Source of the DNA: a virus
IMG/VR virus record: IMGVR_UViG_3300010970_000109
Coordinates: 1,075 to 34,703 of that record
Strand: one strand, 5' to 3'
DNA: 33,629 nucleotides
Positions 1 through 33,629 of the stretch are shown piece by piece. Positions within the stretch are counted from its first letter, which is position 1; every line of letters starts with the position of its first letter. The notes beneath the pieces were generated by a model. It was not told the origin of the DNA and made no database searches. It was given only the letters and a program-made list of their open reading frames with translations. The translations under genes were made by a program, and so were the position numbers.

Positions 1-128
1 TGTTTTAACCAAAACTTTACATGGTTTTCCTGATGTGCCCATATCCTAAATTCTTTTAATCCCCACGCTTTACGATAGAGGAGCAACTGCCTAACGGCAC
101 ATTGGTATCGGTACTTTTCCTCATTCAC
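1..128 (-). CDS. Small phage protein, partial (runs off left edge)
   Basis: An open frame of 42 codons starts at a GTG at 128, overlaps the end of the upstream glycosyltransferase by 8 nt, and stays open to the window edge. The translation begins MNEEKYRYQCAVRQLLLYRK and continues with a Trp-rich stretch. The Y-R-x-x-C-x-V-R-x-L-L pattern resembles a small conserved phage protein group (DUF7696-like), recalled by motif only. The ribosome site is weak: AAAAAGG lies almost on the GTG. The overlap with the upstream gene suggests translational coupling. No function can be assigned. Confidence 0.45.
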   Translation of the reverse strand, partial: MNEEKYRYQCAVRQLLLYRKAWGLKEFRIWAHQENHVKFWLK

Positions 129-1065
129 CTTTTTGACAAATTGTCACTTCGGTGTTGATGACATTTTCAATATTTTGGATAATTTCTTTTCTTTCTTGTA
201 ATACTTTTTCTCGCCATTCAGCTTGAATAGCCAATAATTCTTCATAATTATCTTTAGTAAACCGAGCAAAATCTTTGGCACTTTCAATTAAAAATGGCTC
301 GTAATTGGTGATACCAGCTTTTTTTAAGGTCGTTTCGCAAGATTTATCAAATAATAATACGCACCGACACGCTAGGCTTTCATAATAACGATTGGCTAAA
401 TTATTAAAATGGTTATGCGTAAAGGTGTCCTCTATATATAAAGAGTATCTAAAGGCTTGTAATGCTGGTTTATCCCATCCAAATTTTTTAATAGGCTTAG
501 ATTTGCAACCTATATGTAGGAATTTCTTGTGATTTTTGGTACTGGTAGATAAATAAACTTGTTCTGTAAAGTATTTCTTGAAATATACCTCTCGGTCAGG
601 TCGGTATGTTCCGTAATAAATAAAATCATGGGTTTTCTTGCTAAGTGGCATCAACTTAAATAGCAATGGGTTAAGGTTTACCGAATACTCCGCATCAAAG
701 CAAGCAAACTTAACCGAACCTAATTCATAGTTACATAGCAAGAATGACCGCCTACGCTTAAAAATGGTGTAAGCAAAAGCATTTGGTCTAAGGTTATATT
801 CGTTAGTAATCCAACCCCAAGGTGTGTCCTCGTTTTTTTCCTCTATTTTTTCAATTTCATGGATAAAAGGGTATTGGGTAGCATAGCTTACAAAAATAAC
901 ATCATATTTTTTCTGGTATCTGCCACTATGCTCTTGGATAAATAATAGGTCTACCAAGTGTCCTTTAGCCTCTAATTCCGTTTTAAATGCTAATGCGTTA
1001 CGCACATGAGCATCTATCGGATTTTTGGCTCTAGGAACTGTTTCAATTATTAGAATTGAAGCCAT
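121..1065 (-). CDS. Putative GT-B-type glycosyltransferase
   Basis: 314 aa. The N-terminus (MASILIIETVPRAKNP) looks like the first beta strand and loop of a Rossmann domain. The C-terminal third has NRYYESLACRCVLLFDKS, matching the donor-binding region of GT-B enzymes (YE-[SA]-LAxGx-[VP]-x-LFD), where a conserved Gly is replaced by Arg. Family knowledge: such enzymes move a sugar from a nucleotide donor. The acceptor could be phage DNA bases, a virion protein or the host surface, and the sequence does not decide. The start ATG lies inside the end of the ParB-like gene (23 nt overlap), so it belongs to the same minus-strand operon. The C-terminal 50 residues are helical and charged. The glycosyltransferase call is moderately secure; the substrate is unknown. 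Confidence 0.6.
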   Translation of the reverse strand: MASILIIETVPRAKNPIDAHVRNALAFKTELEAKGHLVDLLFIQEHSGRYQKKYDVIFVSYATQYPFIHEIEKIEEKNEDTPWGWITNEYNLRPNAFAYTIFKRRRSFLLCNYELGSVKFACFDAEYSVNLNPLLFKLMPLSKKTHDFIYYGTYRPDREVYFKKYFTEQVYLSTSTKNHKKFLHIGCKSKPIKKFGWDKPALQAFRYSLYIEDTFTHNHFNNLANRYYESLACRCVLLFDKSCETTLKKAGITNYEPFLIESAKDFARFTKDNYEELLAIQAEWREKVLQERKEIIQNIENVINTEVTICQKGE

Positions 1066-1627
1066 CGAGGATTCCTATAAAGGTTTCAAATTGGATTTTT
1101 TCGCTAGTAATACCTAATCGAGCCTTAATAATTTCCTTTTGGGCTATGTTATCGCATTTAACTATGAAATTTACCGATTCATTAATTTCATCTATCACAT
1201 CAATATCATGCTCAAACTCACCTAATAAGCCTTCAAGCTCCTCTCGGTTAAAGCCAAAATCCTTTAGGTCGAATTTATCTTGAATATCCTCTACTTCCAT
1301 CTTTAAAAGCTCAAAGTCCCAAGAGGAGTTCATGGCGATACGATTATCAGCCAAAATATAAGCCTTTTTCTGGGCTTCTGTAAGGTGTTCCAAGCGGATA
1401 CATGGCACAGTATCCAATTCCAATTTTTTAGCCGCTAATAGGCGACCATGCCCAGCAATTACACCATTATCCGCATCAATTAGGATAGGTTGGTTAAAGC
1501 CAAATTCCTTAATACTGGAAGCAATTTGGGTAACTTGCTCCTCTGGATGGGTTCTTGCGTTGTTAATATAAGGAATTAACAGGTCGGTATCTAATTGCTC
1601 AACGGCTGGTTCTTTTTTCTTGCTCAT
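1043..1627 (-). CDS. ParB/sulfiredoxin-fold domain protein
   Basis: 194 aa. Residues about 10-105 form a ParB-N-type domain: NARTHPEEQVTQIASSIKEF, then QPILIDADNGVIAGHGRLLAAK, whose GHGR matches the phosphate-binding loop of this fold, and later LADNRIA. Phage proteins of this kind are often fused to or beside DNA adenine methyltransferases near the terminase genes. No methyltransferase domain follows here: residues 110-194 look like an acidic helical tail plus a small alpha/beta segment. Its ATG overlaps the stop of the winged-helix gene (ATGA). The role may be nuclease, CTP-dependent DNA clamp, or a modification accessory; the sequence does not decide. Confidence 0.75.
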   Translation of the reverse strand: MSKKKEPAVEQLDTDLLIPYINNARTHPEEQVTQIASSIKEFGFNQPILIDADNGVIAGHGRLLAAKKLELDTVPCIRLEHLTEAQKKAYILADNRIAMNSSWDFELLKMEVEDIQDKFDLKDFGFNREELEGLLGEFEHDIDVIDEINESVNFIVKCDNIAQKEIIKARLGITSEKIQFETFIGILDGFNSNN

Positions 1628-1887
1628 ATATTCTCTTTTGGTAATTTGGTTGGTGAGTAGGTATAGCTATATACAGTTTTTCTACCAATCTTCCAGTTAT
1701 CGTTGGAAATCTCTTTCCTCGTTACATATCTCTGTCGTAATAGATAGCATAGACCCATAGAAACCTCGTTGGATAGTAAGCCCGATTTTTGGGTTAGGTC
1801 GTGCAAAGTAAGAGGTTTATTTTCTTTTGTGAATAAAGCCCTTAAAGTTGATACCGCTTTAGGGCTTCGTTTTACCGTATTTTCCAA
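1624..1887 (-). CDS. Small winged-helix DNA-binding protein (TTG start)
   Basis: 87 aa. Residues about 12-58 read as a winged helix-turn-helix: TLRALFTKENKPLTLHDLTQ, then a recognition-helix-like SNEVSMGLCYLLRQRYV, then a wing with basic residues. This resembles MarR/ArsR-size phage regulators. The frame has no upstream ATG. The likely start is TTG at 1887, just after a very strong Shine-Dalgarno AGGAGG (spacing 4 by eye). That ribosome site forms one arm of a 7-bp inverted repeat at 1888-1916, so the protein may control its own translation or transcription. It is coupled to the ParB-like gene by an ATGA overlap. DNA binding is inferred from fold only. Confidence 0.55.
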   Translation of the reverse strand: MENTVKRSPKAVSTLRALFTKENKPLTLHDLTQKSGLLSNEVSMGLCYLLRQRYVTRKEISNDNWKIGRKTVYSYTYSPTKLPKENI

Positions 1888-1916
1888 GATACCTCCTAAA
1901 TATTATAGAAGGTATC
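1888..1916 (-). promoter_or_regulatory. Inverted repeat covering the ribosome site of the winged-helix gene
   Basis: GATACCT (1888-1894) and AGGTATC (1910-1916) are perfect 7-nt complements around a 15-nt loop. On the minus strand the 3' arm holds the AGGAGG ribosome site of the TTG-started winged-helix gene, and the loop holds a TATAAT-like hexamer. It could be a translational hairpin, an operator, or both. Confidence 0.45.
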
Positions 1917-1930
1917 TTATATCATATTTA

Positions 1931-2899
1931 CTACGCTAACAAGAGTTCTACCGCTTTATTTTTAGCTCGGTCACCGCTACCAAACCAAGCATTATTTAAG
2001 CGTGTATCGTTACTGCGGTTTGGGATATGGTGGTCGTAATACTCGGTTACCGCATTAAGCATAGCCCATTTGGTATGACCAACCAACTCCGAACCTTTGG
2101 CACTTCCCTCGTATAAAGCATGAATAGCTTTTACAGTCCGATTTTTATCAAGTTCAAATTCTTTAATTTGGTAATCAGGAGATACCAACTGCTTAATAAA
2201 TGCGTCTGCTTTAGCGTGGTTCATTTCCTGTGATTGGAGGAATTTAGCCATTTGCATAAAACTACCAAAGGCTTCCGATACCTGACCAAGCTGGTTTTTT
2301 ACCTTATCGTGGTCGAATACTGTGGAATGTGGCACTTTAATCATGGTCTTAACTTCGTTTTGAGCCATCGTTAAGGTGTTGTTACACACGACCCTAACGG
2401 ATGTAAAACGGGCGGTAGTGGCTAGGCTTCTATCGCATGATGTAGATAAAAGTAGAAAACCGCCTACTCCATCATCTTTACATACTTCACCGAATTTACC
2501 AGTTTCCGCTAAAGCCCAGAGCCTACGACCACCTCGTAAAGTTCCAGCCGTATGCAATTTAAATCCAGCCTCTTTTACTAAAGAATCGAAAAACTCCAAA
2601 ACTTCGGCTGGTTGAACTGGCTTGTATCTATCGCTAACGATTGATAAGGCTTCGTTGTTATCCGAGCGGTAAAGGATGTTTTGTCCGTTATAAGTATGTA
2701 GGTTGTGATGCTCGTTGTCATCTTTTACTTCGTAATGCACTTTTGCACTATTAAGAGTCCAATCCATACCTGATGCTTTTCGCCAAGTAACCATATCCGC
2801 ACCAGCTTCAAGCTCCTGACCAAGACCATGCCAAGGTGTTTCACCTACAAAAGCCATTTCGGTAAATCCGTCTGCTCTTTGTGTTAATTCGTGTGCCAT
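1931..2899 (-). CDS. DUF932 (phage/plasmid-like TIGR03299) protein
   Basis: 322 aa, close to the usual length of DUF932 proteins. Diagnostic segments seen: the N-terminal TPWHGLGQELEAG, NGQNILYRSDNNEALSIVSDRYKPVQPAEVLEFF, RLWALAETG, and RVVCNNTLTMAQ. The family is common in phages and plasmids and has no established biochemical role; early-gene or replication-associated functions have been suggested. It has its own leader with an AAAAAAGGAAAT ribosome site and a TATAAT about 45 nt upstream of the ATG. It lies between the regulator/ParB block and a run of very small genes. Confidence 0.85.
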   Translation of the reverse strand: MAHELTQRADGFTEMAFVGETPWHGLGQELEAGADMVTWRKASGMDWTLNSAKVHYEVKDDNEHHNLHTYNGQNILYRSDNNEALSIVSDRYKPVQPAEVLEFFDSLVKEAGFKLHTAGTLRGGRRLWALAETGKFGEVCKDDGVGGFLLLSTSCDRSLATTARFTSVRVVCNNTLTMAQNEVKTMIKVPHSTVFDHDKVKNQLGQVSEAFGSFMQMAKFLQSQEMNHAKADAFIKQLVSPDYQIKEFELDKNRTVKAIHALYEGSAKGSELVGHTKWAMLNAVTEYYDHHIPNRSNDTRLNNAWFGSGDRAKNKAVELLLA

Positions 2900-2941
2900 T
2901 TTATTTCCTTTTTTGTGTTGTATTGTTTTACTGCTATAACT

Positions 2942-2947
2942 ATTATA
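2942..2947 (-). promoter_or_regulatory. Candidate -10 element for the DUF932 gene
   Basis: Minus-strand TATAAT in the context CCATTATAATAGTTATA, shared almost exactly with the elements at 3141 and 3657. No good -35 hexamer is visible at 16-18 nt. The core ATTATAAT is palindromic. Confidence 0.5.
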
Positions 2948-2965
2948 ATGGATAACCCTGAGGTA

Positions 2966-3109
2966 TTAAAATAATGATGCTAAAAAACTGCCGATAGAAA
3001 TTCCTAATAAACCTATTGCAAATAATGTTCCGAATAGGATTCCTACGATTAGTACCGCCAACCATTCAACCCAAGTTGGAATTTTTTTATCAGCGTGCCA
3101 AAGTTTCAT
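2966..3109 (-). CDS. Small membrane protein, 47 aa
   Basis: An ATG at 3109 follows the strong ribosome site AAAAAGGAG (spacing 5) and opens a 47-codon frame. The protein has a short charged start (MKLWHADKKIPTW) and then one long or two short hydrophobic segments from about residue 16 to the end, with glycine-rich spacing. It has its own upstream TATAAT at 3141-3146. It is a single- or double-pass inner-membrane protein of unknown function; small early phage membrane proteins of this kind can modify host physiology or exclude other phages, but nothing here proves that. Confidence 0.65.
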   Translation of the reverse strand: MKLWHADKKIPTWVEWLAVLIVGILFGTLFAIGLLGISIGSFLASLF

Positions 3110-3140
3110 AAATGCTCCTTTTTGTGTTTAAGATATAACT

Positions 3141-3146
3141 ATTATA
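3141..3146 (-). promoter_or_regulatory. Candidate -10 element for the 47-aa membrane protein
   Basis: Minus-strand TATAAT within TCATCCATTATAATAGTTATATC, whose flanks match those at 2942 and 3657. No clear -35 is seen. Confidence 0.5.
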
Positions 3147-3154
3147 ATGGATGA

Positions 3155-3412
3155 TTATTTAACAATAAGTCCAGTTCCAACATATTCTTTTGCTTCAATT
3201 AGCATTTTTTCGTAATTTGAACGGAAAAATTCGTTAATTTTTGCATTGATAACATTAGCAAGCCATTCTTTTTGTTGCTCGTTATACCAATATCCTGTTA
3301 ATTGACCATCATCACTACGGACAAATTGCTCAAGGTCTAAATCTATGGCTTCCATATAAAGTTCTGGGTTAAGTTTTATATAGCCATCTTTGTAAGATTT
3401 GAATGGTTTCAT
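3155..3412 (-). CDS. Hypothetical small protein, 85 aa
   Basis: 85 aa, acidic and aromatic-rich, no membrane segment; predicted mostly helical (QQKEWLANVINAKINEFFRS and EKMLIEAKEYVG). The start is supported by the repeated leader ACGAAAAGGAAAT directly upstream of the ATG. It follows the 61-aa gene by 28 nt and probably shares its promoter at 3657. I do not recognise a family. Confidence 0.6.
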   Translation of the reverse strand: MKPFKSYKDGYIKLNPELYMEAIDLDLEQFVRSDDGQLTGYWYNEQQKEWLANVINAKINEFFRSNYEKMLIEAKEYVGTGLIVK

Positions 3413-3440
3413 TTTTATTTCCTTTTCGTAAGGTTAAAAA

Positions 3441-3626
3441 TTAAAATGCTAGGTTTTTGCAAATAGAAATTGCATCTGCTTTAGAAAAACAAGTATGTAA
3501 AACTTCACCGCTTTTTGCTATATACCAAGTTTTACCGCTAGGCTTTTTATAAAAATAAAAAACGCTGGATTCCTCGCTAGTTCCGATGAATCTGTATGTG
3601 TAACTGCATATTCTTTGGATAATCAT
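3441..3626 (-). CDS. Hypothetical small protein, 61 aa
   Basis: 61 aa, basic, with a YRFIGTSEESSVFYFYKKPSG segment suggesting a small beta-sheet domain and a C-terminal helix (SKADAISICKNLAF). Its leader contains CACGAAAAGGAAAT and its own TATAAT (3657-3662), giving a short 5' leader of about 25 nt. It is probably the first gene of a two-gene transcript with the 85-aa gene downstream. Function unknown. Confidence 0.6.
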   Translation of the reverse strand: MIIQRICSYTYRFIGTSEESSVFYFYKKPSGKTWYIAKSGEVLHTCFSKADAISICKNLAF

Positions 3627-3656
3627 TTTATTTCCTTTTCGTGTGGAAGATATACT

Positions 3657-3662
3657 ATTATA
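3657..3662 (-). promoter_or_regulatory. Candidate -10 element for the 61-aa gene
   Basis: Minus-strand TATAAT in TCATCCACTATAATAGTATATC, the third copy of this promoter type. The hairpin at 3670-3687 sits just upstream, where a -35 would be expected. Confidence 0.5.
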
Positions 3663-3669
3663 GTGGATG

Positions 3670-3687
3670 ACCCCCGATTAAGGGGGT
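3670..3687 (-). terminator. GC-rich hairpin between a gene end and the next promoter
   Basis: ACCCCC (3670-3675), a 6-nt loop and GGGGGT (3682-3687) form a perfect 6-bp stem just after the stop of the 76-aa gene. On the minus strand no T-run follows, so it is a poor intrinsic terminator in that direction. It may insulate the upstream gene or influence the adjacent promoter. Confidence 0.4.
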
Positions 3688-3694
3688 ATTTTGA

Positions 3695-3925
3695 TTATGA
3701 ATTCTTTTGTGCGTGGACTAGGTTTCTAGTATCGGTGTATTCAAAAAAGTAATATTTTACTTGGTTAAGAATTTGATTTGCTTCTACTGTTGAACCGATT
3801 TCAATTAGGTGTTGAGCATCAGATAACATTCCAGCTAATCGCATATTGATGTTATAAGCGGTAGAAAAAGAGGATTCCAATTTTTCTGGTTGCATACCTA
3901 ACATTTGGTTTTCTTGGTTATTCAT
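3695..3925 (-). CDS. Hypothetical small helical protein, 76 aa
   Basis: 76 aa, no hydrophobic segment, and predicted helical from about residue 20 (AYNINMRLAGMLSDAQHLIE, then NQILNQVKYYFFEYTDT), perhaps a short helical hairpin. The leader is CCACGAAAAAGGAAG, one A longer than the other copies of the repeated leader. A good sigma70-like promoter (3971-3998) precedes it. Family not recognised. Confidence 0.6.
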   Translation of the reverse strand: MNNQENQMLGMQPEKLESSFSTAYNINMRLAGMLSDAQHLIEIGSTVEANQILNQVKYYFFEYTDTRNLVHAQKNS

Positions 3926-3970
3926 TTTTACTTCCTTTTTCGTGGTTAGGAGATTTCTCTCTATGAATTA

Positions 3971-3998
3971 ATCATACGCTTGATAAGGAAGGTGTAAA
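3971..3998 (-). promoter_or_regulatory. Sigma70-like promoter of the 76-aa gene
   Basis: Minus strand TTTACA (3998-3993), 16-nt spacer, TATGAT (3976-3971): five of six matches in each hexamer. It is the best complete promoter in the left region, lying about 45 nt upstream of the ATG at 3925. Confidence 0.55.
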
Positions 3999-4091
3999 CA
4001 TATTTATGTTCCGTAAGTCGTTATTCCATAAAGGTATTTTATGAATGTCGTTTCGGAAGGTGAAAAACATTAAATTAATAGCTACAAAAAG

Positions 4092-4111
4092 AAAAACCCC
4101 CTTTCGGGGGT
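4092..4111 (-). terminator. Rho-independent terminator after the 70-aa gene
   Basis: Read on the minus strand: CCCCC, loop GAAA, GGGGG, then TTTTT. A perfect 5-bp GC stem with a tetraloop and a T-run, placed 5 nt past the stop codon at 4117. Confidence 0.85.
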
Positions 4112-4116
4112 CTTAA

Positions 4117-4329
4117 TTAACGCTGACTTAATTCTTCAAGTCCTTTTTTGCAGTCTTGACAATCGCATGTAATAACATCCGTTTTTGATGCTTGTTTTAT
4201 TTCTGCAATAGTATCAAATCCTCTTACATGAACTAAATCATCCGAGAATCTGAAACCATGTGGCAACCATAAAAAATAAGCATCGCCATCTGCATCCACA
4301 TCACGCTTTATGTCCAGTTTGAATTTCAT
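4117..4329 (-). CDS. Hypothetical small protein with Cys pair motif, 70 aa
   Basis: 70 aa from the ATG at 4329, chosen because the repeated leader ACGAAAAGGAAAT ends 6 nt upstream; an in-frame ATG at 4362 lies upstream of that ribosome site. The sequence MKFKLDIKRDVDADGDAYFLWLP suggests a small beta-sheet N-terminus. Near the C-terminus CDCQDCKKG carries three Cys in C-x-C-x-x-C spacing, which could bind a metal but is too short to prove a zinc ribbon. The transcript starts at the TATAAT at 4386 and ends at a strong terminator, so this is a monocistronic unit. Function unknown. Confidence 0.6.
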   Translation of the reverse strand: MKFKLDIKRDVDADGDAYFLWLPHGFRFSDDLVHVRGFDTIAEIKQASKTDVITCDCQDCKKGLEELSQR

Positions 4330-4361
4330 TTGGATTTCCTTTTCGTAGGTTTTAAAGAGCA

Positions 4362-4381
4362 TATCAATATTTCTATTGATA
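4362..4381 (-). promoter_or_regulatory. 8-bp palindrome in the 5' leader of the 70-aa gene
   Basis: TATCAATA and TATTGATA flank a 4-nt loop (GAAA on the minus strand), immediately downstream of the -10 element at 4386. It could be a repressor operator or an mRNA 5' hairpin. Confidence 0.45.
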
Positions 4382-4385
4382 ATTC

Positions 4386-4391
4386 ATTATA
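4386..4391 (-). promoter_or_regulatory. Candidate -10 element of the 70-aa gene, palindromic
   Basis: Minus-strand TATAAT in the palindrome ATTATAAT (4386-4393), so a TATAAT is readable on both strands. No -35 is visible in either direction. Confidence 0.45.
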
Positions 4392-4443
4392 ATACTTCCC
4401 CCAAAAATGAGTGATGTTCAATTTTCGGTAGGTGAAATACATT

Positions 4444-4550
4444 TGGTGGGAGCAGAAAGCCACGAAAAGGAGGGTATTTAGCCCGTTAGTTTATAGTGAT
4501 AACGCACTGCAATCTGCTCCCATAGAGGGTTGAGGAGTTTCCTCCTCGGT
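4444..4550 (-). ncRNA. Candidate structured small RNA with anti-Shine-Dalgarno segment
   Basis: A gene-free 230-nt gap downstream of ssb. On the minus strand a 6-bp GAAA-loop hairpin (4547-4532) is followed by a 9-bp stem, TGGGAGCAG (4522-4514) with CTGCTCCCA (4455-4447), enclosing 58 nt. Inside are CGTTA/TAACG and GGG/CCC hairpins and an apparently unpaired CTCCTTTTCGTGG (4472-4460). The 3' side reads UGCUCCC-A-CCA, like a tRNA acceptor end, and the span from 4521 to 4444 is 78 nt, tRNA-sized, but no T-arm forms. The unpaired segment is complementary to the repeated leaders of neighbouring genes and contains CCUCCUUU, the same as the 16S rRNA anti-SD core. A TAAAATAG at 4562-4555 could be its promoter. 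Strand and transcription are inferred. Confidence 0.5.
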
Positions 4551-4564
4551 GTTGCTATTTTAAC

Positions 4565-4948
4565 TTAAAAAGGAATATCATCCGATAAGGCGGTTAGTTG
4601 CTCAGGGGTAGGCATTACCCTAGTGGTTGTAACTTCCTTTTTGCCCAACATCTGAATCTTATCAGCAATAATTTTGGTCGAATAGCGGTCAATACCATCC
4701 TTGGTATATTTTTCCGTTTTCATCTTGCCTTGCACAAATACTTGCGAACCTTTGGTTAAATATTGTCCAGAAATTTCTGCCAATTTACCAAATGCGGTTA
4801 CATTTACCCATTCTGTGCCCTCTTTGTCCTTGCTTTTCCATCCACAAGCTAAAGAAATATTTGCTACTGCATCATTTTGAGGTGTATAGCGTAACTCTAC
4901 ATCCTTGCCTAATCTACCGATAAATTGACATTGGTTTAAATCATTCAT
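4565..4948 (-). CDS. ssb: Single-stranded DNA-binding protein
   Basis: 127 aa with an N-terminal OB fold (residues about 1-100): LNQCQFIGRLGKDVELRYTP, ANISLACGWKSKDKEGTEWV, NVTAFGKLAEISGQYLTKGS and QVFVQGKMKTEKY are classic SSB segments. A short linker ends in the acidic tip DDIPF, which binds partner proteins in bacterial SSBs. It is shorter than host SSB (about 170 aa), as is usual for phage versions. The ATG overlaps the exonuclease stop by 8 nt, placing it in one transcript with exonuclease and SSAP, where it would coat ssDNA during replication and recombination. Confidence 0.93.
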   Translation of the reverse strand: MNDLNQCQFIGRLGKDVELRYTPQNDAVANISLACGWKSKDKEGTEWVNVTAFGKLAEISGQYLTKGSQVFVQGKMKTEKYTKDGIDRYSTKIIADKIQMLGKKEVTTTRVMPTPEQLTALSDDIPF

Positions 4949-5630
4949 TTTCCGCTCCGTTTAAATTAATTAATAAATCATCCACTTCATTTAAAAACCT
5001 AAGTACCTCTGCTTCCATTTCCGCAATAAACGCATCATCACGGACACAACGCTTTACAAACAACTTATTTTTATCCGACCTAATTCTTGGGTCATAACTT
5101 ACAAAATCACACCATTGGCGGTTAGTCACCCACATTTGGCATTGCATTTGCTTGTAATATTCCGTTGGCACTTGGTCTGCAATTAAATAATCTAGGTGTG
5201 TGGTGCTATTTGGACATTTAATCTCGATTAGACCATCATTACCAACCAATCCATCAGGTGATACTCCTACATAATCATGAATAGGATGTTTCCAGAACCC
5301 AGTTTTTTCTACAAATGTTTCATGTAATACTTCATACTGTTGTCGTGCAAATGGTTCTTGCATAGTCCCCCATTCCATAGCGGAACTGGTAAAGGATTCT
5401 TGTCCTTGCCCTGTTACTCTTTCGGCTACCAATCGCATTTTGTATTTCTTGCGAGTAATTGCTTCCGAACCGCCTTTACCTTTAGCCATTACATCAGCAA
5501 CACAACTAGCCGTTACATGACCTAATCTGGCTTTTTTCCATTCATCAGAGCCTTGTTCCAAGTCCACTAATCCAGCAAAAGGAATTGGCTCTAAAGCATT
5601 AAGCCTATCCTCGGTGGTGAATGTTGTCAT
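4941..5630 (-). CDS. YqaJ/lambda-type exonuclease
   Basis: 229 aa from the ATG at 5630, which has GGAG 7 nt upstream; a TTG 12 nt further out is less likely. YqaJ-family features in order: EQGSDEWKKARLGHVTAS near residues 26-44, EWGTMQEPFARQQYE, then the catalytic GVSPDGLVGNDGLIEIKCPN with the D...E-x-K active site, and a Q-rich QMQCQMWVT helix. Family knowledge: these are 5'-3' double-strand exonucleases that expose 3' ssDNA for annealing by the partner SSAP. The partner (DUF1071) lies two genes upstream and SSB directly downstream, a lambda Red-like set. The start overlaps a small membrane protein gene by 26 nt. Confidence 0.9.
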   Translation of the reverse strand: MTTFTTEDRLNALEPIPFAGLVDLEQGSDEWKKARLGHVTASCVADVMAKGKGGSEAITRKKYKMRLVAERVTGQGQESFTSSAMEWGTMQEPFARQQYEVLHETFVEKTGFWKHPIHDYVGVSPDGLVGNDGLIEIKCPNSTTHLDYLIADQVPTEYYKQMQCQMWVTNRQWCDFVSYDPRIRSDKNKLFVKRCVRDDAFIAEMEAEVLRFLNEVDDLLINLNGAENE

Positions 5631-5793
5631 TTTTTTCTCCAAGAATGGTTACTAATGCTAATAAAGTTGCAAATACTGAGGAATAAAATCTTGTTCCCAT
5701 ATCCCAATTTGCTGGGTTTAAATCCCACAATACAAACGATATTAGCAAATAGGTAAATGAATAAGCACCAACTATTTTTAATGTTGTTTTCAT
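5605..5793 (-). CDS. Small two-helix membrane protein, 62 aa
   Basis: 62 aa with two hydrophobic segments: about residues 8-24 (GAYSFTYLLISFVLW) and 36-52 (FYSSVFATLLALVTILG), joined by a short polar loop NPANWDMG, with a charged C-terminus (EKNDNIHHRG). An AAAGG ribosome site lies 8 nt before the ATG. It lies between SSAP and exonuclease and overlaps the exonuclease start by 26 nt. Function unknown. Confidence 0.6.
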   Translation of the reverse strand: MKTTLKIVGAYSFTYLLISFVLWDLNPANWDMGTRFYSSVFATLLALVTILGEKNDNIHHRG

Positions 5794-5854
5794 TTTTTAA
5801 CCTTTCTTGCTTGTATTTCTTTTTGAAGAATGTGCCAAAACATAGATTTGATAA

Positions 5855-6427
5855 TCATTGGGCATTTCCTTCCGCTTCTTTAGCAAGAGCCTCTAAATCC
5901 GCTTTTACATTATCTTTTGTTATTTGTAGCGTTTGTAGGGCATTTCTATCAGGTATACATTCTTTTACCGCATTTATATAAGCCATTTTTAATTGCTCAA
6001 TATTTGTGCAAGAATTTAAGGACTTTACATAAAAATCTACATCTATTGGTTCTGCTGGTGTGGAATCATCAGGTAAATCCTCGCCAGCGTAAATATATAA
6101 ACCAATACCAAAGCAAGCAATACATTTAGCAAGACACCGCATGGTGGCATCCGATATTTTGCGTGTATCGGGGTTTTTAATGGAATTATTTCGGTTATCC
6201 ATAACTGGTAACTGCATACGCATGGTTTTACCGAAAGCGGTTACATTACAAAACACCATAACTGTGTCATTCCAAACTTTAGGTTCTGGAAATTCCCAAG
6301 TTGCTTGTGGGTCTTGTTGTAAAAGGGTATCAACGGCATAAGTCCAAGAAAGATAGGATAAATTACCTTTCTTTTCTATATTTTCGCTAACATTGATTTT
6401 GCGTAAGGTATTAAAATCTATTGTCAT
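5855..6427 (-). CDS. DUF1071 (Sak3-like) single-strand annealing protein
   Basis: 190 aa. NVSENIEKKGNLSYLSWTYA, DPQATWEF, VFCNVTAFGKTMRMQLPVMD, SDATMRCLAKCIACFGIGLY and AGEDLP match the DUF1071 family, grouped with Sak3/Erf-like annealing proteins of phages. Role: anneals complementary ssDNA and cooperates with the nearby YqaJ exonuclease and SSB. Residues 130-190 are an acidic helical tail. Start: ATG overlapping the upstream stop (ATGA), with the repeated leader CCACGAAAAGGA 7 nt upstream and a TATAAT at 6458 inside the upstream gene. That gives it both coupled and independent expression routes. Confidence 0.85.
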   Translation of the reverse strand: MTIDFNTLRKINVSENIEKKGNLSYLSWTYAVDTLLQQDPQATWEFPEPKVWNDTVMVFCNVTAFGKTMRMQLPVMDNRNNSIKNPDTRKISDATMRCLAKCIACFGIGLYIYAGEDLPDDSTPAEPIDVDFYVKSLNSCTNIEQLKMAYINAVKECIPDRNALQTLQITKDNVKADLEALAKEAEGNAQ

Positions 6428-6615
6428 ACATTTTCCTTTTCGTGGTTTGGTACATCTATTATATCTGTCAATTCACAACTAGGCACATCTATATCGACAT
6501 TTTTTAAATTTTTATACGGATTAATTTGTGATAATTTTTTCCAAGCTTCATCTCTTGATTCAGCCATAATGGAAATAGTAACTACCGCATCTTCTGTAAA
6601 TATATATAAAGACAT
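6424..6615 (-). CDS. Hypothetical small protein, 63 aa
   Basis: 63 aa: MSLYIFTEDAVVTISIMAES, DEAWKKLSQINPYKNLKNVD and a Cys-containing C-terminal strand. The pattern suggests a single small alpha/beta domain. A ribosome site AAGGG precedes it in a leader that weakly resembles the repeated motif. It sits 9 nt after the 99-aa gene and overlaps the SSAP start (ATGA). Not recognised. Confidence 0.6.
   Translation of the reverse strand: MSLYIFTEDAVVTISIMAESRDEAWKKLSQINPYKNLKNVDIDVPSCELTDIIDVPNHEKENV
6458..6463 (-). promoter_or_regulatory. Candidate internal -10 element upstream of the SSAP gene
   Basis: Minus-strand TATAAT in CAGATATAATAGATG, inside the 3' end of the 63-aa gene. The context CAGATATAATAGAT is repeated at 6970. 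Confidence 0.45.
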
Positions 6616-6624
6616 GATTTTCCC

Positions 6625-6924
6625 TTAATCGTGTAATAAACCAGAGTTGTAATTGTCAATAGCGTGGTCTTCTGCTAACTTTTCCATATATTCGTAACTC
6701 ATAAAATAAAGTTTACGACCTAAGGCTTCCCAATTTTGCTGGTTTACAAAATCTATAATAGATGCTTGGTCTAATTCGTTTGCTTCTGCAATAGCTTCTG
6801 CTAAATGGTGCGTAAGTGCGGGGTTGTAATCTTCCGTTTTCAGCAATTCGTAGGTTCTTTCATCTATGAAATCTCCTGAATCGTCATCTTCTGGCTCATA
6901 ATACCTATCGTGCATTGACATCAT
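6625..6924 (-). CDS. Hypothetical acidic helical protein, 99 aa
   Basis: 99 aa, strongly acidic, no membrane segment, with helices from about residue 38 onward (ALTHHLAEAIAEANELDQAS, FMSYEYMEKLAEDHAIDNYN). First gene of the minus-strand recombination operon. The start at 6924 follows AAGGAG with 6-nt spacing, inside the longest copy of the repeated leader (CCACGAAAAGGAG). Its promoter -10 is at 6970. Family not recognised. Acidity and position fit an early regulatory or DNA-mimic role, but that is only a guess. Confidence 0.6.
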   Translation of the reverse strand: MMSMHDRYYEPEDDDSGDFIDERTYELLKTEDYNPALTHHLAEAIAEANELDQASIIDFVNQQNWEALGRKLYFMSYEYMEKLAEDHAIDNYNSGLLHD

Positions 6925-6969
6925 GCTTTTCTCCTTTTCGTGGTGAGTTAAGTTTTACTGCTAGAATCT

Positions 6970-6975
6970 ATTATA
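6970..6975 (-). promoter_or_regulatory. Candidate -10 element of the recombination operon
   Basis: Minus-strand TATAAT in CAGATATAATAGATTC, matching 6458. It lies in the 69-nt divergent gap between the minus and plus operons. The plus strand has only a weak TATTAT here. Confidence 0.5.
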
Positions 6976-6993
6976 TCTGAGAAAGCCTAAAAT

Positions 6994-7359
6994 ATGACCA
7001 CTTTTTTTGTTCCATATCCTCCTAGTGTCAATACCTACTGGGGGTTTAGCGGTCATAGACGATTCCTTACTGCAAAAGCGGTTCAGTTTAAAAATGAAGT
7101 AAAAAACGCTATCCTAGACGCTGGAATTAAACATTTGGGTGATGCTCGTTTGGAGGTAACAATTACCTTATATCCCACCGACAAAAGGATTCGGGATTTG
7201 GACAATTCGTTAAAATCATGCCTAGATGCTATTGGACAAAGCGGTCTTGTTTTTAATGACGATAGCCAAATTGATGTTTTAATTGTTCAGCGTGGTCAAA
7301 TTGTTAAAGGTGGACAAGCATTAATCGAAATAAAAATATTGTCCCCCCATAAAATCTGA
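6994..7359 (+). CDS. rusA: RusA-family Holliday junction resolvase
   Basis: 121 aa, the usual RusA length. The PYPPSVNTYW opening, KAVQFKNEV helix, RIRDLDNSLKSCLDAI and FNDDSQID segments carry the conserved Asp residues that bind metal in RusA. Family knowledge: dimeric endonuclease cutting four-way junctions, used by phages to clear recombination intermediates before packaging. First gene of the plus-strand operon, divergent from the SSAP/exonuclease operon. No good Shine-Dalgarno is visible before the ATG, so translation may be weak or start on a short leader. Confidence 0.93.
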   Translation: MTTFFVPYPPSVNTYWGFSGHRRFLTAKAVQFKNEVKNAILDAGIKHLGDARLEVTITLYPTDKRIRDLDNSLKSCLDAIGQSGLVFNDDSQIDVLIVQRGQIVKGGQALIEIKILSPHKI

Positions 7360-7364
7360 TGTAA

Positions 7365-7370
7365 TATAAT
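7365..7370 (+). promoter_or_regulatory. Candidate -10 element for the DUF1376 gene leader
   Basis: TATAAT 6 nt after the rusA stop. Initiation about 6-7 nt downstream would place the transcript start at the first G of the structured element at 7375. No -35 match is seen. Confidence 0.5.
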
Positions 7371-7374
7371 ACTT

Positions 7375-7452
7375 GGAAAGGCTAGGGTAGCCCCTGAAAA
7401 GTTATCTAGTCAATAACTCGCCTTTCCCCTTACCGACTACCTTTGACAAAGG
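7375..7452 (+). ncRNA. Structured 5' leader upstream of the replication gene
   Basis: GGAAAGGC (7375-7382) pairs with GCCTTTCC (7420-7427). Inside are a 6-bp hairpin AGTTAT/ATAACT with a 7-nt loop (7400-7418) and a short GGG/CCC hairpin. An alternative GGCTA/TAGCC hairpin (7380-7392) competes with the outer stem. A separate CCTTT/AAAGG hairpin (7440-7452) covers the AAAGGA ribosome site of the next gene. The two-state arrangement looks like a cis-regulatory RNA; I do not recognise a known riboswitch class. Confidence 0.5.
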
Positions 7453-7457
7453 ACTTT

Positions 7458-8219
7458 ATGCACTATTTCCAGTTTGAGATAAAAGAGTGGATTTCCAATA
7501 CCGCTCACCTCACCTTAGAGGAAGAAGCCGTTTATCTCCGTTTAATAAATTATTATTACGATTCAGAAAAACCTATTCCCCAAGACATAGCCTTAATTAG
7601 CCGTAAATTAAGAATTTCCAATATAGAAGTTACCAAAGGTATTTTGCATGAGTTTTTCCAAGAATCTGAGCAAGGTTTTATCCACAACCGTTGTGATGTG
7701 GAAATTACAAGATATAAAGCCAAGTCCGAACAAGCAAGCCGTGCTGGTAAAGCCTCCGCAGAAAAAAGAGCCAGCACCAGTTTAACGACCGCTCAACGAC
7801 CGCTTAACCAATCATTAATCATTAATCAAGAATCATTAATCATAAATAAAGAATCAAAGAAAACTATACCCATTCCTGACGGAATGGATGTATCCATTTG
7901 GGAAGATTATTTAAAGCTACGGAAAGCCAGTAAGAAGCCATTAACAGAAACCGCTTTAAAAGGACTAGCCAGAGAAGCAGAAAAAGCCAAGATAAGCCTT
8001 AAAGAAGCAATTCAAGTGTGTTGCGAAAGAGGTTGGATTGGTTTTAAAGCAGATTGGATAGCCGATAAAAAAGTAATCGGAAGTGCGACACAAGAATGGC
8101 GAAACAACGATGCTTTAATGATAGCCAAGGCTAACGAATTAGGTTTAAGCACCATTGGAATGCAACGATACGACATTATTAACAAGATAGATGCCCATTT
8201 AAGGAGCAGAGGACTATGA
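7458..8219 (+). CDS. DUF1376 phage replication protein
   Basis: 253 aa from the ATG at 7458, with AAGGA 5-8 nt upstream; a TTG at 7443 is in frame but lacks a ribosome site. Residues 1-85 (HYFQFEIKEWISNTAHLTLE, EEAVYLRLINYYYDSEKPIP, then a winged-helix-like second half) match the DUF1376 domain at the N-terminus of phage replication proteins. The middle is a Ser/Asn/Ile-rich linker with a repeated SLIIN motif. The C-terminal half (WEDYLKLRKASKKPLTETAL, ERGWIGFKADW) resembles the C-terminus of lambda O-like/DnaT-like initiators. Likely role: origin recognition or helicase loading. No helicase gene is seen in the window. Confidence 0.8.
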   Translation: MHYFQFEIKEWISNTAHLTLEEEAVYLRLINYYYDSEKPIPQDIALISRKLRISNIEVTKGILHEFFQESEQGFIHNRCDVEITRYKAKSEQASRAGKASAEKRASTSLTTAQRPLNQSLIINQESLIINKESKKTIPIPDGMDVSIWEDYLKLRKASKKPLTETALKGLAREAEKAKISLKEAIQVCCERGWIGFKADWIADKKVIGSATQEWRNNDALMIAKANELGLSTIGMQRYDIINKIDAHLRSRGL

Positions 8220-8560
8220 CAGAACAAGAAGATACCAAAATTAATCCTTTTAAATGCTTGGATTTTATGCGTGATAACGCAGTAGCCTTAGCCGAAGCAG
8301 AAAAAAATGTAACTTACTTTACCGAGTTTAGAAAAAGCAAAAAAGCATTATTAATGCTCCAATGCGATTCTAAAACCGAATCTGCTAAAGAATCCTATGC
8401 TTATTCCCATCCCGAATATATAAAAGTTATTGAAGCCCTCGCTGATGCCAAAGAAAAGTTTGTGGAACTTAGATGGCTAATGATAGCCGCACAAGCAAAA
8501 ATAGAGGTGTGGAGGTCTTTAGAATCATCTGCTAGAGCCGAAGGCAAGGCTACACAATGA
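8216..8560 (+). CDS. Conserved phage hypothetical protein, 114 aa
   Basis: 114 aa, highly charged and almost entirely helical. Residues 35-114 (LLMLQCDSKTESAKESYAYS, then HPEYIKVIEALADAKEKFVE and LRWLMIAAQAKIEVWRSLES) form a likely long coiled-coil hairpin. Similar proteins sit just after replication genes in many siphophages, but I know of no established function. It starts on an ATGA overlap with the DUF1376 stop and ends on an ATGA overlap with the next gene, so it is translationally coupled both ways. Confidence 0.7.
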   Translation: MTEQEDTKINPFKCLDFMRDNAVALAEAEKNVTYFTEFRKSKKALLMLQCDSKTESAKESYAYSHPEYIKVIEALADAKEKFVELRWLMIAAQAKIEVWRSLESSARAEGKATQ

Positions 8561-8790
8561 ACAATGAACCAGTAGCGTGGAGAACGCATTACCCAAGTGG
8601 GTGGGAATATAAAGACGGCAATCCGCCTTTTGAATTAAAAGGGAATTCACAATTACTCTATACCCATCCAGTAAAAGAACTAACAGATGAGGAAATAGCT
8701 GAAGTGCATGAGAAATGCGAATGGTCTAGTGGATATGTTTACTGGAAAGAGTTTGCTAGAGCAATACTAAGAAAGGCACAAGAGAAATGA
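8557..8790 (+). CDS. Small PVAW/LYTHP-type phage protein, copy 1
   Basis: 77 aa. The NNEPVAWRTHYPSGWEY start and the LLYTHPVKELTDEEIAEV middle belong to a pattern common in small phage proteins of unknown role. The C-terminal KEFARAILRKAQEK is nearly identical to that of the next gene. ATGA overlaps on both sides. No active-site residues are visible. Probably a small adaptor or regulatory protein, but this is not established. Confidence 0.65.
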   Translation: MNNEPVAWRTHYPSGWEYKDGNPPFELKGNSQLLYTHPVKELTDEEIAEVHEKCEWSSGYVYWKEFARAILRKAQEK

Positions 8791-8888
8791 ACACAAATGA
8801 ACTAGTAGCTTTAAGGCATAACTGTCCGCATTGTGAACAAGAATTTACTTGTAATCATCCAGTAAAAGAACTAACAGATGAGGAAATA
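8665..8888 (+). repeat. Direct repeat from tandem gene duplication
   Basis: A 33-nt block at 8665-8697 is repeated exactly at 8856-8888, 191 nt apart. The 3' ends of the two genes (8752-8790 and 8946-8984) also match with only a few differences. Confidence 0.85.
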
Positions 8889-8984
8889 TTGGCGGTAGGT
8901 AATGCAGTTGTAAACCTTATTGATTCCAATGAAGGCTGGCTTGAATTTGCTAGAGCAATACTAAAAAAGGCACAAGAAAGATGA
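8787..8984 (+). CDS. Small PVAW/LYTHP-type phage protein, copy 2
   Basis: 65 aa, a paralogue of the preceding gene: both share HPVKELTDEEI and EFARAIL(R/K)KAQE(K/R). The N-terminus differs: here it carries CPHCEQEFTCNH, a C-x-x-C...C-x-H arrangement that could bind zinc, which copy 1 lacks. The DNA repeat (33 identical nt) shows that the duplication is fairly recent. ATGA overlap with both neighbours. Function unknown. Confidence 0.65.
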   Translation: MNTNELVALRHNCPHCEQEFTCNHPVKELTDEEILAVGNAVVNLIDSNEGWLEFARAILKKAQER

Positions 8985-9352
8985 AGTTAATGCGGTCAGC
9001 CCACGCTAAACATATTGATTATGGTTTTCTGCATGGAATTGACCAAAATAGCCCAAACTTTGTTCCTAGCGATATAGATGGTGTTGTGGAAAGGAATGGA
9101 GTTTTTTTATTCCTAGAATGGAAACATTTTTTAGAGGATATGAATGAGGGGCAAAAAAGGATGTTGGTTGCTTTAGCCAAAAAACCCGATGTTTTTGTAT
9201 TGAAAATAATAGGTGATACAGATGGTAGTGCCCCTAATATTTATGAATTTTCGCTATTAAAAGGCGATAAATGGATAGTAAAAGGTAAATCATTAAAAGA
9301 ATTTATTGATTTTTATATTCGGTGGTTAAAATATGCATCCGACAAAAAATGA
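8981..9352 (+). CDS. Putative PD-(D/E)XK nuclease-like protein
   Basis: 123 aa. PSDIDGVVERNGVFLFLEWKH gives Asp, then a hydrophobic strand, then E-x-K, the core of PD-(D/E)XK nucleases, followed by EGQKRMLVALAKK with the Gln/Arg often seen after the motif. The remaining sequence fits a small restriction-endonuclease-like fold. Phage proteins of this size act as resolvases or repair nucleases, but the assignment rests on motif only. It lies between the duplicated small genes and the Ref-like HNH gene, with ATGA overlaps on both sides, and shares the operon with RusA. Confidence 0.6.
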   Translation: MKLMRSAHAKHIDYGFLHGIDQNSPNFVPSDIDGVVERNGVFLFLEWKHFLEDMNEGQKRMLVALAKKPDVFVLKIIGDTDGSAPNIYEFSLLKGDKWIVKGKSLKEFIDFYIRWLKYASDKK

Positions 9353-9627
9353 ACAAAGAACAGAAAAAACTATATGGCAAAATTGCTGAATTGGGATGCT
9401 CATTATGTAGGCATCAAGGCAACGCTGGAACACCAGCAGAATTGCATCACATTAGACGAGCTATGCCGAGAAGTGTTGCCCCTGTTATCCCATTGTGCAC
9501 CTACCACCATCGAGGCTCAAATACCAGTATTCACGGAATGGGTCGAAAACGCTTTGAGCGGGAGTATGCTATCACGGAAGAAGAATTACTGGTACAGACC
9601 CAGAACCTAATTGGAGAAAATGTATGA
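9349..9627 (+). CDS. Ref-like (RecA-dependent) HNH nuclease
   Basis: 92 aa from the ATG at 9349 (ATGA overlap); an upstream GTG at 9322 is less likely. LGCSLCRHQG supplies a Cys pair, AELHHIRRAM the HH of the beta-beta-alpha metal site, VIPLCTYHHRG a further Cys and His pair, and GRKRFEREYAITEEELL the C-terminal helix. This order matches the phage P1 Ref family (RecA-dependent nuclease), which cuts DNA at RecA-made displacement loops. It would be a second or third recombination nuclease in this operon. The Cys residues probably hold a structural zinc. Confidence 0.75.
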   Translation: MNKEQKKLYGKIAELGCSLCRHQGNAGTPAELHHIRRAMPRSVAPVIPLCTYHHRGSNTSIHGMGRKRFEREYAITEEELLVQTQNLIGENV

Positions 9628-9800
9628 AATTAGATATATCAGAATTGGTTTTAATGGCATCAAATGCTTGTAAAAACATTAAAAACTTGTCCGCAAATGC
9701 TGGAAATGTGGATTTGGAAGCCTTAAAAACGCAAAATGAAATATTAAAATATTCCTATCAAGCTATTAACGAATGGATGAAAAGTGCCAGCAAAAAGTAA
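9624..9800 (+). CDS. Small hypothetical protein, 58 aa
   Basis: A 58-codon frame from ATG 9624, overlapping the previous stop (ATGA), to TAA at 9798-9800. The protein is helical (ISELVLMASNACKNIKNLSA, then DLEALKTQNEILKYSYQAIN) with no membrane segment, possibly a short coiled-coil. The next gene starts 17 nt before its end. Supported by gene coupling rather than by homology. Confidence 0.6.
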   Translation: MKLDISELVLMASNACKNIKNLSANAGNVDLEALKTQNEILKYSYQAINEWMKSASKK

Positions 9801-10191
9801 AGAAGACCGCAAACTGGAATTGTTGGAAAAATTACAACGAAAGGCTATGAATCGTAAGGAATTAAAAGAGTGTATGTTTTGTGTTCAACAAACTGCCGAT
9901 GATTACATATCCGAATTGCGGAAAGAAAAAAGGATTTATATTGCTTTTTGGCAACGCACAATAGGAAAGCCTAGCCCATATTTCTTGGCTGGTAATAGTT
10001 TTGATGCTGAAAGACCTAAAGCCATGTCAAGGGCAGAATTAACCGCCAAACATGAGCAATTAAAAGCTAAAGGGCAATCAGCTATAAGACCTCGTACCAG
10101 TTTTGTCGATAATCAACATTTGGTTTCGGGGTGTTTCGCCAGCATGGTTCGTAACGCTAATGTGTGTCCAACTGTCAAACTCACGGATTAA
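9784..10191 (+). CDS. Putative winged-helix DNA-binding protein, last gene of the plus operon
   Basis: 135 aa from GTG 9784, which overlaps the preceding gene by 17 nt and has GGATGA upstream. Residues about 7-57 (LELLEKLQRKAMNRKELKEC, then VQQTADDYISELRKEKRIYI with the wing AFWQRTIGKPSPYFLAG) read as a winged helix-turn-helix. After about residue 97 the frame runs antisense through the 3' end of the endolysin gene for 114 bp, so the last 38 residues may be non-functional extension. Placed last in the early plus operon and facing the late operon, it is a candidate regulator of the early/late switch; that role is inference. Confidence 0.6.
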   Translation: MPAKSKEDRKLELLEKLQRKAMNRKELKECMFCVQQTADDYISELRKEKRIYIAFWQRTIGKPSPYFLAGNSFDAERPKAMSRAELTAKHEQLKAKGQSAIRPRTSFVDNQHLVSGCFASMVRNANVCPTVKLTD

Positions 10192-10515
10192 TTGGTCAAA
10201 TTGGATGCCAGAAGCCTTAATTGCTTCGCAAACTTGTTTTGGTGTCATTTCTGGAATTTTAATATCTGCGGCACAACCAATTCTATGTTGACTAGAATCT
10301 TTTGAGCCTACGGAATCATTTACTAATTTTGACCTAAAACCAGAATTAATATGAATAGGCTTACCTAATTCTTTACGGACTTGCTCTAATAATCCAGCTA
10401 ATCGAGTTAAATTTTGAATTTCTTGCTCATTAGGAGTATTTTCCCATCCCATTCTTAATGCAGAATCAGAATGAGTTAATTCTTCAAGAGTGAAGTGTTC
10501 AGTTAGATTCATCAT
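10078..10515 (-). CDS. Peptidase M15-family endolysin
   Basis: 145 aa from ATG 10515; a TTG 9 nt upstream and a second ATG at 10512 are alternatives. FTLEELTHSDSALRMGW is the usual N-terminus of peptidase M15_3 endolysins. HINSGFRSKLVNDSVGS, SSQHRIGCAADIKI (H-x6-D zinc ligands) and SWTHISV (third ligand His) form the active site. It is an L-alanyl-D-Glu-type or D-Ala-D-Ala-type peptidase cutting peptidoglycan stems. No signal peptide, so release should depend on the holin genes just upstream, which it overlaps. Its conserved C-terminus is antisense to the end of the plus-strand gene. Confidence 0.9.
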   Translation of the reverse strand: MMNLTEHFTLEELTHSDSALRMGWENTPNEQEIQNLTRLAGLLEQVRKELGKPIHINSGFRSKLVNDSVGSKDSSQHRIGCAADIKIPEMTPKQVCEAIKASGIQFDQLIREFDSWTHISVTNHAGETPRNQMLIIDKTGTRSYS

Positions 10516-10726
10516 TTTGTCCAATTTTAATTCCTGTAATTAAACCTATAAATCCACCAATAATTGTTTGAAATGCTGGTGTTATGGCTTCAAAAATTTT
10601 ATCGTTGCTAATATTAGTATCAAACATACCAGCCATCATAGTTCCAACCATTCCCACAACCACAACGCATAGCGTAATAGTTACAGTAACAGTTACAAAT
10701 CCAGATACATTATCCTTGCTTATCAT
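10499..10726 (-). CDS. Small two-helix membrane protein, candidate holin or antiholin
   Basis: 75 aa from ATG 10726, with GGAG about 6 nt upstream; a TTG-started longer form is unlikely. Two hydrophobic segments: residues about 8-30 (VTVTVTITLCVVVVGMVGTM) and 46-66 (ITPAFQTIIGGFIGLITGIK), separated by a polar stretch, with a charged C-terminus GQNDESN. Position between the 3-TM holin and the endolysin, with 17-nt overlaps on both sides, supports a lysis role as second holin or antiholin. The family is not otherwise recognised. Confidence 0.65.
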   Translation of the reverse strand: MISKDNVSGFVTVTVTITLCVVVVGMVGTMMAGMFDTNISNDKIFEAITPAFQTIIGGFIGLITGIKIGQNDESN

Positions 10727-11120
10727 TTTTGCTCCGCATATCAATAATTTTTTCCAAAGTCCTACCGCCAAAATAAAAGGACATAATTAACATACCCCAT
10801 TGACCTAGCAATTCCACATAGGATTTATTTGTTTCAATATTAAAAGCTGATAGCATAGCAAAAGTAAAATAACCAGCCAAAATAGCTATTAAAGTCATAG
10901 GTCGAATATTTTTTGAAAGCCATGAATCACTTGCCATATCCGCTTCTGCTCTTTTGGTCAACTCCTGAGCTTCTGCCGTATCTGCTTGTAATTCTGCCAA
11001 TCTTCCTTGTTGTTGTAATTCTAATAACTTGGCTTGGGCTTCAGCTTTTGCGGCTGGGTCAGGAATAACCTTGTCAAGAATTTTCATTCCCACACCAATT
11101 ATGTCATCTATTCCAAACAT
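10710..11120 (-). CDS. GTA-type 3-TM holin
   Basis: 136 aa. The N-terminal half is an amphipathic, Ala/Gln-rich helix (AAKAEAQAKLLELQQQGRLA). Then SDSWLSKNIRPMTLIAILAG is the hallmark of the GTA_holin_3TM family, with hydrophobic segments about 74-95 and 107-121, ending FGGRTLEKI and a basic tail. Role: forms inner-membrane lesions that time lysis and release endolysin. Overlaps the upstream coiled-coil gene by 1 nt and the downstream small membrane gene by 17 nt, a compact lysis cassette. Confidence 0.85.
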   Translation of the reverse strand: MFGIDDIIGVGMKILDKVIPDPAAKAEAQAKLLELQQQGRLAELQADTAEAQELTKRAEADMASDSWLSKNIRPMTLIAILAGYFTFAMLSAFNIETNKSYVELLGQWGMLIMSFYFGGRTLEKIIDMRSKNDKQG

Positions 11121-11569
11121 TATTTAATCCCCCAAGTTAAATACCAAGCTATAAGTCCAGCAACAAAAAAACACCAAAATTGCACTCTTCTGACCGCTTT
11201 AAGGTCGTGTTGATATTCTTCGTTATCTTTGCGTTCCAAATTTTCAATATCCAATTTTATTTTCAAAACTGCTTCCCACTCTTTAGCACCATATTTTTTT
11301 ACAAAATCTATTTTTAATTTGGCTTCTTCATCGCTTATTTGTTTTTTATGCTTCCATGATTCAAGAGCCTTAATTAATGCTCTTTCTTTTTTTAATTCTG
11401 CTTCTCTTTTTGCCCGAATACGGTCTTGAGCCCTTTTTTGAGCAACATCAATGGCATCTTGCTGAATTCCTTCAATGCTTTTAGAAAGTTGTTTGGAACT
11501 TTCACGGCTAGAATCCAAGCTGGAAGAAAGTGCTTTAGCACCTTCAGAAAATCCAAATGTGTCGGGCAT
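11120..11569 (-). CDS. Coiled-coil protein with C-terminal membrane anchor
   Basis: 149 aa. Residues about 12-120 are a long charged coiled-coil (SIEGIQQDAIDVAQKRAQDR, KKERALIKALESWKHKKQIS). Residues about 129-146 (VQFWCFFVAGLIAWYLTWG) form one transmembrane helix at the C-terminus. Similar tail-anchored coiled-coil proteins occur beside phage holins. It could be a spanin-like or virion-associated protein; there is no lipobox and no N-terminal signal, so a classical Rz/Rz1 spanin is not supported. Confidence 0.6.
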   Translation of the reverse strand: MPDTFGFSEGAKALSSSLDSSRESSKQLSKSIEGIQQDAIDVAQKRAQDRIRAKREAELKKERALIKALESWKHKKQISDEEAKLKIDFVKKYGAKEWEAVLKIKLDIENLERKDNEEYQHDLKAVRRVQFWCFFVAGLIAWYLTWGIK

Positions 11570-11578
11570 TTCATTGGC

Positions 11579-11740
11579 TTAATGAAATTTTATTGTTACT
11601 AAAGTCAGTATTACAAAGCCAGCCGTGCCAATCATAATTTGCTCTAATCGTTTTAATCGAGCATTAATGGCTTCATAGCGTAAAGCACAAACGGCTTCAT
11701 GAGAATTTAACCGAGCATCGGTTTCTGATATTGATGCCAT
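11579..11740 (-). CDS. Small tail-anchored membrane protein, 53 aa
   Basis: A 53-codon frame from ATG 11740, with GGAG 6 nt upstream, to TAA at 11579. An N-terminal helix (SETDARLNSHEAVCALRYEA, INARLKRLEQIM) is followed by one membrane segment (IGTAGFVILTLVTI) and a short KFH end. The layout resembles XhlA-type hemolysin/holin accessory proteins and the small helper proteins in many phage lysis cassettes. It is the first gene of the lysis block, 9 nt before the coiled-coil gene. Confidence 0.65.
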   Translation of the reverse strand: MASISETDARLNSHEAVCALRYEAINARLKRLEQIMIGTAGFVILTLVTIKFH

Positions 11741-11793
11741 TTCAACTCCAAATAAGAGGTTTTAATTAATTATTTTGTCTTATCTGGTTAAAA

Positions 11794-12222
11794 CTAAAGG
11801 AATTTTATCACTTCCTCTGGTTTTACAAAAGCATCATTATTGTGTTCTGTAAAATCCCACCATAAAAATTGATTGTCGGCTAAATATACCCTATCTTTTA
11901 ATAAATTGATATTAGCCTCATGTCCAAATATTACAGGGTCAGATACCGACCATAAAACTATTCCTTTTTTTCCTTCAGACCATGCTAAATGCTGGAAAAA
12001 ACTATCTACTGCAATCCATGTTTTACAGTCTTTTACTAATTGTCTTAATTCTATAATAGATAGGTTTTTTCTAAAATCTTCAACCAGTTGCTCCTCACCT
12101 TCTACACCTATTTGCACAACTGGCTCATTTAATAAAGGTATTAATTCTTTCCAATAAGGATAATTTTTTGGGTTTTGTTTACCATTTATTAAAGGTTTGG
12201 CAAAAGGATGAATAATTATCAT
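11794..12222 (-). CDS. GT9 (heptosyltransferase-like) C-terminal domain protein
   Basis: 142 aa. MIIIHPFAKP, KNYPYWKELIPLLNEPVVQI with a following G-x-E, LRQLVKDCKTWIAVDSFFQH LA and SVSDPVIFGHEAN match the C-terminal (nucleotide-sugar-binding) half of GT9 glycosyltransferases: the start strand, the QIG loop, the D-S-x-x-x-H segment, and the W-x-x-x-D-P-x-x-FGH segment. The N-terminal half of that fold is not here but appears at the end of the upstream protein. The two frames are coupled by ATGA. It could work with its neighbour as a split enzyme. Acceptor unknown. Confidence 0.65.
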   Translation of the reverse strand: MIIIHPFAKPLINGKQNPKNYPYWKELIPLLNEPVVQIGVEGEEQLVEDFRKNLSIIELRQLVKDCKTWIAVDSFFQHLAWSEGKKGIVLWSVSDPVIFGHEANINLLKDRVYLADNQFLWWDFTEHNNDAFVKPEEVIKFL

Positions 12223-13190
12223 AAATACATTTTCCTATAAGCATCCTCTAGAGAGCCTTTCCAATTCCATTCGCACATTTTTTTGTATATGTTCCATTGG
12301 TCTATATCACCAAAAAGTGCTTGTGCCTCTGCAATAGGTTTACAAGGAATTATTTCTGGATAGCATCCGTAAACGACAGGATTAGGTATATTAGGTAGGA
12401 TATTGTTGAAAACAATATGGTCACCAAGCCCAGAATTAAGCACAACAATAGTCCTATCAGATAAATTAGTGATATTCCTAAAAATTCTTTCATCGTGGTC
12501 ATACATTTCCTTTTTGGTTTCCGACCTAATGCCACCTTGGGGATTTTTCATATGCCATGTTGTAGCATGAGGAACTGCTAAAATCTTATATCCTTTTTGA
12601 TATAAACCATAGGTAAATAATGTTTCTTCCCTATGTGCAACCCTTGATAGACCAAGGTTGTAATCATGCACTCCAGCCCGATACAGGAATGAACAATGAA
12701 GATGTTCAACTTCTTTTGTTTTCTTTATATCATTCCATTGAATATTCGGTTCTTTATCAATATCTTGTAACTTGCCAGTAGATTTGCTGGTATCAAAAAA
12801 GGTAGGTGGAGTAAGAATAGAGCCACCAATAGCTCCAACATTTTCCAAACTTGTATAACCTAATAGGTTGCCAAGCACATTTGGTTCTGGTATTGCATCA
12901 TCATCGCATCGCCAAACCCAATCAAAACCCATCGTATTAGCTTGTTGATGTATATGATGCTGACCTTTTTTTCCAGCAAATAACCATTCCCACTTGACCT
13001 TTTTTATATCAAGCATTTGAAAAAAATACTGGTAAATCATTTCACTCCGCATATCTTGCGGTTCATCATTATCGTCAAAAATTACCAATTTATCTGGTAA
13101 TGTGGTTTGGTTAATGATTGCATTTAAAACTAATGGCAAGGTTGTGTGGTATCTACCTCTGGTAGCAATAGAGCATAGGACTTTAGGCAT
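12219..13190 (-). CDS. GT2-type glycosyltransferase with C-terminal GT9-like segment
   Basis: 323 aa. Residues 1-245 are a GT-A domain: MPKVLCSIATRGRYHTTLPL, LPDKLVIFDDNDEP, then FDWVWRCDDDAIPEPNVLGN with the metal-binding DDD, and later a His-rich YKILAVPHATTWHMKNPQGG. Residues about 246-323 begin RTIVVLNSGLGDHIVFNNIL, typical of the N-terminal nucleotide-fold half of GT9 enzymes. The product is therefore a fusion of a complete GT2 with half a GT9; the other half is the next gene. It lies directly after the collagen-like fibre and a methyltransferase gene, so virion decoration is a plausible role. Confidence 0.75.
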   Translation of the reverse strand: MPKVLCSIATRGRYHTTLPLVLNAIINQTTLPDKLVIFDDNDEPQDMRSEMIYQYFFQMLDIKKVKWEWLFAGKKGQHHIHQQANTMGFDWVWRCDDDAIPEPNVLGNLLGYTSLENVGAIGGSILTPPTFFDTSKSTGKLQDIDKEPNIQWNDIKKTKEVEHLHCSFLYRAGVHDYNLGLSRVAHREETLFTYGLYQKGYKILAVPHATTWHMKNPQGGIRSETKKEMYDHDERIFRNITNLSDRTIVVLNSGLGDHIVFNNILPNIPNPVVYGCYPEIIPCKPIAEAQALFGDIDQWNIYKKMCEWNWKGSLEDAYRKMYL

Positions 13191-13851
13191 TGTCCCACCT
13201 ACATAACATTAAATTACAACGGTTTTCAGGTGTAACCGCTTGCATTACATTTGATACCTTGCCATGTTCATTTATGTATGAAAATTTAAAATCAGGAAAA
13301 TCTTTTTCTGTAAGTCCATGAAGTTTATGATGCTCACCCCAAAAACCTTTAGGCTCATTATGTGGAACTGTAATAAGTAATCTACTGCAATATTTTTTTA
13401 GTTTTTGAACAATTTCTAAACCATTGTCCAAATGCTCAATTACTTCAAAAGCAATAATAGTATCGTATTGAAATAATCGGTATTCATTAATATCGGCTTG
13501 CTCAAAGTAATGGCTAAAACCCCATCCTTGTTCTTTGGCAACAGAAATAATTACAGGGTCATAATCTAAACCTGTGTAATCTATTTGGTTGGAAAAAAAT
13601 TGTGCTCCATAACCAGTAGAGCAACCAACCTCTAATATTTTATTGCCTAATAGATTTTGGTTTGCCCATAAATAGCGTGTTGCTTCTCTGGGAAAAACTG
13701 GGTCACCTTTAAGGAACACCGCCCTTTCATAGTTGTTGGTTAATCGCCAACGATACCATTCAGGATGATGTTCCTTTGCCAAGGCTAGAACATGAAGTTC
13801 AAGTATTTTTTCCCATTGTGTTGCTATATCTAATCCGTATATTGTTTTCAT
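13183..13851 (-). CDS. Class I SAM-dependent methyltransferase
   Basis: 222 aa. ILEVGCSTGYGAQFF (residues about 73-87) is motif I, TGLDYDPVIISVAK carries the acidic motif II residue, and YDTIIAFEVIEHLDNG is the post-II segment typical of small-molecule/sugar methyltransferases of the Methyltransf_11/23 type. No DNA methylase (D/N)PPY motif is present, so a sugar or protein acceptor is more likely than DNA. It overlaps the GT2 gene by 8 nt and follows the fibre gene by 17 nt, forming a fibre-methyltransferase-glycosyltransferase block. Confidence 0.85.
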   Translation of the reverse strand: MKTIYGLDIATQWEKILELHVLALAKEHHPEWYRWRLTNNYERAVFLKGDPVFPREATRYLWANQNLLGNKILEVGCSTGYGAQFFSNQIDYTGLDYDPVIISVAKEQGWGFSHYFEQADINEYRLFQYDTIIAFEVIEHLDNGLEIVQKLKKYCSRLLITVPHNEPKGFWGEHHKLHGLTEKDFPDFKFSYINEHGKVSNVMQAVTPENRCNLMLCRWDNA

Positions 13852-13868
13852 CTTTTATTTTCATAATA

Positions 13869-16070
13869 TTATGGTCTTGGATAAACTGCCGCCACAACTG
13901 TTCCAACCGCTAAACCAGTTGCAAATACCACCGATGTTCCGCTTGTAACTGTTACATCACTTCCGTTTTGCATCCTTAAACCATTAGCATATACATCTAT
14001 TTTGCCAGAAGAATAAGTTAAAGATGTTGTAAATGTGGTTTGTGATGCGGTAGCAGTAAATTGGTCATAGGTTAAACCAGTTGCGTTTCCGCTATAACCT
14101 GAATAACCAGAAAAACCTGATGCTCCATTTGAACCTGTGCCACCAGAAAAACCACTATATCCAGATATACCGCTAAAACCAGAATAACCACTTGTTCCGC
14201 TATATCCCGATTGCGTATACATTACCTGTGTTGCGGTAAGAATTACTGATGGAGTTCTTGGATAAGAGCCAGTTGCCGCCAATGTTTCAATATTTACGCT
14301 TGTGGTGGCAGTTTGCCAATAAAGTTGGAATACATCATTAGCCGCAACATTTAATACATAATTTACAGTGAGCACTTCAGAAGAAAATGATGAGCCTTGT
14401 TTGTCAGGCACATCATAATGACTATTACTATCTGCTAAATCAGAACCATTTTTGCGTAACCATACTTGGGTGCTTCCATTTGCAGTTGATGTGTTTGTAA
14501 ATTGAATGGAATAGGTAATGCTAAATGTTCCAGCAACATTAAATCGCCATTGATTTGCAGAAATTAATTCAACATTATTTGTGCCATCAGTTGTATTTAA
14601 ATTAATTGCAGTCGGTGTATTTGCGGTTGCGGTTTGAGTTGTGGTGTCATAAAAAGAACCATAAGCACCAACTGTTCCACCCAAACCAGCCACACCAGAA
14701 TAACCAGAATAGCCACTGATTCCGCTAAAACCACTTATTCCAGATGCACCTGAATATCCAGATGTTCCACTACCTGAATAACCAGAAAAGCCTGAATAAC
14801 CAGATACACCACTTCCTGAATAACCGCTAATTCCGCTAAAACCTGAAAAGCCAGAAATTCCGCTAAATCCTGATTGCCCATCAATACCACTAAAACCAGA
14901 AATGCCTGAATAGCCACTAAAACCAGAAATTCCTTGTTCTCCGCTATATCCAGAATATCCAGATACACCAGAACCAGAATAACCAGAAATGCCACTAAAT
15001 CCACTTATTCCTGAATATCCAGAAATGCCTGAGAATCCACTTTGACCATCTACACCAGAAAAACCAGAATAGCCTGAAATTCCAGATTGTCCAATTTCAC
15101 CGCTAAAGCCACTAAATCCACTAAAACCTGAAATTCCACTTCCAGAATAGCCACTATAACCAGAGTAACCGCTTATACCTGATGCGCCAGATGGTCCAAC
15201 AATTTGACCAGCATCGTACCAAGCAGTTCCATTCCAAACCCATAGGTTGCCATCGGCAGTAACAATATAAGCATCATTAACTTGATTTCCTGTTGGCGGC
15301 AAATCTCCAACAGTCGCAACTTCACCTTTTACATTAATTGAAGTTCCTTGCTGACCGCTATATCCGCTTATTCCTGAAAATCCAGAAATACCTGATTGCC
15401 CTGTTGCTCCACTAAACCCAGAAAAACCAGAGATACCAGATTGACCCACTTCACCAGAAAAACCACTTATTCCAGAAAAACCTGATAATCCAGATGCTCC
15501 GCTAAAACCAGAAATACCCGATGCTCCATTGATTCCTGAAAAACCAGAATATCCACTTAATCCAGATTGTCCTGTTGCTCCAGAAATTCCAGAATATCCA
15601 GAAAGCCCAGATGCACCGCTAAATCCAGATGTTCCTGTTCCAGAATAGCCTGAGTATCCACTTATACCACTTCCGCTATATCCTGAATATCCGCTTGTGC
15701 CAGATGCTCCAGTTGCTCCTGTTGCTCCGCTATAACCAGAAAAACCTGATGTGCCTGTGCCAGTAGCTCCAGAGAATCCAGAATAACCACTTATACCGCT
15801 TCCTGAATATCCGCTATACCCTGATAAACCAGATGCACCTTGTGTTCCGCTAAAGCCCGAATATCCAGAGTAACCAGAATTTCCACTTTGTCCGCTACCA
15901 TTTATGCCAGAATATCCGCTAAAACCAGATGTGCCTTGTGCTCCTGAATATCCAGAATACCCGCTTAATCCTCTTGTGCCTTGGTCAACTGTAAGAGTAA
16001 TTTGATTGCCCACGGATACATCAACATTGACTGTATCGCCACTAGCATTGGTGACTATTAGTTCTGCCAT
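13869..16070 (-). CDS. Collagen-like tail fibre with embedded globular domains
   Basis: 733 aa. N-terminal strand domain (1-30), then three blocks of Gly-X-Ser/Thr triplets at about 31-243, 293-464 and 621-662, roughly 140 triplets, with X mostly Phe, Tyr, Ile or Ala. Dipeptide slips (GSG, GTG) break the register repeatedly. Residues 244-292 (VKGEVATVGDLP ... NLWVWNGTAWYDAG) are a small module common in phage fibres. Residues 465-618 (GAYGSFYDTTTQTA ..., NQWRFNVAGTFSITYSIQF) look like a C1q/TNF jelly roll. 664-733 is a beta module shared with the tail tip protein. Role: trimeric host-binding fibre. Proline is almost absent, unlike standard collagens. Confidence 0.85.
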   Translation of the reverse strand: MAELIVTNASGDTVNVDVSVGNQITLTVDQGTRGLSGYSGYSGAQGTSGFSGYSGINGSGQSGNSGYSGYSGFSGTQGASGLSGYSGYSGSGISGYSGFSGATGTGTSGFSGYSGATGATGASGTSGYSGYSGSGISGYSGYSGTGTSGFSGASGLSGYSGISGATGQSGLSGYSGFSGINGASGISGFSGASGLSGFSGISGFSGEVGQSGISGFSGFSGATGQSGISGFSGISGYSGQQGTSINVKGEVATVGDLPPTGNQVNDAYIVTADGNLWVWNGTAWYDAGQIVGPSGASGISGYSGYSGYSGSGISGFSGFSGFSGEIGQSGISGYSGFSGVDGQSGFSGISGYSGISGFSGISGYSGSGVSGYSGYSGEQGISGFSGYSGISGFSGIDGQSGFSGISGFSGFSGISGYSGSGVSGYSGFSGYSGSGTSGYSGASGISGFSGISGYSGYSGVAGLGGTVGAYGSFYDTTTQTATANTPTAINLNTTDGTNNVELISANQWRFNVAGTFSITYSIQFTNTSTANGSTQVWLRKNGSDLADSNSHYDVPDKQGSSFSSEVLTVNYVLNVAANDVFQLYWQTATTSVNIETLAATGSYPRTPSVILTATQVMYTQSGYSGTSGYSGFSGISGYSGFSGGTGSNGASGFSGYSGYSGNATGLTYDQFTATASQTTFTTSLTYSSGKIDVYANGLRMQNGSDVTVTSGTSVVFATGLAVGTVVAAVYPRP

Positions 16071-16079
16071 GACGATTCC

Positions 16080-16565
16080 TTAATTGTTTACGATTGCATC
16101 AGAACGGACTAGGAACAACAAGAAAACAATTAAATCGTTTGCTGGAGTTGACCCGCTTGCTGGAAAGCTCATTTTTATGCGACCAGAATATCCAATGCCA
16201 TTAACATCAGCAATATCCAAGCCCACTTGACTTTCTACCATTCCCCAAGTGTCATTATCAATAACTAAAGTAAATGAACCATCTACACCAACAATATTGG
16301 AAATGGTTAAATCAATAGGTTCAGGTGTTGGTCTAAAATCGCCAATATCAAATGTCAAACCATAACGGCTATCATTAACATTTGTAATAGTTCTGCGAAT
16401 AATCTGAGCATCAATGGTTGCTCCTGTTAAATTAATAGGAACACCATCGTTGTCATTCAGAGTTAAATTCCAGAATGTTTTTTGTTGCCAGACTAATTCG
16501 CCAGCAATAATTTGATTGTCAAAACCACTTACTTGTGTAAGGGTGTTTTTATTAAAGACTGCCAT
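16080..16565 (-). CDS. Virion structural protein, baseplate/fibre adaptor-like
   Basis: 161 aa, predicted all-beta. QKTFWNLTLNDNDGVPINLT, GATIDAQIIRRTI, then GSFTLVIDNDTWG and GYSGRIKMSFPA suggest an immunoglobulin-like fold as at the N-terminus of BppU-type upper baseplate proteins, where load, range and slope terms of a polymer-like domain are encoded. The match is by pattern only. Located between short tail-tip genes and the long fibre, it probably anchors the fibre. Ends 9 nt before the fibre start. Confidence 0.55.
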   Translation of the reverse strand: MAVFNKNTLTQVSGFDNQIIAGELVWQQKTFWNLTLNDNDGVPINLTGATIDAQIIRRTITNVNDSRYGLTFDIGDFRPTPEPIDLTISNIVGVDGSFTLVIDNDTWGMVESQVGLDIADVNGIGYSGRIKMSFPASGSTPANDLIVFLLFLVRSDAIVNN

Positions 16566-16632
16566 GATTTCTCCATTACTCGGTTAATGGGGCATGGAAC
16601 TCCACGCACCCACGAATCATATCTTGTCTTTT

Positions 16633-16812
16633 TTAAGATTCTACCTTATTGGTATCCTCTTGAACAGTATTTACTGGCATCCATTTGCCTGTATAACCCA
16701 TTTGTGCATTTACATAACGCACTTGCATTTCCATTGTTCCGTCTGCTTTTTGCATTGTTCGGAACTCAGGAACACTTTGTGGGTATATTCTTCCTTGACA
16801 ATAAGTGGTCAT
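16633..16812 (-). CDS. Small virion-associated hypothetical protein, 59 aa
   Basis: 59 aa from ATG 16812, chosen over a TTG at 16842 that would overlap the upstream gene. MTTYCQGRIYPQSVPEFRTM and QVRYVNAQMGYTGKWMPVNT give a short beta-rich sequence with basic and aromatic residues. It lies 7 nt after the 80-aa gene in the fibre region. Weak ribosome site. Likely a small structural or assembly protein, not recognised. The 67-nt gap downstream (16566-16632) holds no gene. Confidence 0.5.
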   Translation of the reverse strand: MTTYCQGRIYPQSVPEFRTMQKADGTMEMQVRYVNAQMGYTGKWMPVNTVQEDTNKVES

Positions 16813-16819
16813 GGAAGTG

Positions 16820-17062
16820 TTATGCACTAGGCGTTGGCTCAAAGTTGATTACTGGTTCAATTTGTTCTACAAAAGGAGCAACTACACCAAACTCACCAGC
16901 AACGGCACGATTAAATAAATCAACACCCCAAGGTTCAGGGTCGAAAGAAGTTGCACCAAAAGGCATTTCTTCATTAAATTCTTCCCATTTAACTGTTAGC
17001 AAAATATTAGTGCCTTCAGCATTATTCCAAATAGGGTCTTTAGCGTATTGAAGTGTAAACAT
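16820..17062 (-). CDS. Small hypothetical protein of the tail fibre region, 80 aa
   Basis: 80 aa, acidic: MFTLQYAKDPIWNNAEGTNI, LLTVKWEEFNEEMPFGATSF, DPEPWGVDLFNRAVAGEFG. No membrane segment. Similar short acidic proteins with a PIW...W-x-E-F pattern occur next to fibre genes in environmental phages, but I know no function. AAGGAAAAAT ribosome site. Possibly a fibre assembly chaperone, a guess from size and charge. Confidence 0.55.
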   Translation of the reverse strand: MFTLQYAKDPIWNNAEGTNILLTVKWEEFNEEMPFGATSFDPEPWGVDLFNRAVAGEFGVVAPFVEQIEPVINFEPTPSA

Positions 17063-17074
17063 TATTTTTCCTTT

Positions 17075-17692
17075 TTAAGATACTCGGCAACCAATAGCCA
17101 CCATGTGACCACCACCAGACCCGCTTAATGAAATTTGAAGCGTGGCTCCAAGGTATTTCCATGTTCCAGATAATGAATTACTACTTTGGACATTATTATC
17201 TGATTCCCAAGTTTTTCCAACCCCACCCGCTTGGCATTGTCCTCTATTAGTACCAGCGGCATAATTGCTTCCGTATGTAACTGTAAAACTTGCGGCTGAA
17301 TCGTACCAAGTATAAAAACCAGAATAACTACCTACTGTATTAGCCGTTGGACAAGCAACACTTAAAGTTCCGCTAGTACTAATTGTTCCACCTGATAATC
17401 CGTTACCAGTAGCAACGGAAGTTACTGTTCCAGCGCCAACAGTATTACTAGATGCCGAAGTAATATGCCCTTGTGCGTTTACTGTAATTGTTGCCGCAGT
17501 ATAAGTGTTTGCAGTAACGCCTGAGTTTGCGTGCGCAAGAGTTACTGAGCTACCTAAAGCAGTTGAAGCGCCCCCCGTAATTGGAGAAGTCGTGTTAATA
17601 GTAATTGAACTATTTTGTAGTCCAGTATTGTCGGTTTGACCTGATGAGTTTAGTTTGTTTGCAAATTGCGATAGGTTAAATGCTTGTGTCAT
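17075..17692 (-). CDS. Short tail fibre protein
   Basis: 205 aa, Ser/Thr/Gly/Asn-rich, predicted beta-helical. The segment TANTYTAATITVNAQGHITS is a fibre repeat found in many phage tail fibres, followed by GTVTSVATGNGLSGGTISTS. The C-terminal 60 residues include GTWKYLGATLQISLSGSGGG and a terminal GCRVS, typical of fibre tips. It starts 1 nt after the tail tip protein stop (shared base). Role: receptor binding or fibre attachment near the tail tip. Confidence 0.75.
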   Translation of the reverse strand: MTQAFNLSQFANKLNSSGQTDNTGLQNSSITINTTSPITGGASTALGSSVTLAHANSGVTANTYTAATITVNAQGHITSASSNTVGAGTVTSVATGNGLSGGTISTSGTLSVACPTANTVGSYSGFYTWYDSAASFTVTYGSNYAAGTNRGQCQAGGVGKTWESDNNVQSSNSLSGTWKYLGATLQISLSGSGGGHMVAIGCRVS

Positions 17693-20600
17693 TAGACTGC
17701 TCCTGTTCTTGCGAAGGTTTGTTGAACCATAATATTGCTGATTGTAGTGGGTGAATTGGTTAATGTATAGGTGTTTGTTCCAGTTGTAAAATCTGTGCCT
17801 TGCTTAAATAAAACTCCATTACTAAACAAATTAAACGCATTTACATTGTAATTAAATGGATAAATTGTCTGTCCAATTACTGTAAAAGCATCCACATTGA
17901 CAGGAGTTCCATTTGCTACTCCAAGATTATTTGGTGTCCATTGTATTACCTGTAAATCTCCAGATGCGTTTCCGATGAAAGTAATATCTTGACCGCTAAT
18001 ATCATAATCCTGTGAATTAACTATTGTGCCATTTAAAAACAATAATTCAAATCCAGTATTAAGGGTAAACCCCGATGCAGTATAGGTTGCCTGATTACTT
18101 AATGTTGCTCCATTACGACTGAAAGATGTATATACACCAGATGTTGAGTTTACAGATTTGAATGATGTAATAGTAATAATATCGCCAGTTGTTGCTCCTA
18201 CTGACAAAGTTACTGTTCCAGTTGAGCCAGCCGTATCGGTATATTCAGATTCATCTAATAAACAACCATTTTGCATTACCCAGCAATTATCAACAATATA
18301 TCCAGAACCTCTTGTTACAGTAAAAACTGTTTGTCCGCTGGTAGCCGTAAAAACTTGTTGCGTATAGTTAAAGTCATCTGGAGTTTCAAAACCTACTACA
18401 CGACCATAAATATCAATAGTTAAGGTTGCAACGGCTGAAGTCTGAGTATAAGCGCCTCCAAAATCTAAATATTGTTGTAAAGATGCAACAATATTACCCT
18501 GTGCATTGTTAGATACCGCAATTTCCCCTGTTCCAACTGAAGTTGTTCCAGTTTGAATTAATTGTCCTGTTCTTTGGTCAAGGTCAATTGAATTTGTTCC
18601 GTCAGGTAATCCAGCCCAAATTGAAGGAGGATATACAAGATTTGAAGTAGGCACAAAAGACCCTGTATTTGCAGCAAAAGCCGCAAAACCAGAGCTAAAA
18701 CTAAATCTTCTACCAGTTCGGTTTGAATATAAAAGATAAACCAATGCACCGCTTGAATTAAAAGCTGATGGTGCTAAATACCATGTGTAATCATCTGGAT
18801 TAATACTTATGTCGGTAGAGCTTGTATTATATAAGCCGTAATATGTATGTCCCCTTGGGTCTAAATCAAAACCACCGCCATTTATATCATTTGCATAGGC
18901 AACATTTAAATATTTATCTACAAATTGGTATGTGCTTGGTCGCCATTGTAATAAATCACTTGCTGGACTGTAAGAAGATGAAGCAAGGCTATTTACCATT
19001 CGGCTAAAGAAATACCAATCGCCAGCTGGAATGTTGGTTAATGTAATATTTGGCAATAATGTTGATACTCCCCATGGAGTACCGTTGGATTGAATCTCAC
19101 TTGTTCCAGCAAAATACATTTGTTCTTGTAAAGGATTTGTAAATGCTGAATACCAAACCTCTGCGTATTGCGTAATACCAGAGGGAGCAGTTCTTACTTG
19201 TAAAACAAAGGATGGATTTGTGGCAGTTTCGTATTGAGCAATTACATCTGGAACATCAGGAATACCAAAAAATGTAGGGTCGCCAATACCAGTATTTGGT
19301 GCTGGAGTAAACTGTGTAATTGGATAATCGTCATAAACAGTTGCATTATATTCAGTCATATTTAACTGAACACCAATAGAACCATCATCATTAAATGCTT
19401 GAACTACCTTATTAATACGGAAAGGTTTATCTGTCCAACCATAATTGGAGTTTGTAACAGATACTATATCGCCAGCATCTAATTGAATTCCTTCAAAATT
19501 TACAGTAACTTGCATTTGTAAATCTTCACGACCAGCCTTAATTAATCTAATAGCTATATATTGAGCCGTTACACTATTATTGGTTAATGGCAAACTAATA
19601 GAAACCTTATTTACAGGTTCATTTGGATATAAAAGTGCTGGGTCAATTTGTGCCAAATCAAAAGTGGAAGAATTAAACGCATCTTGGTTTGATTCATCTG
19701 GAAATTTAACTTCCACAACATTGTATGAGGCGGCAATATCCAATGGAGTAATACTAATAGCAGACACCATATTACTATCGGTAATATCCATAACTGTTAC
19801 ATAATCAGGTTTTTGGACAATTACACCCCATTGTGCGGTAATTTCATTATATTTAATTAAACAATCACAACAAGTTGCCATGCTTTGTAAATTCTGCATA
19901 ACGGTGCTATTTGTGTCCAATGTGCCATTAAATTTAAATCTTGGCTGAGTTTCAGTTCCAGAATCGTATGATGTATAAGTAAACAATTCATCGGAATATG
20001 CAGTTAATTCATCAAGACTATCAGTATTAATTTGACTAGCTGGAATGGCACAACCATATCTTGTGTTTATTAAATAATCATAAAAACAATCGCCAGTAGA
20101 GCTTCTTGGACTTGTAATTTGGAATTTAGTTGCTTCCAAACCACGAATATTAGCGGATTGACTATAAGAAAGATGAAGAATTGCAAAAGCACAATTACTC
20201 ATTAACTTTGTATCATCCCAAGTATAAGTAAGTCCAGATGCTTGTAATACCTCAATAGCACTATATGGTGAATTTACTGGACTATTGGAGCCATTGTTAT
20301 AAAGATAAAACTCAATTCTTCCATTAACTGTTGTGTCCACAATGCCCGTAGATTCATCTGTTAGGCTTGCTACTGTGTATCCGTTGCCTTGAAAAGTAAC
20401 TAATTTTCCACCAAAATAAACATCACCAAATGTATATTCATCAGGAGTTTGACCATCATTTGTGCTGGTTACTTCCGCAATAGATAGAACATAATAAATC
20501 TGTTGGTTATCTTCACTAATAGTTAAATCAGTAACAGTTCCACCAACATAAGCAGAACCATATAAAACAGGAAGTTTATTATCGGTTGCTGGTGATATTT

Positions 20601-20838
20601 GCTGACGATTTCCGGGGTTTTCACTTCCTCCAGAAATTCCGTTGTCAAAAGATGGATTATTGGCAAATGCTTTTGTAACAATCATGGCTACAACCATATT
20701 GATTGCCATAGCCGCAAAAAAGCCTACTGTTCCAGCGGCAACTGAATAACCTAAAGCAACAACAATGGTTGCACCAATAGCAAATACTGGTGATGCTAAT
20801 GTTAGCAAGGATAAAAATACCAGTATTTTTTTATTCAT
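17692..20838 (-). CDS. Tail tip / host specificity protein (J-like)
   Basis: 1048 aa from ATG 20838, which forms TAATG with the GNAT stop; a TTG 12 nt upstream is less likely. N-terminus MNKKILVFLSLLTLASPVFA resembles a signal peptide, followed by a second hydrophobic segment (about 25-60), an arrangement reminiscent of lambda I-like hydrophobic regions fused to J. Residues about 75-530 are the tail tip body (KLPVLYGSAYVGGTVTDLTI, TWDDTKLMSNCAFAI). About 545-645 looks like a fibronectin-III domain. The last 210 residues hold about three tandem beta modules (FTATSGQTVFTV, NGTIVNSQDYDI, SNGVLFKQGTDF). Role: closes the tail tube and contacts the host. Confidence 0.85.
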   Translation of the reverse strand: MNKKILVFLSLLTLASPVFAIGATIVVALGYSVAAGTVGFFAAMAINMVVAMIVTKAFANNPSFDNGISGGSENPGNRQQISPATDNKLPVLYGSAYVGGTVTDLTISEDNQQIYYVLSIAEVTSTNDGQTPDEYTFGDVYFGGKLVTFQGNGYTVASLTDESTGIVDTTVNGRIEFYLYNNGSNSPVNSPYSAIEVLQASGLTYTWDDTKLMSNCAFAILHLSYSQSANIRGLEATKFQITSPRSSTGDCFYDYLINTRYGCAIPASQINTDSLDELTAYSDELFTYTSYDSGTETQPRFKFNGTLDTNSTVMQNLQSMATCCDCLIKYNEITAQWGVIVQKPDYVTVMDITDSNMVSAISITPLDIAASYNVVEVKFPDESNQDAFNSSTFDLAQIDPALLYPNEPVNKVSISLPLTNNSVTAQYIAIRLIKAGREDLQMQVTVNFEGIQLDAGDIVSVTNSNYGWTDKPFRINKVVQAFNDDGSIGVQLNMTEYNATVYDDYPITQFTPAPNTGIGDPTFFGIPDVPDVIAQYETATNPSFVLQVRTAPSGITQYAEVWYSAFTNPLQEQMYFAGTSEIQSNGTPWGVSTLLPNITLTNIPAGDWYFFSRMVNSLASSSYSPASDLLQWRPSTYQFVDKYLNVAYANDINGGGFDLDPRGHTYYGLYNTSSTDISINPDDYTWYLAPSAFNSSGALVYLLYSNRTGRRFSFSSGFAAFAANTGSFVPTSNLVYPPSIWAGLPDGTNSIDLDQRTGQLIQTGTTSVGTGEIAVSNNAQGNIVASLQQYLDFGGAYTQTSAVATLTIDIYGRVVGFETPDDFNYTQQVFTATSGQTVFTVTRGSGYIVDNCWVMQNGCLLDESEYTDTAGSTGTVTLSVGATTGDIITITSFKSVNSTSGVYTSFSRNGATLSNQATYTASGFTLNTGFELLFLNGTIVNSQDYDISGQDITFIGNASGDLQVIQWTPNNLGVANGTPVNVDAFTVIGQTIYPFNYNVNAFNLFSNGVLFKQGTDFTTGTNTYTLTNSPTTISNIMVQQTFARTGAV

Positions 20839-21272
20839 TATTGAATCCAATTTTCATCTAATTTTTTAAAACCAAATTTTTCGTATTTTATGTCAGGGCT
20901 TGTAACCATTTTTGCTATTGCAAACATAGTTATTCTGCCTTCATCTTTTAACTTATTACCATATTCAATATATTTTTTTAATAATCTATATCCAATACTT
21001 GTGTTCCTTTGTGCTGGTTTTACATACCATGCCAATTCTTGCATATATAAGGTTTTATCACACCATATAGTAGGAGTAATAATAGCCATAATTAAACCAA
21101 CACCATCCTCAATAAACACAATTCCAGCACCAGCCAAAATTGTGTCAAGCATTTTGTTCCAATATTCTTTGTTACTTAGAGTTTGATATTGTTTTATTCC
21201 TGATTCGGCTCTAAACAACTTCATTAACTCTATTATTTGTTTTTTATCGTGTCTTGTGGCTTGTCTTATCAT
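20838..21272 (-). CDS. GNAT-family acetyltransferase
   Basis: 144 aa, typical GNAT length. IRQATRHDKKQIIELMKLFR (N-terminal helix), AGAGIVFIEDGVGLIMAIIT (beta2-beta4), YMQELAWYVKPAQRNTSIGY with the acetyl-CoA loop in the form QRNTSIG, and YEKFGFKKLDENWI (C-terminal strand). GNATs of this type sit between distal tail and tail tip genes in many phages; a role in acetylating tail or host proteins is possible but unproven. Overlaps the upstream gene by 4 nt and the tail tip gene by 1 nt. Confidence 0.85.
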   Translation of the reverse strand: MIRQATRHDKKQIIELMKLFRAESGIKQYQTLSNKEYWNKMLDTILAGAGIVFIEDGVGLIMAIITPTIWCDKTLYMQELAWYVKPAQRNTSIGYRLLKKYIEYGNKLKDEGRITMFAIAKMVTSPDIKYEKFGFKKLDENWIQ

Positions 21273-21874
21273 GAATTTGGAGATGCACCTTTGCCAAAGT
21301 TGTAATTAATATTAGTGATAAAAGCAACTCTATCCATGCTGGTATCGCCAGAATTAAAAAATTGCCAATTATTATCATTGGTATATCTTCCAGCAGTTCT
21401 ATTTTTAAGAATTAATTGAATAGAAGATGCGGCAACTGTTATAACTCCTACAAATGACCTAACTTCTTCCATCCAAGTTTCGTCAATAGCAAAAGAATTA
21501 ATATATCCATTAAAAAACTGATATAACCCACCTTGTCCACCAGAAGTTAATAATTCTCCGTCTGTATTAAAAAAACCTTTCCAAGCCTCAATTTGAGAGC
21601 CTTTAATTTGATTTCCTAATACCCATCCTAATGCGGCAGTATCTATGCCAACCAAAGTAAAAGTGGATTCATTAGCAGTAGATTTAATATCACGCTGAGT
21701 ATCTCCAACCTTTATTAATACACCCAAAGCATCAAAAGGTTGAGAATCTACGGCTGGCACAGTAAGAGCAGAAGCCGTGGAAGCAAAACGATAAACGGCA
21801 TCAGGAGTTGTTACACGGACAAAATCCGCATATCGAATATTATTTGTATCAACTACTGGTGGAATTACATTCAT
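21269..21874 (-). CDS. Distal tail / minor tail protein
   Basis: 201 aa, all-beta. IRYADFVRVTTPDAVYRFAS at the N-terminus, FDALGVLIKVGDTQRDIKST, a central LYQFFNGYINSFAIDETW, and a C-terminal LKNRTAGRYTNDNNWQFFNS followed by GDTSMDRVAFI. The R-x-x-G-R-x-T-N...F-x-x-G-D-x-S-x-D segment is a recurrent feature of minor tail proteins in the lambda M/L position (DUF2163-like). It lies two genes after the tape measure, as expected. ATGA overlap with both neighbours. Confidence 0.7.
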   Translation of the reverse strand: MNVIPPVVDTNNIRYADFVRVTTPDAVYRFASTASALTVPAVDSQPFDALGVLIKVGDTQRDIKSTANESTFTLVGIDTAALGWVLGNQIKGSQIEAWKGFFNTDGELLTSGGQGGLYQFFNGYINSFAIDETWMEEVRSFVGVITVAASSIQLILKNRTAGRYTNDNNWQFFNSGDTSMDRVAFITNINYNFGKGASPNS

Positions 21875-22554
21875 AACACCGCCTCAAATGCCCTAAAAGA
21901 ACCAGTCCATTGAATAAAAGAATCATTAGCAACGCAAGGAACTAATGTATAGGTTGGATAATCTCGCAAAATTACCTGAAATGTAATTCCTGTATAAGTT
22001 GTTCCACCCATACTAACAGTTGTGCCATATTCACCAATAACGGCATTAACAGGAGTTGATAAAGTAGAAATAAGGTTTCTATGAACAGGAATTGACACAG
22101 TAGAGCCACTACCACGCAAAACATCAGCCGTAGCAATATAAGCATATAACCCCACTTGGCAAAAATCACCAGCTTTTACAATATATTCGGTGCTTGGCAT
22201 TGTAGGTAAAGAGCCTAATACCAAAACTTTATTTGCAGATGAAGTTTGCCATTGACAGGTAGATATTTCACCAGAAGTCATATCGCCTTGATAAGCAATA
22301 TAACTAGCCCATCCAGTTGTGCCAAAATTTAAATATTGAATTAATGATTTATCAGGAATTCTCAATGAATTTAGCAAACTCCTGTTTTGACCATAATATA
22401 AATAATTCATTGGCTTCATTTCAAAAGCAAATGGAACAACTGTAATAATTTCAGATGTGCTAATTCGTTGATTACGACTAACCATTTGACCAACAAACCT
22501 TTGGTCATTAATACCTACTGATTCGCTAATAGCTAAAACTTGATTTAGGCTCAT
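21871..22554 (-). CDS. Minor tail protein
   Basis: 227 aa, predicted mostly beta, with no recognised catalytic motif. Features: MKPMNYLYYGQNRSLLNSLR, a repetitive Ser/Thr middle, SIPVHRNLISTLSTPVNAVI, and a C-terminal DSFIQWTGSFRAFEAVL. Position directly after the tape measure and before the DUF2163-like protein suggests the distal tail or tail-tube connector. Overlaps the next gene by 4 nt. Family assignment by context only. Confidence 0.6.
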   Translation of the reverse strand: MSLNQVLAISESVGINDQRFVGQMVSRNQRISTSEIITVVPFAFEMKPMNYLYYGQNRSLLNSLRIPDKSLIQYLNFGTTGWASYIAYQGDMTSGEISTCQWQTSSANKVLVLGSLPTMPSTEYIVKAGDFCQVGLYAYIATADVLRGSGSTVSIPVHRNLISTLSTPVNAVIGEYGTTVSMGGTTYTGITFQVILRDYPTYTLVPCVANDSFIQWTGSFRAFEAVL

Positions 22555-22556
22555 AT

Positions 22557-24494
22557 TTATCTTCCAGCTGGTATAGACCGATTAGCGGATTGGTTCATAG
22601 ACCAAATTGTCATTTTATTTTTTGCAAGAAATTGGATTCCAGATTGGGTATCAATGGCTTGCATAGATGCTATATATGGTCCATTAAACACATTTTGTCC
22701 TTGACCGCCTAATTGACTACTTAATTGTTGATTTGGAACAACAGTTCCAGCCCTTTGCGGAATAAACAATTCGGGACCATTTTCACCAACTAAAGTTGGA
22801 CTATCAATATATCCACCATCTGCTGCCGCTGGCAAAGCAAAGGAAGCTCCACCAGTTCCAGTAAATGCTCCACCGCCACCACTACCACCCATAGCAATAG
22901 ATGTCGAATTCATACCGCCAAATAAAGAACCAATTCCCATACTTACTAATTGAGCCATTTGCATACGGAGTTGAATTTTAATAATATCTTTTATTACCGA
23001 TTCAGCAAACTTACTAAACGAAAATGTTCCTTTTTCCACAAATTCGTCAATAGCGGAATTCATATTGCTTGTAAAGGCATGAAACATATCTTCGGCTAAT
23101 TTGCCGTAATTTTGAGCATCTTCTGCATACTGATTGAAGGCTTTATTCCAGCCAAATTCAAATGTTTGTTGAGTTGCTATGGTTGCTAATGCCACCTGTC
23201 TTGACATTTCAATATAAACATCTTGTAGTTCATAAATTTTTGCAATTTGTTTATCATACTCAGCCAATACATCACCACTAGCACCTCTACCAGCGGCATC
23301 TTCTCTACGCTTGCCTATTGCTTCTATTGATGATTGTGTGGATTTAATTACCGCATTTACCGCTTGCTGAACCTGTGCCTCATTGGTCGTCATTCCCAAC
23401 ATCTGACCAGCAATAGCTAATTGTTGTAGCTGAATAACTTGCTGAGATTTATATTCATCAGTAAGTAATTTTGCTACACGCAACATTTCTTGGTTTTTTT
23501 TGGTTGCCTCTATAACTCTTTGAGAACCACCGCCAGATGTGTCATCTACTTTTGCTTTGTCTTTTGGAGTGTTATCAAGTAATTTTTTCTGGAATTCGTC
23601 TAAATTTTTCCTTGCGGTTTCAGATTCATCATTATATTTTTTCCAAAACGCTGATACTTCCTCTCCAGAAGCCATAATACCTAAGGAGAACCTATCAAAT
23701 ACTCCAGCAATCCTACCAAATATAAACGCTATATCAGAGCCTATTACAACGACTGTTTCAAATACAGTTCGGAAAATATCGCCTATTCCTACTGTTTTAT
23801 CCGACATTTGTTGTAAATAATCAATAACCAGCTTTAAATCTGTACCAACACCTTTAGCCACTTCGCCCATTAAGGACTTCATAATTATTTGCAAGCTATC
23901 TGCCGCTTCTGCCATGGCTCTAATACCCTCAGCAGATTCCTCGTATTTTTTTCTTCCAGCCTCTAATTGCTGAACAAATTCTGACCAAACAATACCTTTA
24001 CCAGCTTTGCTAAAGGCTTCCATAGCCAAAGCATTTCTGGAAATTGGGTCTTTCATACTGGCTAATTTTTGAACAACCTTATCCAAAAGTTGTTCATTGG
24101 TGGAATTTGCAATATCTGATAAAGAAATTCCCAGCCTTTGGAATGTTTTTTGGGCTTCTTCGTTACCTTGTGCGGCATTATCAATTTTTGTTGAAAACGC
24201 AGAAAGCATTTTTCCAGCATTTTCAGCTTTACCACCAGAAACCGCTAATGCAGTTCCTAAAGCCATTACTGTGCTAATAGCTAAATCATTTGCATCAGCA
24301 ACATCCGTAACTTCATCCGCATAAGCCATTGTTTTGGCAGTTAAAGCGGTCATGGCGGCACCAACACCTAATAGGGCTGGCTTGGCTTTATCTACAAATT
24401 CTGCGAGCTTTAAGGTGGCTTTCCCTAGTCCCTGTGTGAATTCTGCGGTACTTATACCTAACACTACCCCTAGTCTTGCTATATTTTGTGCCAT
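22557..24494 (-). CDS. Tail tape measure protein
   Basis: 645 aa. N-terminal ARLGVVLGISTAEFTQGLGK and several long helices with alternating Ala/Leu. A hydrophobic stretch at about 244-268 (TVFETVVVIGSDIAFIFGRI). A conserved C-terminal AITSNMNSAIDEFV-like helix region (FHAFTSNMNSAIDEFVEKGT), then the diagnostic ADGGYIDSPTLVGENGPELF and IPQRAGTVVPN. It sets tail length and enters the host during injection. At about 1.5 angstrom per residue a tail near 95-100 nm is expected (inference). Starts 3 nt after the GT chaperone stop, as in lambda-like tails. Confidence 0.92.
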   Translation of the reverse strand: MAQNIARLGVVLGISTAEFTQGLGKATLKLAEFVDKAKPALLGVGAAMTALTAKTMAYADEVTDVADANDLAISTVMALGTALAVSGGKAENAGKMLSAFSTKIDNAAQGNEEAQKTFQRLGISLSDIANSTNEQLLDKVVQKLASMKDPISRNALAMEAFSKAGKGIVWSEFVQQLEAGRKKYEESAEGIRAMAEAADSLQIIMKSLMGEVAKGVGTDLKLVIDYLQQMSDKTVGIGDIFRTVFETVVVIGSDIAFIFGRIAGVFDRFSLGIMASGEEVSAFWKKYNDESETARKNLDEFQKKLLDNTPKDKAKVDDTSGGGSQRVIEATKKNQEMLRVAKLLTDEYKSQQVIQLQQLAIAGQMLGMTTNEAQVQQAVNAVIKSTQSSIEAIGKRREDAAGRGASGDVLAEYDKQIAKIYELQDVYIEMSRQVALATIATQQTFEFGWNKAFNQYAEDAQNYGKLAEDMFHAFTSNMNSAIDEFVEKGTFSFSKFAESVIKDIIKIQLRMQMAQLVSMGIGSLFGGMNSTSIAMGGSGGGGAFTGTGGASFALPAAADGGYIDSPTLVGENGPELFIPQRAGTVVPNQQLSSQLGGQGQNVFNGPYIASMQAIDTQSGIQFLAKNKMTIWSMNQSANRSIPAGR

Positions 24495-24497
24495 CTG

Positions 24498-24845
24498 TTA
24501 TTCCTTAAATAAATGACTTGGGGCATTTGGAGCAGATTTAACAAAATTCATAAGATTTTTGTTTGCCACTTCCTTTTTGCTTGCTTCCGTTAATGGTGGA
24601 TATAAATATTCATATTGTGTTGGGATAATGTCTTGTAGTTTAAATGGTTGTTTACCTTTAGGCAATACAGTATTAAATTGACCAGCAGTTAATGTTCCTA
24701 AAACTTGTAATATTCCATAATTACCAATAATACCATCGTGATACATAATACATATATCGTTAAATGTTTCTTCATCTACTGTTAATGGGTCTGTTCCATG
24801 AGCAGTTAAATAGGCTTTTACTTGCCTACGGACAGACCTAATTAC
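24498..24845 (-). CDS. Tail assembly chaperone T-part, made by -1 frameshift
   Basis: 115 codons following the slippery site in the -1 frame, reading VIRSVRRQVKAYLTAHGTDP and on through NDICIMYHDGIIGNYG to a stop 3 nt before the tape measure. The part upstream of the first ATG (24746) is clearly protein-like, and the frame has no start codon between the slip site and that ATG, so the true product is the G-T fusion of about 277 aa starting at 25330. Family knowledge: G and GT coat the tape measure and recruit tail tube protein in lambda. An independent 82-aa start at 24746 is possible but unneeded. Confidence 0.85.
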   Translation of the reverse strand, partial: VIRSVRRQVKAYLTAHGTDPLTVDEETFNDICIMYHDGIIGNYGILQVLGTLTAGQFNTVLPKGKQPFKLQDIIPTQYEYLYPPLTEASKKEVANKNLMNFVKSAPNAPSHLFKE

Positions 24846-25330
24846 TTTCCCTTTGTTTCCTTGTAGCTAGGAGAAATTACTTCAGAAATTCTTTGTAATA
24901 GTTCCATTTGCACGGAAAAAGGAAATAATTCCTCAACCATTTCATAAGTAATAGTGGACATATCAAAATCTTTTTCCTCTGGCACAAGCATCTGAACCAT
25001 AGCGGTAATTTGATTTTCCGTAATCACTTTTGTTTTTGCGGTATGTTTTAAAGACCTACCTTGTAATTCAATATCATCTTCTTTAAAAACAACACCCAAT
25101 TCTGGGTCTAATGTTTCTTTGTTTTCAATAAAGGTTTTGGTTAGCTCGGTGTAATACTTAGCAACTTTTTCTTCATCAGGCTGATTAATTTTAATCATCA
25201 TGGCTTCGTATTCAGAAGTCAAAGGTACTTTTACCTTAAAGGTATGACTACCAAACTCAAAAGAACGAATTCTTACCAAGTCCTTATTTTGTTCAAATTT
25301 TTTGCCAAATGCTTTTGATAGTGTATTCAT
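24842..25330 (-). CDS. Tail assembly chaperone G-like
   Basis: 162 aa, acidic and helical, located between the gp10-like gene and the tape measure, the canonical G position. RSFEFGSHTFKVKVPLTSEY is a beta start; the rest is helical (DEEKVAKYYTELTKTFIENK, QITAMVQMLVPEEKDFDMST). The last codons are GGA AAG TAA, forming the slippery site. Most ribosomes would stop here and a few percent would go on to the GT fusion, by analogy with lambda. ATGA overlap with the upstream gene. Confidence 0.85.
   Translation of the reverse strand: MNTLSKAFGKKFEQNKDLVRIRSFEFGSHTFKVKVPLTSEYEAMMIKINQPDEEKVAKYYTELTKTFIENKETLDPELGVVFKEDDIELQGRSLKHTAKTKVITENQITAMVQMLVPEEKDFDMSTITYEMVEELFPFSVQMELLQRISEVISPSYKETKGK
24845..24851 (-). 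promoter_or_regulatory. Programmed -1 ribosomal frameshift site GGGAAAG
   Basis: Minus strand G GGA AAG directly before TAA in the zero frame. The heptamer fits X-XXY-YYZ and is the same sequence used by lambda G/GT. An AAAGGGA heptamer overlaps it 3 nt upstream, also in correct phase. Confidence 0.88.
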
Positions 25331-25866
25331 TTTGTTTTATTCCATGCCCTTGCTCTATATCTTCTCAATGATTCCGCTAGGGAATCTCCTAAACTATTAA
25401 CAACTGTAAAACTTTGTGATTCTAATGCTGGTCTTAAAAAAGGTCTAGCTGGCATTTTTCCTGTGCCAAACTCATTAGCAATTACCCTAGCATCGGATTC
25501 CACTCCTGTGGTTTTTACATCCTTTTTCTGCTTATAGGATTCTGAATAATTATGAAATTTAAGTTTTGCTAATTGTTTTCCTGATGCAGAGGTGACAGTA
25601 GATATAACGGTATCGTCATCGTTTATATATATAGACCTTTTAGCCTTTCTAGAGGGTATAGAGGAGGCTAATCGCAAGGACTGAGCCATCGCACCAGTAT
25701 CTACTGGAGCAAGTGTCTTGGCTCTTTGTAATACTGGTTGCATCGACATACTTGCCGCTTTGCGTAATATCTTTTTTTGGTCTTTTACACCAAAATCTTC
25801 CATCATTTCTTTAAATAAAGATTCCAGTTCCTGAAAACCTTCAACCTCTATCTTTACGGAAGACAT
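25327..25866 (-). CDS. HK97 gp10-like tail/neck protein
   Basis: 179 aa. VEGFQELESLFKEM, AKTLAPVDTGAMAQSLRL and ANEFGTGKMPARPFLRPALE are the standard HK97 gp10 family landmarks, the last being the strongly conserved EFGT...PARPFLRPA. The family acts in head-tail joining or tail completion. In most HK97-like phages this gene sits between head closure and tail terminator; here it follows the tail tube protein. An insert about 80-115 (YINDDDTVISTVTSASGKQL) is longer than usual by eye. Confidence 0.88.
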   Translation of the reverse strand: MSSVKIEVEGFQELESLFKEMMEDFGVKDQKKILRKAASMSMQPVLQRAKTLAPVDTGAMAQSLRLASSIPSRKAKRSIYINDDDTVISTVTSASGKQLAKLKFHNYSESYKQKKDVKTTGVESDARVIANEFGTGKMPARPFLRPALESQSFTVVNSLGDSLAESLRRYRARAWNKTK

Positions 25867-26090
25867 TATTTGCCCATTATTAATTTATGGAAAATACAAT
25901 CATTTAGCTGACGAACATACTCAACTATTTCCTCAGGAGAAAGTTTATCTCCAAGATTTTCAGCCATTCGATAGGCTAAATTAATACCAGTAATTTTTTG
26001 TTGCTTAAAGCCAAACCAATCCTTTTTTTCGGTATTGGCTTGGCTTATAAGGTAGTTTAATAATGCTTCTGAATTATTTTGTGTTGTCAT
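25866..26090 (-). CDS. Hypothetical small helical protein, 74 aa
   Basis: 74 aa, helical (SEALLNYLISQANTEKKDWF, SPEEIVEYVRQLNDCIFHKL), no membrane segment. It lies 9 nt after the tail tube gene and shares one base with the gp10-like gene. There is no clear Shine-Dalgarno before its ATG, so it may depend on re-initiation. It may be a tail assembly factor by position. Not recognised. Confidence 0.55.
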   Translation of the reverse strand: MTTQNNSEALLNYLISQANTEKKDWFGFKQQKITGINLAYRMAENLGDKLSPEEIVEYVRQLNDCIFHKLIMGK

Positions 26091-26099
26091 TGTTTTATA

Positions 26100-26621
26100 T
26101 TAAGTATTATTAGACCAGCCGTAAGCATTACCGCCTGTTGGGTGGATAGTAAAGATGAATTTACCTTCCGCATCAGGAGACATATCCCACTGCAAACCAC
26201 CTACACGACCATTAAAGGCATAAGCAACAGTATCTGTGCCGTCATATACCGCAACCACATAGGTGCGAATAATAGTGCCGTTATAGCCGTCATCACGAAT
26301 CAATAACTGTGCTGGGTCTGCTGGATTCCAAGCGGCAGTAACAGTTAATGAAGTAACTTGGTTTTGAGTGGTGATTTTTGCACCAGTTCTTGCACCAGCA
26401 ATAGAATATGCGGCAAAAGCATCATCCGCACCAAAGGCTGGAATAGCCTCTACTGGTACTTGAATACCATCAGTTCCTACACCACCAGCAGTTGTGCCAA
26501 TAATTAGCTCAGTATCAGCCCAAGTTCCTAGCTCTGCATCAGTTAAGGCAGTAGGTGTTGCACCTTCTTGCATCCATAGCGTTGCTACATAACCGGGTAA
26601 GACTTTATCAATAAGTGCCAT
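26100..26621 (-). CDS. Major tail tube protein
   Basis: 173 aa, all-beta. PGYVATLWMQEGATPTALTD, GIQVPVEAIPAFGADDAFAA, TTQNQVTSLTVTAAWNPADP and FNGRVGGLQWDMSPDAEGKF fit the phage tail tube fold with its outward loop and C-terminal strand. Placed directly after the tail terminator and before the chaperones, as expected. GGAG ribosome site 9 nt upstream, suited to a highly made protein. No C-terminal Ig domain. Confidence 0.8.
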   Translation of the reverse strand: MALIDKVLPGYVATLWMQEGATPTALTDAELGTWADTELIIGTTAGGVGTDGIQVPVEAIPAFGADDAFAAYSIAGARTGAKITTQNQVTSLTVTAAWNPADPAQLLIRDDGYNGTIIRTYVVAVYDGTDTVAYAFNGRVGGLQWDMSPDAEGKFIFTIHPTGGNAYGWSNNT

Positions 26622-26656
26622 TTTAATTACTCCAAAAAAAGTTAAAAGGTATTATC

Positions 26657-27079
26657 TTATGCTGGCACATAAAGTGTGCAATCCATGAACACTTGATGCA
26701 AACCTATTTCATTATCATAGCTATTATATAACCACACAACATCTGCTTTGGCTATAAAAAAACCATCATCGGTTGGGTCGCCAAATTCACCCGAATATCC
26801 ATGTAAAGATTGTAGTATATCGTTTGCTAAATTAAAAGCATCTGACATACTTTGAGCAAACACAGAAGTTTGGAAAATTGGTGTATCTATACCTTTGTTA
26901 TTCTGAGTTTGTCCTGTATATACAGGCTGATGAACATTTCTTAAATTCCATGTCAAAAATTGGCTTTCTTTTGCATAATTTCTATTGAAATTGGCATAAA
27001 CAGGAACAGGAGTAACAATCTCCGATAACTGGTATTGGATAGCCTTTGCATAATGGACAGGGTTTAGTTGAATAATCAT
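26657..27079 (-). CDS. Tail terminator / completion protein (DUF3168-like)
   Basis: 140 aa. AKAIQYQLSEIVTPVPVYAN at the N-terminus, then a strand-rich QFLTWNLRN and IFQTSVFAQSMSDAFNLAND (SVFA-x-S/T...A), and a C-terminal FFIAKADVVWLYNSY. The pattern fits the DUF3168 family, which caps the tail tube and joins it to the neck. Overlaps the head closure gene by 4 nt (ATGA). Confidence 0.65.
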   Translation of the reverse strand: MIIQLNPVHYAKAIQYQLSEIVTPVPVYANFNRNYAKESQFLTWNLRNVHQPVYTGQTQNNKGIDTPIFQTSVFAQSMSDAFNLANDILQSLHGYSGEFGDPTDDGFFIAKADVVWLYNSYDNEIGLHQVFMDCTLYVPA

Positions 27080-27420
27080 ACTGGTGTGTCTGGTGCGTTA
27101 TAGTAGCAAAGGAATGTAATACTCATCCTATCGTCAGATTCAAACACATCTGTAATTCGCCAATCTTGGTTTCTCCAAGTAATACTAAATAAATCTTGGT
27201 TATCCACAATTTGTTTTACATTTGGAGTGTAATTAAAGGTCGCATTTACCAAATCTTGATAAACACGATACCTTTCCGCTATTCGCAGACTATTTCTTAC
27301 ATCTTTAATGATGGCTCTACTTGTAAACCACGGAGTTATTGTGGTTGTATATTCACCAAGAGAATCTGTGCCGTTAGTTACACGATTAATCGTAACATTT
27401 TCAAAGCGGGCTATTCCCAT
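27076..27420 (-). CDS. Head-closure / head-tail joining protein
   Basis: 114 aa, usual length of the Phage_H_T_join (SPP1 gp16-like) family. ENVTINRVTNGTDSLGEYTT opens as a strand-turn-strand, followed by FTSRAIIKDVRNSLRIAERY, and a C-terminal RNQDWRITDVFESDDRMSIT of alternating strands. Located between connector and tail terminator, the expected neck position. Role: stopper closing the portal after packaging. Confidence 0.72.
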   Translation of the reverse strand: MGIARFENVTINRVTNGTDSLGEYTTTITPWFTSRAIIKDVRNSLRIAERYRVYQDLVNATFNYTPNVKQIVDNQDLFSITWRNQDWRITDVFESDDRMSITFLCYYNAPDTPV

Positions 27421-28086
27421 TTATAGCACCAATGGTTTGTATAGTCTTAAAAGCTGGGCAACACCAAATGGAATTTCATGCAAAACTCCAGCAGTTGTAT
27501 TGCTACGATTATTGTAGATGTGGGTTAAAAGCAACAATGCCGCTTGTTTAATTACTGGATATTGAGCAACAGGATTAGCTTTTGTTTGCCAAGTGATAAC
27601 AATGGGGTTAGCCATTACTGTGCTTATATCATTTGGAAAAGTGTTAACAATTACACGATTACCAGTTGGGTCATAATAGTATTGACTTGAAGCAAGGGCG
27701 GTTAATATAGGCGGTGTATCGCCATTGTAATAAGATACCGAATTTATAATAGTTCCAGCCTGATTACCGAAGTTTTGAGAAACCTCTGGCAAGTCATAAG
27801 CAGTTTGCATACCCATAGAATTACTTGTTGAGCCGTAATAGGCTTTGTAAGTAATTGGAAATATGGACATTCCTAAATAATCTTCAATAGCCATCCGAGT
27901 TGCTAATTCAAGACTTTTCAAATATTCGTCTTGGCTCTCATCTTGGAAAAGATTAAGCTGGTTTGTAATTTCATCAAGTGTAAGCCAATTTGTAACAATA
28001 TCACGGCTTGTCTGTTCAACCTTTTCATAACTAAAAGGGTTTCTAGGTAAGCCGTAATACGCACCACTTGTCATATTACTAGACAT
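27421..28086 (-). CDS. Head-tail connector (gp6 / phiE125 gp8-like)
   Basis: 221 aa. LTLDEITNQLNLFQDESQDE, YLKSLELATRMAIEDYLGMS and a C-terminal VIKQAALLLLTHIYNNRSNT plus HEIPFGVAQLLRLYKP match the phiE125 gp8/HK97 gp6-type adaptor family, which forms a ring under the portal. Family length is about 180-220. Begins 11 nt after the second capsid gene and abuts the head closure gene. Confidence 0.85.
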   Translation of the reverse strand: MSSNMTSGAYYGLPRNPFSYEKVEQTSRDIVTNWLTLDEITNQLNLFQDESQDEYLKSLELATRMAIEDYLGMSIFPITYKAYYGSTSNSMGMQTAYDLPEVSQNFGNQAGTIINSVSYYNGDTPPILTALASSQYYYDPTGNRVIVNTFPNDISTVMANPIVITWQTKANPVAQYPVIKQAALLLLTHIYNNRSNTTAGVLHEIPFGVAQLLRLYKPLVL

Positions 28087-28097
28087 AATTTACTTTC

Positions 28098-29339
28098 TTA
28101 TCCTACTAAACGGACACCAGCAAAAACATCAAGAATAGTTGAGCAAACACGCTTTTCGGCAAATAAAGTAATAAATCCAGCCTGTGTTTGGTCAAAGCGT
28201 TTTAGGCTCATAATTTCGTTATCAGCGATTGTTACAAATCTTTCCCAATCAGCTAAATATACAGAATAATTACCAGAACCGGCAACACTCATATATGGGT
28301 TTGGACAAACACGATGACCAAAAATATACATAACCGCACCACCATCATCATCACCAACCTCTAGGAAGTTGTTAGATGTTGTAGATGCTTTCAATTTACG
28401 CAAAGCACCAATAGTGGTTGGATGCATCATCCAGCAAGTTGTTTCTTTGTATAAATACTGTGAAGGTAAAGCCGCCATTAGGTTAGCCAAATCATCATAT
28501 ACAACTGCACCAGCAGATGCTTGAGCAACGGATAAAACGGTATGAATACCATCAGTAAGAGCAGTTCCACTTGAACCGAAAGATGCCGCAGATGTTGAAT
28601 TGGAATAGCTATTTAGTCCACGAAGACCATTAATTGCTCCAAAATAACCTGTTGTTGAGCCAGATTGGTCGTTGTTAAACATCATAGACAACGCTTCCTG
28701 TTGAGCCAATTCTAGGGCAATATCGCCAACAATGGCTTCATCAAGATTATTTACATCACTTAGCATTGCAGTTCTGATTGGAACGCTTGCTTGAATTGCT
28801 TGAACATTTAACTGCCACAAAACTGTGTTGTAACCAGTTGCGGAGTTATTGTTATTAATTGGGTAATAGCCCCAAGGATTGCCTGTGGCGGTAATTGTGG
28901 TTTCACTTGCGGTTGTATCACCAACAACTGTGTAAGTGCCTGTACCGCCTGTTCCTGTGCCTAATGCGCTGATATATGTGCCAGCGGTAACACCTGTGCC
29001 AGAAATAGTTTGACCAACACGCAAAGTTCCACTTGAAACCGCAGTTACAGTCATTACAGATGCGGTAATACTAGCCGTAACCACCGCACCATTTTGAATA
29101 TTAGTTAGGTTGCCAGTTTTAGCAACAAAAGCCTGTTGTGAGCCAATGGTTGCAATTTCTCTTGCACCAGCCACACGAATAGGGTTGTTTTGACGCAAAG
29201 ATGCAAAAGCATCATCATAAATAATGCGACCACCAATTCCTGAGCCTGAACCAGTAAGTGCAGATGCCTCTTTTAAATTGATTTCTGATTCGCCATCTTT
29301 AATGGCTGATTTGACTGCTTCAAGAATTAGGTTTGCCAT
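28098..29339 (-). CDS. Second HK97-type major capsid protein paralogue with E-loop insert
   Basis: 413 aa. Homologous to the neighbouring 447-aa capsid protein: [20 protein letters not shown], then [40 protein letters not shown] and the C-terminal [20 protein letters not shown] all have direct counterparts. It lacks the N-terminal coiled-coil scaffold domain (about 100 residues) of its neighbour. Between AKTGN (73-77) and WGY (156-158) it carries about 76 extra residues rich in Gly/Thr ([33 protein letters not shown]), a module also seen in other phage structural proteins. It lies downstream of a terminator, so lower expression is expected. Confidence 0.85.
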
Positions 29340-29360
29340 AATTTTATTTCCAAAAAAGTT

Positions 29361-29392
29361 AAAAAAAAGGAGGGGGATTTCTCCCCCTACCT
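29361..29392 (-). terminator. Strong intrinsic terminator between the two capsid genes
   Basis: Minus strand: AGGGGGA, loop GAAA, TCCCCCT, extended by GG/CC across a bulge, then eight Ts. It begins right after the stop of the first capsid gene. The 52-nt gap shows no new promoter, so the second capsid gene probably depends on read-through. Confidence 0.85.
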
Positions 29393-30736
29393 TTAATCAG
29401 CAGTATGAGTAGAACGATATGCTACAAGAGCAAATGGGTCAACAACTGAAGATGCCAAACGCTTTTCACCATAGAATGTGATGAAACCAGGCTGAGTCTG
29501 GTCATATCTACGGAGAACCATATTTAGGCGGTCAACAATAGCGTGACCTTTTGACCAATCACCGAAGAACATTGGATACAAGTCGGCTTTTGGAGAAGTT
29601 CCGGGGTCATTAGGTGTATCGCAATATTTATTCACGACTACATCAAAACCAAGCAACTGACCAACAATACCATCTGTGCGAGCCAAGCCATCCACATAAA
29701 TTGGGCGACCATTGTCATCAACTAAGCCACGAATCGCTTGCAACTGAATCGGGTTAATCATGAATTTAGCTGAATCAGTCCAGTATTGGTTAGGCAAGCT
29801 ATAAATGAAATTAATTACATCTTGGTAAGTAATATTATTTACAGAAGTGCTTGTGCCGTTAGTGGTAATTTGGTCATAAGTGTTAATGGTTGAAAGACCA
29901 TTGGTTGTTGCAACACCACTTGTACCAAAAGAAGCTGAATGAACTAGACCGCCAGTATATGTGCCAGCATAGCCGTATTGATTCAAACCACGCAGACCAT
30001 TTGTTCCACCATAAGTATTTGGAGAATCAGTTTGGTCGTTGTTCAATACCATAGATTGAGCTTCAACTTGACCGAATTCAGCCATCATGTCGGAAACAAT
30101 ATTGCCTTCCAAACCATCAATATCATCGAGGGTTGCGGTACGGACAGGGAATTCGCAGTTCAAATCCTTTAACACTAATTGCCAAATATTGGTATTTTGT
30201 GTTGTAGGTGCACCGTTGTTTTGGATTGCATAACCCCATTGAGCACCAGCGTTTCCAGTTTTTGCACGGAACTGATAAGCAGAGCCTTCAGTCGCAACAG
30301 AACGGGACACACCACGCAATGGATTGGTTTGACGGAGAGTTACGAATACAGGGTCATAGCCTGTGCGACCACCGACATTGTAACCAGAACCATAGCCAGC
30401 TGGATTACCTAACTGTGAACCATCTTCACGCATATACGCATCGTATTGGTCAACAGATTCAAAAAGTTTAATTTCTTTTTCAATACGGCTATCAGCTTTG
30501 TAGAAATCACGCATCTGTTCTTTTACAGAACGGTTAATTTCATGACCTAATGATTTGAATGTAGGAATAATTGCTGGAGCTTGAACACCAGAAATCTTCG
30601 CTTCCAAGGCGGCAACTTGCTCTGTAAATTCAGCTTTAGCGGATTCAATAGAAATCGCAACTTCTGATTTTACTTCCTCAATTTTAGCGACTGAAGCCGC
30701 TTCCATTGTGTCTAATTTTTCAATAACTTCTTTCAT
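29393..30736 (-). CDS. HK97-type major capsid protein with scaffold (delta) domain
   Basis: 447 aa. Residues 1-100 form a coiled-coil scaffold ([33 protein letters not shown]), likely removed by the protease upstream. Residues about 105-447 are the HK97 fold: [20 protein letters not shown], then the E-loop region ([20 protein letters not shown]), [40 protein letters not shown] and [25 protein letters not shown] ribosome site. It has both a scaffold domain and the position just after the protease, so it is the probable main shell protein; a terminator follows it. Confidence 0.93.
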
Positions 30737-30746
30737 TTGATGCTCC

Positions 30747-31532
30747 TTATTTAATGCGTTTAGATAATAACTTCAACAATTCTCTTTCCTCTAGGGCTTT
30801 TAGAATTGCATCAGCTTCATTTACCACCGCTTCAAGTTCACCTTGTTGTGGTGCTACCTCAACAGTTGTCGGCTCTGCATCACGCATTTCCAATACTTTT
30901 TTGAGGATTGAAGATGCGGTGGTCGCATCTTTTCGGGAAAGTCCTGCATCACGCAAGGCTTTTTCGATAATTCGTGGATTTGCTTGTCCGTCTGCGTTGA
31001 AATATTCTAATCGGTGAATATTTGCTTCTGGATTATTAGGATACATAACTACGCTAATTTCACGCAATCCACCTTTTTTAATCTGAAAATATCCTTCTTC
31101 ATCATCCGTAGGCATTCCATTTTCATCTACCATTTGTGCTTCATCGGCAAATGCACCAACAGATACACCGCCAAATAGGCGAGGAGATTCTTTTAAAACG
31201 GAATATACATCTGAACCAGCAGATGTTTCTAGAAATAATTTACCTTTTGCGGTCATTCCCTCATCATCAAAGGAAATTTCATTCCATTGACCAATAGGCA
31301 TACCCATATCGTTATGATTTAGGAACATAGGCATAGGCTTGCCGTTTTTGGCAAACTCATCAGCCCAATCATAAAAGCCTTCAGGCTGGTAATTAAATTT
31401 TCTACCATCAGCACCTTCACGGGCACCCCATGTAGTTGCTCTTGCTTCGATTAGACCACTAGGATTCTTTGACTCGTCTGCGTCTTGTCCCAGTTTTACC
31501 AACGCTTCGCAAATTAGGTTTATGTTCTTCAT
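30747..31532 (-). CDS. HK97-type prohead protease
   Basis: 261 aa. GLIEARATTWGAREGADGRK, PMPMFLNHNDMGMPIGQWNE with the catalytic His in FLNHN, KGKLFLETSAGSDVYSVLKE, SPRLFGGVSVGAFADE with the catalytic Ser (GVSVG), and GLREISVVMYPNNPEANI are the hallmarks of the family (PF04586). It cleaves the capsid scaffold domain during maturation. The C-terminal 75 residues (KDATTASSILKKVLEMRDAE) are helical and may act as a scaffold or targeting tail. The start lies within the small upstream gene. Confidence 0.92.
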   Translation of the reverse strand: MKNINLICEALVKLGQDADESKNPSGLIEARATTWGAREGADGRKFNYQPEGFYDWADEFAKNGKPMPMFLNHNDMGMPIGQWNEISFDDEGMTAKGKLFLETSAGSDVYSVLKESPRLFGGVSVGAFADEAQMVDENGMPTDDEEGYFQIKKGGLREISVVMYPNNPEANIHRLEYFNADGQANPRIIEKALRDAGLSRKDATTASSILKKVLEMRDAEPTTVEVAPQQGELEAVVNEADAILKALEERELLKLLSKRIK

Positions 31533-31665
31533 TTATTGCCCCAAGTTTAATGGATTGGTCATTATCTTGTATTTTGGGCTGACTTACATCTTTTTTTGTA
31601 AGTTTATCATTAGGTTTCTTGATTTGGGAAGACAATTTATTAAAAATATTTTTAAAAATATTCAT
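31459..31665 (-). CDS. Small basic protein overlapping the protease start, 68 aa
   Basis: 68 aa, Lys/Arg-rich, ending KTGTRRRRVKES. It starts on TAATG with the portal stop and overlaps the protease gene by 74 nt in another frame. The basic, unstructured composition fits an assembly or nucleic-acid-binding role, but no family is recognised. The overlap may also couple protease translation. Could be non-coding; the tight coupling to the portal gene favours a real gene. Confidence 0.5.
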   Translation of the reverse strand: MNIFKNIFNKLSSQIKKPNDKLTKKDVSQPKIQDNDQSIKLGAINEEHKPNLRSVGKTGTRRRRVKES

Positions 31666-33065
31666 TATGTTGTCCCTATATTCATTTTACGCTTCTGATT
31701 TCCTCCACCGCCACCAGTATCTTGCGGAGAAGTGCCTTTAATAATATCTTGTTGTGTATTTTTGCTTGTTAATTCATCTTGTCCATCAATTTTAGCCATA
31801 TTCAAATATTCTCTGGCTTCATTAGGTGTAATAATACCCGCATTTAAACCTTGTGATACAAAATTCATTTGGTCAAGCGGAGCACCTTTTAAAAACTCCT
31901 TGGTATCAAATCTTACACAAAGGTTAGGAAAGCCTTTAAAAAGGTGGGAATTCAATTTTTGTTCTATATTAATCACCATTGGATACATAGTGGTTTTATA
32001 GAATTCATCTAGCATTGTTTGAGTATTATTATATTTTTGGTCAGCAATACCAATCATGGCTGGCGGTACACCAAATAAACCACAAACACGCTTCATAGTT
32101 TGAACTTTTAATTCAGCAGTTTGTGCATCTTGGAGAGTAAGCATATCCAAAGGTTGATATTTCATTCCTTGGTCTAAAAGCATTCCCTGACCCGGCTTTG
32201 AAAGGTCAGTATCTCTTGACCCTGTCATATTTGCCCATGCTTCTTTTAATCTTGCCGCAATTTCTTTGTATTTTGCATCTGGAATAACTTGCTCGGTAAC
32301 AAACATACCGCTAGGTTTTGCTCCGTTTTGCATAATAAAGTTAGCATAAAGGTCAATATCTTGGTCTAAAGCTACCAATTCTGCCGCCAAAATACCTTTA
32401 TTAAAGCCAGCAACACCTTGCCATGCCGCTTCTGAAATGTGCATTACCTGATGCGAGGATAACGGCTCATCCTTGTTAAATCCATAGGTAGGAGTAGAAA
32501 GCCTATAACTAGGATAGCGAGTAGGAGTAAGCTGAACTGTAATAAGAGTAGCATCGAGGTTATACATCTCGATAGGAGTTTGCATAGAATCATCTTGCTT
32601 GGCTCTCCACCATAAAGTAAAACATTCACCAGCTAAATCTTGCCACATACACCATTGATACCAAAACTCATATTGGCTTTGGAAGTTGTTTGGATTGCGT
32701 AATAGATTTAAAACTTGTTTTGCTTTTGCTTTTTCTCTTACGCTGACGCTTTCGTTTTCTAAAGCATCAAAAAAATTACCATCATCGGCTTTATACATAA
32801 CACGGACAGGTAATTGAGCCAATGCCCTAGCTTTTACTCCTACGCAAGCCATTACCGTGCTATTGCGGGATAGCATCGACATATCAACTGGTCTACCAGC
32901 TGATGTGGAGCTTCCTGTGGTTACATATAGGAGTTGTTGCGATACTGTTTGGCGACCACTTGCACCTTGATAAATAACATTATTACCAAGTTGAGTTTGT
33001 CCAAAAAGAGTATTGGATTCCTTTTGTAGTTTTTTATTTCCCTTGAAAATATCCAATAAACCCAT
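31665..33065 (-). CDS. HK97-type portal protein
   Basis: 466 aa. STSAGRPVDMSMLSRNSTVM, ACVGVKARALAQLPVRVMYK, LLRNPNNFQSQYEFWYQWCM, AWQGVAGFNKGILAAELVAL, GMLLDQGMKYQPLDMLTLQD and VPPAMIGIADQKYNNTQTML are the usual order of conserved blocks in the HK97 portal family (PF04860). The Gly-rich, unstructured end (SPQDTGGGGGNQKRKMNIGT) is typical. It forms the 12-subunit DNA gate. GGGAG ribosome site; 30 nt after TerL. Confidence 0.95.
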   Translation of the reverse strand: MGLLDIFKGNKKLQKESNTLFGQTQLGNNVIYQGASGRQTVSQQLLYVTTGSSTSAGRPVDMSMLSRNSTVMACVGVKARALAQLPVRVMYKADDGNFFDALENESVSVREKAKAKQVLNLLRNPNNFQSQYEFWYQWCMWQDLAGECFTLWWRAKQDDSMQTPIEMYNLDATLITVQLTPTRYPSYRLSTPTYGFNKDEPLSSHQVMHISEAAWQGVAGFNKGILAAELVALDQDIDLYANFIMQNGAKPSGMFVTEQVIPDAKYKEIAARLKEAWANMTGSRDTDLSKPGQGMLLDQGMKYQPLDMLTLQDAQTAELKVQTMKRVCGLFGVPPAMIGIADQKYNNTQTMLDEFYKTTMYPMVINIEQKLNSHLFKGFPNLCVRFDTKEFLKGAPLDQMNFVSQGLNAGIITPNEAREYLNMAKIDGQDELTSKNTQQDIIKGTSPQDTGGGGGNQKRKMNIGTT

Positions 33066-33095
33066 GTTTTTCTCCCAATTTTAGGTGATTCTAAC

Positions 33096-33629
33096 CTAAA
33101 AACTTCTAAAACCAAAACTATTTGATATAGATGGATTATCCAATGCACAATGCATCGCAATAATTAAAGAAATAATACCATCAACTTTTGCGGATTTGTC
33201 AGCTTCGTTTTTCCGAATCTTAATATTTCCATTTACATCTTCATAACATTCACAGTTACCTAATTGCCATCCTAAAAAAGCATTTCCGTTGTGTTTAATG
33301 GCTTTTTGTAATATTAGCTTTTCTACATATTTACTTGGATTATTTAATACTGCCATACCTTGCCCTACTTTCTTGACTGGAAGTCCTTCCTCGTTAAGCC
33401 GAGCCACTAGGCTGGCGGCATTATAGGCATCATATCCAATTTCTTTTACATTGTATTTTCCAGCCTGATTAATGATGTAATTACTCACTTCTCGGTCATC
33501 CATCACATTACCCTCGGTTAATTTGAGGATTCCCGAATTTATTGCGGTGCGGAAAATATCTGCGTAATGTTTTGGAATAAGGTTAAATCCTTCCTCTGGA
33601 AGAAAGAATTGAAATTCCGCATCATAATC
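33096..33629 (-). CDS. terL: Terminase large subunit, C-terminal nuclease part (cut by right edge)
   Basis: The frame is open to the window end: 177 codons visible. It reads DYDAEFQFFLPEEGFN at the edge, then KEIGYDAYNAASLVARLNEE, NNPSKYVEKLILQKAI, GNAFLGWQLGNCECYEDVNG and KSAKVDGIISLIIAMHCALD. These match the C-terminal RNase-H-like nuclease of HK97-type (Terminase_1) large subunits, with acidic residues in YDAYNA and VDG. The N-terminal ATPase lies outside the window. A GTG at 33506 is an internal codon, not the start. Role: cuts and packages concatemeric DNA at the portal encoded next. Confidence 0.92.
   Translation of the reverse strand, partial: DYDAEFQFFLPEEGFNLIPKHYADIFRTAINSGILKLTEGNVMDDREVSNYIINQAGKYNVKEIGYDAYNAASLVARLNEEGLPVKKVGQGMAVLNNPSKYVEKLILQKAIKHNGNAFLGWQLGNCECYEDVNGNIKIRKNEADKSAKVDGIISLIIAMHCALDNPSISNSFGFRSF

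Follow-up and report, generated by a model that had tools for sequence, protein, structure and literature searches.

A putative C4-like antisense RNA downstream of ssb, complementary to a leader tag on several early genes of environmental phages

One class of bacterial small RNAs originates in the 3′ untranslated regions (UTRs) of protein-coding mRNAs, is released from them by processing, and acts on multiple targets by seed pairing over the Shine-Dalgarno (SD) sequence. A processing enzyme of relevance here, bacterial RNase P, reads the G-rich start of a stem together with an (A/G)CC directly after it, at the end of an acceptor stem. The closest described phage RNA is C4 of phages P1 and P7, which RNase P releases at the 5′ end of the P1 stem and which blocks ribosome sites (PMC5320573). 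In phage P1 its parts follow one another in the order stem P1, P2, P3, an unpaired CUGUCAA beside the 3′ strand of stem P1, and ACC, and CUGUCAA is the complement of the annotated a2 site TTGACAG. Phage-encoded trans-acting sRNAs, c4 RNA included, were reviewed in 2025 (PMC12197685), and the examples in those parts of the review considered here have host mRNAs, other sRNAs or single phage genes as their targets. They resemble the element described below in being phage-encoded small regulatory RNAs that act by base pairing, but none in the same parts of the review has a leader tag common to many phage genes, and our search of the open-access literature found no description of such a system.

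An element in the 3′ UTR of ssb

The stretch of DNA analyzed, referred to as the window, is a 33.6-kb part of one IMG/VR virus record. On its minus strand it carries an early operon in which a Sak annealing protein, a YqaJ exonuclease and SSB are followed by small genes, and the element sits between ssb, which ends at 4565, and the next minus-strand gene at 4117-4329. The genes that follow the element encode small unknown proteins or DUF932 proteins and are not of the icd/ant antirepressor type. The locus comprises the following features.

4565-4948, minus strand: ssb gene (Pfam SSB, 2e-28), with the element in its 3′ UTR
4532-4547, minus strand: 5′ hairpin GAGGAG[GAAA]CUCCUC, probably outside the system
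4445-4522, minus strand: whole element, a putative C4-like antisense RNA of ~78 nt, with homologues at other loci; the mature RNA is predicted to run from ~4522/4521 to 4445, with an ACC 3′ end
4513-4522, minus strand: 5′ strand of the closing stem P1, (U)GGGAGCAGA, supported by P1 covariation, with a predicted RNase P cut at its 5′ side
4495-4508, minus strand: P2 hairpin AGUG[CGUUAU]CACU, from comparative evidence
4487-4494, minus strand: conserved A-rich linker AUAAACUA, UAAAAnCU in relatives
4472-4484, minus strand: P3 hairpin GGG[CUAAAUA]CCC, from comparative evidence
4460-4472, minus strand: unpaired antisense segment CUCCUUUUCGUGG, adjoining the P1 3′ strand, from sequence and leader complementarity
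4447-4456, minus strand: 3′ strand of P1, UCUGCUCCC(A), read from the sequence
4444-4447, minus strand: 3′ ACC(A) tail after P1, (A/G)CC in nearly all relatives

P1 joins plus-strand positions 4448-4456 with 4513-4521, making 10 bp when the extra pair U4522-A4447 is counted; an earlier note on this DNA had recognized the closing stem but placed it one base off, at 4447-4455 with 4514-4522. The minus-strand segment CTCCTTTTCGTGG is located exactly at 4472-4460. Folding of the element gives z = −4.5 relative to dinucleotide shuffles, the minimum free energy structure of the single sequence favors a different inner pairing over P2, and single-sequence folds leave the antisense segment somewhat more exposed than other interior positions, its predicted accessibility being only moderate. 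The AGGAGG of the 5′ hairpin, for which the role of an off switch had been suggested, was rejected as such because the hairpin is not conserved among relatives; there is no room for it in many other members or in L002, the closest relative, where the gap between the ssb stop and the element is only 7 nt.

The ends of the element, GGGAGCA/UGCUCCC-A-CCA, had been likened to a tRNA acceptor. The likeness is real as sequence and would suit a degenerate phage tRNA, but ARAGORN and Rfam find no tRNA and no cloverleaf, homologues keep a different fold and do so without the final A, and the ends are those expected of an RNase P substrate such as C4, such that we give the tRNA interpretation virtually no weight. 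The sequence hints of an RNase P 5′ end are the G-start of P1, the (A/G)CC after P1 and the position just past the ssb stop. The distance from that stop to the element is less than ~50 nt in most members, and often 5-20 nt, which leaves little room for a promoter of the element's own, and intrinsic-terminator-like sequences lie 3′ of the element in many members. Hence, the RNA would most simply be the processed 3′ end of the ssb mRNA.

In its 3′-UTR location, as well as in its presumed release by processing and its predicted pairing with the SD regions of several targets, the element resembles the 3′-UTR-derived sRNAs of bacteria. It differs from them in that many elements have a GC-rich closing stem and ACC at the end where a U-rich terminator tail would stand, and in being phage-borne with one tag common to all targets. 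The likeness to C4 (RF01695) extends to the length of ~77 nt, a P1 with a G-rich 5′ start after U/AU, the three-helix layout with inner P2 and P3, an antisense segment before the P1 3′ strand followed by ACC, and complementarity to the ribosome-binding region of phage mRNA. In contrast to C4, P1 of the element is shorter (~9-15 bp), and a single long antisense segment in the junction takes the place of the two in C4, b′ in the P3 loop and a′ in the junction; in the window element the tagged leaders are matched by the junction segment alone, and the P3 loop holds no second antisense segment of the b′ kind. The element is also found in the ssb 3′ UTR and has several genes on both strands as its predicted targets in trans, whereas C4 lies in an immunity operon and targets the adjacent icd-ant mRNA.

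Homologous elements and conservation of the fold

The same architecture is present downstream of ssb at 54 IMG/VR loci with at least 30 distinct sequences. In related phage genomes, for which the earlier note had named a covariance search as a check, homologous elements follow ssb and keep their stems with changing letters. In L002 the ssb gene is 82% identical to that of the window and the element is retained with one U fewer (CCUUUCGUGG), while three of the four tagged leaders are one A shorter (ACGAAAGG); the exact DNA pattern TTGCAGTGCGTTATCACTATAAA, when searched in viral contigs, was found in the L002 contig only. Scanning for a closing stem around a stretch able to pair with leaders of the same locus showed the same arrangement in unrelated-looking contigs, and in many more once relatives of ssb had been collected. 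A relaxed scan, which covered every stem with leader complementarity in its interior, gave mostly chance matches, as did its controls, and the stricter scans are free of this.

A covariance model, R1, built from 20 elements recovered members outside the build as well as new ones (L144, L145, L175, L180, L205, and others), with no match in 413 kb of bacterial ssb loci and no element in annotated phages with similar ssb genes. No recognized element adjoins the relatives of P0001, and the ssb relatives of L208 and L051 provided no further leader code. The covariance model of C4, RF01695, matched none of 29 records at E ≤ 10 and, at its gathering score, neither the window nor any of 14 loci, while its positive control, c4 of phage P1, scores 68.8 bits; Rfam at gathering and E-value thresholds gave nothing relevant, and the reciprocal search with R1 found no C4 in phage P1. 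Because RF01695 fails on all members and the reciprocal search also fails, we do not file the element as C4.

The element and the leader tag occur together. Leaders of the form [AT]CGAAA+GG precede two or more genes in 45 of the 54 loci that carry the element vs 5 of 78 ssb loci without it, the five exceptions being L169-L173, where no element was found after ssb. Similar shapes with GGG...CCC closing stems and ACC/UCC tails follow ssb in L019/L421 (2401-2475), L004 (5453-5514) and L017 (5512-5584), with no recognizable leader match, and these may be relics, users of other targets, or unrelated. In L144 two stem-closed structures stand in tandem after ssb (3406-3474 and 3525-3592) with an intrinsic-terminator-like sequence between them, and only the first (3406-3474) contains the antisense segment. 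A tiny secreted-looking peptide is encoded between ssb and the element in several phages (L047, 7623-7754; L121, 4888-5013; L017), and follows the pattern MKK...CPPY..YGC...GKM.CGC in L047 and L121.

The fold is conserved in these members. P1 has a covariation score of 0.509 compared with 0.217 ± 0.031 for shuffled alignments, none of 500 being as high, and lies above all slid versions, in a test that is biased towards pairing because the elements were partly found through their stems. P2 and P3 played no part in finding the elements, and their arms pair in 95% (P2) and 91% (P3) of cases within an element vs 56 and 49%, respectively, between elements, these values being weaker evidence as the arms were registered by hand. 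The stem sequences are distinct in 14 of 16 cases for P2 and 15 of 16 for P3. RNAalifold on alignment A1 recovers P1 only, since loop lengths vary, which is why the arms were registered by hand. The P3 loops are variable, and P3 is absent in short members (~55-62 nt).

The leader tag and its co-variation with the RNA

The earlier note had listed six leaders of the window as complementary to the antisense segment, and all six hold.

6931-6943, minus strand: leader CCACGAAAAGGAG of gene 6625-6924, 13 nt complementary, duplex −23.5 kcal/mol
6434-6445, minus strand: leader CCACGAAAAGGA of gene 5855-6427 (Sak ssDNA annealing protein), 12 nt complementary
3633-3643, minus strand: leader CACGAAAAGGA of gene 3441-3626, 11 nt complementary
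4337-4346, minus strand: leader ACGAAAAGGA of gene 4117-4329, 10 nt complementary
3420-3429, minus strand: leader ACGAAAAGGA of gene 3155-3412, 10 nt complementary
3933-3945, minus strand: leader CCACGAAAAAGGA, with one extra A, of gene 3695-3925, 9 nt contiguous, 13 with one bulge

On both strands of the 33.6-kb window the 9-mer ACGAAAAGG has six copies, five in gene leaders and one in the element, and the sixth leader carries ACGAAAAAGG in its place; no opposite-strand gene of the window has a leader match of at least 9 nt. Pairing spans the SD itself (AAGGA), with predicted RNA-leader duplexes of −15.6 to −23.5 kcal/mol in the window compared with −6.2 to −9.3 kcal/mol for pairing of the leaders with a generic 16S tail. 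The identity of part of the segment with the anti-SD of 16S rRNA, also pointed out previously, is thus present but is a by-product of complementing an SD, and the pairing of element and leader is far stronger than that of the 16S tail. TATAAT-like −10 sequences stand shortly before most of the tagged leaders (minus strand, 6940-6990, 6445-6475, 4385-4395, 3640-3665 and 3120-3150), and the tag is thus near the start of short 5′ UTRs from apparent individual promoters. Two further minus-strand leaders, that of the DUF932-like gene 1931-2899 (2899-2925, ACACAAAAAAGG) and that of the 3109 ORF (3109-3130, ACACAAAAAGGAGC), look like decayed or weaker tags.

In other lineages the leaders have different letters and are matched by the unpaired segment of their own element, the tag being CCACGAAAAGGA, CCACGAAAGGA, AACGAAAAAG, TATCGAAAAGGA, AACGAAAAGGAG or CAGTGAAAGGTG. 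The As of the leader track the Us of the RNA, with 3, 4 or 5 of the one facing 3, 4 or 5 of the other. The codes of leader and RNA are as follows.

Leader CCACGAAAAGGA, RNA UCCUUUUCGUGG: window, L132, L168, L181
Leader CCACGAAAGG, RNA CCUUUCGUGG: L002, L203, L219
Leader CUCACGAAAGGU, RNA ACCUUUCGUGAG: L193
Leader UCACGAAAGGAG, RNA CUCCUUUCGUGA, also as TCACGAAAGGAG and CTCCTTTCGTGA: L204
Leader AACGAAAAGGAG, RNA CUCCUUUUCGUU, also as AACGAAAAGGAG and CTCCTTTTCGTT: L134
Leader AACGAAAAAG, RNA CUUUUUCGUU: L051
Leader UCGAAAAGGA, RNA UCCUUUUCGA, also as TCGAAAAGGA and TCCTTTTCGA: L224
Leader CAGUGAAAGGUG, RNA CACCUUUCACUG, also as CAGTGAAAGGTG and CACCTTTCACTG: L208

When genes with a perfect complement of at least 10 nt were summed over 17 representatives, RNAs and leaders of the same phage gave 40, whereas random re-pairing gave a mean of 16.3 and a maximum of 35, and none of 20,000 shuffles reached 40, a count that is not a strict P-value because the representatives are not phylogenetically independent. 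By these comparisons, the leader-RNA complementarity is greater than chance would give, as it recurs with different letters in many related phages. An alternative is that a protein binds the leader motif, as a DNA operator or a ribosome-binding consensus specific to the phage, and that the copy in the element is an inverted site without RNA pairing, as might be expected of a motif that recurs ahead of many genes and close to promoter-like sequences. However, in every recognized element the motif is antisense to the RNA strand and at the same position in the fold, the leader copies are sense-oriented at a near-fixed distance from the ATG and over the SD, and a DNA site needs neither such a fixed arrangement nor a stem that co-varies with changing letters. 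We consider this protein-bound site highly improbable.

In the long or complete genomes (the window, L138, L168, L196, and L224) each copy of the 9-nt core stands directly before an ATG gene or is that of the element, which holds the core once per genome in the whole genomes checked; one leader copy of L138 was counted twice because the two ends of that record carry the same sequence. Recurrent targets by this measure are a small acidic protein encoded before sak, the Sak or Erf-like protein itself, a DUF932 protein (Pfam 7.5e-55), small membrane or unknown proteins and, on the opposite strand, a divergent 250-residue protein beginning MHYFQFEIKEW. The opposite-strand leader of L138, CCACGAAAAGGAGT, matches the RNA; the divergent gene of the window at 7443, with a start similar to MHYFQFEIKEW, matches primosomal-protein families.

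These targets bear on whether the element could act in cis only, as a 3′-UTR stabilizer or attenuator of ssb mRNA pairing with the next leader ~120-330 nt downstream, with all other matches reflecting a common ribosome-binding consensus. The element is indeed close behind ssb and the next tagged leader is usually only 150-400 nt downstream, but many members have an intrinsic-terminator-like sequence, a promoter-like TATAAT or both between the two, and upstream and opposite-strand genes are matched as well or better, which makes an exclusively cis role distinctly unlikely. Tagged leaders on opposite-strand genes could be reached by the RNA only in trans. The co-variation of RNA and leaders across lineages strongly supports the core proposal of the earlier note, that of an RNA which acts in trans and can pair with the ribosome sites of several early phage genes.

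Predicted mode of action

We propose, with good though not full confidence, that a C4-like RNA of ~78 nt is cut from the ssb mRNA, pairs in trans with the tagged leaders and lowers the translation of the whole set. The element closes the early recombination operon (sak - yqaJ exonuclease - ssb) at its 3′ end and would be co-transcribed with ssb, and the RNA would be cut out, most likely by the RNase P of the host, on the 5′ side of stem P1. The junction of the released RNA would then display 10-13 nt complementary to the leader tag, CCACGAAAAGGA in the window, which covers the SD of about six early genes, and pairing in trans would hide the ribosome site and so reduce translation of the entire gene set. 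Early replication and recombination genes would in this way come under negative feedback, delayed until the ssb operon has been transcribed. Transcription, processing by RNase P and repression as the outcome are predictions of this scheme, and we infer the direction of regulation from the masking of the SD only. The RNA could instead pair with the leaders and activate or stabilize the mRNAs, or mark them for cleavage by RNase III, with no block of the ribosome; the pairing that this calls for is supported, and the tag is near the start of 5′ UTRs that in several cases seemingly have their own promoters. Yet the SD is covered, the pairing is much stronger than that with 16S and would normally be repressive, and the analogous C4 RNA represses (PMC5320573), so that an activating or RNase III-dependent mode seems unlikely to us.

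Repression by the paired RNA is also what the comparison with C4 favors, as the element is built like C4 and probably works like it, with one long antisense segment and many targets, and it is in this sense that we call it a putative C4-like, multi-target antisense RNA. We lean towards the broader view that it represents a widespread and previously undescribed class of phage regulator, in which early genes on both strands carry one short tag across their ribosome sites, one RNA released by RNase P reads it, and tag and RNA drift together. If true, each phage lineage would have a post-transcriptional 'operator-repressor' code private to itself. Protein repressors and promoters are the usual explanation of phage regulons, whereas the regulon here is apparently set by a common ribosome-site tag and one antisense RNA, for which the natural co-variation in many lineages constitutes a built-in genetic test. 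Such a class would carry the C4 idea, that of one immunity switch in P1/P7, to the early replication and recombination genes of environmental phages and would tie the expression of ssb to early-gene shut-off, and a private pair of tag and RNA could influence how related phages interact in one cell.

The window contains a second structured stretch, of a different kind and not matched by R1, on the plus strand at 7375-7427 after a RusA-like gene. It has an 8-bp closing stem (GGAAAGGC/GCCTTTCC) and inner hairpins, followed by CC, and its loop CTAGTCA could pair with a GACTA that lies a short way downstream and ahead of the replication-initiator-like gene at 7443.
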